From NCBI GenBank assembly GCA_030428255.1, contig JAUIBT010000025.1:1-49620 (forward strand): a stretch of DNA of 49,620 bases, read 5' to 3'. A program made the translations under genes and the position numbers. Each line of letters begins with the position of its first letter. Position 1 is the first letter of the stretch. The notes below the pieces were generated by a model that made no database searches, was not told where the DNA came from, and worked only from the letters and a program-made list of their open reading frames with translations. The DNA comes from Alphaproteobacteria bacterium (GTDB lineage Bacteria; Pseudomonadota; Alphaproteobacteria; UBA7985; JAUIBT01). Below are positions 1 through 49,620 of this stretch, one piece after another.

Positions 1-54
1 CAGCAAGGGTTGGATTACAGACCACTCAAAGTCTGTCAGTTCATAGCTGGTCAT
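1..54 (-). CDS. IS5-family transposase, N-terminus only
   Basis: ATG at 54-52 on the minus strand opens 18 codons reading MTSYELTDFEWSVIQPLL and running off the window. This is the characteristic start of IS5-family (IS427-like) DDE transposases, where a T/S-x-x-E-L-T-D-x-x-W motif precedes the catalytic domain. A strong Shine-Dalgarno sequence (AAGGAGGAG, minus strand, about 57-66) sits just upstream and supports the start. Catalytic residues are not visible because the gene is truncated by the window edge, so whether it is intact cannot be judged. Confidence 0.8.
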   Translation of the reverse strand, partial: MTSYELTDFEWSVIQPLL

Positions 55-126
55 TGGCTCCTCCTTCATACAAGGAGCGAATCACAATCCATGGCATTTG
101 AAAACTATTTTATGAGTTCATGACCT
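1..126 (-). mobile_element. IS5-family insertion sequence, left-edge fragment
   Basis: The first 54 bases encode, on the minus strand, the N-terminus of an IS5-type transposase. The bases up to about 126 look like the leader and end of the element. I place the boundary near 121-126 because the neighbouring plus-strand reading frame opens there (CCT AAG GAA ATG) and because the sequence reading inward, GGTCATGAACTCATAAAA, looks like an IS terminal end. The other terminus lies outside the window, so the inverted repeat and target duplication cannot be confirmed. The boundary is inferred; the transposase start is seen. Confidence 0.6.
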
Positions 127-132
127 AAGGAA

Positions 133-306
133 ATGGACAACATCCTGGTCGGCGCTGCTGCGGGTCTGCTTTTGGCCAGTCCAGTTGGTGCGGCTGCATT
201 GGGCCTGACTTTGGCGACGGCCTATGACCTTGAGTTTGACAAGTCTGTTAATGGATTGATCGACTCAGCTTCGCGTATGTTTATAAGAAACTTCTTCGGT
301 GAGTAA
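133..306 (+). CDS. Small hydrophobic ORF, probably a C-terminal gene remnant beside the IS
   Basis: A 57-codon ORF opening at ATG 133, in frame back to the IS edge at about 124, so the ATG may be internal to a gene cut by the insertion. Residues 4-31 form a glycine/alanine-rich hydrophobic stretch with a possible turn at SPVG (16-19), like a helical hairpin. A charged tail follows (YDLEFDKSVNGLIDSASRMF). A hydrophobic hairpin followed by an acidic/basic amphipathic tail is how pore-forming colicin domains end, and the next gene is a small multi-helix membrane protein of immunity-protein size. The toxin reading is inference from shape only. The Shine-Dalgarno spacing (AAGG, 127-130) is too short for a strong independent start. 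Confidence 0.4.
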   Translation: MDNILVGAAAGLLLASPVGAAALGLTLATAYDLEFDKSVNGLIDSASRMFIRNFFGE

Positions 307-333
307 TAATTAAAAAATAATTGGTCCAATGTT

Positions 334-498
334 ATGAAAATAGCACAAAATGTTGCAAAATTTGTAAAGAGTGGCGCTTATTACGAAGTAATGTCCGGCG
401 CGTCTATGAAATCTAGATCATATATATTCATTGTTTTACATATTGGTAGCGATAAACGGCATTGTTACGTTTACGGTCGTGTTGATATTGGGATTTAG
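334..498 (+). CDS. Short ORF overlapping the membrane protein gene; possible frameshifted 5' part
   Basis: 54 codons from ATG 334 to TAG 496-498, reading MKIAQNVAKFVKSGAYYEV and onward, in an AT-rich context. Its 3' half overlaps, in another frame, the start of the ORF at 431-766. The downstream ORF has only a TTG start without a ribosome-binding site, so the two may once have been one gene now shifted by one base around 425-445. It could equally be a chance ORF. I recognise no family. Confidence 0.25.
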   Translation: MKIAQNVAKFVKSGAYYEVMSGASMKSRSYIFIVLHIGSDKRHCYVYGRVDIGI

Positions 499-766
499 AG
501 ATAGTGCGGATATGATTGTGGTGTTTGGTATCTTCATTATTTTAATAATAATTTTGTTTGTGTATATGGGGTTTCAGTCATTTTTGCATGCCTACGGCTA
601 CTTAAAGAGATGCTTTATAAAAGAGAGGATTGTTCCTAATGATCCTGAGAGATTTCCCGATTGCTATTATGATTGGAATATCGAGAAGATTTATTTTTCA
701 GCTTTTGTTTTCCCTTTTGTTACTCTACTTATTGTTTGCGCTGCCTTGTGTGACATGGGCAATTAG
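431..766 (+). CDS. Small three-helix membrane protein (immunity-like?)
   Basis: 111 residues from a TTG start, ending at TAG 764-766. Three hydrophobic segments are visible at about residues 2-22, 28-50 and 88-108, with a charged loop between the second and third (KRCFIKERIVPNDPERFPDCYYDW). Codon use is AT-rich (ATT, TTT, GTT, ATA), unlike everything after position 800, which suggests horizontal acquisition. No family is recognised. Size and three-helix topology match E1-type colicin immunity proteins, and the preceding hydrophobic ORF would fit a truncated toxin end, but this is conjecture. No convincing ribosome-binding site precedes the TTG, so the true start may lie upstream in another frame. 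Confidence 0.5.
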   Translation: MFYILVAINGIVTFTVVLILGFRDSADMIVVFGIFIILIIILFVYMGFQSFLHAYGYLKRCFIKERIVPNDPERFPDCYYDWNIEKIYFSAFVFPFVTLLIVCAALCDMGN

Positions 767-796
767 GGTCCGGACCCTAGGGGGGGGCACCTAGGG
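764..796. repeat. Perfect 16-bp palindrome, G tract and CCTAGGG repeats
   Basis: TAGGGTCCGGACCCTA (764-779) is a perfect palindrome containing the stop codon of the preceding ORF. A run of eight G (780-787) follows, and CCTAGGG occurs at 776-782 and again at 790-796. The structure lies exactly where base composition changes from AT-rich to GC-rich, so it may mark an insertion or deletion junction. A palindrome without a loop and without a T tract is not a standard terminator. Confidence 0.6.
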
Positions 797-895
797 CTGC
801 TGGTCTTCACTTGGACACCCCAAGCAGCGCAGCCACCCTGGCGCTCAAGCCGGGCGGCCGATCATGACACTCAAGGCTTGCGCGCGAACCGGGCG

Positions 896-1705
896 CTAGG
901 CCGCTGGTGCCACGGCGCTGACCAAGTGCGAGACGTGCGGAAAGCGGATGCTCTGGCCGTCGAAACAGTCGCCCAACTCGCGCAGAAACATGTCAAAGCA
1001 GGCCTGGCGCTGAGCCTCGGTGATGGGGCTGAGCTTGTCGCCGGTGTGCATGCCGCCCATAGCGCCCGCCGCATAGGCGCGCCCGTCCGGGTGGCTGAGT
1101 TCCAGCGCAACGCTCTCGATGGTGACGGCCTCAAATCCCGCTTGGGCAAACAGATCAGCCAGGGTTTGGCGGTCGCCTAAGCCACAGATAGCCCGAACCG
1201 CATCGCCCGCTGCGGTGCCAACATGGGCATCCAGAGCTGCCGCCTGCGCGCTCAACATGGGGTTGTGGTCCAAATCGCGCTGCACACACATCAAGACCCG
1301 TCCCGCGGGGCGAAGGACTCGCCTCAGCTCGCTCAGAGCGGCGGGCTTGTCGGGAAAAAACTGCAGCGCCTGCTGACAGATGGCCAGGTCGATCGTAGCG
1401 GTCTCCAGCGGCAAATCGGCTGCGTCTGCTTGCAACCAGGTGGCGTTCACACCTTGATCGGCGGCGCGTTGGCGCGCGACGGCCAGCATGTCGGCGCTGT
1501 GGTCGATGGCGGTGAGGCTGGAAGGCTTGACCCCGCTCGCGGCCAGCTCGCAAGTCACGACACCGGTTCCGCAGGCCAGGTCCAGCACGGCTTCGCCGTC
1601 TTTGGGCGCGGCGCGGCGGATCATCTCTTGTGCCCAAGGGCGGAAGATGACCGGCACCAAAACGCTGTCATAGCGTTGGGCGAAGCTGCTGGTTTCTGTG
1701 GGCAT
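896..1705 (-). CDS. Class I SAM-dependent methyltransferase (UbiE/Methyltransf_11 type)
   Basis: 269 residues. The start at 1705 (MPTETSSFAQRYDSVLVPVI) is chosen because GGGAGG lies just upstream; a longer ORF to 1786 lacks such support. Motif I, VLDLACGTG, is at residues 40-48, followed by an acidic residue ending the second strand (TAIDHSADML), motif II (LQADAADLPLETATIDLAICQQALQ is cut here for length) and a post-motif helix with LRRVLRPAGR. The fold is that of small-molecule methyltransferases using S-adenosylmethionine. The substrate cannot be deduced. The gene is alone on the minus strand, divergent from the SIMPL-domain gene, with about 150 bp between starts. Confidence 0.85.
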   Translation of the reverse strand: MPTETSSFAQRYDSVLVPVIFRPWAQEMIRRAAPKDGEAVLDLACGTGVVTCELAASGVKPSSLTAIDHSADMLAVARQRAADQGVNATWLQADAADLPLETATIDLAICQQALQFFPDKPAALSELRRVLRPAGRVLMCVQRDLDHNPMLSAQAAALDAHVGTAAGDAVRAICGLGDRQTLADLFAQAGFEAVTIESVALELSHPDGRAYAAGAMGGMHTGDKLSPITEAQRQACFDMFLRELGDCFDGQSIRFPHVSHLVSAVAPAA

Positions 1706-1856
1706 AGCTCTGACCTCCCTCAAAGGTCTAGCATAGCACAAGCGCGCGGGGCTGCGAAGGCCGCCCGTGCCACGCGGGCGCAGCAATTTCTGCTCCGGTC
1801 TTGCACGATTCTGGGTTAACCTGGTCTCAGATCACCCCTGACAGAAGGTCTTTGCT

Positions 1857-2597
1857 ATGTCTCGTTTCCTCGTTTCCGCGCGCGGCCTGGCCACGCTGCT
1901 CCTCTGCTCCATCGTGCTCGCCAGCGGCGCGGTTTGGGCCGAGAGCCAAGAGCCGCGCATCCTGGTCTCGGGCTTGGGCAGCGCTCAGCAAGCGCCAGAT
2001 CAGGCCATGCTGACTCTGACGGTTGAGCGCGAAGCCGAGACCGCCAGGGCGGCTCTGGACGCCAACAGTCAGGCCATGGGCCAGGTCTTGCAGGCCATGC
2101 GCGCTCAGGGTATCGCGGATAAGGACTTGCAAACCAGCGATTTTTCGATCCAGCCACGTTACGTCTATCCCAAGTCCATGCCCGGCGAGGAGCCCCGCGC
2201 CCCCCAGCTTGTCGGCTACGCCGTGGTCAACAGTTTGACCGTTCGGATGCGCGATCTGGAGCGCGTTGGCGCGGTGCTGGACGAGGCGGTTAGCCTGGGC
2301 GTTAACCGCGATGGCCGCATTCACTTCATCAACAGCGACCCGACTGCGGTGCTGGCCCAAGCCCGTCGCCTGGCTATGGCTGACGCTATCACCAAGGCCC
2401 AAACCTTAGCTGAAGCCGCAGGCGTGGAGCTGGGCAAGATCCTGGAGATCTCAGAAGGCGGTGGTACGCCGCCGCGCCCTATGGCCAAAGTCGCGGTTAT
2501 GGCGGCCATGGCACCCGGCGCGGAAGCCGTGCCGATTGCCGCTGGGGAGAGCCAGTTTCAGGTCTCGGTTCAGGTGATATTCGCCATAGAACAATAG
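1857..2597 (+). CDS. SIMPL-domain (DUF541) periplasmic protein
   Basis: 246 residues with a signal peptide (hydrophobic core 11-22, likely cleavage after AVWA at 28). The mature part is one SIMPL domain: an opening ILVSGLGSAQQAPDQAMLTL, a central block around residue 115 (VGYAVVNSLTVRMRDLERVG) and a C-terminal FQVSVQVIFAIEQ strand, all typical of the family. Family members are periplasmic or outer-membrane-associated and have been linked to oxidative stress tolerance, but the biochemical role is unclear. AAGG about 12 bases before the ATG supports the start. Convergent with ccmB. Confidence 0.85.
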   Translation: MSRFLVSARGLATLLLCSIVLASGAVWAESQEPRILVSGLGSAQQAPDQAMLTLTVEREAETARAALDANSQAMGQVLQAMRAQGIADKDLQTSDFSIQPRYVYPKSMPGEEPRAPQLVGYAVVNSLTVRMRDLERVGAVLDEAVSLGVNRDGRIHFINSDPTAVLAQARRLAMADAITKAQTLAEAAGVELGKILEISEGGGTPPRPMAKVAVMAAMAPGAEAVPIAAGESQFQVSVQVIFAIEQ

Positions 2598-2656
2598 GCC
2601 TTGTGACCTCTAGGTTTTGGCTTGGCGCACTCCGGGAGCAGGGCGCGCGGTCTGGG

Positions 2657-3322
2657 CTAGCTGCGGTTATGGTGCAGCGCCAAGCTGGCGGTACCCAGGC
2701 TCAGCGGCAACAGCAGGCAGGCCAGGCCAGCCAGCGCGTACCAGGCGCTGGCGGCGTTCATCTGCTGCTGGCTCAAGGTCACCGCGCCGACGCCAAAAAT
2801 CAGCACGGGGATCATCAGCGGTAGAGCGATCAGCGGCACCAACAAGCTGCCCTTGCGCGCACCCAGCGCCAAGGAGGCAGCGAGCAGACCCAGCGAGGTC
2901 AAACTGGGCGTCCCCAGCAGGAGGCTGAGCACCAGCAAGAGGGTTTGCGGGCCGGGCAAGAAATACAGCAGCGTCATCACCGGGGTCATGACCACCAGCG
3001 GCAGAGCGGTCAACAGCCAGGACACCAGCCACTTGGCCATGGCGTATTCCAGGCTCATCAGCGGCGCCAACAGAATTTGATCCAGCATGCCGCTGCGCTC
3101 GTCGCGCCCGAACAGGCTGTCCAGGTTCAACAGCACCGCCAGCATGGCCACCACCCAAACGATGGCGGGCGCGGTTTGCTGTAACAGGGCCTTGTCAGCA
3201 CCCAGGCCAAAGGGAAAGAGGCTGAGCGTGATGGCAAAGAACATGACCACGGTCAACAAATCGCCCGAGCGACGTAGGGCCAGGTGCCATTCGCGCGCGA
3301 AGCAGGTTAGAAAGCCGCTCAT
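2657..3322 (-). CDS. ccmB: Heme exporter subunit CcmB
   Basis: 221 residues, normal length for CcmB, with about six hydrophobic membrane helices. CcmB is the permease of the CcmAB complex, which powers release of heme-loaded CcmE from CcmC during cytochrome c maturation at the inner membrane. Recognisable family features are the N-terminal FAREWHLALRRSGD, the LFPFGLG loop and the DSLFGRDERSGMLDQILLAP cytoplasmic loop. The start codon overlaps the ccmA stop (ATGA, 3319-3322), so the two are translationally coupled. No ccmC follows: the next gene is the convergent SIMPL gene. Confidence 0.93.
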   Translation of the reverse strand: MSGFLTCFAREWHLALRRSGDLLTVVMFFAITLSLFPFGLGADKALLQQTAPAIVWVVAMLAVLLNLDSLFGRDERSGMLDQILLAPLMSLEYAMAKWLVSWLLTALPLVVMTPVMTLLYFLPGPQTLLLVLSLLLGTPSLTSLGLLAASLALGARKGSLLVPLIALPLMIPVLIFGVGAVTLSQQQMNAASAWYALAGLACLLLPLSLGTASLALHHNRS

Positions 3323-4011
3323 GCTGCTGCCTCGCTGTTTTGGGTGCGGTTTTGGGCGCTAACGTCAGCGCTGACGCCGCTGGGATGCAGGGTCAGAACG
3401 CGCGCCTGGGTGCCAAGGCTGGGCGCTTCCTGGTGGCTGATGAGAATAACCGAACCGTTCTGCGCAACTTGCTCGGCGATCAGCGCGCTGACCCAGGCGA
3501 TAGAGGCGGTATCCAGGCCGACCAGCGGCTCATCCAGCAGCCAGACAGGTCTGGGGCAGAGCAGTAAGCGCGCCAAGGCCGTGCGCCGACGCTGGCCAGA
3601 CGACAGATACCGGCAGGGCGTGGCCAAGAAGGCCGACAGTTTCAGGCTCTCGATGGCGCGGGCCATGTCGCCCGGCTTGGCGCGATAGAGGCGCTGCCAA
3701 AAGCTCAGGCTGTCTTCGACGCTCAAATCTTCGTCCAGCGCGTTGGTGTGCCCCAGGTAGTGGAACAGGCTCTTGTCACCACCAGTCTGTGGGCTGTCCC
3801 AGGTGATGCGGCCATCTTCGATGGGCAACAGACCGGCGAGCTGGCGTAGCAAACTGGACTTGCCCACGCCGTTGGGCCCTTTGAGCCACACCAGTTCCCC
3901 GGCGGCCAACTCAAAGCTCACTTGGCGGAACAGCAACAGCTCGCCGCGCATGCAGGCCAGGGAGTCAAAGCGGTGGCGGAGGTTTGGAAACCGAGGGCGG
4001 TCGTCGAGCAT
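3319..4011 (-). CDS. ccmA: Heme exporter ATP-binding subunit CcmA
   Basis: 230 residues. ABC ATPase with Walker A GPNGVGKSS (45-53), signature LSSGQ (136-140), Walker B VWLLDEP (156-162) and switch histidine H193. It drives the CcmAB(C) complex of system I cytochrome c biogenesis on the cytoplasmic face of the inner membrane. The signature carries SSGQ rather than SGGQ, common in CcmA. The first 20 residues (MLDDRPRFPN...) extend beyond the usual family start, so M21 (MRGELLLFRQ) is an alternative. A 13-bp tandem repeat lies in the upstream region. Confidence 0.93.
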   Translation of the reverse strand: MLDDRPRFPNLRHRFDSLACMRGELLLFRQVSFELAAGELVWLKGPNGVGKSSLLRQLAGLLPIEDGRITWDSPQTGGDKSLFHYLGHTNALDEDLSVEDSLSFWQRLYRAKPGDMARAIESLKLSAFLATPCRYLSSGQRRRTALARLLLCPRPVWLLDEPLVGLDTASIAWVSALIAEQVAQNGSVILISHQEAPSLGTQARVLTLHPSGVSADVSAQNRTQNSEAAA

Positions 4012-4129
4012 GGAGCGGCTTGTGTAAGGGGCAGCGCCGAACCGGTAGGAGTCGGGCTGATCGGAAAGGGGGGCAGGAAACAGCCCCCTGACTTACGACA
4101 GTTGGCGGCGCTTGCAAAGCCCTGTGGTG

Positions 4130-4195
4130 GGCTGGTGTGTTTAGGCTGGTGGGACGGGCTGGTGTAGCTGGCTGGTGTAGCGGGCTGGTCGGTCA
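4130..4195. repeat. Five imperfect 13-bp tandem repeats, core GGCTGGTG
   Basis: Units begin at 4130 (14 bp), 4144, 4157, 4170 and 4183, each starting GGCTGGT, most continuing GTAGC or similar. They fill part of the 206-bp gap between the starts of ccmA and the end of the DUF1178 gene. No gene is supported in this gap. The array is probably a slippage product, but it lies where a ccmA promoter would be expected if ccmAB is transcribed separately. Confidence 0.7.
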
Positions 4196-4217
4196 CCCGG
4201 CCCGGCTGCAGCCTGGC

Positions 4218-4730
4218 TCAGCTATCCAGCTCGGGCAGCTTGGGCAAAGGCATGATCTCGATGCCCTCGTCCAGCAGCTCTTCAATTTCATCGCCTGTGG
4301 CCTGGCCATAGATGCCGCGCTCTTCAGCTTCGCCATAGTGGATCTTGCGCGCTTCGTCGGAAAATTCCTTGCCCACATCGTCAAAGGTCTGCTGCACATA
4401 GGCTTGTAGGCGGCGCATATTGCTGACGAAGGCCTGCATCTGGGCGATGTGTTCAGCGGTCGGCGCAACGGCCTGTGGCGCTGGGCTGGCGACAGCGGCC
4501 TGGCCCGATGTTGGCGCGGAAGAGGACACTTGCCCCGCAGGGTGATCAGAGCGCGTGCGGGTCCGCCCGCCGACCACGCTGGGGCTTTGCAAGCCTTTAC
4601 TGACCTGCAAGGAGCCGCAATGCGGGCAGGAGACCAGGCCCCGCGTGTTCTGAGCTTCAAAACTCGCGGAATCTGGGAACCAAGCGTTGAATCGGTGGCC
4701 GTCATGGCACACCAGGGTCAATTCAATCAT
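4218..4730 (-). CDS. DUF1178 family protein
   Basis: 170 residues. The N-terminus has the family layout: MIELTLVCHDGHRFNAWF, then an SCPHCGS cysteine pair at about 35-38 that could bind zinc with C8/H9. The C-terminal block (FVSNMRRLQAYVQQTF...VGKEFSDEARKIHYGEAEERGIYGQA) is the conserved DUF1178 signature. The middle, about residues 48-92, is a Pro/Ser/Ala/Gln-rich linker longer than usual. The function of the family is unknown. It sits 3 bp after the nitrilase-family gene, as in many alphaproteobacteria, and is probably co-transcribed with comF, grxC and that gene. Confidence 0.9.
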   Translation of the reverse strand: MIELTLVCHDGHRFNAWFPDSASFEAQNTRGLVSCPHCGSLQVSKGLQSPSVVGGRTRTRSDHPAGQVSSSAPTSGQAAVASPAPQAVAPTAEHIAQMQAFVSNMRRLQAYVQQTFDDVGKEFSDEARKIHYGEAEERGIYGQATGDEIEELLDEGIEIMPLPKLPELDS

Positions 4731-4733
4731 GGC

Positions 4734-5594
4734 CTAAATGTAGGTACTTTGTTGCGATAAAGCTAGCGTTGGTATGCGCGCGCGGCAGTCATCGACGCGG
4801 CTGCGCTTGGCCTGAGCCATGATCACGCCGGACGTATCGGCGCTGGCTTCAGCCAGAATCTCGCCCCAAGGGTCGATGATCAGGCTGTGGCCATAACTGC
4901 GGCGAACGGCATTGTGAGCACCGGCTTGCGCGGGCGCACAGAGGTAGCTGCCGGTCTCGATCGCCCGAGCCCGCAACAGCACGTGCCAGTGCGCTTGTCC
5001 GGTGGTGACGGTAAAGGCCGAAGGCACCACCAGCAGATTGGCGCCATCGCGCGCCAAGGCGCAAAAAAGTTGCGGGAAGCGCAGATCAAAGCAGATGGCA
5101 TGCCCCAGCGTCCAAGACGCAGCGCTGTCGGCGCCCAAGGCGGTCACGCGGCGCGTTTGGCCTGGCGCATAGCTGCGGCTCTCAGCGTAGGTTTCGCCGT
5201 CCGGCAAACGCACATCGAACAGGTGGATCTTGTCATAGCGGCTTGTGATGTCCCCGCTTGGCGCGATCAGAAACTGGCGGTTGGCCAGCCGCTCAGCGCC
5301 CGGGTCCTTAATGACCAGCGAGCCAAGCAGAATCCAAACCCCGAGCTCAGCAGCCAGCGCGCGCGCGCCGCGGAGGTGTAAGTCTTGGTCTTCGCTGACC
5401 GCCTCAGCCCAGGTGGCAGCACGATCTTGGCCGATAAAGTTGCTGCACTCGGGCGTGAGGATCAGATCAGCGCCACCCGCCGCGCCCTGACGCACCAAAG
5501 CCTCAAAGCTCTGCCAATTGCGCTTGGCTTCGCCGCCGACATTAAGCTGAAGGCAGGCCAAGGTCAGGTCTTCGGCGGGCAAGGTTGGGATCAT
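4734..5594 (-). CDS. Carbon-nitrogen hydrolase (Nit1/Nit2-type amidase)
   Basis: 286 residues, the expected size. The nitrilase-superfamily triad is visible: E49 in ILTPECSNF, K122 in YDKIHLFD and C168 in ICFDLRFP. The LPDGETYAES and SAFTVTTGQAHW segments are typical of the Nit1/Nit2 branch, whose members hydrolyse deaminated glutathione or omega-amido dicarboxylates. I infer metabolite repair rather than nitrile hydrolysis. The start overlaps the glutaredoxin stop (TGATG), so it is coupled to grxC, which fits a glutathione-related role. Confidence 0.9.
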   Translation of the reverse strand: MIPTLPAEDLTLACLQLNVGGEAKRNWQSFEALVRQGAAGGADLILTPECSNFIGQDRAATWAEAVSEDQDLHLRGARALAAELGVWILLGSLVIKDPGAERLANRQFLIAPSGDITSRYDKIHLFDVRLPDGETYAESRSYAPGQTRRVTALGADSAASWTLGHAICFDLRFPQLFCALARDGANLLVVPSAFTVTTGQAHWHVLLRARAIETGSYLCAPAQAGAHNAVRRSYGHSLIIDPWGEILAEASADTSGVIMAQAKRSRVDDCRARIPTLALSQQSTYI

Positions 5595-5917
5595 CAGGCG
5601 CGCAGCAGGCCGTCGAGGCGACCGGTCTGCTCGGCCTCGAACAGGTCGTCGCAGCCGCCAATGTGTTGGCCGTCGATGAAGATCTGAGGCACCGAGGTGC
5701 GGCCGCCGGCCCGTTGGACCATTTCTGCCTTGCGCTCTTTTTCTTTCCAGATGTCGATGGTGGTCACCGGCAGGTTCTTGGATTGCAACAAGCGTTCGGC
5801 AGCGGCGCAGAAACCGCAGAGGTCGCGGCGATAAATTTCGATCTTGGGGCTCTTGGCGGCTTTGGACAGGCCGTAAGCGCCACCGTCGGCGGCAGCCGGA
5901 TCAAAAGGAGCGTTCAT
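5594..5917 (-). CDS. grxC: Glutaredoxin 3 (GrxC-like), CGFC active site
   Basis: 107 residues from MNAPFDPA. The thioredoxin-fold core begins at KIEIYRRDLCGFC (26-37) and includes the cis-proline TSVPQIFIDGQHIGGCDDL. It would reduce disulfides and glutathione mixed disulfides in the cytoplasm. The active site is CGFC (34-37) rather than the usual CPYC, and a 25-residue N-terminal extension precedes the core. An upstream in-frame ATG at 5965 would overlap the comF end; I chose 5917 because AGGAC lies upstream. It is placed between comF and the nitrilase gene in one run. Confidence 0.88.
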   Translation of the reverse strand: MNAPFDPAAADGGAYGLSKAAKSPKIEIYRRDLCGFCAAAERLLQSKNLPVTTIDIWKEKERKAEMVQRAGGRTSVPQIFIDGQHIGGCDDLFEAEQTGRLDGLLRA

Positions 5918-5924
5918 CGTGTCT

Positions 5925-6815
5925 TTAGTCCTGGATTGGGGCATCAAACTGGGAGGCATCGTCATCCTTCTGACGGCTCTCCGAAGCTAAATAGGAACTC
6001 GAAGGCGCGGGCACAAGCGCGATCACCAGAGCGTCAACTTGGCGCGCCCCGGCCTCGATCAACGGCTCAGCGGCCGCCTGGAGGGTCGCGCCGGTGGTGC
6101 GCACGTCATCCACTAAAATAATGCGTCGGCCTTTGATCAGCGCGCGGCGTTTTTCGCGCAAACCAAAGGCACCATAGAGATTGGCAAAGCGCTGGTCTGC
6201 GGACTGGCCTTTCTGGCTGGCGACGAAATGCTGGCGGATCAGGACATCTTGGCACAGGGGCGCACCGCTGGTCTTGGCGATCGCAGAGGCAAGCAGCGCG
6301 GCTTGGTTATAGCGCCGCTTGAGTTGGCGTCGCCAATGCAGCGGAATTGGCACCAGCAAGGGTGCCTCGGGCTCGTCTTTGGCTTGGTCCATCAAATCCT
6401 TGCCCGAGGCCAGCATCCAAGACGCCAAGCGCGGTACCAGGTCCAGGCGGTCCCCGTGCTTATAGGCCTTGATCATCTCCGCCAGTGCGCCGCGATACAG
6501 GCCGACCGCGCGGGTGCGGCTGAGCGAGGAGGCGGTCAGCGGCTCTTGGCAGGCGGGGCAAAGCGGCTCCTGATCCAGGGCCACCAGCATGGGCGTGCCG
6601 CAGGCTTGGCACAGGGGTTTGCGGATAAAGGACATGCTGCCAAAGCAGGGCCCGCAAAGCCCCGCCGAGACATGAGTCGGTTGCCCGCACGCCAAGCATT
6701 GGGCGGGCAGTAAGACATCCAAAGCCTGCTGAGTGGCCGCGTGCAACCAGCGGCCTGAGGCGGTGAGACCTTGGCGCAAAGGAGCAATAGAGCGGGATTG
6801 CAGGTGCTTAAGCAT
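5925..6815 (-). CDS. comF: ComF-family phosphoribosyltransferase-like protein
   Basis: 296 residues. Two N-terminal zinc-finger-like cysteine clusters (C40/C43/C54/C57 and C69/C72/C86/C89) precede a phosphoribosyltransferase-type domain. That domain contains the PRPP-binding motif IILVDDVRTTGAT (232-244) and the PIPLHWRRQLKRRYNQA segment typical of ComF. ComF proteins support natural transformation in several bacteria, acting in the cytoplasm on incoming single-stranded DNA; other roles are possible where no competence genes are nearby, as here. First gene of the comF-grxC-nit-DUF1178 run; divergent from the NDUFAF5-like gene with 102 bp between starts. Confidence 0.92.
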   Translation of the reverse strand: MLKHLQSRSIAPLRQGLTASGRWLHAATQQALDVLLPAQCLACGQPTHVSAGLCGPCFGSMSFIRKPLCQACGTPMLVALDQEPLCPACQEPLTASSLSRTRAVGLYRGALAEMIKAYKHGDRLDLVPRLASWMLASGKDLMDQAKDEPEAPLLVPIPLHWRRQLKRRYNQAALLASAIAKTSGAPLCQDVLIRQHFVASQKGQSADQRFANLYGAFGLREKRRALIKGRRIILVDDVRTTGATLQAAAEPLIEAGARQVDALVIALVPAPSSSYLASESRQKDDDASQFDAPIQD

Positions 6816-6917
6816 GAAGCCAGTCTACAGCGTCAATCCCGCCAGCAAAAGCGACAAAGCGTGGCCGCAGCGTATGCCCGGCTTGCCAAAACGCCAAAAA
6901 CACGACATCAAGCGGGC

Positions 6918-7844
6918 ATGACCAATGCTTTGCTTTTTGATCGTCGCGCTGTGCGCCGCAACCGCGACCGGGCTCACACCAGTTTGGCTCAAGCCGATTT
7001 CCTCCACCGCGCCAGCGCGGGCATGCTGGCCGACCGCGTTCAGGATCTAGCGCGCTCTTTTTCCAGCGTGGCCGAGATTGGCGTCGGCGGCGACCTGTTG
7101 CGCCCTGAGCTGGCGACCAAGTTGGCACCGGGCGCAAGTTACCTGAGCCTGGATCTCAGTTTGCCCTTCTTGCAGGATTTGCCCACCAACCGCTGGGCGG
7201 TTCAGGCGGACGAGGAGGCGTTGCCGCTGGCGCCTGGGGCCTTTGATTTGATCGTCTCAAACCTCTGCCTGCATTGGGTCAACGATCTGCCGGGCTGCTT
7301 GGCGCAGATCCGCCGCGCGCTCAAACCGGACGGGGTGATGATTGTGACGTTGTTCGGTGGCGAGACGCTGGCCGCGCTCTACCAAGCCTTCATGCAGGCC
7401 GAGAGCCAGACCATGGCGGCCATGAGCCAGCGCACCGCGCCACGCGTGGCTCTGCAAGAAGCAGCGGGGCTGTTACAGCGAGCAGGCTTTGCGCTGCCGG
7501 TGGCCGATCGTCAACGGTTTGCGGTCAGCTATCCGCATATATTCAAGCTGATGCACGACTTGCGCGCCATGGGTGAGACCAACGCCATGGCTGGGCGCCT
7601 CAAAACCTTTAGCCGCAGAGATACCATGTTGCGGCTGGGGGCAGCTTATCGGGAGCTGAGCACGGTCGATGGCCCTGTGCCAGACGGCGAAGAACGGCGG
7701 ATCAAGGCGGAGTTTGAGGTGCTTACCTTGACCGGTTGGGCTCCGGACGCCAGCCAGCAACAGCCCTTGCGTCCGGGCGCGGGCAAGATTTCCTTGGCGA
7801 ATTTTTTGGTGCAAGACCTCGACGAGGCCGACGGGGTCGACTAG
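6918..7844 (+). CDS. NDUFAF5-like (BioC-related) SAM-binding protein
   Basis: 308 residues from ATG 6918 (MTNALLFDRRAVRRNRDRAH). The opening FDRR-x-RRNRDRA is characteristic of alphaproteobacterial homologues of mitochondrial NDUFAF5. In mitochondria that protein modifies an arginine of the complex I NDUFS7 subunit. The SAM-binding motif is VAEIGVGGDLL (51-61), followed by DLSLPFLQ and LIVSNLCLHWVNDLPG. Annotation pipelines often call it a generic methyltransferase or BioC. The frame stays open upstream to 6771 but that part overlaps comF, so 6918 is preferred. Role in complex I assembly is by homology. Confidence 0.85.
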   Translation: MTNALLFDRRAVRRNRDRAHTSLAQADFLHRASAGMLADRVQDLARSFSSVAEIGVGGDLLRPELATKLAPGASYLSLDLSLPFLQDLPTNRWAVQADEEALPLAPGAFDLIVSNLCLHWVNDLPGCLAQIRRALKPDGVMIVTLFGGETLAALYQAFMQAESQTMAAMSQRTAPRVALQEAAGLLQRAGFALPVADRQRFAVSYPHIFKLMHDLRAMGETNAMAGRLKTFSRRDTMLRLGAAYRELSTVDGPVPDGEERRIKAEFEVLTLTGWAPDASQQQPLRPGAGKISLANFLVQDLDEADGVD

Positions 7845-7863
7845 GCCGACGGGGCCGACGGGG
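7826..7863. repeat. GGCCGACGGG direct repeats across a stop codon
   Basis: GGCCGACGGG occurs at 7826, 7844 and 7853, spaced 18 and 9 bp, spanning the end of the NDUFAF5-like gene. The protein tail (DEADGVD) is part of the repeat, so slippage here may have set the position of the stop codon. Confidence 0.55.
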
Positions 7864-8025
7864 CTAGCGCAAAGCCCGAGCAATCGCCCTCGCTTGTGCC
7901 AAGAGATCGCAAGGAGTGTTTGCTTTAAAATCAACTAGCTAAAGCGTGTTCCTGAGGGCAAATCCCTGCACGAATGCGGAGCAGGGTGATTGCGGTTTGC
8001 GTGAGGCTTCCAGCGGTGCAGCGCG

Positions 8026-8514
8026 CTATTGATCGTGGAGTGGGGTCGTCGCAGCCTGCAGGGTCTGGTACAGCTTGGTCAGGTCGGCACGACGCGCAAG
8101 ACCCGTTTCGCACAAGCAGGTTGAGGCTTGGTCTGCGTCCCCAGCGCTACAGGCTGCGCCACGACTCTCAAGCCAATAGGACTGCGAGCGCTCAAACAGC
8201 GCGCTTGGCTTGGTCTTAAGCTCGCCCATGCTGGCGTCGAGATGCAGCAACGCTTCGCCCACCACTTGCGCCAACTTGGCAACTTCAGCGTCGAGGCTCT
8301 CAAGGTCCATGCAGGCCACGGCAGAGGTGTGCGCATCTGGCTGCTGTTCTTGTTCTGCTTGGGCCTGGCTGCCTTGGTTTTGCCCGCCTTGGTTTTGGCC
8401 GTCTTGTGCCAGCGCCGGTAGCTGGCAAGCCAACAGCAGCCCAAGGGCGAACAAGGCCCTGAAGCAGGTCGTTACTAGGGCGCGTCGAAACAAAGACGAA
8501 GGGATAGGGGCCAT
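8026..8514 (-). CDS. Secreted LprI-like (DUF1311-type) protein, putative
   Basis: 162 residues from M at 8514. It has a signal peptide (core 19-30, likely cut after ALA at 36), then a Gln/Gly-rich stretch (37-59, QDGQNQGGQNQGSQ...). The C-terminal half has the pattern of lysozyme-inhibitor LprI-like domains: an aromatic helix with W114 and R118 (SYWLESRGAAC), C122, a CLC pair (133, 135) and a closing arginine at RRADL. The assignment rests on this pattern only. If correct, it acts in the periplasm or outside the cell and might protect peptidoglycan from lysozyme. It lies 100 bp downstream of the RNase D gene in the same orientation. Confidence 0.6.
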   Translation of the reverse strand: MAPIPSSLFRRALVTTCFRALFALGLLLACQLPALAQDGQNQGGQNQGSQAQAEQEQQPDAHTSAVACMDLESLDAEVAKLAQVVGEALLHLDASMGELKTKPSALFERSQSYWLESRGAACSAGDADQASTCLCETGLARRADLTKLYQTLQAATTPLHDQ

Positions 8515-8614
8515 AGACTTGAGATAACGCGATTCGTCTTCATCAGACAAGGGATTGCACCAGGCATACGTCTGGTTTTTATCGCGCCCAACTGCCGCAA
8601 TGCCGGGTGTTGGC

Positions 8615-9796
8615 TTAGTCTGCACTTTGCACCGCTTCACACACAACTTGGCCATCCTTGATCCGAATACACAGCTTGCCGTCCAACAGCTCGCGTGCCC
8701 GAGCGCCAAAAATCTCGTGCCGCCACCCCCGGGTCGCCGGGATGTCTGCCTGCGGGGTCTGGGCCAGAACCCGCAAATCCTCGGCATTGGCCAACAGCTT
8801 GGGCGCGACGCCGAATTCTTGGCTTTGGAATTGCAGTAAGACGCGCAAGAGCTCGACTTGAGTGGTAATGCTGCTGGGCAGTTTGCCTTGGCGCTTGGGC
8901 AGGCTGGGGCAATCGGCCTTGGGCGTGGCGCTGCCGACGCGAATGGCCTCGAGCAGCGCGGCACCGAACGCTCCGGCCGCGCGGCCCTTATCAACGCCGC
9001 GAATGGCCAACAAAGCATCAACGCTCTGGGGGGCTGCCGCAGCAAGCTCCAGCACGGTATCGTCGCGCATGACGCGGTTGCGGGGCACGTCGCGCCGCTG
9101 GGCCTCGCGCTCGCGTCGGTCAGCCAACTCGCGCAAAATGGCTAGGAACTTGGGCTTGTCCGAGCGCGGCTTGAGCCGCCGCCAGGCCTCGCGAAAATCC
9201 ACGGCATAGGTGTCGGGCGAGCCCAGCACCGCCATCTCGTCGTCCAGCCAATGCTCGCGCTGCTTTTCAGCCATCATATCGCGCAGGTGCTCGTAGACCT
9301 GGCGCAAGTGCGAGACATCGCCCAGCGCATATTCGATCTGCGCTTGGGTCAGGGGGCGCTTGGCCCAGTTGGTGTAGCGGCTGGACTTATCGACCGCAGC
9401 GCCCACGATGGAGCCCACCAGCGGCTCGTAGCCAATGTTCTCGCCAAAGCCGCAAACCATGGCGGCGATCTGGGTGTCAAACAGCGGTGTCGGCACCTGG
9501 CCGCCCGACAAATAGTGCATGATCTCCAGATCTTGGCGGGCGGCATGGAACACCTTGAGCACCGCAGGGTTGGCCATCAGCGCGAACAGCGGCGCCAAGT
9601 CCAGATCGGGGGCCAGCGTGTCAATCGCCGCTGCGGTCTTGGAGGTGCCGATTTGCACCAAACAGAGCTGCGGCCAATAGGTGGTCTCGCGCACAAACTC
9701 GGTATCAACCGTAATGTAAGGCTCTTGGGCGGCTTCAGCGCACAGCGCCTCCAGCTCTGCTTGTTGGGTGATGGGGGTCAGGTTGTATTCGATCAT
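8615..9796 (-). CDS. rnd: Ribonuclease D
   Basis: 393 residues from MIEYNLTPIT, close to the family norm. It is a 3'-5' exoribonuclease of the DEDDy class that trims tRNA precursors and other RNAs. Catalytic residues are visible: D31 and E33 in VDTEFVRE, D89 in FHAARQDLEI, Y156 and D160 in IEYALGDVSHL. An HRDC domain follows at about 210-290, and a further helical segment completes the protein. A start five codons upstream (9811) would overlap the transporter gene; 9796 leaves a 7-bp gap. Co-directional with the transporter, phosphatase, pgk and tkt genes. Confidence 0.94.
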   Translation of the reverse strand: MIEYNLTPITQQAELEALCAEAAQEPYITVDTEFVRETTYWPQLCLVQIGTSKTAAAIDTLAPDLDLAPLFALMANPAVLKVFHAARQDLEIMHYLSGGQVPTPLFDTQIAAMVCGFGENIGYEPLVGSIVGAAVDKSSRYTNWAKRPLTQAQIEYALGDVSHLRQVYEHLRDMMAEKQREHWLDDEMAVLGSPDTYAVDFREAWRRLKPRSDKPKFLAILRELADRREREAQRRDVPRNRVMRDDTVLELAAAAPQSVDALLAIRGVDKGRAAGAFGAALLEAIRVGSATPKADCPSLPKRQGKLPSSITTQVELLRVLLQFQSQEFGVAPKLLANAEDLRVLAQTPQADIPATRGWRHEIFGARARELLDGKLCIRIKDGQVVCEAVQSAD

Positions 9797-9803
9797 AGAG
9801 GCT

Positions 9804-10727
9804 CTAGGCACCGCTGCGCGCGGTGCGGCGCGCTTTGGACTCGGCGGTGAAAAACCGTTGAGAATTGACCACCAATAGGCCGGTCAAAATCAAGACGATA
9901 CCGCCATAGGTAAGGGAGGTGAAGTGTTCGCCGCGCACCAACCAAGCATAAAGCGCAGCAAAGGCGGGCATGAGAAAATTCCAAAAGCTGAAGTATTTCG
10001 CGCCACCTTGGTGGATCAGCACCAGCATGAGGAAGATGGCAAAGACCGACAGCACCAGGGTGGACCAGGTCAGCGCAAAGACCACCAGCGGGGTCGGGGT
10101 GAAGGCAAAGCCTTCAAGCCACCAGGCCAGCAGCAAGCAGGGGATCGCGGCGGCGATAAACTGTATGGTCATCTCGTTGATCTTGGAGGGGCAGCGCACG
10201 TATTTGGAGGTGTATACCGCACCCAGCGCATAGGCCACCGCCGCCATCACATTGGCGATTATCGCGCCGGACAGCTCCAGGCTGCCGGACAGCTTTTGCG
10301 CAATGATCAACAAGACGCCGGAAAAGCCCAGCAGCGCGCCCAACAGGTCCAGGCGCGTTAGCCACTTGCCGGTCAGCGCGACATAGAAGAACAGCGCGAT
10401 CAAGGGCTGGAGTCCGGCAATTATGCCCGAAACGCCCGGCGGCACCCCGCGCGAGATGGCAAAGAAAACGCCGCCCAGGTAGAGGCCCTGCAACAACAGG
10501 CCGGACACGACAATGTGCAAGATTTGGCGCGAGCTCAGCCTCCAGGCGTGGCCCAGGACGCGGCCCAAGATCAGCAGCACCAAGCTGGCCAGGGCAAAGC
10601 GAACACCCAAAAATGTAAAGGGCCCGGACCCAGTCAAACCCATGTCGGCGAAAATAAAGCCAGTTGAGAATATGGCAGTAAAGCCAATGGCGACAGCGTG
10701 AAGGCGCAAGCCCGAGGTGTTGAACAT
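9804..10727 (-). CDS. EamA-family (DMT) transporter
   Basis: 307 residues with ten predicted membrane helices in two EamA repeats, the standard drug/metabolite transporter architecture of the inner membrane. The first repeat ends around residue 145 (LGALLGFSGVLLIIAQKL), the second near 290 (YGGIVLILTGLLVVNSQRFF). The substrate is unknown. The start codon overlaps the stop of the preceding phosphatase gene by one base at 10727, implying coupling in the tkt-pgk-phosphatase run. No specific family beyond EamA is claimed. Confidence 0.88.
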   Translation of the reverse strand: MFNTSGLRLHAVAIGFTAIFSTGFIFADMGLTGSGPFTFLGVRFALASLVLLILGRVLGHAWRLSSRQILHIVVSGLLLQGLYLGGVFFAISRGVPPGVSGIIAGLQPLIALFFYVALTGKWLTRLDLLGALLGFSGVLLIIAQKLSGSLELSGAIIANVMAAVAYALGAVYTSKYVRCPSKINEMTIQFIAAAIPCLLLAWWLEGFAFTPTPLVVFALTWSTLVLSVFAIFLMLVLIHQGGAKYFSFWNFLMPAFAALYAWLVRGEHFTSLTYGGIVLILTGLLVVNSQRFFTAESKARRTARSGA

Positions 10728-11407
10728 CAGGCGGCATCCTCAAGTGGGGCAAGGCCCAGGGCAGGCAATAGGTCAGAAAAGCGCTCACAGCTTAGGTCAA
10801 AGTCCAGCTCTTCAACCGCATGGCGACGGTAGCCATAGGTCACCAGCGCCGCGCCGCAGCTTGCGTTGCGCGCTGCCAGGCAATCGGTTTGGTTGTCGCC
10901 AACCATCAGCGTTTGGTCTGCGGCGATGCCACTTTGCTCCATGATGAATTGCAGCCCCATGGGGTCGGGCTTCATAGCGGCCACGCTGTCACCGCAGACG
11001 ATGAAGTCCATCGGCAATTGCAAATCGAAGTGCTCGATCAAGGGCAGGGCGGCGTCGCGGCCCTTGTTGGTGCAGATGCTCAGGGTAAAGCCCACTTCGC
11101 GCAGCCGTTCCAGTGTCTCAAGCACGCCGGGGAAGAGCTGTGTCTCGCGGGTCAGGCGCTGCAAATAGAGATCGCGGAAGGCAGCCTTCTCGCGCTGGTA
11201 GTCGGCCTCGCTCAAGGCCGGGCCGTCGGCTTCAAAAGCCTCGCGCAGCATGGTGTACATGCCGTTTCCGATCAGTTTGCGAAAGGCGCTGGCCTCGATC
11301 GCGGGCAGGCCGCGCGCGGCCAGGTAGTCGTTGGCTGCCCCGGCTATGTCCAGGTAGGAGTCAATTAATGTGCCGTCGAGATCAAAAACCAGGCTCTTAT
11401 AACGCAT
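10727..11407 (-). CDS. gph: HAD-superfamily phosphatase, phosphoglycolate phosphatase-like
   Basis: 226 residues from MRYKSLVFDLDGTLIDS. HAD motif I is DLDGT (D9 nucleophile, D11), motif II is SICTNKG, a lysine lies in MKPDPMGLQF and motif III is MVGDNQTDCLAA. The helical cap follows motif I (ANDYLAARGLPAIEASAFRKLIGNGM), as in Gph. Such enzymes remove phosphate from 2-phosphoglycolate, a product of DNA repair and, in Calvin-cycle organisms, of RuBisCO. Placement just behind pgk and tkt suits carbon metabolism, but substrate is inferred. An ATG ten codons upstream would overlap pgk; MRYK fits the family start. Confidence 0.82.
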   Translation of the reverse strand: MRYKSLVFDLDGTLIDSYLDIAGAANDYLAARGLPAIEASAFRKLIGNGMYTMLREAFEADGPALSEADYQREKAAFRDLYLQRLTRETQLFPGVLETLERLREVGFTLSICTNKGRDAALPLIEHFDLQLPMDFIVCGDSVAAMKPDPMGLQFIMEQSGIAADQTLMVGDNQTDCLAARNASCGAALVTYGYRRHAVEELDFDLSCERFSDLLPALGLAPLEDAA

Positions 11408-11417
11408 CGGGGGCGGC

Positions 11418-12590
11418 TCAGCGCTGCAACACGGCAACGCCGGGCAGTTCTTTGCCTTCCAGCCACTCCAGGAAGGCCCCGCCAGCGGTTGAAACGTAGG
11501 AGAAGTCCTCCAAAGCTTTGGCGTGCTTGAGCGCGGCTACGGTGTCGCCACCGCCTGCGACCGAGGTCATGCGGCCCGCTTTGGACAAAGCCGCCGCCTT
11601 TTGCGCTACAGCGTTGGTGCCCAGATCGAAGGGCGGCACCTCGAACACGCCCAAAGGCCCATTCCAGAGCAGGGTCTTGCAGCCGTCCAACAAAGCCTCC
11701 AGCGCGACCACCGAAGCGGGGCCAACGTCCAAAATCATCTGGTCGTTTGGCACAGCGTTTACGTCTACGACGCTGGCTTTATCGGGGGCATCGAAGGCGG
11801 GGGTGATTTGCACATCCAGCGGCAAGACGATTTGGCGTCCAGCGGCATCGGCCTTGGCCATGATCGCCTTGGCGGTGTCCAGCAAGTCGGGCTCGCATAA
11901 GGAGGAGCCGATCGCTACGCCTTGGGCGGCCAGGAAGGTGTTGGCCATGCCGCCACCGATGATCAGGTAGTCCACGCGCTCGATTAGGTGCTCAAGCACG
12001 GCCAGCTTGGTCGAAACTTTGGCGCCGCCAACCACGGCGGCGATGGGGCGTTCGCCCTTGCCAACCGCCGCTTCCAGCGCCGAGACTTCTTCGCGCATCA
12101 GCAAGCCCGCATAGGCGGGCAGCAGGCGCGCGACGCCCTCGGTGGAGGCGTGCGCACGATGCGCGCAGGAGAAAGCATCGCCGATATAGACATCGGCGGT
12201 CGCGGCCAGAGCGGCCGCAAACTCCGGGCTGTTCTTTTCCTCCCCCGCGTTAAAGCGCAGGTTTTCCAACAGCACCACGCTTGCTTCTTGCGCGCGCGCC
12301 GTCTCAACCTCAGCCAAAGCCACGGGCTCACCCAAGCGGGCTTCAAGCTCGGGCACCAACGGTGCCAGGCTGAGATCAGCCACAACCTGGCCCTTAGGGC
12401 GGCCCAAATGCGCGCCGATCACGACCGTTGCTCCCATAGCGCGCAGCGCCTTGACCGTTGGCAAACTGCGGTCGATGCGCGTGGCATCGCTGACTTTGCC
12501 CTCTTTCATCGGCACATTGAGGTCCAGGCGGACCAAAACGCGCTTGCCTGCCAAGTCGGCTTGCTGGAAGTCGGGAAGTGTGGCGCTCAT
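11418..12590 (-). CDS. pgk: Phosphoglycerate kinase
   Basis: 390 residues, normal length. It transfers phosphate between 1,3-bisphosphoglycerate and ADP in glycolysis or gluconeogenesis. Recognisable family segments include [17 protein letters not shown] near the N-terminus, the arginine region [27 protein letters not shown], and the C-terminal nucleotide motif [13 protein letters not shown] followed by [18 protein letters not shown]. It begins 3 bp after the tkt stop codon. Unusually, gap (GAPDH), which commonly lies between tkt and pgk in alphaproteobacteria, is absent here. Confidence 0.97.
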
Positions 12591-12593
12591 AGA

Positions 12594-14594
12594 TCAGCCC
12601 TCTTGCTGGTTCAACAGGGCCTCAATGTTGAGGTCAGCGATGAGCTGCTCGGCACGGGCGGCCACATTGTCAGCGGTAAAGCCGAAGTGCTTGAACAGCT
12701 CACCGGCAGGCGCGGAGGCCCCGAAGCTCTCCATGCAAACCACATCGTCGGCGTACTTGTACCAGCCTTGGTCGATGCCAGCTTCAACCGCCAAGATCGG
12801 CGCATCGCCCAGCACGTCCAGTTGGTAGGCGGGCTTTTGCGCGTCAAAGGCCTCGACGCAGGGCATAGAGACCACGGTGGCTTTTATGCCCTTGCCAACC
12901 AAGATTTCTGCTGCGGCTGCGGCCAGTTCGACTTCAGAGCCGGTAGCCATCAAGGTCACATCGCGCTCGGCCTTGTCGCCCGACAGGATGTAGCCGCCCT
13001 TGGCGGTCAGGTTTTCTTTCTTAGTTGAAGCACGCAAAGCGGGCAGGCCTTGACGGGTCAGCGCCAGAACCGAGGGACCAGAGGTGTTGGACAACGCCGC
13101 TTGCCAGGCTTCGGCGGTCTCCAGAGCATCCGCCGGACGCCAAACTTGCAGGTTGGGAATGGCGCGCAGGCTGGCGACGTGCTCGACCGGCTGGTGGGTG
13201 GGGCCATCTTCGCCGAGACCGATGGAATCGTGAGTTAGGACATAGATCACCGGTGTGCCCATCAGAGCGGCCAAGCGGATCGCCGGGCGCATATAGTCAG
13301 AGAAGACTAGGAAGGTGCCGCCGTAGGGGCGGAAGCCACCGTGCAGCGCCAGGCCGTTCATGATCGCGCCCATGCCGAACTCGCGCACGCCATAGTGGAT
13401 GTAGGCGCCGCCATAGTTGCCCTTTTGGATCGGCTCTTGCACCTTGGCTTTGGTGTTGTTTGAACCGGTCAGGTCCGCTGAACCGCCGACGAAGCCAGGC
13501 ACCACTTCGGCGATGGCGTTGAGCGTGTTCTCGCTGGCCTTGCGGGTCGCCACCTTGGGCATGTCTTTGGCCAGGGCTTTCTTGTGGGCCACGATGGCGT
13601 CGGTCAGGGCGCTGTCATCGCTCAGAGCGTAAGCGGCAGACCAAGCGTCGCGCAGCTCTTGGTTGCTGTTGGCAAAGCGAGCGCTCCAGTCGGCAAAGGC
13701 GCTGGCACCCTGGCTGCCGATGGCGCGCCAAGCGTCCAGAACGTCAGCGGGGGTCTCAAAGGCTTCGCCCGGCCACTCCAACGCGCTGCGCATGGCGGCG
13801 ATTTCTTCGGCTCCCAGCGGTGCGCCGTGGGTCTTGGCCGTGCCCGCCAAGGTGGGAGCACCCCAGCCGATGGTGGTCTTGCAGGCGATCAAGGTCGGTT
13901 TGTCGCTGTTCTTGGCTTGGGTCAAGGCCGCGTCGATGGCGTCCATGTCATGACCGTCGATGCTTTGCGTGGCCCAGCCAGCCGCTTCGAAGCGCTTGAT
14001 CTGATCCTCCGAGGTCGAAACGTCGGTCGAGCCATCAATCGTGATGGCGTTGTCGTCCCACAGCACTACCAGCTTGGACAGGCCTTGGTGGCCAGCGAAG
14101 GAGATCGCTTCTTGGCTGATGCCTTCCATCAAGCAGCCGTCGCCGGCAATGACATAGGTGTGGTGATCGACCAGATCGTCGCCATAGCGCGCATTGGCCA
14201 TGCGCTCGCCCAGCGCCAGGCCAACAGCCATCGCCAGGCCCTGGCCCAGCGGACCGGTGGTGGTCTCGATACCCGGCGCGTGGCCGTATTCGGGGTGACC
14301 CGCGGTGATGGAACCCATTTGGCGGAAGTTCTTGATCTGCTCCAAGGTCATCTCAGGATAGCCGGTCAGGTAGAGCAGCGAATAAAGCAGCATAGAGCCG
14401 TGGCCCGCCGACAGGACAAAGCGATCACGGTCGGCCCAATCGGGTTGGCTGGCGTCGAACTTCAAGTGCTTGGAGAACAAGACAGTGGCGACATCGGCCA
14501 TACCAAGCGGCATGCCGGGGTGGCCGGAGTTTGCGGCCTGAACGGCGTCAGCGGACAAGAAACGGATCGCATTGGCGAGGGTCTTGGCTTGCAT
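12594..14594 (-). CDS. tkt: Transketolase
   Basis: 666 residues, full length. It is thiamine-diphosphate dependent and exchanges two-carbon units between sugar phosphates in the pentose phosphate or Calvin cycle. The ThDP motif GDGCLMEGISQEA, the substrate segment ANSGHPGMPLGMAD with its conserved histidine, the LTHDSIGLGEDGPTHQPVEH loop and the C-terminal domain are all present. First gene of the minus-strand run with pgk, phosphatase, EamA transporter and rnd. No strong Shine-Dalgarno sequence is visible, but the N-terminus (MQAKTLANAIRFLSADAVQ) aligns with the family. Confidence 0.97.
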   Translation of the reverse strand: MQAKTLANAIRFLSADAVQAANSGHPGMPLGMADVATVLFSKHLKFDASQPDWADRDRFVLSAGHGSMLLYSLLYLTGYPEMTLEQIKNFRQMGSITAGHPEYGHAPGIETTTGPLGQGLAMAVGLALGERMANARYGDDLVDHHTYVIAGDGCLMEGISQEAISFAGHQGLSKLVVLWDDNAITIDGSTDVSTSEDQIKRFEAAGWATQSIDGHDMDAIDAALTQAKNSDKPTLIACKTTIGWGAPTLAGTAKTHGAPLGAEEIAAMRSALEWPGEAFETPADVLDAWRAIGSQGASAFADWSARFANSNQELRDAWSAAYALSDDSALTDAIVAHKKALAKDMPKVATRKASENTLNAIAEVVPGFVGGSADLTGSNNTKAKVQEPIQKGNYGGAYIHYGVREFGMGAIMNGLALHGGFRPYGGTFLVFSDYMRPAIRLAALMGTPVIYVLTHDSIGLGEDGPTHQPVEHVASLRAIPNLQVWRPADALETAEAWQAALSNTSGPSVLALTRQGLPALRASTKKENLTAKGGYILSGDKAERDVTLMATGSEVELAAAAAEILVGKGIKATVVSMPCVEAFDAQKPAYQLDVLGDAPILAVEAGIDQGWYKYADDVVCMESFGASAPAGELFKHFGFTADNVAARAEQLIADLNIEALLNQQEG

Positions 14595-15020
14595 GAACTG
14601 GGATCTACTTTCATTTACATCGGGGTAAGGCGGCTTAGGTCACTTGAGCGGCCGAAGCGCTGTGGGCTCAGTTGGCTATCTGGCCCATTTCTTCGGCTTC
14701 TTCCTACGATTGTCTAAGGCGTGGGTCAAACCCAAGTCTTGCATCGTGTGCGGACAGATGGGCGCGCTTGTCTGCGAAAGGGCTCGCAGGGCGCTTATGG
14801 CGGCTGCAAATTGCGCTGAAGCCTGTCTGCACGGGCTTTGCGCTTGACATATGGCACCTATCCGCCAGCTTGCTTGCCAGGAGGAGCGGGCTCTTTTAGG
14901 CTTGAAGGCCGCGTCCTTAGACCTCAGCTCGGCAGGCGTGCGCCCGAGTCGCGCTCTGTTGTACGCCAAACACCTGCCCTGCGGGGCGAGACCTTTAAGC
15001 GAGGCCCCAAAGCGAAACCT
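14595..15020. other. 426-bp intergenic region between tkt and the Sel1 gene
   Basis: Divergent promoter region. I find no supported gene. Weak ORFs on both strands have no family features, and zapA, often found upstream of tkt in related genomes, is not visible. A TTGACA hexamer (14844-14849, plus strand) resembles a -35 element for the Sel1 gene, but no good -10 lies at 16-18 bp. Nothing RNA-like was recognised. Confidence 0.5.
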
Positions 15021-16493
15021 ATGATTGGCCCCTTCGTTGACCGCCTGTTTGATCCTGTTTGCCGAACCGCAATCACCCGCCTGCGGCGCGTCATGCAAAC
15101 CGCTGGGCTGTGCCTGGTGTTGGGCGCTGGTCCTGCGGGGTTGCTTGCCACCGCCCAGGCTCAGCAGGCAGGGGCGAGCTTTCAAGACGGCTTGGCTAGA
15201 ATGGAAGCTGGGCAGGTCAATGAAGCCGTCGCGATCTGGTCTGGGCTCGCCGATCAAGGGCAGCTAGAATCGCTGTATGCCTTGGGCCTGGTGTTCGAGA
15301 GCGGCGCGCCAGGGATTGTGCCAGATTCCATGCTGGCGGCGAACTATTACCAACGCGCAGCCGATGGCGGCTTGGCCGAAGCACAGACCAATTTGGGGCT
15401 GCTCTACGCCGAAGGGCGCGGCGTCGCCAAAAGCCAAGAGAAGGCCGTTGCTCTTTGGTTGCAGGCGGCGCGAAAGAACAACGCCATTGCTCAGTTTAAC
15501 TTGGGTCTGGCTTATTTCTCAGGCCGGGGCATCGATCAAGACATCGACGAGGCCTTGGGGCTGATCCTGGTGGCTGCTTTGCAAGGTTTGCCGCAAGCAC
15601 ACTATGCGATTGGCCAGTTCTATCTGCGCGGCCTGGGCCTGGATGAAGATCGCAGCCTGGCGTTGGCCTTCTTGCAGCAGGCCAAGTTGGGCGGGCACCA
15701 AGCTGCTGATTCCTTTGTCGCGGATCTCATCGCCGAAGGTGTGCTGGAAGCGGATTTAAACGATGCCAGCGTGCAGGCACGCCTGCCGCGCTTGCCGCGC
15801 TTGGTGGCGCAAAAGGCCATCCCAGAAGAGTCACCCGACAGCGCCCCGCCGTCGGCGGTCGCAGGCGATGCAACGGTGAACGTCCCGCGTCTGCCGCAAC
15901 AAGGCCAGGGCGTGCCTCTCTCAGTGCCAGCGGCCTCTGAAGCGACGACTGCGCAAAACCAGGCCGGTGCTTCGCCCGAACCACCCACGCCCTTGCCGCT
16001 TGCCAGCGATACTGCGGCCACGCCAGCGCCGAGTGATCCCGCAGATGGCGGCCTGCCCGCAAGCCAAGCTGCAGCCACGTTTGACGGCAGCCCCCCGCTG
16101 ATCGACCCGACTGCGCTCAGCAAGGGCGCGTTGAATTTCGGCAATCTCCAGCTTGGGCAGGTTGATGCGAACCTGCTGGAGGCCGACCCGAATCTGAAAC
16201 TGAACCCGCGCTCGGTGATTGCGCCGCGCACTGGCCTGGATCTGCCCCTAACCTTGGATGATGGGCAGGAAACCCCGGCCCTTGGGGGCGCCAATTTGGG
16301 GGCGAGCATCTTGGGCAGCAAGTTGCCCAGCACCGATGTATTGCAGTCCGGTGTATTGCAATCTGGCAATAGCCTGGCAGCAGGCGCGCAGCAGCCCGGT
16401 GCCTTGAACCAACCGTCTGCCACTGCCTTGCTGGACGACAGCGATAGCCAGGCACCGCTGCCCTTGCCGTTGGACGATGTGCCAGAATCCTAG
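15021..16493 (+). CDS. Sel1-repeat periplasmic protein, ends at an in-frame TAG before its SPOR domain
   Basis: 490 residues from ATG 15021 (MIGPFVDRLF). A start at 15093 (MQTAGLCLVL) would give a shorter signal peptide. The likely signal cleavage is after AQA at residue 47. Four Sel1-like repeats follow at about 70-235; conserved LGLLYAEGRGV, LGLAYFSGRGI and IGQFYLRGLGL segments mark them. Residues from about 260 are Pro/Ala/Ser/Gln-rich and disordered. The frame ends at TAG 16491-16493 but continues open, in the same frame, into a SPOR domain. Sel1-SPOR proteins are usual in alphaproteobacteria, so this looks like the upstream part of one broken gene. It may scaffold envelope or cell-division complexes. 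Confidence 0.75.
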   Translation: MIGPFVDRLFDPVCRTAITRLRRVMQTAGLCLVLGAGPAGLLATAQAQQAGASFQDGLARMEAGQVNEAVAIWSGLADQGQLESLYALGLVFESGAPGIVPDSMLAANYYQRAADGGLAEAQTNLGLLYAEGRGVAKSQEKAVALWLQAARKNNAIAQFNLGLAYFSGRGIDQDIDEALGLILVAALQGLPQAHYAIGQFYLRGLGLDEDRSLALAFLQQAKLGGHQAADSFVADLIAEGVLEADLNDASVQARLPRLPRLVAQKAIPEESPDSAPPSAVAGDATVNVPRLPQQGQGVPLSVPAASEATTAQNQAGASPEPPTPLPLASDTAATPAPSDPADGGLPASQAAATFDGSPPLIDPTALSKGALNFGNLQLGQVDANLLEADPNLKLNPRSVIAPRTGLDLPLTLDDGQETPALGGANLGASILGSKLPSTDVLQSGVLQSGNSLAAGAQQPGALNQPSATALLDDSDSQAPLPLPLDDVPES

Positions 16494-17015
16494 AGCCAAG
16501 GAATCAAGGGCCAGGCACCCCAGGCGCCCACGCCTCAGGCCCCTAATCCTCAGGCCCCTAATCCTCAGGCCCCTAATCCTCAGGCCCCTAATCCTCAGGC
16601 CCAGCAAGGCCAAACTGGCCCACGCCTGGGGCCCTTGCGATCTGCCGTGCCTGGCGCGCAACCGAACCAATCCGCCAGCGCCGCTGGCGCACCTGCGAGC
16701 ACCGCCCCCTTTCAGCGCACGCCAGAAGGCTTGATGCTGCTGGTCGGACCCAAGCCGCAGGGCGTGCCCTATGTGCTGTGGATCGGCACCGCAGAGACCA
16801 GCAAGCAAGGCGCCGAGCTGTGGCAGGCAGCCCTTGCCGCCGAGCCCAGTATTCTCGGCGGTTTGGAAGCCATTTTGGAGCCCGTGACAATCGGCAAGAC
16901 CAAGGGCTTTCGCGTCCTGGTCGGGCCGATTCCAGACGAAAAGCTGGGCTGGCAAGTCTGCAACGCGGTCAAGGCGGGCTCTATGTCCTTCTTCTGCAAG
17001 GTGCGGACGTTTTGA
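16494..17015 (+). pseudogene. SPOR-domain half of the split Sel1-SPOR gene
   Basis: This is the same reading frame as the Sel1 gene, open from the codon after TAG 16491 to TGA 17013-17015. It encodes a Pro/Gln repeat (APNPQ repeated), an Ala/Ser/Pro linker, then a SPOR-like domain at about 16729-17010: LMLLVGPKPQGVPYVLWIGT, LEAILEPV, KGFRVLVGPIPDEKLGWQVC, SMSFFCKV. SPOR domains bind denuded septal peptidoglycan. No ATG or ribosome-binding site is visible between the TAG and the domain; the first plausible start is a TTG at 16635. The domain is therefore either untranslated, made by readthrough, or separated only by a base-call error. Confidence 0.65.
16533..16601 (+). repeat. 15-bp tandem repeat, 4.6 copies (unit CCTCAGGCCCCTAAT)
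   Basis: Perfect copies start at 16533, 16548, 16563 and 16578, with a 9-base partial copy to 16601. In the SPOR-gene frame each encodes Pro-Gln-Ala-Pro-Asn. Identity without synonymous change indicates recent expansion by slippage. It begins 40 bp after the in-frame TAG. Confidence 0.9.
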
Positions 17016-17836
17016 GCCGAAAAGACCGAAGCGACGCCAAATCGTCCGCGCAGCGTCCAGTCGCTCAATCCCAGCACTGGGACTGGGACAAGCGGCATTT
17101 GAGCGGCCCCTTTGATTTCATCGGCGATGTCCACGGTTGCTTTGACGAGTTGCTGGCGCTGCTGGATCGGCTCGGTTACCAGGTCGCGCCCTTTGATCCC
17201 AAGGGTGAAGACCCGATTACTGCGCGCCATCCCCAAGGCCGCCTGCTGCATTTCGTGGGCGATTTGGTGGATCGAGGGCCCAATTCCAAGAACGTGCTGC
17301 GCCTGGCCATGGGCATGCAGGCGGCAGGTACTGCGCTTTGCGTCATGGGCAACCACGATGATCGCTTTATGCGCTGGCTCAAGGGCAACGAGGTGCAGAT
17401 CGCCTTTGGCCTTGAGACCAGCATCGCCGAAATGCGCGCCTCTAGCCCGGCCTTCAACCAAGCCGTGATGGCCTACTTGAAGTCCATCAGTTACTATCAC
17501 GCTTTGGATGGCGGCGCGTTGGTGGTCACCCACGCGGGCCTGCGGTCTGACATGCTGGGCGCGACCGGCCAAGCAGTGCGCGCCTATTGCTGTTATGGTC
17601 CGGTGCATCGCGAGACCGGCAAGCGCATTCACTGGGCACCTCAGTGGACGGGGCCTTTTAAGGTGATCTATGGGCACACGCCGATTGACCAGGCCGCCTG
17701 GCTCAGTGACACGCTGAACCTGGATACCGGCTGCGTATTCGGCGGAGCCTTGACCGCGCTGCGCTGGCCCGAAGACGTGCTGGTCTCGCAGCCCTCCAGC
17801 TTTGATTTCTACGCCGATGCAGGCGACGGTCTCTGA
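17012..17836 (+). CDS. Metallophosphoesterase (PP2A/PrpE-like)
   Basis: 274 residues from a TTG start at 17012 that overlaps the SPOR stop (TTGA), preceded by AAGGTG. The frame is open further upstream, but there it overlaps the SPOR frame and has no family content. Calcineurin-like motifs appear in order: GDVHG (38-42), GDLVDRG (83-89), GNHDD (113-117), H174 in THAGL, and GHTP (221-224). These coordinate two metal ions. Related enzymes hydrolyse phosphoproteins or diadenosine tetraphosphate (PrpE); the substrate here is unknown. Its last 28 bases overlap convergently with the EamA gene. Confidence 0.85.
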   Translation: MSRKDRSDAKSSAQRPVAQSQHWDWDKRHLSGPFDFIGDVHGCFDELLALLDRLGYQVAPFDPKGEDPITARHPQGRLLHFVGDLVDRGPNSKNVLRLAMGMQAAGTALCVMGNHDDRFMRWLKGNEVQIAFGLETSIAEMRASSPAFNQAVMAYLKSISYYHALDGGALVVTHAGLRSDMLGATGQAVRAYCCYGPVHRETGKRIHWAPQWTGPFKVIYGHTPIDQAAWLSDTLNLDTGCVFGGALTALRWPEDVLVSQPSSFDFYADAGDGL

Positions 17837-18729
17837 CGGCGCTTGTGTTTGGTGCTGATCAGAATCGCGATCAAGATCAAAGTTCCGCCGATCAGGCTGG
17901 CGCGGGTCGGTATTTCGGCCAGGACAAAGAAGGCCAGCAAGGGCGCAAGCGGCGTTTCTAGCGTGCTGAGCATGGCCGTTTGCCCGGACGGCAGGCGCTT
18001 GGCGCCCTCGGCCAAAGTGACCGAGGCCAGCGCGAACACCAGGCCAAAAGCCGACAGAATGGCGATGTCGCCCAGGTTCAAGGCGAAGGGCGCGCCCAAC
18101 ATTAAGGCGGGCGGCAGCAGCAAGAGCGAGGAGAGGGCTGCCGGTCCTGCCGCCGGGGTCTTGGGGTAGCGGCGATAGATCACCATGAGCAGCGCCATGG
18201 CCAAAGCCATGCAGAGCGCCAAGGCATCGCCGCCCAATGCGAGGCCCGGCAGACCGGCCCCGACCGGCGACGTGCCCACAAGCGAGCCTCCGACCATCAC
18301 CGCCGCACCCGCCAGTGCCAGCAAGCAGGCGACCAAGAGCCGCCGCGTGAGACGCTCGCCGATCCAGGCCCAAGCGCTCAAAGCCGCCAACAAGGGCGAC
18401 AAGGCATAGATCAGCGCTACATGGGCGACACTGGTCAGCTTGAAGGCCGTTATGAAGGCGGCAGTTCCCAGGGCCCCGACCACCGCAGCAGCAAGACCGC
18501 TCCAGCCCATGCCTTGAAAGTTTTCAGCGCTCCGGCCGCGCGCTGCGATCCACACAACAGTGAAGCCAGCGGCGAAGACTCCGCGCCAGAAGATGATGTC
18601 CCAAGGCGCGGCGGCCACCCCTTTGGTGAACAGTCCGGCGGTGGAGAAGGCCACAACCGAGACCAGAACCAAGGTCAGGCCAAGGCGGCCTGCCTTCAGG
18701 TCCGGGTGAGCAGGTATTGTATCTGTCAT
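17809..18729 (-). CDS. EamA-family (DMT) transporter
   Basis: 306 residues with ten hydrophobic helices in two EamA repeats, an inner-membrane drug/metabolite transporter. The first repeat runs from LGLTLVLVSVVAFSTAGLF to about residue 150, and the second ends in LIGGTLILIAILIS before a basic tail (KHKRRQRPS). Substrate unknown. It is divergent from the ArsR-type regulator with about 110 bp between starts, so the regulator probably controls it. Its 3' end overlaps the phosphatase gene by 28 bp on the opposite strand. Confidence 0.88.
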   Translation of the reverse strand: MTDTIPAHPDLKAGRLGLTLVLVSVVAFSTAGLFTKGVAAAPWDIIFWRGVFAAGFTVVWIAARGRSAENFQGMGWSGLAAAVVGALGTAAFITAFKLTSVAHVALIYALSPLLAALSAWAWIGERLTRRLLVACLLALAGAAVMVGGSLVGTSPVGAGLPGLALGGDALALCMALAMALLMVIYRRYPKTPAAGPAALSSLLLLPPALMLGAPFALNLGDIAILSAFGLVFALASVTLAEGAKRLPSGQTAMLSTLETPLAPLLAFFVLAEIPTRASLIGGTLILIAILISTKHKRRQRPSPASA

Positions 18730-18838
18730 GCATAGCAGCCTGGTAATAACAATCAGTGGTCTAGCGTTGCACAGCAGGCAGCGATAGGAGCTTGGTATAA
18801 ACTTGACCGCGCAGCGATGCTTCGGTTATTTCCGAATT

Positions 18839-19555
18839 ATGTACGATGAACCTCCCATGGCGCGCATTGGAGCGCTGATCGGCTCGCCGGTGCGCGCGCG
18901 CATTCTGACGGTCTTGTTCGATGGCCGCGCCCTGACCGCAACGGAGCTTTCCAACGAAGTCGGCACGGCTCCGGCCACCACCAGCGAGCACTTGGGACTG
19001 CTGCTGGGCGGCGGGCTGATTGCGCGCGAGAAGAGCGGTCGCCACCACTATTACAGCCTGGCCAGCGCCGAGGTGGCTGGGGCTCTTGAGGGCCTGGTAG
19101 CAAGGCTTGCGCCCGCCAGCGAGGGCAAGGAAAGCCCGGAGCGATCACAAACAGGCCTGCCTCTTAAGCCCAATCAGCTTCGGCCGATCCAACGCGCACG
19201 GTTCTGCTATGATCACATTGCAGGCCGCTTGGGTGTGGCAATAGCCGACGGCCTGATGCAACGCGGAGCGCTGTGCCTGACGGGCGAACACTACCAGGTG
19301 ACCGACAGTGGGCAGGCGGTTTTGGCTCAGATGGGCGTTTGCTTGCAGACCGCGCGCGCCAAAAAACGCATATTCGCTAAGCAGTGCTTGGACTGGAGCG
19401 AGCGGCGGCACCATATCTCGGGCGCTTTGGGGGCGGCGTTGGCCGAAGCCTGTTTGCAGCGCTTGTGGGTGCAGCGGACCAGCGAACGGCGGGTGTTGAC
19501 TGTCACCCCGGAGGGTAAGCGCGCGCTGTCCGATCTGTTGGGGGTGGAGTTTTGA
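18839..19555 (+). CDS. ArsR-type winged-helix transcriptional regulator
   Basis: 239 residues from ATG 18839; starts at 18803 (TTG) or 18857 (MARIGALIG) are possible, and none has a clear ribosome-binding site. Residues 8-75 form the ArsR/HTH_20 domain: IGSPVRARILTVLFDGRALTATELS, then recognition helix TAPATTSEHLGLLLGGGL and wing EKSGRHHYYSL. A second half of about 130 residues contains another winged-helix-like segment (LCLTGEHYQVTDSGQAVLAQ) and a cysteine/histidine-containing region (QCLDWSERRHHISG). It lacks the CxC metal site of ArsR/SmtB. The likely target is the divergent EamA gene. Confidence 0.8.
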   Translation: MYDEPPMARIGALIGSPVRARILTVLFDGRALTATELSNEVGTAPATTSEHLGLLLGGGLIAREKSGRHHYYSLASAEVAGALEGLVARLAPASEGKESPERSQTGLPLKPNQLRPIQRARFCYDHIAGRLGVAIADGLMQRGALCLTGEHYQVTDSGQAVLAQMGVCLQTARAKKRIFAKQCLDWSERRHHISGALGAALAEACLQRLWVQRTSERRVLTVTPEGKRALSDLLGVEF

Positions 19556-19721
19556 GTTTGGTACACGGTGGCCGCTTGCTGCTGAACGCCAGGCGGTCCA
19601 GGTGGCCTGTCCCCTTGGCGGGCCTTGGGCCTTGCCTTGGCTCTGTCAGCGGGCTAAGGCAGGGCGCAGATCTCATCAAGCCCGCAACGTCCGCCGTCTG
19701 GCGCGCAAGAAAGCCCCTGCT

Positions 19722-20336
19722 ATGACCATCTACCTGCATCAAAACGACCTGCCGGATGACCTGCAACTTGGGCCCGTGGTGGCGGTCGATACCGAGGCCA
19801 TGGGGCTGCGCAACCGCCGCGACCGCTTGTGCCTGGCGCAGTTGTCCGACGGCAACGGCGATGTCCACTTGGTGCAGTTCGCAGATCGCAAGTTTGACGC
19901 TCCCAACCTGGTGCGCCTGCTCGCGGACCCTGATCGGCTCAAGCTGTTTCATTTCGCACGCTTTGATGTGGCCATTTTGAAAGCCTACTTGGGTGTTGAT
20001 GTCGCGCCGCTTTATTGCACCAAGATCGCTTCGCGCTTGGTGCGCACCTACACCGATCGCCATGGCCTGAAGGTCTTGTGTCAGGAGCTGATCGGCGTAG
20101 ATATTTCCAAGCAACAGCAAAGCTCGGACTGGGGCGCAGCGACGCTGAGCGAGGCGCAGCAAGCCTATGCGGCTTCGGATGTCTTGTACCTGCACCGAAT
20201 CAAGGCCGTCTTGGACGCTATGCTGGAGCGCGAAGGGCGCAGCGCGCTGGCCCAGAGCTGTTTTGACTTCTTGCCGACCCGCGTGGCCCTGGACCTGTTG
20301 GATTGGGACGATACCGACATATTTGCGCACGCCTAG
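19722..20336 (+). CDS. Short ribonuclease D-like 3'-5' exonuclease (no HRDC)
   Basis: 204 residues from MTIYLHQNDL. This is a compact DEDDy exonuclease domain: D23 and E25 in VAVDTEAMGL, D82 in FHFARFDVAIL, Y149 and D153 in AYAASDVLYLH. Unlike full RNase D it has no HRDC domain. Short RNase D-like proteins upstream of lptC are a regular feature of alphaproteobacterial genomes. They likely process RNA or short oligoribonucleotides in the cytoplasm; the exact substrate is not known to me. The ORF is open upstream to 19602 but the family start is at 19722. Confidence 0.88.
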   Translation: MTIYLHQNDLPDDLQLGPVVAVDTEAMGLRNRRDRLCLAQLSDGNGDVHLVQFADRKFDAPNLVRLLADPDRLKLFHFARFDVAILKAYLGVDVAPLYCTKIASRLVRTYTDRHGLKVLCQELIGVDISKQQQSSDWGAATLSEAQQAYAASDVLYLHRIKAVLDAMLEREGRSALAQSCFDFLPTRVALDLLDWDDTDIFAHA

Positions 20337-20362
20337 GGCGGCTCTGCGGCTCGCGTGGCACA

Positions 20363-20385
20363 CGGCAGGGTGGCAAAACCTGCCG
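20363..20385 (+). other. Perfect hairpin, 7-bp stem CGGCAGG/CCTGCCG
   Basis: Inverted repeat 20363-20369 and 20379-20385 with a 9-nt loop, 27 bp after the exonuclease stop codon. No T tract follows, so it is not a canonical intrinsic terminator; it could stabilise the upstream mRNA end. Confidence 0.5.
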
Positions 20386-20417
20386 ACAGCGCGACCGATA
20401 CCGCGACGCCAAAGCTG

Positions 20418-20447
20418 TTGAAAAATGCAAATTCGGCTGCCTGTATC
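20418..20447 (+). promoter_or_regulatory. Candidate promoter upstream of lptC
   Basis: TTGAAA (20418-20423) followed after 18 bp by TGTATC (20442-20447). The -35 match is good, the -10 match is poor. It would place transcription of lptCAB-rpoN start within the exonuclease-lptC gap. Weak call. Confidence 0.25.
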
Positions 20448-20465
20448 CCATTACTGCTATGGGAT
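20445..20465. other. Perfect inverted repeat ATCCCAT-N7-ATGGGAT
   Basis: A 7-bp perfect dyad with 7-nt spacer, 28 bp before the lptC start codon. It could be an operator for a dimeric regulator or a hairpin in the lptC leader. Confidence 0.45.
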
Positions 20466-20493
20466 CGCCTGATTTGACGCCTAGATAGGGCCT

Positions 20494-21129
20494 ATGAACC
20501 AAGCTCAACTTGCTCCGCTGGACCTTTATAGCCTTTGGGTGCGCCTACTGCGTGCGTCCTTAGTGGTGGTCATGGCCTTGGTCTTTGTCGTGGTTCTGCT
20601 GGTGCCTTTGTGGGAAGTGCTGCGCTCGCGCAACCTCTGGGCCACCTTGATCGCAGGGCGCGTGTTGCCAAACCAGCCAGTTGAAAACCCGCGCCTGACG
20701 GAAAAAATCGACGATTTTCAATTTGATCTGCGGGCCAAGCGCGCGCTGCCGCTCAGCCAAGACTGGAAGCAGCTTGAGATTATCGATGCCTCGGGAGAGA
20801 TCACCAACGACGATGGCACGGGGTTGATCGTTCGCGCGTTGAGGGGGGCCTATGACATGGAAAAGAAAGAAGCCCGGCTGAGCGGCAATGTAGAATTTCG
20901 CGACAAAGAGGGCGAATATCGCGTCACCACGGCCTCTGCGATTGTCGATTTAGAGACCGAAACGGTGCGTGGTGATGATCCTGTGACCGTCGAGTCCGAG
21001 GACTTTCGTGTGCAAGGCCAAGGCTTTCTTGTCGAAGATCGCGGACGACGCGTTGTCATCACCGGGCAATCTGAGCTACTGATCTTTGATCAACTGCCGC
21101 AAAATCGCCGAATACTTGAAGGGCAATAG
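20494..21129 (+). CDS. lptC: LPS export protein LptC
   Basis: 211 residues. One N-terminal membrane helix (about 20-43, rich in V/L) anchors it in the inner membrane, followed by a periplasmic beta-jellyroll of OstA type: VENPRLTEKIDDFQFDLRAKRA, GEYRVTTASAIVDLETETVRGDDPV, FRVQGQGFLVEDRG. LptC receives LPS from LptB2FG and hands it to LptA. The length and IDDFQF-type opening match alphaproteobacterial LptC. It is followed 33 bp later by lptA. Confidence 0.9.
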   Translation: MNQAQLAPLDLYSLWVRLLRASLVVVMALVFVVVLLVPLWEVLRSRNLWATLIAGRVLPNQPVENPRLTEKIDDFQFDLRAKRALPLSQDWKQLEIIDASGEITNDDGTGLIVRALRGAYDMEKKEARLSGNVEFRDKEGEYRVTTASAIVDLETETVRGDDPVTVESEDFRVQGQGFLVEDRGRRVVITGQSELLIFDQLPQNRRILEGQ

Positions 21130-21162
21130 CGCCGGTTTAGGGGGACCGCGCAAAGAGTGACT

Positions 21163-22134
21163 ATGACCAACCAGCACCACCAGCAGATCAAACAAAGCAC
21201 AACCAAGGCCGCGGGTTGTGGCTTGCCTGTGCTGCGCGTCGTCGCTTGTGCGGATGTCGCCGCTTTGGCAGCTCGGATCGCTTTGAGCGCTTGGCTTTTG
21301 GCGGGCGCTGCTCTGTTTGTCAGCACCGCCGCCTGGGCGCAGTCGGATGACGAGCCCATTGCCGTCACCGCAACCGAAGGCATCGAATGGGATCAGCAGC
21401 GCAAGGTCTACATCGCCAAGGGCGACGCAGCGGTGCGCCAAGGGGAGGTGACCATCCATGCCGGCGAACTGCGCGCCTACTATCGCGAAGGCAAGTCCAA
21501 GAGTGATGCGGGGGGTGTCGCGCTGGGCTCGGCGTCTGGCAGCATCTATCGCATCGAGGCAATTGGCGATGTTTACGTCAAGCTGGATAAGGACCAGTTG
21601 TCGGCCGGCAAGGTGGTCTATGAGGTCGATAAGGAGCTGATGACCGCCACCGGCAACGAGCCCGTTTTCGCAGCAGGCGATGGCACCACGGTTCAGGCCA
21701 GCGAAGCGCTGATCTATGATCCGAAAAACAGCCGCGCCATGGCCAAGGGCAAGGTGCGCGCTTGGGACAAGGAAAACCGCCTGAACGCCGACGAACTGGA
21801 ATTGGAATTCGACAGCACCAAGACCGCGAGCGGCGGCGTGCGCCCGACGGAAATCAAGCGGATCATCGCGCGCGGTAACGTGGTGATCGTTCAAGGCGAC
21901 GCTGCGGCGCAGGCCGATCAGGCCATCTATGATCCGGTCGAGGAGACCGCGCGCCTGGAGGGCAACGTGCGCCTGGTGCAAGATGGCAACGTTTTGACCG
22001 GCCAGTACGGTGAATTCTTCTTTAAGCCCGGCATCGGACGCATTTTGGCGGTCCCGCCGGGCACCAGCAATCCCGGCAACAATCAACGAGTGTTTATCGT
22101 CATCAATCCGGCGACCCTCGAAGGTGGGAACTAG
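21163..22134 (+). CDS. lptA: LPS transport periplasmic protein LptA (long form)
   Basis: 323 residues from ATG 21163 with AAGAG upstream; a GTG two codons earlier is an alternative. The long N-terminal region ends in a signal peptide with likely cleavage after AWA at 59. OstA beta-jellyroll repeats follow: ATEGIEWDQQRKVYIAKGDA, LIYDPKNSRAMAKGKVRAWD, AIYDPVEETARLEGNVRLVQ. LptA forms the periplasmic bridge carrying LPS from LptC to LptD. It is longer than the E. coli protein (185 residues), with about twice the jellyroll strands, as is common in alphaproteobacteria. The lptB fusion starts 9 bp downstream. Confidence 0.9.
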   Translation: MTNQHHQQIKQSTTKAAGCGLPVLRVVACADVAALAARIALSAWLLAGAALFVSTAAWAQSDDEPIAVTATEGIEWDQQRKVYIAKGDAAVRQGEVTIHAGELRAYYREGKSKSDAGGVALGSASGSIYRIEAIGDVYVKLDKDQLSAGKVVYEVDKELMTATGNEPVFAAGDGTTVQASEALIYDPKNSRAMAKGKVRAWDKENRLNADELELEFDSTKTASGGVRPTEIKRIIARGNVVIVQGDAAAQADQAIYDPVEETARLEGNVRLVQDGNVLTGQYGEFFFKPGIGRILAVPPGTSNPGNNQRVFIVINPATLEGGN

Positions 22135-22143
22135 GGCGGCGTC

Positions 22144-24996
22144 ATGGTGGATCGGCGCAGTTTGCCCGGGGCTGATGGCTCGTTGGACCCGCAGGGTAGC
22201 AATCCTTTGCGCACGCTCAGTGAGGAACCGCAGAGCGTCGCCGAGCGTCAGCGTCAAGACGGACCCAGTCAGGCTGCGGTTAATCAGGGTCGGGTGAATG
22301 CGCCCGCGGGACCGGTGCGCAGCTCTGGCCCCAATCCCTATGGGCAGCAGAGACCAGCGCCAGCGAGTAGACCCCAGGCCCGCCCTGGCGCAAAGCAGCC
22401 ACAAAAGCCTGGACCAGGCCTGTTAGCGCGCGCCGCCGGGCTGTTTGGCGGGGCCAAGCCCGAGCCCAGCGGGCGACCTGCGGGGCCGGTTGTTCGCAAT
22501 CCGCAAGGCTCCGGCGGTCGCCTGGGGCCGGCGTCGTATCCCCAGCCCGACCAACAGCAGCAGGCTCGCCATGCCCAAGAGCAGCGCCAGCGGGCTGCCT
22601 GGGAACAAGAGCAGCGCCGCCGCGCTGAAGCCGCTCATCGTCAGCGTGAAGCGCAGGCGCGCCAGCAGCAGGCCCAGCAAGAGCACGCGCGCCAACAGCA
22701 AGCCCAGCAAGAGAAGGCTCGAATCGCTGAAGAACAGCGCCAACGTGTCGCGTGGGAGCAAGAGCAGGCCCGCCTTGCCGAAGAGCAGCGTCAGCGCGAG
22801 GCCTGGGAGCAAGAGCAGCGCCGCCGCGCCGAGCTCGCCCAACGCCAACAGGCCGAACACGCCCGGCAAGAGCAAATGCGCCGTGCCGAAGACCAGCGCC
22901 GCCGCGCGGCATGGGAACAAGAGCAGCGCCGCTTGGCCGAGGAGCAACACCAGCGCGCGGCCTGGGAGCAAGAACAGCGCCGTCGCGCCGAGCAGGCCCA
23001 GCAAGAGCACGCGCGCCAACAGCAAGCCCAGCAAGAGAAGGCCCGGCTGGTCCAGGCCCCACGTGGCGAGGGCCAGCAGCCCGCCCCAGAGCCGCCAGAC
23101 GGTAGTTCTGATGCATTGTCAGCCCCTCAAGCGCGCAAAGGGCGAGGGCGGTTTGCGGTGCCAAACCAAGCTTCGCGGCCTGCCGAGCGGCCTCAAGGGC
23201 CGATGGCCTCAGAAGTTCAAGGCGCAGCAGAACATGCAGCAGCAACCCAACCTGATTTGCAGGCCAACAAGCCGCCCAAATCCTCGTTGGACGCGGCCGA
23301 ACATAGGCCTGAGCACAGATCCAAGAAGGAGCCTGAGCACGCAAGCAAGGCTGAGGAACAGCCCGCTTTGAAAGCGCAGGCGTCCTTGGATGCGCAACAG
23401 CCAGATGAGCCGACCGCCGAGCGGTCACACATGCCGCGCCGTGGTCTTGCGGGGCTCTGGCCATTTGGGCGCAAGAAACCAGGCAAGCCAGGGCAGAGCG
23501 CTGACAGCGCTGCGAAGACCCGCCAAGTCGAGGCAGACACTCCAGACAAGCCGCAGGACACGACAGGCTCGGCGTCGAAGTCCAAGGCAGCAGCAGATCA
23601 GCGTGCCAGCTCAAAAGCCGGGCAGGAAACCCGTGATCCAGAGGCAGACGCCAAGGCCGCCGCGAGCGTGGCCGCCCAGTTGCAAGGCAGCCAATCGAAC
23701 GGCTCGCAGTTGCAAGGTCCGCGGACGCAAAGCGAGGGTGCACCGCCGCCGCTACCTGTTGCACCCGCGCCCGCGCCAGGCAGCACCAGCTCGGTTTCGC
23801 AGACTTACTCCGCTGGGCGCGATGCAGACAAGGTGAACGAGGCACGCGCTGAACCGGTAGCGCCGGGACAAGGCACGCCCGCTCAGGAGAAGGCCAATCA
23901 GGCGGAACACAGTCTGGCGGAACCCACTCGGGCGGAGCCCTCCCAGGCAGATATCATTCCACAGAAGCCAGAAGCCGCCAAGCCCGCTGCCGAAACTCCC
24001 AACTCGAACGAGTCCAAGGCGAGCCAGGAGGACAGGGCGCAAGCAGGACTGTCCAGGCCTGAATCGCCGACGCTGACGGCAGGCGCTCAGCCGAACACCG
24101 CTCACCCCGGCGCAAACCAGGGTGTAAATCCGGTGCCTGCGGCACCCAATCCAGCGCAAGCAGCGCCCGCAAGGCCGGCAACGGTAATCGACGCGCCGCG
24201 CCGCGCCAGCGCTGAGCCCGCGCGCCCGATGCGACGCTCCAACCTGCCGCCTTTGCCGCCCTTAGACCGCAAGTTCCCCGGTCTGGTGGCGCTCAATTTG
24301 CAAAAGTCATTCGGCAAGCGCAAAGTGCTGCACGACGTCAACATTGGCATTCGCCCCGGCGAGGTCGTGGGCCTGCTGGGGCCCAACGGCGCGGGCAAAA
24401 CCACCAGCTTTTACATCGTTTGCGGTCTGATCCAGGCCGACCAGGGCTATGTGGGCATCAATGCGCGCAACGTCAGCGCCATGCCCATGTATCGGCGCGC
24501 CAAGTACGGCCTGGGCTACCTGCCGCAAGAAGCATCGATTTTTCGCGGCCTAACGGTCGAGCAGAATATCATGGCCGCACTGGAGGTGGTGCAGCCAGAT
24601 CGCAGCAAACGCAAACAGCGCCTCGAAGAGCTGCTGGCGGAGTTCTCTATCACCCATCTGCGCGGCGTCAATGCCTTGGCGCTGTCGGGTGGTGAACGGC
24701 GGCGGACCGAGATCGCGCGCTCTTTGGCCAGCAACCCGCAGTACGTGCTGCTGGACGAGCCCTTTGCTGGCGTCGATCCGATCGCCGTGGGGGACATTCG
24801 CAACCTGGTGGGCCAGCTCAAACAGCGCGGCATCGGCGTTTTGATCACAGATCACAATGTGCGCGACACGCTGAACGTGGTGGACCGCGCCTATATTATC
24901 TATGACGGCCGCGTGCTGATGCAGGGCGAGCCCGCAGAGATCGTGCGCGATGAGCGTGTGCGTAAGGTCTATTTGGGCTCGGATTTCGAGCTTTAG
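22144..24996 (+). CDS. lptB: LptB ATPase with a ~700-residue low-complexity N-terminal extension
   Basis: 950 residues in one uninterrupted frame, starting 9 bp after lptA. Residues about 705-950 are a complete LptB, the ATPase of the LptB2FGC LPS exporter: Walker A GPNGAGKTT (746-754), signature LSGGE (847-851), Walker B YVLLDEP (867-873), switch H904. Ordinary LptB is about 240-300 residues. Residues 1-140 are Pro/Gly/Gln-rich; 141-305 are a Gln/Ala/Arg/Glu coiled coil with AWEQEQ five times; 306-700 are disordered, acidic and Ala/Ser/Pro/Lys-rich. Repeat copies differ mainly at third codon positions, so the extension appears to be translated. An internal ATG at 24229 (MRRSNLPPLPP) could give a short LptB but has no visible ribosome-binding site. 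Confidence 0.85.
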   Translation: MVDRRSLPGADGSLDPQGSNPLRTLSEEPQSVAERQRQDGPSQAAVNQGRVNAPAGPVRSSGPNPYGQQRPAPASRPQARPGAKQPQKPGPGLLARAAGLFGGAKPEPSGRPAGPVVRNPQGSGGRLGPASYPQPDQQQQARHAQEQRQRAAWEQEQRRRAEAAHRQREAQARQQQAQQEHARQQQAQQEKARIAEEQRQRVAWEQEQARLAEEQRQREAWEQEQRRRAELAQRQQAEHARQEQMRRAEDQRRRAAWEQEQRRLAEEQHQRAAWEQEQRRRAEQAQQEHARQQQAQQEKARLVQAPRGEGQQPAPEPPDGSSDALSAPQARKGRGRFAVPNQASRPAERPQGPMASEVQGAAEHAAATQPDLQANKPPKSSLDAAEHRPEHRSKKEPEHASKAEEQPALKAQASLDAQQPDEPTAERSHMPRRGLAGLWPFGRKKPGKPGQSADSAAKTRQVEADTPDKPQDTTGSASKSKAAADQRASSKAGQETRDPEADAKAAASVAAQLQGSQSNGSQLQGPRTQSEGAPPPLPVAPAPAPGSTSSVSQTYSAGRDADKVNEARAEPVAPGQGTPAQEKANQAEHSLAEPTRAEPSQADIIPQKPEAAKPAAETPNSNESKASQEDRAQAGLSRPESPTLTAGAQPNTAHPGANQGVNPVPAAPNPAQAAPARPATVIDAPRRASAEPARPMRRSNLPPLPPLDRKFPGLVALNLQKSFGKRKVLHDVNIGIRPGEVVGLLGPNGAGKTTSFYIVCGLIQADQGYVGINARNVSAMPMYRRAKYGLGYLPQEASIFRGLTVEQNIMAALEVVQPDRSKRKQRLEELLAEFSITHLRGVNALALSGGERRRTEIARSLASNPQYVLLDEPFAGVDPIAVGDIRNLVGQLKQRGIGVLITDHNVRDTLNVVDRAYIIYDGRVLMQGEPAEIVRDERVRKVYLGSDFEL
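22566..23056 (+). repeat. Coiled-coil-encoding repeats within the lptB extension
   Basis: Degenerate repeats of about 17 and 11 codons, rich in CAG/CAA, GAG/GAA, GCC/GCG and CGC/CGT. AWEQEQ-encoding copies occur near 22599, 22749, 22800, 22908 and 22959. A near-identical stretch of about 45 bp, encoding QQEHARQQQAQQEKAR, is found at about 22675-22720 and again at 22997-23045, indicating segmental duplication. Synonymous differences between copies show constraint on the protein. Confidence 0.75.
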
Positions 24997-25168
24997 AGGC
25001 CCCTCAACCACCCTGCAATCGTGCCGCAGCCACCCGGCAGCCGGGCTGCGGCAGAGCGGCTCTTTTCCGCGCCCAGCAGACGCGCTATGTCATTGGCATG
25101 CAAGTTTCCTGCCAAGTATCTGCCTCCATGTCCGTCATCTCTGCGTGCCACCCGTCAAGGAGGCCTGC

Positions 25169-26806
25169 ATGGGCCTAGCGCCAAGCGTCCAACTCACGCT
25201 GAAGCAGCAGCAGAGCCTGGTCATGACCCCGCAATTGCAGCAGGCCATCAAGATGCTGCAATTGAGTCGGGTGGATCTGGCCAATCTTGTTGACGAGGCC
25301 TTGGCCAGCAATCCGCTGTTGGAGCGCGCCGAGCCCGGCTCCGAGCCCCCAAGCGATACTGCACTGCTGGGCAAGGACGGGGTTATGACCCGACTGAGCC
25401 ACAGCCAAGACCCCAAGCCGCTGCAAGATCAAGGGGCCGCAGAACAGGTCCACACGCCCGCCGAATCCGAGGCGAGCGTGCTGAACGCTGAGCGCGGCGG
25501 CGAGGAAGCGCCGATCTACCCCTTGGACTGGCGCGAGGAGCAGCGTTTGGAGGAGGGGCAGTCGACCCGCACTCTGGCAGACCCAGAGCAGACCAGTACG
25601 CAAGCCTTCGAAGTTTTGGGTGCGGGCGGCTTTGAAGATCGCGGGCGCCCGCTTGATTTCGCCGAGCCGCGACCCAGCATGCAGGCCCACGTCAGCCGCG
25701 CGCTGCCGCTCATGTTTGACGATCCGCACGAGCGCAAGATTGCCGAGCACCTCTGCCTCTATCTGAGCCCGGCGGGCTACCTGGAAATCGAGACCGAAGC
25801 GCTGGCCGAGCAATTGGGGGTGGATGCCGACGACCTGGAACGCATCATCGTGACCTTGCAGGACATAGAGCCCGCAGGCCTGTTTGCCCGCAGCCTTGCC
25901 GAATGCCTGCGCTTGCAGTTGCAAGATCGCGGGTTGATGACGCCCTTGCTGGGACGCCTGCTGTTGCAACTTGAACCGCTGATGGCCATGGCCCCCGATG
26001 CGGCCGCCAAGGCCTTAGACTGCGAGCCTGAGACCTTTAGGACCGCGCTGGCAAGTTTGCGCCGCTTAGACCCCAAGCCAGGGGCCAGGTTTGAGGCTGG
26101 CGAAGATGGGGTGTTGGAGGCCGATATTATCCTGAGGCCTGCGAACGCTGGCGACTGGCTGATCGAACTCAACACCAGCAATCTGCCGCGCTTGCTGATC
26201 AATCACCGGTTCGTGCACCAGCAATCGCGCCAGGCCAACAGCCAGGAAGGCAACGCTGCACAGAAGGCCTTCTTGGCGGGTGAAAAATCACGGGTGGAAC
26301 AGACCTATATTCGCGAGCAATGGCAGTCGGCCAACTGGCTCATTTCCGCTCTTGAGCAGCGCGCGACCACCTTGTTGCGCGTCGCTGCTGCCCTGGTTGA
26401 ACAGCAGGCGGCTTTCTTCGAACACGGTCTGTATGCGCTGCGACCACTCAGTCAACGGCTTTTGGCGGAACGCCTAGACCTTCACGAAAGTACCATCTCC
26501 AGGGTGTGTGCGAACAAATATATTTCAACGCCGCGCGGCACCTTTGAACTAAAATTTTTCTTTTCTTCAAGCGTGGGCGGCGACGGCGATCAAGATGACG
26601 GTCAGTCCGCCAAGGCAGTGCAGGCGCACATCAAGCACATCATCGAGCAAGAGGACCGCAAGAAGCCCCTATCTGACGATAAGATCGTGCAAATCCTCAA
26701 GGCGCAGAAAATTGGTCTAGCCCGCCGAACCGTGACCAAGTATCGCGAAGCGCTAGGATTCGCCTCCTCGGTACAACGTAAACGCCAATATGCAAGCCAG
26801 AGCTAG
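25169..26806 (+). CDS. rpoN: RNA polymerase sigma-54 factor RpoN
   Basis: 545 residues from ATG 25169, with AGGAGG 5 bp upstream (25158-25163). An N-terminal Gln-rich activator region (LTLKQQQSLVMTPQLQQAIK) is followed by an acidic variable region (60-190), the core-binding domain, a helix-turn-helix (LDLHESTISRVCANKYI) and the RpoN box ARRTVTKYRE (518-527; canonical ARRTVAKYRE). It directs core polymerase to -24/-12 promoters with enhancer-binding ATPases, typically for nitrogen, motility or carbon-stress genes. Slightly longer than usual because of the variable region. Followed by hpf and ptsN as in most proteobacteria. Confidence 0.97.
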   Translation: MGLAPSVQLTLKQQQSLVMTPQLQQAIKMLQLSRVDLANLVDEALASNPLLERAEPGSEPPSDTALLGKDGVMTRLSHSQDPKPLQDQGAAEQVHTPAESEASVLNAERGGEEAPIYPLDWREEQRLEEGQSTRTLADPEQTSTQAFEVLGAGGFEDRGRPLDFAEPRPSMQAHVSRALPLMFDDPHERKIAEHLCLYLSPAGYLEIETEALAEQLGVDADDLERIIVTLQDIEPAGLFARSLAECLRLQLQDRGLMTPLLGRLLLQLEPLMAMAPDAAAKALDCEPETFRTALASLRRLDPKPGARFEAGEDGVLEADIILRPANAGDWLIELNTSNLPRLLINHRFVHQQSRQANSQEGNAAQKAFLAGEKSRVEQTYIREQWQSANWLISALEQRATTLLRVAAALVEQQAAFFEHGLYALRPLSQRLLAERLDLHESTISRVCANKYISTPRGTFELKFFFSSSVGGDGDQDDGQSAKAVQAHIKHIIEQEDRKKPLSDDKIVQILKAQKIGLARRTVTKYREALGFASSVQRKRQYASQS

Positions 26807-26904
26807 CCGAGTCGCGCTTCTTTTTCTGCCTCGCGATCTGACAATCTGCTGATTTGGGACGCTTTGCCCTTGTCGGCCCGCCGGATAAGACCCACAGTCT
26901 AAGT

Positions 26905-26944
26905 GGGAGCCAATGAACGAGCTTTCACTCGCCGGTTCGCTCCC
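26905..26944 (+). promoter_or_regulatory. Imperfect hairpin in the hpf leader
   Basis: GGGAGC (26905-26910) pairs with GCTCCC (26939-26944), with further pairing GAAC/GTTC and GAG/CTC inside. It ends 24 bp before the hpf ATG, just upstream of AAAGGAG, so it could affect translation initiation or mRNA stability. No T tract follows. Confidence 0.4.
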
Positions 26945-26968
26945 GGATTACAACCAAAGGAGTGCAAT

Positions 26969-27529
26969 ATGAACATCTCGGCTAAAGGCTTACACGTCGA
27001 ACTCAGTGACGCCTTTAAGGAGCGCTTCTCAACTGGTCTAGAGACCATTTTGACCAAGTATTTCGGCCACGCGGAACATGCAGATCTGATCCTGTCCAAA
27101 CGGCAGGGCAACTTCATGACAGAAATCCACATACGCATCGGCCATGATTTGAATTTCGCAGCCTCAGGGGTTGCGCGAAATGCCTACCAAAGCCTTGATG
27201 TTGCACTAAAAGCCCTGGGTAAACAATTGCGGCGAAACAAGCGGCGCTTGCGAGAGGACCATCCGCAGGCTTTGGAAGAAACCGGCGCGGTGGCTGATAT
27301 TGATGACGATCACCTTGATCACGACGAAGAGACAACCAGCGCCGCAGCGCCGCTCGTGGTGTCTGAAAACCTGAAGGATTTGCCCGTTATCTCGGTAGGT
27401 GAGGCAAGCATACTGTTGGAAGAGCAACTTTCGGGTTTCATCCACTTCATTGATAAGTCAACTGACAAGCTGGCGATCCTTTATCGCCGCGAGGACGGCA
27501 ATCACGGGTGGATCGAGCAACTCGCTTAG
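26969..27529 (+). CDS. hpf: Ribosome hibernation-promoting factor, long form
   Basis: 186 residues from ATG 26969 with AAAGGAG upstream. The N-terminal S30AE/RaiA domain (1-100: MNISAKGLHVELSDAFKERF..., HADLILSKRQGNFMTEIHIR) is followed by an Asp/Glu/His-rich linker and the C-terminal dimerisation domain (about 128-186: VVSENLKDLPVISVGEASIL..., FIHFIDKSTDKLAILYRRED, HGWIEQLA). Long HPF dimerises ribosomes into 100S particles in stationary phase. The position between rpoN and ptsN is conserved. Confidence 0.95.
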   Translation: MNISAKGLHVELSDAFKERFSTGLETILTKYFGHAEHADLILSKRQGNFMTEIHIRIGHDLNFAASGVARNAYQSLDVALKALGKQLRRNKRRLREDHPQALEETGAVADIDDDHLDHDEETTSAAAPLVVSENLKDLPVISVGEASILLEEQLSGFIHFIDKSTDKLAILYRREDGNHGWIEQLA

Positions 27530-27970
27530 AATGAGGGTAAAATAAGGCTTGCATTTGCAAAAATCTTTGCACATTCATGTCCCCGATCGCGCGTCGAGCT
27601 GGCCTCGGCGCGCAGGCCCCATAACGGGCCGCCCGCTTGACATAGCGTCATTGGGCTGTTGGTCGCTTAGCCGGTGTCTTCGAACAACGAAGATTGGCCG
27701 CAAGTATCAACCCCCTCCACCCAAGACCGGGTTGGAGGACCCTAGTCGCAACAACATGGAGCCCCGTGTAGACCCGTCAAACCTTGTGGTTCCGCCGCCG
27801 GAAACGGTGGCGTTTGTGTCTCAATCAGGTGTGATTTTGCTTGAGCATCCCCTTACATCCCGGAGCTTCTACATGCCTAGCATAGGCGCTAGGGGCCAGG
27901 GTGATGAGGGCAAGCGCTGAAGCGGCTGAACTTGGCACAACCAAAGGATATGCGTAGGCACGGAAACCCT
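27530..27970. other. 441-bp region between hpf and ptsN
   Basis: No convincing gene. An ORF at 27549-27920 (123 codons) has no recognisable domain, no ribosome-binding site and composition atypical of a protein, so I do not call it. A TTGACA at 27637-27642 lacks a matching -10. A short perfect hairpin GCCTA-GCA-TAGGC lies at 27875-27887. The gap is longer than usual for an hpf-ptsN pair and may carry a ptsN promoter or a small RNA. Confidence 0.4.
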
Positions 27971-28468
27971 ATGGAACTTAATTCGCTACTAACGCTCGAC
28001 GCTATATCTTTGACTTGCGATGCTGAAAGCATGAAGCAGGCGATTTGCTGTGTCGCGCGCCATGCCTCCAGCCGCTATGGCTTGGATCGCAACGATGTCA
28101 TCGAAGCGTTGCTTGAGCGCGAAAAACTCGGTTCAACTGGCATTGGCGAGGGCATTGCCTTGCCGCACGCCCTGGTGCCTGGCCTGACAGAAAAGGCCCT
28201 GGTCCTTTTGCGGCTGAGCCAACCCGTCGACTTTGACGCCGTGGACGATCAACCGGTGGACCTTGTTTGTGCGCTGCTGGTGCCCGAAGCGGGCTGCCAA
28301 GACCATAAGAAGTGCTTGGCTAAGCTGGCGCGTGTGCTGCGTGACCCCCAAGTTAGCGCTCGTGTGCGTAAAGCAGGCAGCAAAGAGGCCGTGTTGGCGG
28401 CGCTGACAAAAGGCCAATCCGCCCCGAGCCATAATGGTGGCAGCAACCCGACCAGCGCCGCCGCATAA
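27971..28468 (+). CDS. ptsN: PTS IIA-like nitrogen regulatory protein PtsN
   Basis: 165 residues from ATG 27971 (MELNSLLTLDAISLTCDAES); an ATG at 27950 is possible but its ribosome-binding site is too close. It is an EIIA-type fold with phosphorylatable H66 in GIALPHALVPGL, preceded by REKLGSTGIGEG. It is the terminal phosphoacceptor of the nitrogen PTS, regulating potassium transport, stringent response and other processes by protein contacts. A Ser/Gly/Asn tail of about 15 residues extends beyond the domain. Convergent with the VOC gene. Confidence 0.93.
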   Translation: MELNSLLTLDAISLTCDAESMKQAICCVARHASSRYGLDRNDVIEALLEREKLGSTGIGEGIALPHALVPGLTEKALVLLRLSQPVDFDAVDDQPVDLVCALLVPEAGCQDHKKCLAKLARVLRDPQVSARVRKAGSKEAVLAALTKGQSAPSHNGGSNPTSAAA

Positions 28469-28557
28469 AGCAGTGGGGCGTGGCGCAGCGCCATGCCCCT
28501 TGCTGTCTCGCGCGTTGGGCTTGCCCGCAAACCCAATCTTATACGCGTTGCTCCGTT

Positions 28558-28597
28558 CGATGCTCGGTGCGATGCGCCGCGCGATGCTCGGTGCAAT
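28558..28597. repeat. 16-bp direct repeat CGATGCTCGGTGC(G/A)AT
   Basis: Copies at 28558-28573 and 28582-28597, 15 of 16 bases identical, in the convergent gap between ptsN and the VOC gene. No function inferred. Confidence 0.6.
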
Positions 28598-28608
28598 CGC
28601 GGCTTGCC

Positions 28609-29130
28609 CTAAGCAGCCGTAGCTTCTGGCTCCTGGCTCGACAACAGGTCTTGCAGGTCCAGGGGAGCGGTGTACATGTCCAAACTGCCGTCGGCAGCCC
28701 GAGGCCAGACCGCTTCGGGTTTGTCCCAATACAGCTCGACGCCATTGCCGTCCGGGTCGCGTAGGTAGAGCGCCTCGCTGACGCCGTGATCGCTGGCACC
28801 GTCTAGAGGCCAGCCCGCATCGCGCAACCGAACCAAGGCGTCCGCTAGAGCAGACCGTTCGGGGTAGAGCAATGCCAGATGGAATAGTCCGGTGTGGTGG
28901 CTGGCTGGTGGTTGACCGCCTTTGGATTGCCAAGTGTTGAGGCCGATGTGGTGGTGATAATCTCCGGCAGCAACAAAGGCGGCATCTGGACCTAGACGGT
29001 CCTTCAACTCGAATCCCAGCACGCCGCAATAGAAATCGAGCGAACGCTGGATGTCAGCTACCTTCAGGTGGACATGTCCAATGCGCGTTTTGGGGTGAAT
29101 GGGGCGAGGGGATTTGGCTGTCGTGGCCAT
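28609..29130 (-). CDS. VOC-family dioxygenase, CatE-like
   Basis: 173 residues from ATG 29130 with AAAGGAGG upstream. Vicinal-oxygen-chelate fold: GHVHLKVADIQRSLDFYCGVLGF opens the first module (metal-ligand His), HTGLFHLALLYPERSALADA the next, and the closing block GASDHGVSEALYLRDPDGNGVELYWD carries the metal-ligand Glu. This layout matches Bacillus CatE/YfiE, a catechol 2,3-dioxygenase induced by catechol and quinone stress. The DoxX gene lies 70 bp upstream on the same strand, as CatD does with CatE. The exact substrate is inferred from family. Confidence 0.85.
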   Translation of the reverse strand: MATTAKSPRPIHPKTRIGHVHLKVADIQRSLDFYCGVLGFELKDRLGPDAAFVAAGDYHHHIGLNTWQSKGGQPPASHHTGLFHLALLYPERSALADALVRLRDAGWPLDGASDHGVSEALYLRDPDGNGVELYWDKPEAVWPRAADGSLDMYTAPLDLQDLLSSQEPEATAA

Positions 29131-29200
29131 GTTGGCCTCCTTTATCTGGTACCAAGTTGGGAGCAGGCGAGCGCCCAAAGGGGCGCTCGCAGCATGTGCC

Positions 29201-29647
29201 TCAGGCGGCTTTGGTCAGGCCCGCGTTTTTCAGAGCACTTTCGATGAAGCTGGGGCGCCATGCAAGCGCGCCGTCGCCCAACAGAGCCTGTACGACAAGA
29301 GCCAGGCTCCAGAACGCGGGGAATTCCCAGCCGCCGCCGGTGCCAGAGAAGACCCAGCCGTTGCCCAAGTGCTGCAAGGTCGCGCCCAGCAAGACGGGCA
29401 GGGCAATCAGCGAGACCCAGCGGCTGTAGAAGCCCAGGATCAGGGCGATGCCGCCCAAAATTTCAACGGCGATCACGAGGTAGGCCAAAAAGCCCGGGTA
29501 GCCGATGGATTGGAAAAAACCGACCGTGCCCGGAATGCCGAAGGTCATGACCTTCAACAAAAGGCCGTGGGCCAACAGCATGATGCCCATGGAGACGCGC
29601 AGCAGCAGCGCGGCAAGGGCGGTGGGATTGTTGAGGGTGCGTGACAT
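29201..29647 (-). CDS. DoxX-family membrane protein, CatD-like
   Basis: 148 residues from MSRTLNNPTALAALLLR, with AGAGGAC upstream. Four hydrophobic helices form the DoxX fold (LRVSMGIMLLAHGLLLKVMTF; YPGFLAYLVIAVEILGGIAL; VSLIALPVLLGATL; FWSLALVVQALLG). DoxX proteins in the inner membrane are associated with thiol and quinone redox stress, and the Bacillus relative CatD is paired with the dioxygenase CatE. The same pairing occurs here. It is transcribed away from the LysR gene, across an AT-rich shared promoter region. Confidence 0.85.
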   Translation of the reverse strand: MSRTLNNPTALAALLLRVSMGIMLLAHGLLLKVMTFGIPGTVGFFQSIGYPGFLAYLVIAVEILGGIALILGFYSRWVSLIALPVLLGATLQHLGNGWVFSGTGGGWEFPAFWSLALVVQALLGDGALAWRPSFIESALKNAGLTKAA

Positions 29648-29723
29648 AAGGGTGTCCTCTTTTCGTCTGCGTGTTTGAATTCCGTGCCGAGCCAACCTCG
29701 GCCTTGTCTGCATATTATTTATG

Positions 29724-29774
29724 ACTATGATTAAGACAATCGGCCTTGTGAGAATATGAATTATAACCATGAGT
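29724..29774. promoter_or_regulatory. AT-rich divergent promoter with an imperfect inverted repeat
   Basis: ACTATGATTA (29724-29733) and TAACCATGAGT (29764-29774) form an imperfect inverted repeat in the gap between the DoxX and LysR genes. The region is conspicuously AT-rich compared with its surroundings. A LysR-type operator is the natural reading but is not proven; the LysR start lies 12 bp downstream. Confidence 0.4.
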
Positions 29775-29785
29775 AATGAATTCGC

Positions 29786-30682
29786 ATGCTTGATCGCCTG
29801 ACCTCTCTGCAAGTCCTGGTCCGGGTGGCTGACCTGGGCAGCTTGTCGGCCGCCGCGCGTGACTTGGGCATGTCTCAGGCCATGGCCAGCAAACACGTCG
29901 CCGCGCTAGAGCAGCGCTTGCAGGTGCCACTGCTGACCCGCTCGACCCGGCGCATGAGCTTTACTGAAGCCGGACAGCTCTATTTGCTGCAGGCGCGCGA
30001 GATCTTGAGCCAATTCGAGGAGGCGGAATGTCTGGTGAGCGCCAGGCGGCAGCAAGTGACCGGGCGACTACGGGTCACGATTCCGGTTTCTTTCGGCTTG
30101 CGCTGTTTGGCCCCTCTATTGGCGCCGTTTTCACAGCGCTACCCCGACTTGCAATTGGATGTGAGCTTGAGCGACCGACGGGCGGACCTGATGGCCGAAG
30201 GCTGGGACTTAGCGATCCGCATCACCAAGATGCAGGATTCAAGCCTGATGGCGCGGCGTCTGGCAGCTTGTCCCATGGCTTTGGCTGCCGCACCCTCCTA
30301 CCTGGCGCATTACGGACGGCCCCAGCGGCTGACAGACTTGGCGGCTCACAACTGCCTGGGCTACACGCTGGGCAGCGCAGATGCCGGGGTTTGGGAGTTC
30401 GGCAGCGGTTCCGAACGCCAGCGGGTTGCGGTGGCGGGCTCGCTGCGGGCCGACAATGGCGATGCCTTATTAGAAGCGGCGATAGGCGGCCTAGGGCTGA
30501 TCTATCAGCCGCGCTTCTTGCTGGACGAAGCCGTGTCGGCGGGCCGACTGGAACTGCTGGAGCTCGACCACCCGCCGATGGAGATCGACGGCGTTTTCGC
30601 AGTCTACCCAGCAACCCGCCATCCCGAAGCAAAGCTGCGCGCCTTCATCGACTATTTGGTCGATGCTCTGCAGTCATCCTGA
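29786..30682 (+). CDS. LysR-family transcriptional regulator
   Basis: 298 residues. N-terminal winged helix-turn-helix (LTSLQVLVRVADLGSLSAAARDLGMSQAMASKHVAALEQRL is split for length) ending near residue 60 at RSTRRMSFTEAG, followed by a linker helix and the periplasmic-binding-protein-like effector domain from about residue 90 (GRLRVTIPVSFGLRCLAPLL). Close in style to the CrgA/DsdC-like LysR group. Divergent from doxX-VOC, it probably autoregulates and controls that pair. The inducer may be a catechol or quinone by context. Confidence 0.92.
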   Translation: MLDRLTSLQVLVRVADLGSLSAAARDLGMSQAMASKHVAALEQRLQVPLLTRSTRRMSFTEAGQLYLLQAREILSQFEEAECLVSARRQQVTGRLRVTIPVSFGLRCLAPLLAPFSQRYPDLQLDVSLSDRRADLMAEGWDLAIRITKMQDSSLMARRLAACPMALAAAPSYLAHYGRPQRLTDLAAHNCLGYTLGSADAGVWEFGSGSERQRVAVAGSLRADNGDALLEAAIGGLGLIYQPRFLLDEAVSAGRLELLELDHPPMEIDGVFAVYPATRHPEAKLRAFIDYLVDALQSS

Positions 30683-30834
30683 CCGCGTGCAAGTGGCGGC
30701 CTAAGGCGCACAGAGGTCGCGGCTGAATAGCGCTGGACGCGCCCAAGTTCTAAGCTCTAGACTAACGCGACAAGTCCAAGTGTGCCGCGCAGGCGCGGGC
30801 AAGATCAACCCATGACAAGATACCAGAGGCTCCT

Positions 30835-31698
30835 ATGACAGATACACCGAAGCCCGGCCTAGGCCATCGCCCCCTTGTGTCGGCCGCCTGGCTTTCCGAT
30901 GCGCTGAGCGACAGCGACCTGAAGGTGCTGGACGCCTCGTGGCACATGCCCAATTCGGGGCGTAACGGTCGGGCCGAATTTGAGCAGGGCCACATACCGG
31001 GCGCGCGCTTCTTTGACATTGACGACTGCGCCGAGGCCAGCGATTTGCCCCATACTATGCCGTCCGAGGCCCTGTTCGCCGGGTATATGAGCCGGCTGGG
31101 CGTCAGCAATTCGGACCGCGTCGTGGTTTATGACAGCGTGGGTCTGTTTTCCGCAGCGCGGGTTTGGTGGATGCTGCGTGCCTTTGGTCACGATCAGGTC
31201 TTCATTCTCGACGGCGGCTTGCCGGCCTGGCAGGCGGAGGGCGGCGCGCTTGAGAGCGGCGCTGCGACGGTCGAGGCCGACAGCTTCCAGGCGCGTTTGG
31301 ATTATCGCGTGATGGCCAGCGCAGATCAGGTGCTGGAGGCCTGCTCGCGCGGATCGTCGCTGATCATGGATGCCCGCGCCTATGAGCGCTTTACCGGCGA
31401 GGTTGAAGAGCCGCGCGCAGGGCTGCGTTCGGGCCACATGCCGGGCGCGGCCTCCATGCCCTTTGGCGAGCTGTTGGAGCGCGGGCGGCTGAAGTCGAAC
31501 GAGCGCTTGCGCGCGGTGCTGGAGGCACGTGGCATGCAGCCTGATCGCCCGATCATCACCTCCTGCGGCTCGGGTGTGACAGCGGCGGTCATCAGCCTGG
31601 CGCTGCACTGTTTGGGGCACGATAAGGCACGGCTCTACGACGGCTCTTGGTCGGAGTGGGGCGGGCGTTCGGACCTGCCGGTTGCCACCGGCGGTTAG
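30835..31698 (+). CDS. sseA: 3-mercaptopyruvate sulfurtransferase
   Basis: 287 residues, two tandem rhodanese domains. The C-terminal active-site loop is CGSGVTA with C244, the signature of mercaptopyruvate sulfurtransferases (thiosulfate enzymes have CRKGVTA). The N-terminal domain (VLDASWHMPNSGRN, FEQGHIPGARFFDIDD, VVVYDSVGLFSAARVWWML) is the inactive structural copy. It transfers sulfur from 3-mercaptopyruvate to thiols or cyanide in cysteine degradation. The gene stands alone, about 150 bp after the LysR gene. Confidence 0.93.
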   Translation: MTDTPKPGLGHRPLVSAAWLSDALSDSDLKVLDASWHMPNSGRNGRAEFEQGHIPGARFFDIDDCAEASDLPHTMPSEALFAGYMSRLGVSNSDRVVVYDSVGLFSAARVWWMLRAFGHDQVFILDGGLPAWQAEGGALESGAATVEADSFQARLDYRVMASADQVLEACSRGSSLIMDARAYERFTGEVEEPRAGLRSGHMPGAASMPFGELLERGRLKSNERLRAVLEARGMQPDRPIITSCGSGVTAAVISLALHCLGHDKARLYDGSWSEWGGRSDLPVATGG

Positions 31699-31940
31699 GC
31701 TGTTGATGGCCAGTGCAGGCTGGTGGGCGAACTTGGTTCGACAGCAGCGTGACACCTGTCACAGTGCGTAACATCTTTTGACTTTTCTCGATTGCGGGCC
31801 TGGCGTAGACCAAGCCCGCGGCCTGGCGCGGCTTTGATCCGCTTGCGCGACAGCAAGACGTTCAAAACCGAAAGCGCGCGGGCAGCGGCGCTGACAAAAA
31901 GACGCGCTATTTCAAATCTCTATGGCGAAATGAGACCTGC

Positions 31941-33311
31941 ATGAACGACGCTCTTGGCGAATTGACCAAACCTCTGGCTGCTGTTGTTTTGGGCGCAGGC
32001 AAGGGCACGCGCATGAAGTCCGAGCACCCCAAAGTTATGCACAAGTTGGCCGGGCGTAGCATGCTGGGCCATGTCATCGATGCGCTGGACGCTCTGGCCG
32101 CCGACGAGATTGTGGTGGTGGTCGGTCCCGACATGCCGCAGGTGGCCGCTGAAGCCGCGCCGCACCGCGTCGTTGAGCAGACCGAGCGCTTGGGCACCGC
32201 CCACGCCGCGCTTTGTGCCAAGCCCGCCTTAAAACACTTTCACGGCACGTTGTTCATCTTATTTGGCGACACGCCCATGCTGACCGGCGAAGCGCTTTGC
32301 AACTTGGCGCTGGCGACCGAGAGTGCCGAGCTGGCGATTGCAGCCTTCGAGCCCGACGATCCGGCGCGCTATGGCCGTGTCAAGCTGGACCGCAACGGCC
32401 AGCTAGAAGCCATTGTCGAATACAAAGACGCCAGCTTAGAAGAGCGCGAGATCGGTCTGTGCAACGGGGGCATCATGGCGGGCGACTGCCAAAAGATGCT
32501 GGCCTGGCTGGAGCGGGTCGATAACAACAACAAGTCAGGCGAATATTACTTGCCCGACGTGGTGAAATTCGCGGTGGCCGAAAAGGCCCGCACCGAAGTG
32601 GTCTATTTCGACGAAATGGATCTTATGGGCATCAACTCGCGCCTGGAGCTGGCCAACGCCGAAGCCCTGATGCAAGACCGGCTTCGCGACGCGGCGCTGG
32701 AGGGCGGCGTGACCATGATCGATCCCTCGACCACCTACCTGTCGTTCGACACCAGCTTTGGCCGCGACGTGGTGATCGAGCCCGGCTGTTTCTTCGGCCC
32801 TGGCGTTAGCGTTGGATCGGACGTGCGCATCAAAGCCATGAGCCACCTGGAAGGCTGCAAAATCGCCTCGGGTTGTCAGATCGGTCCCTTTGCACGCCTG
32901 CGCCCCGGCACCGAGCTGGCAGACGGCGCGCGCATTGGCAACTTTGTGGAGACCAAACAGGCCAAGATTGGCAAGGGCTCCAAGGTCAACCACCTCTCCT
33001 ATGTCGGTGATGCGCTGGTTGGCCAAGGCGTCAACATCGGCGCTGGTACGATTACCTGCAACTACGACGGCTATCTGAAGTACACCACACAGATTGACGA
33101 CGGCGCGTTTATTGGCTCCAACACCGCTTTGGTGGCCCCCGTTAAGGTCGGAGCCAATGCGCTGGTGGGCGCGGGCTCGACGCTGGAAAAGGACGTGGAG
33201 CCTGAAGCCATCGCAACTGTGCGCGGTGAGCTGCGCGTCTTGGCTGGGGCTGAGACGCGCCGCCGTACCAAGCTGGCGGCCAAGAAGGCGGCACAAAAGC
33301 AAAAGCCCTAG
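31941..33311 (+). CDS. glmU: Bifunctional GlmU (GlcNAc-1-P uridyltransferase / GlcN-1-P acetyltransferase)
   Basis: 456 residues. N-terminal nucleotidyltransferase domain with VLGAGKGTRMKSEHPKVMHK, then a left-handed beta-helix acetyltransferase domain from about residue 245 (hexapeptide repeats such as VVIEPGCFFGPGVSVGS, IGNFVETKQAKIGKGSKVNH, NIGAGTITCNYDG). It produces UDP-GlcNAc for peptidoglycan and lipid A in the cytoplasm. Followed by glmS after 124 bp, so two consecutive pathway steps lie together. Confidence 0.97.
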   Translation: MNDALGELTKPLAAVVLGAGKGTRMKSEHPKVMHKLAGRSMLGHVIDALDALAADEIVVVVGPDMPQVAAEAAPHRVVEQTERLGTAHAALCAKPALKHFHGTLFILFGDTPMLTGEALCNLALATESAELAIAAFEPDDPARYGRVKLDRNGQLEAIVEYKDASLEEREIGLCNGGIMAGDCQKMLAWLERVDNNNKSGEYYLPDVVKFAVAEKARTEVVYFDEMDLMGINSRLELANAEALMQDRLRDAALEGGVTMIDPSTTYLSFDTSFGRDVVIEPGCFFGPGVSVGSDVRIKAMSHLEGCKIASGCQIGPFARLRPGTELADGARIGNFVETKQAKIGKGSKVNHLSYVGDALVGQGVNIGAGTITCNYDGYLKYTTQIDDGAFIGSNTALVAPVKVGANALVGAGSTLEKDVEPEAIATVRGELRVLAGAETRRRTKLAAKKAAQKQKP

Positions 33312-33435
33312 CCGTCGGCGCAGGGCATGGAAAACGCCAAGCCCTCGCCACTGCGGTTGCACAGGGCCTTGGCATAAGAAACAGAGCGCTGACACACCAA
33401 CGGCGCAGCACGATTAAAATGAAAAGGGTATCGGC

Positions 33436-35265
<1,830 letters not shown>

Positions 35266-35273
35266 GGCACCTC

Positions 35274-35639
35274 ATGGCTCTTGAAGTCGTCAACTTGCTG
35301 GAAAAGCTGAAAAAATTCAACCAGCACTGGTCGCCGCGCGTCATCGCGGAGATGAACGACTATCAGTTCAAATTGGCCAAATTCGAGGGCGAATTTGTAT
35401 GGCACGATCACCCAGACACCGACGAAGCCTTTCTGGTGATCCAAGGCAAGATGTCGATTGAGATGGAGGATCGGACGGTCACATTGGGCGAGGGCGAGCT
35501 GTTCGTCGTCCCCGCTGGCCAGCGCCACAAGCCTTTTGCCGACCAGGAGTGCCACGTGCTGCTGATTGAACCGCGCGGCGTCGTCAATACCGGTGGGGCG
35601 GGCGGCGAGCTGACCGCTGACAACGACCTTTGGATTTAG
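35274..35639 (+). CDS. Cupin-domain protein
   Basis: 121 residues from ATG 35274, starting 8 bp after glmS. Single cupin fold: WHDHPDTDEAFLVIQGKMSI contains the HxH...E metal-binding motif and the second motif PAGQRHKPFADQECHVLLIEP contains the histidine. Small cupins of this type often act as mannose-6-P isomerase-like or regulatory proteins; the actual substrate is unknown. Probably co-transcribed with glmS. Its end overlaps by 4 bp with the convergent ankyrin/Kelch gene. Confidence 0.85.
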   Translation: MALEVVNLLEKLKKFNQHWSPRVIAEMNDYQFKLAKFEGEFVWHDHPDTDEAFLVIQGKMSIEMEDRTVTLGEGELFVVPAGQRHKPFADQECHVLLIEPRGVVNTGGAGGELTADNDLWI

Positions 35640-36748
35640 GCTAATAAGCGCCAGCGCAGCGTCGCCAGATCCAGGGCGAAGCGCTGCTCGTTATCGCGCA
35701 TTTTCACACCGCGTTTGCCGCCTTCGATGATGATCGCCCCATCCTCAAGGCGCGCGGAGTGGCGGCAGATCCAGCCGGGCATGGCACCGCTTGTCTCAAC
35801 CTGCTCAATCTTGAAGGTCTTGAGGTCAAGGCGATAGACAGGCGTTACATCGTCCTGCCTTTGTCGCATGTAGCCCAGGCAACCGATGATCCAAATGGCG
35901 TCCTCGACCAGCGTTGCGGAGTGAAAATCGGTCGGCGGGAAGTCTTCTGCGCTATAGCTGTAGTAGTCCAACCCGCCCTGACCATCTAGCACACAGACAT
36001 CGTTGTAGATAAAGAAGTCAGGGTCATAGGAATCCTCGTGCTCGCCGGCGATCAACACCGTGCGTCCGTCGGGCAGGCGCGTGATGCTGCGTCCAAAGCG
36101 GTCAAAACTGAAGGTGGGTTGGTGGCCGCGTGAGCCGGGTTCCAGCCAGCTTTTTGCGCCGCCATAGCCGGACTCAAAGCTGCGGATCTGCGCGCAGATA
36201 AAAGGGGTATGCCCGGGCGTCGGATTGGCGGTGCCACGGCGGGCCAACAGCTCAGCGGCGGGTAATTTTTGGCCCGGCTTCAGCGCGCAAGGGATGGCGC
36301 TGACCCCCAGGGCCAAGGGCATGTCCTCGCGGTCGAGCAGGGTCAGGTCGGCACCGCGTTCGGCCAAAAAACGTAAGGCCTCGGGGTTGCCGCAGGCCGC
36401 GTTAAAGCTGCAATGCGGGAAGCCCAGAGCGTCTTCGAGCACGGCCCCGGCGTTGATGAGCTGGTCGGCCAGATCCCAAAATCCATGCAAGATTGCCAAG
36501 CTCAACAGCGTCACCGTCAGTCCGCGCCAGTCCTTACAGGCCCCATTGACCTCTGCACCGGCGTCCAGGCGATCTTGAACGTCCTGCCAAGCCAGCGCGA
36601 CCAGGGCCTGGGCTTCCGGGTCGAGCGGATCGGGCTTGGTCGGGCGGTAGGACAGGGGCAAGCTCTCAACAATCAGATTGAGCGAAAAGACGAGCTGCGG
36701 GTCTGGGATTGGGGCTTCGGCTTGGCGGTGAGGGTGGGGCGCTGTCAT
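35636..36748 (-). CDS. Ankyrin-repeat plus Kelch-like protein
   Basis: 370 residues. N-terminal half contains ankyrin-type repeats at about 60-140 (TLLSLAILHGFWDLADQLIN, NAACGNPEALRFLAERGADL). The C-terminal half (from about 205) resembles Kelch/beta-propeller strands: GRSITRLPDGRTVLIAGEHE, ATLVEDAIWIIGCLGYM, YRLDLKTFKIEQVET, SARLEDGAIIIEGGK. No signal peptide, so cytoplasmic. Both domain types mediate protein-protein contacts and the combination is eukaryote-like. I cannot name a function. It is divergent from the transglutaminase-like gene, and convergent with the cupin gene. Confidence 0.7.
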   Translation of the reverse strand: MTAPHPHRQAEAPIPDPQLVFSLNLIVESLPLSYRPTKPDPLDPEAQALVALAWQDVQDRLDAGAEVNGACKDWRGLTVTLLSLAILHGFWDLADQLINAGAVLEDALGFPHCSFNAACGNPEALRFLAERGADLTLLDREDMPLALGVSAIPCALKPGQKLPAAELLARRGTANPTPGHTPFICAQIRSFESGYGGAKSWLEPGSRGHQPTFSFDRFGRSITRLPDGRTVLIAGEHEDSYDPDFFIYNDVCVLDGQGGLDYYSYSAEDFPPTDFHSATLVEDAIWIIGCLGYMRQRQDDVTPVYRLDLKTFKIEQVETSGAMPGWICRHSARLEDGAIIIEGGKRGVKMRDNEQRFALDLATLRWRLLA

Positions 36749-37091
36749 TGTCGATCCAAGATTGAATTTGAAGAGCCAGCCCGCGCGAACAGAGGTAGAT
36801 GGCGGCCTTGCGTAAACACCAAGAGCCCTTAGAGGTCGGCATGGTTGCCTGAGTCATGGAAGGGGGAGGCGCAAAATCGTGGCGATTGCGGGCAGATCAA
36901 GATGCTGATTTATCGCTCTTTTCCCGGGTTGCGCAGCGAGTCGAGTGCAAATGCTGCTTGGTTACGCACAGGTTTATCCACAAATCGACCTGTTCCGGCG
37001 TTTCGCTCAGCGCACAGAACGGCTGATGTTGCTTTGCTGAGAGCGCAATGCTGGGTTGCCATTCAACTGCCAGCTATGTGAGTAAATCGAC
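36749..37091. other. 343-bp divergent intergenic region
   Basis: Between the ankyrin/Kelch gene and the transglutaminase-like gene. It holds two DnaA-box-like 9-mers (listed separately). A 78-codon ORF at 36845-37081 shows no family features and is not called. Confidence 0.5.
36962..36982 (+). promoter_or_regulatory. Tandem DnaA-box-like sites
   Basis: TTATCCACA (36974-36982) is a perfect match to the consensus TTWTNCACA. TTACGCACA (36962-36970) matches with one mismatch, in the same orientation and with a 3-bp gap (12-bp period). The match is seen; function is inferred. Possible roles are DnaA titration or transcriptional control of either flanking gene. No replication genes flank it, so an origin is unlikely. 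Confidence 0.4.
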
Positions 37092-37928
37092 GTGCCCAAC
37101 ACAGGGCCTCTTTCCAAGCCTCTTGGCCAGCAACTTGACTGGCGCCGTCCTCACCAAGGCCTTGAGGCCCTGGGGCGGACCCTGGGGCGAACCCTGGCGC
37201 GGGCCTGGTCGCGGGCCTGCCTGGTCCGCAAGCTCAGCTATAACCCTGGGCCAAGGCCGCTGTTGACCCCGGAGATAGCACGCTTGCGACGGATTGCTGG
37301 CGAGCAGGAAATCTTGCGCTTTGACCAGCGACGGGCATTGCTCCAGCGCATTGTTGCGCGGGTGGTCGCGGGCCAAGCAGCGCCGCTCGATCAGGCCATG
37401 GCTTGGACCAAATTTCTGCAAGACCGCTTGGGGCACCCGCCCTTGGTGCCTCTGCTCGACAACGGTCAGGCGGTCTACGATCCGATTTGGCTGCTGCGCT
37501 ATGGCCAGGCGCACTGCGGCCAGGCCAACCGTGTGTTGATCGACGGCCTTGAGACCCTGGGTATCGCTGGTCGTCTGGTCCAGGTTCGCGGCCACACCAT
37601 TGCAGAGGCCAAAATTGACGGTGGCTGGGTTGCCTTGGACGCCAACGCCCTGTCAGACGGTCAGTTCTATCGCGACCGCAGTGGCAAGTTGTTGAGCGTT
37701 GCGGCGCTGTGGCGTGATCCAAGTTTGCTTCAGGGTTTGAAGATTGGACAAAAAGCCGAAGCGCAAATGATCGTCGGGATCAATGATGACATGTCGGGCA
37801 GCGCCAGCGCCCTTTGGTTCAGCCAGCCGCTCACGTATTACACGAAAACTGCACCGACAAGCGAGCTTGATAACGTCTACTACGGCTGGAACTATTACAC
37901 CACCACCGGGCCTGAGGACGACGACTAG
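37092..37928 (+). CDS. Transglutaminase-like protein
   Basis: 278 residues from GTG 37092. A papain-like transglutaminase core is visible, with triad C142 (GQAHCGQANRVL), H168 (QVRGHTIAEAKI) and D183 (GGWVALDANALS). The N-terminal 50 residues are Arg/Leu/Gly-rich and repetitive, and the true start may lie downstream. The C-terminus has aromatic runs (NVYYGWNYYTTTG) and an acidic tail. Such domains often act as peptidases or amidases rather than crosslinkers. No clear signal peptide. Function and substrate unknown; not obviously in an operon. Confidence 0.65.
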   Translation: MPNTGPLSKPLGQQLDWRRPHQGLEALGRTLGRTLARAWSRACLVRKLSYNPGPRPLLTPEIARLRRIAGEQEILRFDQRRALLQRIVARVVAGQAAPLDQAMAWTKFLQDRLGHPPLVPLLDNGQAVYDPIWLLRYGQAHCGQANRVLIDGLETLGIAGRLVQVRGHTIAEAKIDGGWVALDANALSDGQFYRDRSGKLLSVAALWRDPSLLQGLKIGQKAEAQMIVGINDDMSGSASALWFSQPLTYYTKTAPTSELDNVYYGWNYYTTTGPEDDD

Positions 37929-37962
37929 GTCGGACTGCAAGCCTAGTAGGAGAGGGCCACGC

Positions 37963-37987
37963 ATCACTCCTGGAAAGGTGATTTTCA
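37963..37987 (+). terminator. Weak stem-loop after the transglutaminase-like gene
   Basis: ATCAC (37963-37967) pairs with GTGAT (37978-37982), followed by TTTTC. The stem is only 5 bp and the T tract is short, so termination would be inefficient. It lies 35 bp after the stop codon. Confidence 0.3.
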
Positions 37988-38068
37988 TTTCCGCCGCCTT
38001 GGACTAGGTTGAGCGGCAGGCTGACGGGGTTGGCCTGCAAGCCCACTGGCTCCAAACAGAGAGATATC

Positions 38069-39769
38069 ATGCTGCTGCGCATCGCGCCCTTGGGTGTGTT
38101 GATCCTCATGCTCTTGCCGATCGCAGGCGGCCTTTTGGGCACGCTGTTGCCCGCCTTTGGCTATTTGCCAGCACTGGGGGCCGATACCTTCAGCTTGGAG
38201 CCCTGGTCGCGGGCCATGACCTGGCCGGGGATGGGCAAAGCGCTGGGCCTTAGCCTCTGGACGGGAGTGATGGCGACGTTGGCCTCTTTCTTGTTGGCGC
38301 AGTTCGCCTTAGCCATGCTGATCGGCAGCCGTTGGTTGGCGCGCTTGTCCGCGCTGACCGCGCCGGTGATCGCCATTCCGCACGCTGCAATGGCGGTGGG
38401 GCTGGTGTTCCTGATCGCACCGAGCGGCTGGATTATGCGGCTCGTGTCACCTGAGCTCAGCGGGTTCCAGCGCCCGCCTGATTGGCTGATCATTGGCGAT
38501 CCTTGGGGAATGAGCCTCATTCTGGGTCTGGTCATCAAAGAGCTGCCCTACCTTCTGTTCATGTGCTTGGCGGCCCTGAGCCAGATCCCAGGCGAGCGGT
38601 CGTTGATGGTGGCGCGTTCCTTGGGCCACTCGCGGCTGTCGGCCTGGTTCCGGGTGCTGTTACCGCAGCTCTATCCCCATTTGCGTTTGCCCTTGATGGC
38701 GGTGCTGGCTTTCTCCTTATCGGTGGTGGATATGGCGCTGATCTTGGGGCCCAACACGCCGCCAACCCTGGCCGTGCAGATTTTGCGCTGGTTTTCAGAC
38801 CCTGATCTCAGCCTGCGCCTGCAAGCCTCGGCGGGGGCCAGTTTGCTTAGCCTCGTCATGCTGGCGGTTCTGCTGATCTGGCTGGCAGCTGAGCGCTTTA
38901 TCATGCTGGGCGCGCGCGGTTTCCTGTCCTGGGGGCCTGCTCGCCCCAGTCGGCTGGCGGAGATCTTGGAGCGTTTGAGCGCCGCGCCCACTTGGTGCGC
39001 GCTCGCCTTGGGCCTGGCAGCCTTGGTGCCTTTGCTGGTTTGGAGCCTGGCACGGCGTTGGCGCTTTCCTGATGCTTGGCCCGCGCGTTGGTCTTTGGCG
39101 CGCTGGCACGGGCAGGCCGAGGCTTTGGGCAATGCTTGGGGCAATACGCTGATCCTGGCCAGTCTGGCGACCGGCTTGGCGCTGGTCTTGGTGGTCCTCA
39201 GCTTAGAAAAAGAAGCGCGCTATGGTCGGCGGTTGTCTGGGCAAGGCACGCAGCTCTTGAAGTATTTGCCCTTGTTGGTGCCGCAGACCAGCTTCCTGTT
39301 CGGCTTCCAAGTTCTGGCGCTGGCCGCTGGCATTTCCGACGGCCAAACGGGGCGCTGGGCTCTGGTGGTCTGGTCGCATCTGCTTTATGTCCTGCCTTAC
39401 GGCTTCATCTCCTTGAGCTTGGCCTATCAACGCTTTGATCCACGCTTGGTGCAGACCGCGCAGAGCTTGGGGCGCGGGCCGTGGCAAATCTTCTGGTCGG
39501 TTAAGCTGCCACTGCTGAGCCCGGCAATCTGGGCTGCAGCGGCCATAGGCGTTGCGGTCAGCGTGACCCAATACTTGCCGACGGTCTTGCTGTCTGGGGG
39601 GCGGATCGAGACCCTGGCCACCGAGACGGTGGGGCGGTCGGCGGGCGGGGACCGGCGGGTGCTAGCGGTCTTCGCGCTCTGCCAGGCGGCGTTGCCCTTT
39701 GCAGCCCTGCTATTGGCGGGCGTCGCACCACGACTCATGTTCTGGAACCGCAAAGGGGTATGGTCTTGA
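38069..39769 (+). CDS. ynjC: ABC transporter permease, YnjC-like fused two-domain
   Basis: 566 residues from ATG 38069 with AGAGAG upstream. It contains about twelve membrane helices in two permease domains. Each has an EAA-type loop: ERSLMVARSLGHSRLSAWFR and, in the second domain, LVQTAQSLGRGPWQIFWSVK. Both permeases in one chain are typical of YnjC/ThiP-like systems of the ferric/thiamine importer group. The ATPase gene overlaps its end by 10 bp. The expected periplasmic binding protein (YnjB) is not adjacent, and the substrate is unknown. Confidence 0.85.
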   Translation: MLLRIAPLGVLILMLLPIAGGLLGTLLPAFGYLPALGADTFSLEPWSRAMTWPGMGKALGLSLWTGVMATLASFLLAQFALAMLIGSRWLARLSALTAPVIAIPHAAMAVGLVFLIAPSGWIMRLVSPELSGFQRPPDWLIIGDPWGMSLILGLVIKELPYLLFMCLAALSQIPGERSLMVARSLGHSRLSAWFRVLLPQLYPHLRLPLMAVLAFSLSVVDMALILGPNTPPTLAVQILRWFSDPDLSLRLQASAGASLLSLVMLAVLLIWLAAERFIMLGARGFLSWGPARPSRLAEILERLSAAPTWCALALGLAALVPLLVWSLARRWRFPDAWPARWSLARWHGQAEALGNAWGNTLILASLATGLALVLVVLSLEKEARYGRRLSGQGTQLLKYLPLLVPQTSFLFGFQVLALAAGISDGQTGRWALVVWSHLLYVLPYGFISLSLAYQRFDPRLVQTAQSLGRGPWQIFWSVKLPLLSPAIWAAAAIGVAVSVTQYLPTVLLSGGRIETLATETVGRSAGGDRRVLAVFALCQAALPFAALLLAGVAPRLMFWNRKGVWS

Positions 39770-40431
39770 ACGACGATCACAGCACGCGCTTGGAGGTCCA
39801 AATCGACTGCCTGGCCCTGGGCGAGCAGGTCTTATTGCGCGAACTGTCCTTTTGCCTGACGGGCGGGCAATCGCTGAGCCTCATGGGACCCAGCGGCAGC
39901 GGCAAGTCGAGCATTTTGGCCTTTATCGCAGGCTTCTTGCCGCCTGCCTTTCGGGTCAAGGGGCAGGTCAAGCTCAATGGGCATGATATCAGCCGACTGC
40001 CGCCCGAGCGCCGCCGCATCGCGCTTATGTTCCAAGATCCGCTGCTGTTCGCTCACATGAGCGTGGGGGAAAACCTGCGCTTTGGCATGCCGCGCCACCT
40101 TGGGGGTGAGCAAAGGCGCCAATGTGTCGCTGACGCCCTGGTGGGGGCGGGACTGTCTGGCTTTGAGGCGCGCGATCCAGCCACCTTATCGGGCGGACAA
40201 AAGGCGCGGGTGGCTTTGTTGCGCGCGCTGGTGTCAGAGCCAGCGGCTCTGCTGCTCGACGAGCCATTTTCCAAGTTGGACACCGATTTGCGCCAGGCGT
40301 TTCGGGCCTTTGTCGTCGATGCCTGCCAGCAAGCGGGCGTCCCGGTGGTGCAAGTGACCCATGACCAGCAAGATGCGTTGGCGCTTGGCGGGCGCTGTAT
40401 CGAACTCAAAGATCTGCAATCTAAGCGCTAG
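39760..40431 (+). CDS. ynjD: ABC transporter ATP-binding protein, YnjD-like
   Basis: 223 residues. Walker A GPSGSGKSS (43-51), Q-loop MFQDPLLFAHMS, signature LSGGQ (143-147), Walker B LLLDEP (164-169) and switch VTHDQQDAL are all intact. It lacks the C-terminal regulatory domain of larger ATPases, as does YnjD. It would energise the fused permease encoded just upstream; the overlapping genes (10 bp) imply coupling. Probably an inner-membrane importer; substrate not determinable from sequence. Confidence 0.88.
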   Translation: MVLNDDHSTRLEVQIDCLALGEQVLLRELSFCLTGGQSLSLMGPSGSGKSSILAFIAGFLPPAFRVKGQVKLNGHDISRLPPERRRIALMFQDPLLFAHMSVGENLRFGMPRHLGGEQRRQCVADALVGAGLSGFEARDPATLSGGQKARVALLRALVSEPAALLLDEPFSKLDTDLRQAFRAFVVDACQQAGVPVVQVTHDQQDALALGGRCIELKDLQSKR

Positions 40432-40490
40432 CGCGGCTGTGGGTGGCTTCACGGTCCAGGGTACCACTTGCGGCTCGAAAACGGGGGGTT

Positions 40491-40520
40491 GATCATCAAC
40501 CTCGCTTCATGGCATAGTGC
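40491..40520 (+). promoter_or_regulatory. Candidate promoter upstream of apaG
   Basis: TTGATC (40491-40496), an 18-bp spacer, then CATAGT (40515-40520), about 115 bp before the apaG start. Hexamers are moderate matches to the sigma-70 consensus. Weak call. Confidence 0.3.
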
Positions 40521-40635
40521 GCGCGCTTGCGAGTGAACAAGGAAAAGTCTATAAATTCAACGGCGTGTATCACGTGCCCTGAAGTTATACGACTGGGTCG
40601 TTCTCATGGGTTAAACAGGGAAGCAGTGCCTCGGC

Positions 40636-41028
40636 ATGTATATGGCAACTACCTCCGGTATAAGAGTTTCGGTCAAACCCGTATTCTTGGCAGAGCACTC
40701 TTGTGCCGCCGATCAGCATTACGTGTGGCTCTATGATGTTGTGATCGACAATCAAGGCCAGCGCACCGTTCAGCTCATAACGCGCCATTGGAACATCTGC
40801 GATTCCAGTGGCAATCGCCAAGAAGTCTGCGGCCCGGGTGTCGTCGGCGAACAACCCGTATTGCGTCCTGGTGAGTCCTTTCGCTACCAGTCCGGCTGCC
40901 CTTTGCCGACCCCGTCGGGGATCATGGAAGGTCACTTTGAGATGCAGACTGACGCCGGTGAGTTGCTCAAAATTGCCATCCCAGCTTTCTCTCTTGACTC
41001 CCCTTTTGACAGCCTGGTGCTCAACTAG
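40636..41028 (+). CDS. apaG: ApaG protein
   Basis: 130 residues, the full single domain. Family motifs: GIRVSVKPVFLAEHSCAAD, VWLYDVVIDNQGQRTVQLIT, RHWNICDSSGNRQEV, GPGVVGEQPVLRPGESFRYQ and GIMEGHFEMQT. ApaG is a fibronectin type III-like beta-sandwich; in enterobacteria it is linked to cobalt resistance and to diadenosine tetraphosphate metabolism through its apaH neighbour. Here its neighbour is not ApaH, although a calcineurin-type phosphatase occurs elsewhere in the window. Start at ATG 40636; a second ATG two codons later is equally possible. Confidence 0.93.
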   Translation: MYMATTSGIRVSVKPVFLAEHSCAADQHYVWLYDVVIDNQGQRTVQLITRHWNICDSSGNRQEVCGPGVVGEQPVLRPGESFRYQSGCPLPTPSGIMEGHFEMQTDAGELLKIAIPAFSLDSPFDSLVLN

Positions 41029-41160
41029 CGCTGCCCTACTTGGTGCGAAATCATTGGACGCGACCTAAGGCAGTGAATTAGAAGCAAATCTGTCTTGGTG
41101 CTTGCTCCAAGGACACGGGATTCGCTTTCCGCTGATCGTCTCGCTTGGGAGTCCGCCTGC

Positions 41161-42603
41161 ATGGATTTGAAGCCTGTCTTATTCGTCGTTGGCGTCTTGC
41201 TGTGCCTGCTGTCCCTTGCCATGCTGCCGCCAGCATTTGCAGATTGGATCAGCGGACACAGCGTATTTGATTTCATCATCAGTGCCACAATGACCGGTTT
41301 CTTTGGCATAACCTTGGTCTTGGCCTGCTGGCGCGGCAAGTTCGAAATGAACCTGCGCCAGATCTTCTTAATGACCAACTGCCTCTGGCTTTCGATCGCC
41401 GGTTTTGGCGCGCTACCGTTCTTGGTCGCCGATATGGATATGAGCCTGGCGGATGCTTTCTTTGAAGCCATGTCGGGCATTACCACCACCGGATCGACCG
41501 TCATGACGGGCCTGGATGACACCTCGCACGGCATATTACTGTGGCGCGGGATCTTGCAGTGGTTCGGCGGTGTCGGTGTTGTCTTGATGGCCCTGTCGGT
41601 GCTGCCCATGCTCAACGTCGGCGGCATGCAAATGTTTAAGGCCGAGGGCTTTGAGCAGGCGGACAAGCCGCTGCCGCGCGCTGCCGAGATCGCGGCGTCG
41701 GTGGCTTTGATCTATGTCGGTCTGACTTTGCTGGGTATTGTCGCGTTCTATCTGACAGGAATGACGGCATTTGACGCTTTGATCCACGCCATGACCGCTT
41801 TGTCGACGGGGGGCTATTCGACCTCCGATGAATCGCTGGGCCATTGGGCCGAGCCTGGGGTGCAGGTGGTGGCCATCACCCTGATGATTTTGGGCTCGCT
41901 GCCCTTTGCGCTCTATATCTCCTACCTACGCAATGGCCTCAGCGGTTTGCATTTCGATGCTCAGAGCCGGGGGTTTTTGGTGCTGCTGGCGGTCTTGGTG
42001 TTGATTATGACCGGCTGGGTTTGGTTTAATTTGGATGTCAGCTTTTCCCACGCCCTCAGTTTGGCCGCCTTCAACGTCACCAGTATTATGACCGGTACGG
42101 GCTTCGCCTCGGCGGACTACAGCGCTTGGGGGCCCTTTGCCAACACCTTCTTTGTGGTCATCATGTTCTTTGGCGGCTGTGCGGGCTCGACAACCTGCGG
42201 GATAAAGATCTTCCGTCTCCAGGTCTTGCTGGCCGGCGCGCGCATGCAGTTGGCCCAGTTGCTGGAGCCGCGCGGCGTGTTCGTGGCCTCCTATGACGGG
42301 CGACGAGTTTCGGCTTCGGTCTTGCAGTCGGTGACCTACTTCTTTTTCCTGTTTATTCTGTCCTTTGCAGTGCTGGCCTTGGCGCTGGCCGCAACGGGGC
42401 TGGATTTCACCATTGCCATCAGCTCGGCGGCGACGGCGATTTGCAACGTTGGGCCAGGCATTGGGGAGGTGGTGGGGCCAGCGGGCAACTTCTCAAGCCT
42501 CAACGAGCCCGCCAAGTGGCTCATGGCCATCGGCATGCTGGTCGGGCGCCTTGAGGTCTTTTCTGTGATGATCTTGCTGTTACCGCGCTTTTGGCAGCCC
42601 TAG
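41161..42603 (+). CDS. trkH: TrkH-family potassium uptake channel
   Basis: 480 residues from ATG 41161 (MDLKPVLFVVGVLL), with GGGAG upstream. An inner-membrane K+ transport protein with four pore-helix repeats. The selectivity-loop segments are seen in order: SGITTTGSTVMTGLDD, ALSTGGYSTSDES, SIMTGTGFASADYS and ICNVGPGIGEVVG. It needs the NAD-binding partner TrkA, which is not nearby. A GGCAGSTTCGIKIFRLQV segment on the cytoplasmic side is family-typical. Probably single gene. Confidence 0.93.
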   Translation: MDLKPVLFVVGVLLCLLSLAMLPPAFADWISGHSVFDFIISATMTGFFGITLVLACWRGKFEMNLRQIFLMTNCLWLSIAGFGALPFLVADMDMSLADAFFEAMSGITTTGSTVMTGLDDTSHGILLWRGILQWFGGVGVVLMALSVLPMLNVGGMQMFKAEGFEQADKPLPRAAEIAASVALIYVGLTLLGIVAFYLTGMTAFDALIHAMTALSTGGYSTSDESLGHWAEPGVQVVAITLMILGSLPFALYISYLRNGLSGLHFDAQSRGFLVLLAVLVLIMTGWVWFNLDVSFSHALSLAAFNVTSIMTGTGFASADYSAWGPFANTFFVVIMFFGGCAGSTTCGIKIFRLQVLLAGARMQLAQLLEPRGVFVASYDGRRVSASVLQSVTYFFFLFILSFAVLALALAATGLDFTIAISSAATAICNVGPGIGEVVGPAGNFSSLNEPAKWLMAIGMLVGRLEVFSVMILLLPRFWQP

Positions 42604-42633
42604 CGTCGAGTCCCCAGCCTTGAACGTTAGTGC

Positions 42634-42653
42634 CGAGGCGAATTGCGGCCTCG
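42634..42653. other. Hairpin CGAGGC-N8-GCCTCG after trkH
   Basis: Perfect 6-bp stem (42634-42639 with 42648-42653) about 30 bp beyond the trkH stop, closely followed by a second small dyad GCGAT-AGC-ATCGC (42658-42670). No T tract, so a rho-independent terminator is not supported. Confidence 0.35.
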
Positions 42654-42808
42654 ACCCGCGATAGCATCGCTCTAAATCAGCAGAATGCAGCTTATGCGCA
42701 GGCTGGGTCATGGTGGGTGTTGCAAGGCGCTCACAAGGGCGTGGTTGCGCTAGCAAGGGGTCGTAAGCTGATCTAAAACGGCCTCCTGACAAATCCTATG
42801 AGCCCGCC

Positions 42809-44590
42809 ATGCGTTCCCTTGTTCAAATTGCTGTCAATCTGTTGGTCATCGCGCTGGTCGCGCTCGGCGGCTACGCCATTCTCAATATGTTCGAGCCCAA
42901 AGAGGGGCGGCGCTTTTCCATGCCGCGGTCTGAGAAAAGCTGGACGGTTGACGGTCAGCGCGCAGAGCCAGGCGACTACCGCGCGCGCCTCAGCGCCTAC
43001 GGTCGCTTGCAGTCTGCACGGTCCTTGGCCGTGCGTGCGCCCCTATCGGGCACGGCGATGAGTTTGGGCGACGCCATGGCCAACGGCGGGCAGGTCGAAC
43101 AGGGGGCTTTATTGGTCGAAATTGACCCGGTATCGCTGAACCGCCAGGTCGAGCAGATCAAGACTCAATTGGCCGAGCTGGATGCACAAATCGCAGAGGC
43201 AGGTCTCAATTTGCGCCTTCTCAAGGGCCAGCTTGAGCGCGACCGTGCTCAATTGACTTTGGCGCAAAACGAGGAAGCCCGTTCGGCGGAGTTGGTCGAG
43301 CAAGGCTTTGCCACCACGACGCAACTGGATCAGGCGCGGCGCTCGGCGCTGAGTGCGGAGCAAGCCGTGTTCCAGCGTGAGCAGGCCATCGAGCAAGCCC
43401 AGTCGCGCAGCTTGCAATTGCAGCAGTCCAAATTGCGCCTAACCTCGCAGCGCGATGAGGCTTTGGACCGCGCACAGGACAGCCGTATCTTGGCGCCCAT
43501 GGCGGGAGTTTTGAGCGAAGTTGCCGTGGCGCAGGGCGAGGAAATCAACGCCAACGCGGTGTTGGCCCGCTTGCAGAGTGTGCGTGACCTGGAAGTGGAA
43601 TTTGAGCTGTCCGAACGTGACTTTGCGCGCTTTATCGACCCCGCCACTGGCCGCAATCTTTTGGTTGGCTCAACGGCCAGCGTGGCCTGGAGCCCAGGCC
43701 CCACGCCTTTGACCTTTGACGCGACTGTTGAACGCTTTGCGCCTGCCTTGAACCAGCAAACTGCGGGTGTCTTGGTTTTTGCCAGCTTGCAACTCGCGCC
43801 AGAGCAGGCTAGCCCACCGCTGGCGGCCTTTGTGGAAGTGACCTTGATGGACCGCCCTTACCAAAACGTACTGCAATTGCCGCAATCGGCTCTGCATGCG
43901 GGCTCGCGGGTGTTTGAGATTGGTCGCGATCGGCGGCTGATCGGCCACGAGGCGGTGCGGCTGCGCGATGAGGGGTCGACCGTGGTGCTGCGGGTTCAGG
44001 GCTTGCCCGAGGGCGCTTGCTTGATGACCACCAATCTGCCGGTGGCAGGCGATGGGGTGAAGGTCGCCATGGTGGGTGATCCCGCGCCGCGCGCCTTAGG
44101 AGCTGGCGGCAGACCAGGGGGACGCCCTGGGACCAGACCCGAAGGTAGTCCAGGAGGTAGACCGGGAGGTAGACCAGGGAGCGCAGCAGGTGGCGCGCAA
44201 GCCGCCGATCAAAGTGCGGAGCAGAGCGCGCCGCAAGGTGATGGATCGAGCATACGGGGGCAAGCCAACAGCGGCCCCGACAAGCCGGGTGGTCGGCCCA
44301 AACCGCAAGATTTGGGCGATCCTTGCGACCACCTAACCGCGCAGCCGTCTGATTCCGCTCAAGGCGATGCGATGAAGAAAGGCCAGCGTCGCCAGGGCCA
44401 GGAACGCCAGGGCCAGGAACGCCAGGGCCAGGAACGCCAGGGCCAGGAACGCCAGAGCCAGGAACGCCAGGGCCAGCGTCGCCAGGGTGAGGGACGCCAG
44501 GGTGAGGGACGCCAGGGTGAGGGACGCAAAGGCCAGCCACAGAGCGGCGCCCAGACCCCGGCCCCAAAAGAAGCGGCGTCGCATGACTAG
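42809..44590 (+). CDS. RND efflux periplasmic adaptor (MFP/HlyD family) with a repetitive C-terminal tail
   Basis: 593 residues. N-terminal membrane anchor (about 4-26), then barrel-sandwich hybrid halves around a long coiled-coil hairpin (about 105-215: VSLNRQVEQIKTQLAELDAQ...), a lipoyl half (DSRILAPMAGVLSEVAVAQGEEI) and beta-barrel segments to about 430. The adaptor links an RND pump to an outer membrane channel. The normal domain ends near residue 430; the last 160 residues are Gly/Arg/Pro-rich (GGRPGGRPG), then polar Gln/Arg repeats (RQGQE, RQGEG), unlike other adaptors. The RND pump gene follows 56 bp downstream. Confidence 0.85.
   Translation: MRSLVQIAVNLLVIALVALGGYAILNMFEPKEGRRFSMPRSEKSWTVDGQRAEPGDYRARLSAYGRLQSARSLAVRAPLSGTAMSLGDAMANGGQVEQGALLVEIDPVSLNRQVEQIKTQLAELDAQIAEAGLNLRLLKGQLERDRAQLTLAQNEEARSAELVEQGFATTTQLDQARRSALSAEQAVFQREQAIEQAQSRSLQLQQSKLRLTSQRDEALDRAQDSRILAPMAGVLSEVAVAQGEEINANAVLARLQSVRDLEVEFELSERDFARFIDPATGRNLLVGSTASVAWSPGPTPLTFDATVERFAPALNQQTAGVLVFASLQLAPEQASPPLAAFVEVTLMDRPYQNVLQLPQSALHAGSRVFEIGRDRRLIGHEAVRLRDEGSTVVLRVQGLPEGACLMTTNLPVAGDGVKVAMVGDPAPRALGAGGRPGGRPGTRPEGSPGGRPGGRPGSAAGGAQAADQSAEQSAPQGDGSSIRGQANSGPDKPGGRPKPQDLGDPCDHLTAQPSDSAQGDAMKKGQRRQGQERQGQERQGQERQGQERQSQERQGQRRQGEGRQGEGRQGEGRKGQPQSGAQTPAPKEAASHD
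44390..44524 (+). repeat. 15-bp tandem array in the adaptor tail, nine units
   Basis: Unit CGCCAGGGCCAGGAA encodes RQGQE. Units start at 44390, 44405, 44420, 44435, 44450 (one change to AGCCAG), 44465, 44480, 44495 and 44510; the last three read CGCCAGGGTGAGGGA (RQGEG). Near identity indicates recent slippage expansion. Confidence 0.92.
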
Positions 44591-44646
44591 AGCGCTGCGG
44601 GCTGCCGGCGATGACCGGCGGTGCGAGCAGCGATGAGGAGAGCGCC

Positions 44647-47600
44647 ATGAGCGATCACAAGACCCCAAATCAGCACGAACCATCGGGCAGCGACAAACCT
44701 GGATCGCGCGAAGCCTTTAAGCAGGTCGTAGACCAGGCCATCGCGCACGCCAGCCATCGCGGCGGCCTGTTGGGCGGCCTGGCGCGCCACCGCACCGCAG
44801 CGAATTTGCTGATGGTCTTGCTGCTCATGGCGGGTATCTGGGCGGTGTCGCGGATCCAAACCCAGTTTTTCCCCGACGCCTCGCGCGACCTTATCCGCGT
44901 GTCGGTGGCCTGGTCGGGTGCGACCGCCGACGACATCGACCGCGGCATCGTCGATTTGCTGGAGCCGCAGTTACGCTTTTTGGACAAGGTGGAGACCATC
45001 AGTTCCAGCTCCTCGACCGGTTCGGCGCGCATCTCGCTGTTCTACGAGCCCGGCACCGACATGCAACAAGCGCTGTCTGAAGTGGAGACAGCGCTGTCGC
45101 AAGCAGGCAATCTGCCAGACGGCGCAGAGGAGCCGCGCGCCAGCCAAGCGGTGCGCTTTGAGACCATCTCTCGGCTGGTCCTGTCCGGTCCTTATAGCGA
45201 GGCAGCCTTGCAGCAGTGGGCCGTTGACCTGCGCGACGACTTGCTGAGCGCGGGCATCGACCGCGTGAGCCTGCGCGGTGTGCGCGAGCAACAGATCGTC
45301 GCCGAGGTCTCAAACTATACGCTGCGCAAGCTGGGGCTGACCCTGGATCAGGTGGCCCAACAGGTGCGCGCGGCCTCCAGCGACATCCCTGCCGGTGAGA
45401 TTGGTGACGGCCGCTCCTTGGTGCGCTCTTTGGGACGCATTCAGGGGGCACGCGATCTGCGAGAGATTGAGATCGTCTCGCAAAGCTCGGGCGCTAAGAT
45501 CACCTTGGGCGAGCTGGCGCAGGTTAGCCAGATCTATGATCCCGACCAGCCGCAGTTGTTCCGCGACGGCAACCCAGCGGTGGAGCTGCAAATTCAGCGC
45601 TCGCTGACTGCGGACTCGCTGAAGTCGGCGGCCATCGTTGATAAGAAACTGGCCGAATGGCAAGCCAGTGCGCCCGAAACGCTCAAGGTCGAGCAGTACT
45701 CCAAGCAGACCGACTACCTGCGCGCGCGGATCGGCTTGCTGTTGAAGAACGGCGTTGGCGGCATGCTGTTGGTGCTGATCGTGCTGTTCGTCTTTATGAA
45801 CACCCGTAGCGCCATATGGGTCGCGGCGGGCATTCCCACGGCACTGTTGGTCACGGTGGCGATCATGCTGATGATGAACCTAACCATCAATATGATCTCG
45901 GTCTTCGCCATGCTGCTGACCTTAGGCATTATCGTCGATGACGCCATCGTGGTTTCAGAGCACTCGGAGACGCTGTTTCGCCGCGGGGCCAGCGCCGAGG
46001 AAGCCGCAATCGGTGGGGCCAAGCGCATGTTCTTTCCCGTGCTGTCGTCTTCGCTGACGACGGTGGCGGCCTTTGCGCCCTTGCTGCTGATCGGCGGCTT
46101 TATGGGGCGCTTCATGGCCGACATCCCTATCGTGGTCTCTATCGTAATTGTCGCCTCTTTGATCGAGTGCTTCTTGGTGCTGCCTGGCCATATGCGCCAC
46201 GCCCTGGGAGCGCTGGAGAAGGGCGAAAAACGCCCGACGGCGCTGCGCGCGGGTATCGATGACGGCTTTCGGTTCTTCCGCGAACGCATGTTCCGGCCGG
46301 TGGTAGCGCTGGCGGTCAGGCTGCGCTATGGCGTCGTGGCCCTGACGGTGCTCAGCCTGGTTTGGTCGGTCGCCATGGTCACCAGCGGCACCCTTCCTTT
46401 CACCTTCTTTTCAGTCCCCGACGGTGAGCGGGTGCGTCAGGAAGTGCGCATGGTGGCGGGAGCCTCGAGGGAGCAAACCGCAACCATGGTTAGAGAAATG
46501 GAGCGCGCCTTTTGGGTGGCCATGGACAAGGTCATGACCGATAAGCCTAGCGATCCGGCCTTCGTCGAACAGCGCAGCCAGCAGGGTTTGCACCCGGCTG
46601 TGGACATGATGCTAGCCGAGATCGAAGGGTCCGGTTCGGGCAATATCGCCGCCGAACTGGTGCCCGCAGATCAACGCGGTTTTTCCAACCGCGATCTGGT
46701 GCGAGTCTGGACGCAAGAAATCAAGCGCGTTGGCGCAGTGGAATCGCTGGTCACTCGGCGAGGACGCTTTGGCGGCTCGGCAACCGATATCGACTTTGAG
46801 ATCATTGGCTCAGACATCGAGCGGCTGAAAGAGGTGTCTTTGCAGGTTCAAGGCTTGATGGCCCAAGTGCCTGGCCTTGAGGCCATCCAGGACGATTTGC
46901 CCTATGGCACGCCTGAGAAAATCATCCGCCTCAACCGCCAGGGCCGCGCGCTGGGCCTGTCACTGGAGCAGGTGGGCCGCCAACTGCGCAGCGCCATTGA
47001 GGGCGTGGAGGTCGAGCGGCTGCAACGCGGCGACCAAGAAACCCCGGTCATTTTGCGGCTGTCGTCTAGCGACGCCCAAAACCTGGCGCTGGGCGAGGTG
47101 ACCATTTCCAACAATGGCGGGGACTTGCTGCGGCTCAGCGATATCGCCAGCATCGAGGACAAGGTGGGGCTGTCGCAGATCCTGCGCGAGGACGGCCAGC
47201 GCCTGATCTCAGTCACCGCCGATCTGGTGGACGAAGAGGGCGACGCCAACGCTGCGATTGAGCAGCTCAAGACGCGTGGCATTGGCGCACTGGTCGAGCG
47301 CGCGGGCCTGAAGTGGCGCTTCGCGGGCGAGGCCGAGGAGCAGCGCGAGGCCTTCAGCGATTTTCGCACCGCAGTGGCGGTGGCTCTGGTCACCATGTAC
47401 GTCGTTCTGGCCTGGGTATTTGGCTCCTACAGTCAGCCAATAATCGTCATGCTGTCTATTCCCTTTGGCTTCGTCGGCGCGGTTGCTGGGCTCTATTGGC
47501 TGGGCTATCCGCTGTCCTTCTTGGCGCTAATTGCTTTGGCTGGACTGTCGGGCATTATCGTCAATGACTCCATCATTCTGGTCTCGACCATCAACGAGCT

Positions 47601-47910
47601 GAAGGCCCGCATGCCGGTCTATAAGGCCATCGTTGAGGGCTCGACCGAGCGCCTGCGGGCGGTTTTGCTCACCACCACGACCACCATGGGCGGTCTGGCA
47701 CCCATGCTGTTTGAGACCAGCCGCCAGGCCAAGTTCTTGATCCCGATGGCGGTGGTGATCGTCTTTGGCTTGGCCTTCGCAACCCTGGTGGTGCTGGTGT
47801 TCGTGCCGGCTCTGCTGGCGATCTTTGAGGATGTCGGGCGGATGCTGCGGCGGGTGTTTGGCTGGGGTCGGCGCGCCCGCGGGCCTGAGGCTGTGCAACC
47901 GGGCGAATAG
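44647..47910 (+). CDS. RND efflux pump (AcrB/HAE-like inner-membrane transporter)
   Basis: 1087 residues from ATG 44647 with GAGGAG upstream. Twelve membrane helices with two large periplasmic loops. The first helix starts near residue 58 (NLLMVLLLMAGIWAVSR), and the proton-relay helix 4 carries GIIVDDAIVVSEHSETLF with the paired aspartates. Helices 7-12 are in the C-terminal half (VALVTMYVVLAWVFGSYSQP, GLSGIIVNDSIILVSTINEL). It exports drugs, metabolites or toxic compounds using the proton gradient, together with the adaptor. Compared with AcrB it has an N-terminal cytoplasmic extension of about 55 residues. Substrate unknown; no outer membrane channel gene in the window. Confidence 0.92.
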   Translation: MSDHKTPNQHEPSGSDKPGSREAFKQVVDQAIAHASHRGGLLGGLARHRTAANLLMVLLLMAGIWAVSRIQTQFFPDASRDLIRVSVAWSGATADDIDRGIVDLLEPQLRFLDKVETISSSSSTGSARISLFYEPGTDMQQALSEVETALSQAGNLPDGAEEPRASQAVRFETISRLVLSGPYSEAALQQWAVDLRDDLLSAGIDRVSLRGVREQQIVAEVSNYTLRKLGLTLDQVAQQVRAASSDIPAGEIGDGRSLVRSLGRIQGARDLREIEIVSQSSGAKITLGELAQVSQIYDPDQPQLFRDGNPAVELQIQRSLTADSLKSAAIVDKKLAEWQASAPETLKVEQYSKQTDYLRARIGLLLKNGVGGMLLVLIVLFVFMNTRSAIWVAAGIPTALLVTVAIMLMMNLTINMISVFAMLLTLGIIVDDAIVVSEHSETLFRRGASAEEAAIGGAKRMFFPVLSSSLTTVAAFAPLLLIGGFMGRFMADIPIVVSIVIVASLIECFLVLPGHMRHALGALEKGEKRPTALRAGIDDGFRFFRERMFRPVVALAVRLRYGVVALTVLSLVWSVAMVTSGTLPFTFFSVPDGERVRQEVRMVAGASREQTATMVREMERAFWVAMDKVMTDKPSDPAFVEQRSQQGLHPAVDMMLAEIEGSGSGNIAAELVPADQRGFSNRDLVRVWTQEIKRVGAVESLVTRRGRFGGSATDIDFEIIGSDIERLKEVSLQVQGLMAQVPGLEAIQDDLPYGTPEKIIRLNRQGRALGLSLEQVGRQLRSAIEGVEVERLQRGDQETPVILRLSSSDAQNLALGEVTISNNGGDLLRLSDIASIEDKVGLSQILREDGQRLISVTADLVDEEGDANAAIEQLKTRGIGALVERAGLKWRFAGEAEEQREAFSDFRTAVAVALVTMYVVLAWVFGSYSQPIIVMLSIPFGFVGAVAGLYWLGYPLSFLALIALAGLSGIIVNDSIILVSTINELKARMPVYKAIVEGSTERLRAVLLTTTTTMGGLAPMLFETSRQAKFLIPMAVVIVFGLAFATLVVLVFVPALLAIFEDVGRMLRRVFGWGRRARGPEAVQPGE

Positions 47911-48009
47911 GGGCCTGTGGTGCTTGAGCGCGATTGGCAAAGCCGAGCCTGGCTGCTAGACAGGCGGCCAGCACCCCCAAGCCCGCTCTGGACCGCAAGA
48001 GGCCTGCCC

Positions 48010-48840
48010 ATGTCTTCGTTGATCGTTATCCCCGCCCGCTACGGCTCAACCCGCCTGCCGGGCAAGCCCCTGCTGCCTATCAAGGGCATCGCCATGTTGG
48101 AGCGCGTGGTCAATAAAGCCCGCCAGGCGACAGCCAGCGCAGGCGGCTCGGTCAGCTTGCTGGTGGCGACCGACGACAGCCGCATCCAAGACTTTTGCCA
48201 GGCCAAGGGCTACCCGGTGGTCATGACCGACAGTGATTTGCCGTCCGGCTCGGATCGCTGTTTGGCGGCCTGTCAGGCCTGGGGCGGGCAGGCGGATTTC
48301 ATTTTGAACCTTCAGGGCGACGCACCCTTTACCCCCGCCAGCTATATCGCAGCCATGCTGCAAGCTGCCGAGCAGCACCGCCAAGCGGACATCCTTACCC
48401 CGGTCATTCCGCAGAGCTGGCAAGCGTTGGACGGACTGCGAGCCTCCAAAGCCAAGCCGGGCCAGGCCTTCAGCGGCACCACTTGCGTAGCCGATCAAAG
48501 CGGCCGCGCCTTTTGGTTCTCAAAGGTGATCTTGCCGGCGCTGCGCAAAGAGGACAAGCTGCGTGCGGCGGGGCCTCTGTCGCCCGTCTTGCGCCACGTG
48601 GGGCTGTATGGCTACCGCCGCGCAGCCCTGGAGCGCTTCGTTGCTGCGGGTGAAAGCCACTATGAAGCGCTGGAAGGGCTGGAGCAACTACGCGCGCTCG
48701 AGCTGGGCATGCACATTCAGGTGGTCCGGGTTGAGGCCGCACGCCTGTCGATGTCGGGCGTCGATACCGCCGAGGACTTGAAGCAGGCGGAAGCCTTGAT
48801 CAATCAAGAGGGCGATGATTTCGACCCGAATTTTGTGTGA
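48010..48840 (+). CDS. kdsB: 3-deoxy-manno-octulosonate cytidylyltransferase (KdsB)
   Basis: 276 residues from ATG 48010 (MSSLIVIPARYGSTRLPGKP). It activates Kdo with CTP for lipid A-core synthesis in the cytoplasm. Motifs: IPARYGSTRLPGKPLL (nucleotide binding), VATDDSRI, TDSDLPSGSDR, LQGDAPF (usually V-QGDEP), HVGLYGYRRAALERF, and YEALEGLEQLRALELGMHI. It is longer than the ~245 of typical KdsB, mostly in the middle section (KAKPGQAFSGTTCVADQSGR). Substrate specificity (Kdo versus a related octulosonate) cannot be decided from sequence. Followed 11 bp later by a histidine phosphatase gene. Confidence 0.9.
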   Translation: MSSLIVIPARYGSTRLPGKPLLPIKGIAMLERVVNKARQATASAGGSVSLLVATDDSRIQDFCQAKGYPVVMTDSDLPSGSDRCLAACQAWGGQADFILNLQGDAPFTPASYIAAMLQAAEQHRQADILTPVIPQSWQALDGLRASKAKPGQAFSGTTCVADQSGRAFWFSKVILPALRKEDKLRAAGPLSPVLRHVGLYGYRRAALERFVAAGESHYEALEGLEQLRALELGMHIQVVRVEAARLSMSGVDTAEDLKQAEALINQEGDDFDPNFV

Positions 48841-48851
48841 AGGGCTGAGTT

Positions 48852-49472
48852 ATGAGCGATAAGCGGCTGTTTGTGATCCGGCACGGCAACACCTTTGATG
48901 CGGGCGATGTGATCCGCCGCGTGGGTGGGGGCACAGATCTGCCGCTGTCACGCTCTGGACAGGTGCAGGCTGCGGATCTGGGGCGCTATTTTGCCGATCA
49001 AGGCATCAGACCCGACCTGATTTTGGTCTCACCGCTGAAGCGGACTCAACAGACCGCTGACGCGCTGATCGCCGCCCAGCCGGATTTGCCCGCCTGGCAG
49101 ATCGAGCCGCGACTGAACGAATTGGACTATGGCTCCGATGAGGGCTTGCCGGAGGACGAGGTGGTGGCGCGCTTGGGCGCGGATGCGCTGGAAGCCTGGG
49201 ACCGCTACGCGCAGGTGCCGGACGGCTGGCGCATCGACCCGGCGGCGTTGGTCATGGATTGGAGCCTGCTGCTGGAGGCGCTGCGCCAAAGCCCGGCCCA
49301 GACGATTGTTCTGGTGACCAGCAACGGCACGGCGCGCTTTATCTTGCCGCTGTGCGAAGGCGCGCAGGTCGAGAGCATCAAGCTGAAGACGGCGGCCTTT
49401 TGTGAGCTGGCGCTGCCTGAACAGGACCGCCCGCGCATTTTGACTTGGAACCAGCGCGCGCCTAAGGATTGA
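48852..49472 (+). CDS. Histidine phosphatase-family protein lacking the second histidine
   Basis: 206 residues. The N-terminal RHGNT (R10, H11) is the RHG motif of the phosphoglycerate mutase/phosphatase superfamily, R64 (PLKRTQQTA) is the second phosphate-pocket arginine and E90 (LNELDYG) is the acidic residue. The usual second catalytic His (in SHGG-type motifs) is replaced by N158 in LVTSNGTARF. The enzyme may be inactive, altered, or a regulatory protein. It starts 11 bp after kdsB, so it may act in Kdo metabolism. Last gene before the IS630 element. Confidence 0.82.
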   Translation: MSDKRLFVIRHGNTFDAGDVIRRVGGGTDLPLSRSGQVQAADLGRYFADQGIRPDLILVSPLKRTQQTADALIAAQPDLPAWQIEPRLNELDYGSDEGLPEDEVVARLGADALEAWDRYAQVPDGWRIDPAALVMDWSLLLEALRQSPAQTIVLVTSNGTARFILPLCEGAQVESIKLKTAAFCELALPEQDRPRILTWNQRAPKD

Positions 49473-49495
49473 GCCGCACTGTCGCTAACCGTGGC

Positions 49496-49620
49496 TAGAG
49501 CGTCGGGCGATTAGCCTGAATCTGTTTTTGGGGTTCCCTTTTTGTTTGATTTGTGATTCTCCCTCCTTGGAGGTGGATCATGGGCAAACCCTTATCGGCG
49601 GATTTACGCGAGCGCATTGT
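49496..49620 (+). mobile_element. IS630-family insertion sequence, right-edge fragment
   Basis: A TA dinucleotide at 49496-49497, 24 bp after the phosphatase stop, is followed by GAGCGTCGGGCGATTAGCCTG, which looks like an IS630-type left terminus (this family inserts at TA). The leader to 49579 is AT-rich compared with the preceding genes. Only the start of the transposase gene is in the window, so the right end and completeness are unknown. Confidence 0.65.
49580..49620 (+). CDS. IS630-family transposase, N-terminus only
   Basis: ATG 49580 opens MGKPLSADLRERIV, a standard start of IS630/Tc1-mariner-type bacterial transposases (L-S-x-D-L-R-x-R-I/V). A GGAGG (49569-49573) ribosome-binding site supports it. 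The catalytic DDE domain lies beyond the window, so integrity is unknown. Confidence 0.85.
   Translation, partial: MGKPLSADLRERI

Follow-up and report, generated by a model that had tools for sequence, protein, structure and literature searches.

In the account on which we draw here, denuded septal glycans are the ligands of SPOR domains (PMC6895207); by analogy, glycan binding by the SPOR domain described below is putative. A second point of reference is the survey of Belinky et al. (2021), according to which in-frame stop codons are widespread in bacteria, some of them being read through, and mostly persist for about as long as population polymorphism (PMC7918605). This pattern fits the stop codon reported below without any special decoding.

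We analysed a 49,620-nt stretch of alphaproteobacterial DNA (the window). A sequence-only reading had claimed that a lone in-frame TAG splits a Sel1-SPOR gene there, and translation of positions 15021-17015 confirmed this. The frame consists of 490 sense codons, the TAG (16491-16493), 173 further sense codons and a terminal TGA (17013-17015), the TAG being the only stop inside it (Table 1). The Sel1-SPOR envelope protein is thus not encoded as one uninterrupted product, because of this TAG. The part preceding the stop contains an N-terminus resembling a signal peptide (cleavage near AQA/QQ, judged by eye), Sel1 repeats (PF08238, four stretches, E = 3.5e-25 with Pfam) and most of a Pro/Gln-rich linker, and is 57-61% identical to its counterparts in two congeners (G001 and G002). 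The real start of the gene may be either ATG 15021 or ATG 15093. In the severed 3' part, the SPOR domain occupies positions 16719-17012. The linker contains, shortly 3' of the TAG, a tandem repeat with a five-codon unit that keeps the frame. This repeat is missing from the congeners in the alignment and is lineage-specific; it is a recent frame-keeping expansion. A frameshift arising from this repeat is a conceivable source of the stop, in a linker that aligns poorly. No Rfam or tRNA matches were found within the 49,620 nt of the window.

Table 1. Position, strand and supporting evidence of the features at the Sel1-SPOR locus
Feature	Position	Strand	Evidence
Truncated ORF, up to the TAG	15021..16493	+	Translation; Pfam Sel1; congener identity
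In-frame TAG between the Sel1 and SPOR parts, in a fast-evolving linker	16491..16493	+	Not present in the orthologous frames L010, L011, L013, L015, L016 and L017
Severed 3' part (remaining linker and SPOR domain, ending at TGA 17013-17015)	16494..17015	+	Congener identity; dN/dS; SPOR-like fold
Perfect 15-bp tandem repeat, CCTCAGGCCCCTAAT, PQAPN units	16533..16602	+	TRF, 4.7 copies, 100% matches
AGAAGG followed by ATG 16734, 4-nt spacing	16724..16736	+	Start and Shine-Dalgarno scan
Calcineurin-like phosphoesterase gene, downstream	17012..17836	+	Pfam Metallophos, E = 6.7e-14

The same reading had assigned the frame after the TAG to a SPOR domain. With Pfam, the match to PF05036 was below threshold (19.1 bits for a cut-off of 21, E = 0.0016); an order-level homologue, in G004, cleared the cut-off with 30.1 bits. 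The tail, modelled with AlphaFold2 (mean pLDDT 81, pTM 0.74), displayed a beta-alpha-beta-beta-alpha-beta arrangement, and its best PDB matches with Foldseek were the SPOR domains of CwlC (1x60), DedD (6ztg) and RlpA (6i05). The E-values were weak (1.6e-3 at best), with all of the top three places taken by SPOR domains. A sequence search of the PDB with the SPOR profile gave no match, whereas the fold search did. Homology and the predicted fold thus support the identification of the severed tail as a SPOR domain, and the assignment is borne out by the G004 homologue and the SPOR-like model.

To place the stop among relatives, we compared the gene with those of two congeners, each a separate species represented by one genome, and of four more members of the order, in which an orthologue was counted only where the whole gene was present. 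The congener orthologues were uninterrupted (694 codons in G001, L010; 706 codons in G002, L011). In G003, G004, G007 and G008, the Sel1 repeats, linker and SPOR domain likewise formed one unbroken frame, so that the six intact orthologues had frames of 454-706 codons. The order of genes at the locus, with a transketolase gene upstream and the phosphoesterase gene downstream, is common to both congeners. An apparent TAG inside a Sel1 gene of G002 (on C89) turned out to be the normal end of that gene. When a profile of the SPOR part was searched across 289 alphaproteobacterial genomes, 54 contained a match, and in none of these was there a stop inside it. Among close homologues, the window was alone in having the SPOR part split off into a short frame (173 aa, as compared with 706 in G002 and 546 in G003). 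A few weak matches elsewhere in the class, distantly related SPOR proteins, likewise came from frames of only 112-182 aa.

The SPOR tail was 79-85% identical to its congener counterparts over 98 codons, and the differences were mostly at third positions, which indicates that the tail is not a chance open frame. In the comparison with the congener orthologues, identity across the SPOR part was 80-84%. In the SPOR part, dN amounted to 0.115 (G002) and 0.146 (G001), with dS values of 0.75 and 1.4, respectively; the resulting dN/dS of about 0.10-0.15 is approximate because dS is near saturation. The corresponding figures for the Sel1 part were about 0.14 for dN and 1.5-2.4 for dS. Judged from these codon comparisons, the severed SPOR part retains the signature of purifying selection. 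Residues unique to the window were found at 7 of 98 SPOR positions and at 27 of 191 Sel1 positions, and the SPOR part shows no acceleration in the window's lineage. Neither a second stop nor a frameshift was found in the 173-codon tail. Over this length, about 21 new stops are expected per neutral substitution per site and none had arisen, so that little neutral divergence can have accumulated since the stop appeared; our own estimate is roughly less than 0.15 substitutions per site.

A tail that has not decayed means that the stop is young, that it is not real or that the tail is still translated. Three features of a young pseudogene are found at this locus: unbroken orthologues in near relatives, the absence of any further lesion and a conserved downstream part. 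The sequence-only reading had left the choice between a recent nonsense mutation, a sequencing error and programmed readthrough. The first is the best supported, because a single genome has the stop, the tail is still conserved and decay has gone no further. We consider it probable that the TAG is an ordinary recent nonsense allele in the window's lineage. Programmed readthrough found no support, and sequencing error was retained as the unlikely but serious competitor that we discuss now.

The TAG could stem from a wrong consensus base, or from a mixture of strains, in the assembly, the real gene being intact. Such an error would be consistent with a frame that is otherwise perfect and a tail that is conserved. 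Moreover, the TAG adjoins the perfect 15-bp tandem repeat, where short reads align poorly, and the records of the congeners are metagenome-assembled genomes, so that the window's genome may be one as well. Its assembly comprises 58 contigs and is 99% complete. However, a random base error seldom yields a stop (in these codons, about 3-4% of changes do so), and a survey of split genes gave no sign of an error-rich assembly, since it disclosed only one other split gene. This survey, based on codon usage, covered about 455 kb of the genome, including the window, and flagged 16 stop-separated pairs in the same frame, one of them a genuine split, in a Sel1 gene (contig C58). The remaining pairs resemble adjacent genes of the usual kind, the second of which starts close to the stop. 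The survey is insensitive in low-complexity linkers because codon scoring is blind there, and it overlooks TAG 16491 itself.

The Sel1 gene on C58 (G000:C58:985-1962, minus strand; L080, L169) is a second one, with two in-frame stops, a TGA near the N-terminus and a TAG within a Sel1 repeat. No close orthologue of it was found in the two congeners, and it looks like a decaying gene. This suggests that nonsense decay of Sel1 genes occurs in this genome.

If the TAG were read through, in a programmed or merely tolerated manner, the gene would yield a soluble Sel1 form together with a minor, full-length, septum-binding form. This would agree with the persisting constraint on the SPOR part and with the read-through stops of the survey cited above (PMC7918605). 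A conserved tail would be seen under readthrough or base error too, and to that extent it weakens the case for a nonsense allele. The same survey, however, concludes that most stops of this kind persist for little longer than a population polymorphism does (PMC7918605). The stop was also missing from all orthologues examined: six other members of the order do not have it. Neither a dedicated decoder nor a stimulatory RNA structure was found. There was no CUA anticodon or suppressor tRNA among the genome's 33 tRNA matches and no PylS in the genome, while the RF1 gene was present, well over the family cut-off. The 120 nt of RNA following the stop folded little better than shuffled sequences (z = -1.26; 27 of 200 shuffles were as good), which was not significant. 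The context of TAG 16491 is not distinctive, and nothing in it marks a site of programmed readthrough.

General leakiness of TAG would presumably be costly as well, since TAG is the commonest stop. That TAG is a normal stop here had been proposed from the ends of lptC and lptA, and this holds: TAG terminates lptC, lptA, lptB and rpoN, and the genome counts agree. The other coding-like frames of the window ended in TAG, TGA and TAA in 22, 13 and 4 cases, respectively (22/39 TAG), and a crude count of gene ends in about 455 kb of the genome gave about 66 TAG, 52 TGA and 37 TAA (66/155 TAG). TAG was therefore the commonest stop in both the window and the larger sample, in a genome that is G+C-rich. 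In such a genome, TGA would be expected to be the commonest stop. Taking these points together, we judge readthrough of the TAG to be very unlikely. A more specific version, in which a species-specific amber codon is partly read by near-cognate tRNAs, giving mostly soluble Sel1 protein plus a small SPOR-anchored fraction, in a ratio that tunes septal targeting, appears extremely improbable.

Elsewhere in the window (22144-24996, + strand), a 950-codon frame encodes an LptB-type ABC ATPase at its C-terminus (ABC_tran, residues 729-875), preceded by an N-terminal extension of about 680 residues that is rich in Gln, Arg and Ala and apparently disordered. Both congeners have the same layout: their frames comprise 951 and 952 codons and begin in a similar way (M-D-R/K-R ... 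SNPLR). The extension thus seems to be genuine and conserved within the genus.

The SPOR part might also be the product of a gene of its own. The earlier reading had found no good start downstream of the TAG. This stands for the in-frame starts at 16635 and 16647, where the start scan detected no Shine-Dalgarno site, but not for ATG 16734, which has AGAAGG 4 nt upstream. It is the only internal start with a well-matched Shine-Dalgarno-like sequence and would give a 93-residue product devoid of signal peptide, from an ORF that spans nearly the whole SPOR domain. A pair of genes, one for Sel1 and one for SPOR starting at ATG 16734, is nonetheless hard to credit. The AGAAGG-ATG site corresponds to conserved PEGLM codons and is found within the intact G002 gene too; the SPOR-only product could not reach peptidoglycan because it lacks a signal peptide; and the locus has no separate SPOR frame in any close relative. 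Relatives with both a stop at this place and an independent start for SPOR, as a two-gene arrangement would entail, were looked for with a negative result, which argues against such an arrangement. Translation from 16734 is possible as a by-product, but unlikely to define a second gene.

We return to the recent nonsense allele. The stop is there, the relatives lack it and the tail is conserved. The ancestor would have been a normal alphaproteobacterial envelope gene, with a signal peptide, Sel1 repeats, a long disordered linker and a C-terminal SPOR domain, and the lineage of the window's genome would very recently have gained a single nonsense codon in the linker. Translation would end at TAG 16491, giving a Sel1 protein that is periplasmic and soluble and lacks the peptidoglycan-binding SPOR domain, and the SPOR half would not be translated, or only at trace level. 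The protein would then no longer reach denuded peptidoglycan at the septum by way of SPOR, as expected if this domain binds denuded septal glycans as others do.

The premature stop may also lower translation of the phosphoesterase, because the start of that gene, likely TTG 17012, seems to overlap the TGA of the SPOR frame (TTGA). This junction (17012-17015) is kept in both congeners, G001 and G002, which suggests translational coupling and makes such a polar effect plausible. If the allele is real, it would offer a natural test of a Sel1-SPOR protein deprived of its septum-binding domain, and also of whether the coupled phosphoesterase gene suffers. For annotation, the locus is best described as a single Sel1-SPOR gene that contains a premature stop, and neither as two genes nor as a case of recoding. 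The finding is an ordinary one: the gene is of a known kind, and the nonsense codon occurs in a single genome.

The gene resembles the Sel1-SPOR proteins of the six other members of the order (G001, G002, G003, G004, G007 and G008), to which it is orthologous by sequence at both ends, in having a signal-like N-terminus, Sel1 repeats, a Pro/Gln/Ala-rich linker and a SPOR domain; it differs from them by the linker stop, present in the window's genome alone. The tail shares its predicted fold with the SPOR domains of RlpA, CwlC and DedD, its best structural matches, although sequence identity to them is low (14-17%). With the nonsense alleles surveyed by Belinky et al. (2021), the window's allele has in common a single in-frame stop, purifying selection around it and an evolutionarily short life; theirs were shared by at least two genomes, whereas the one described here was found in one (PMC7918605).
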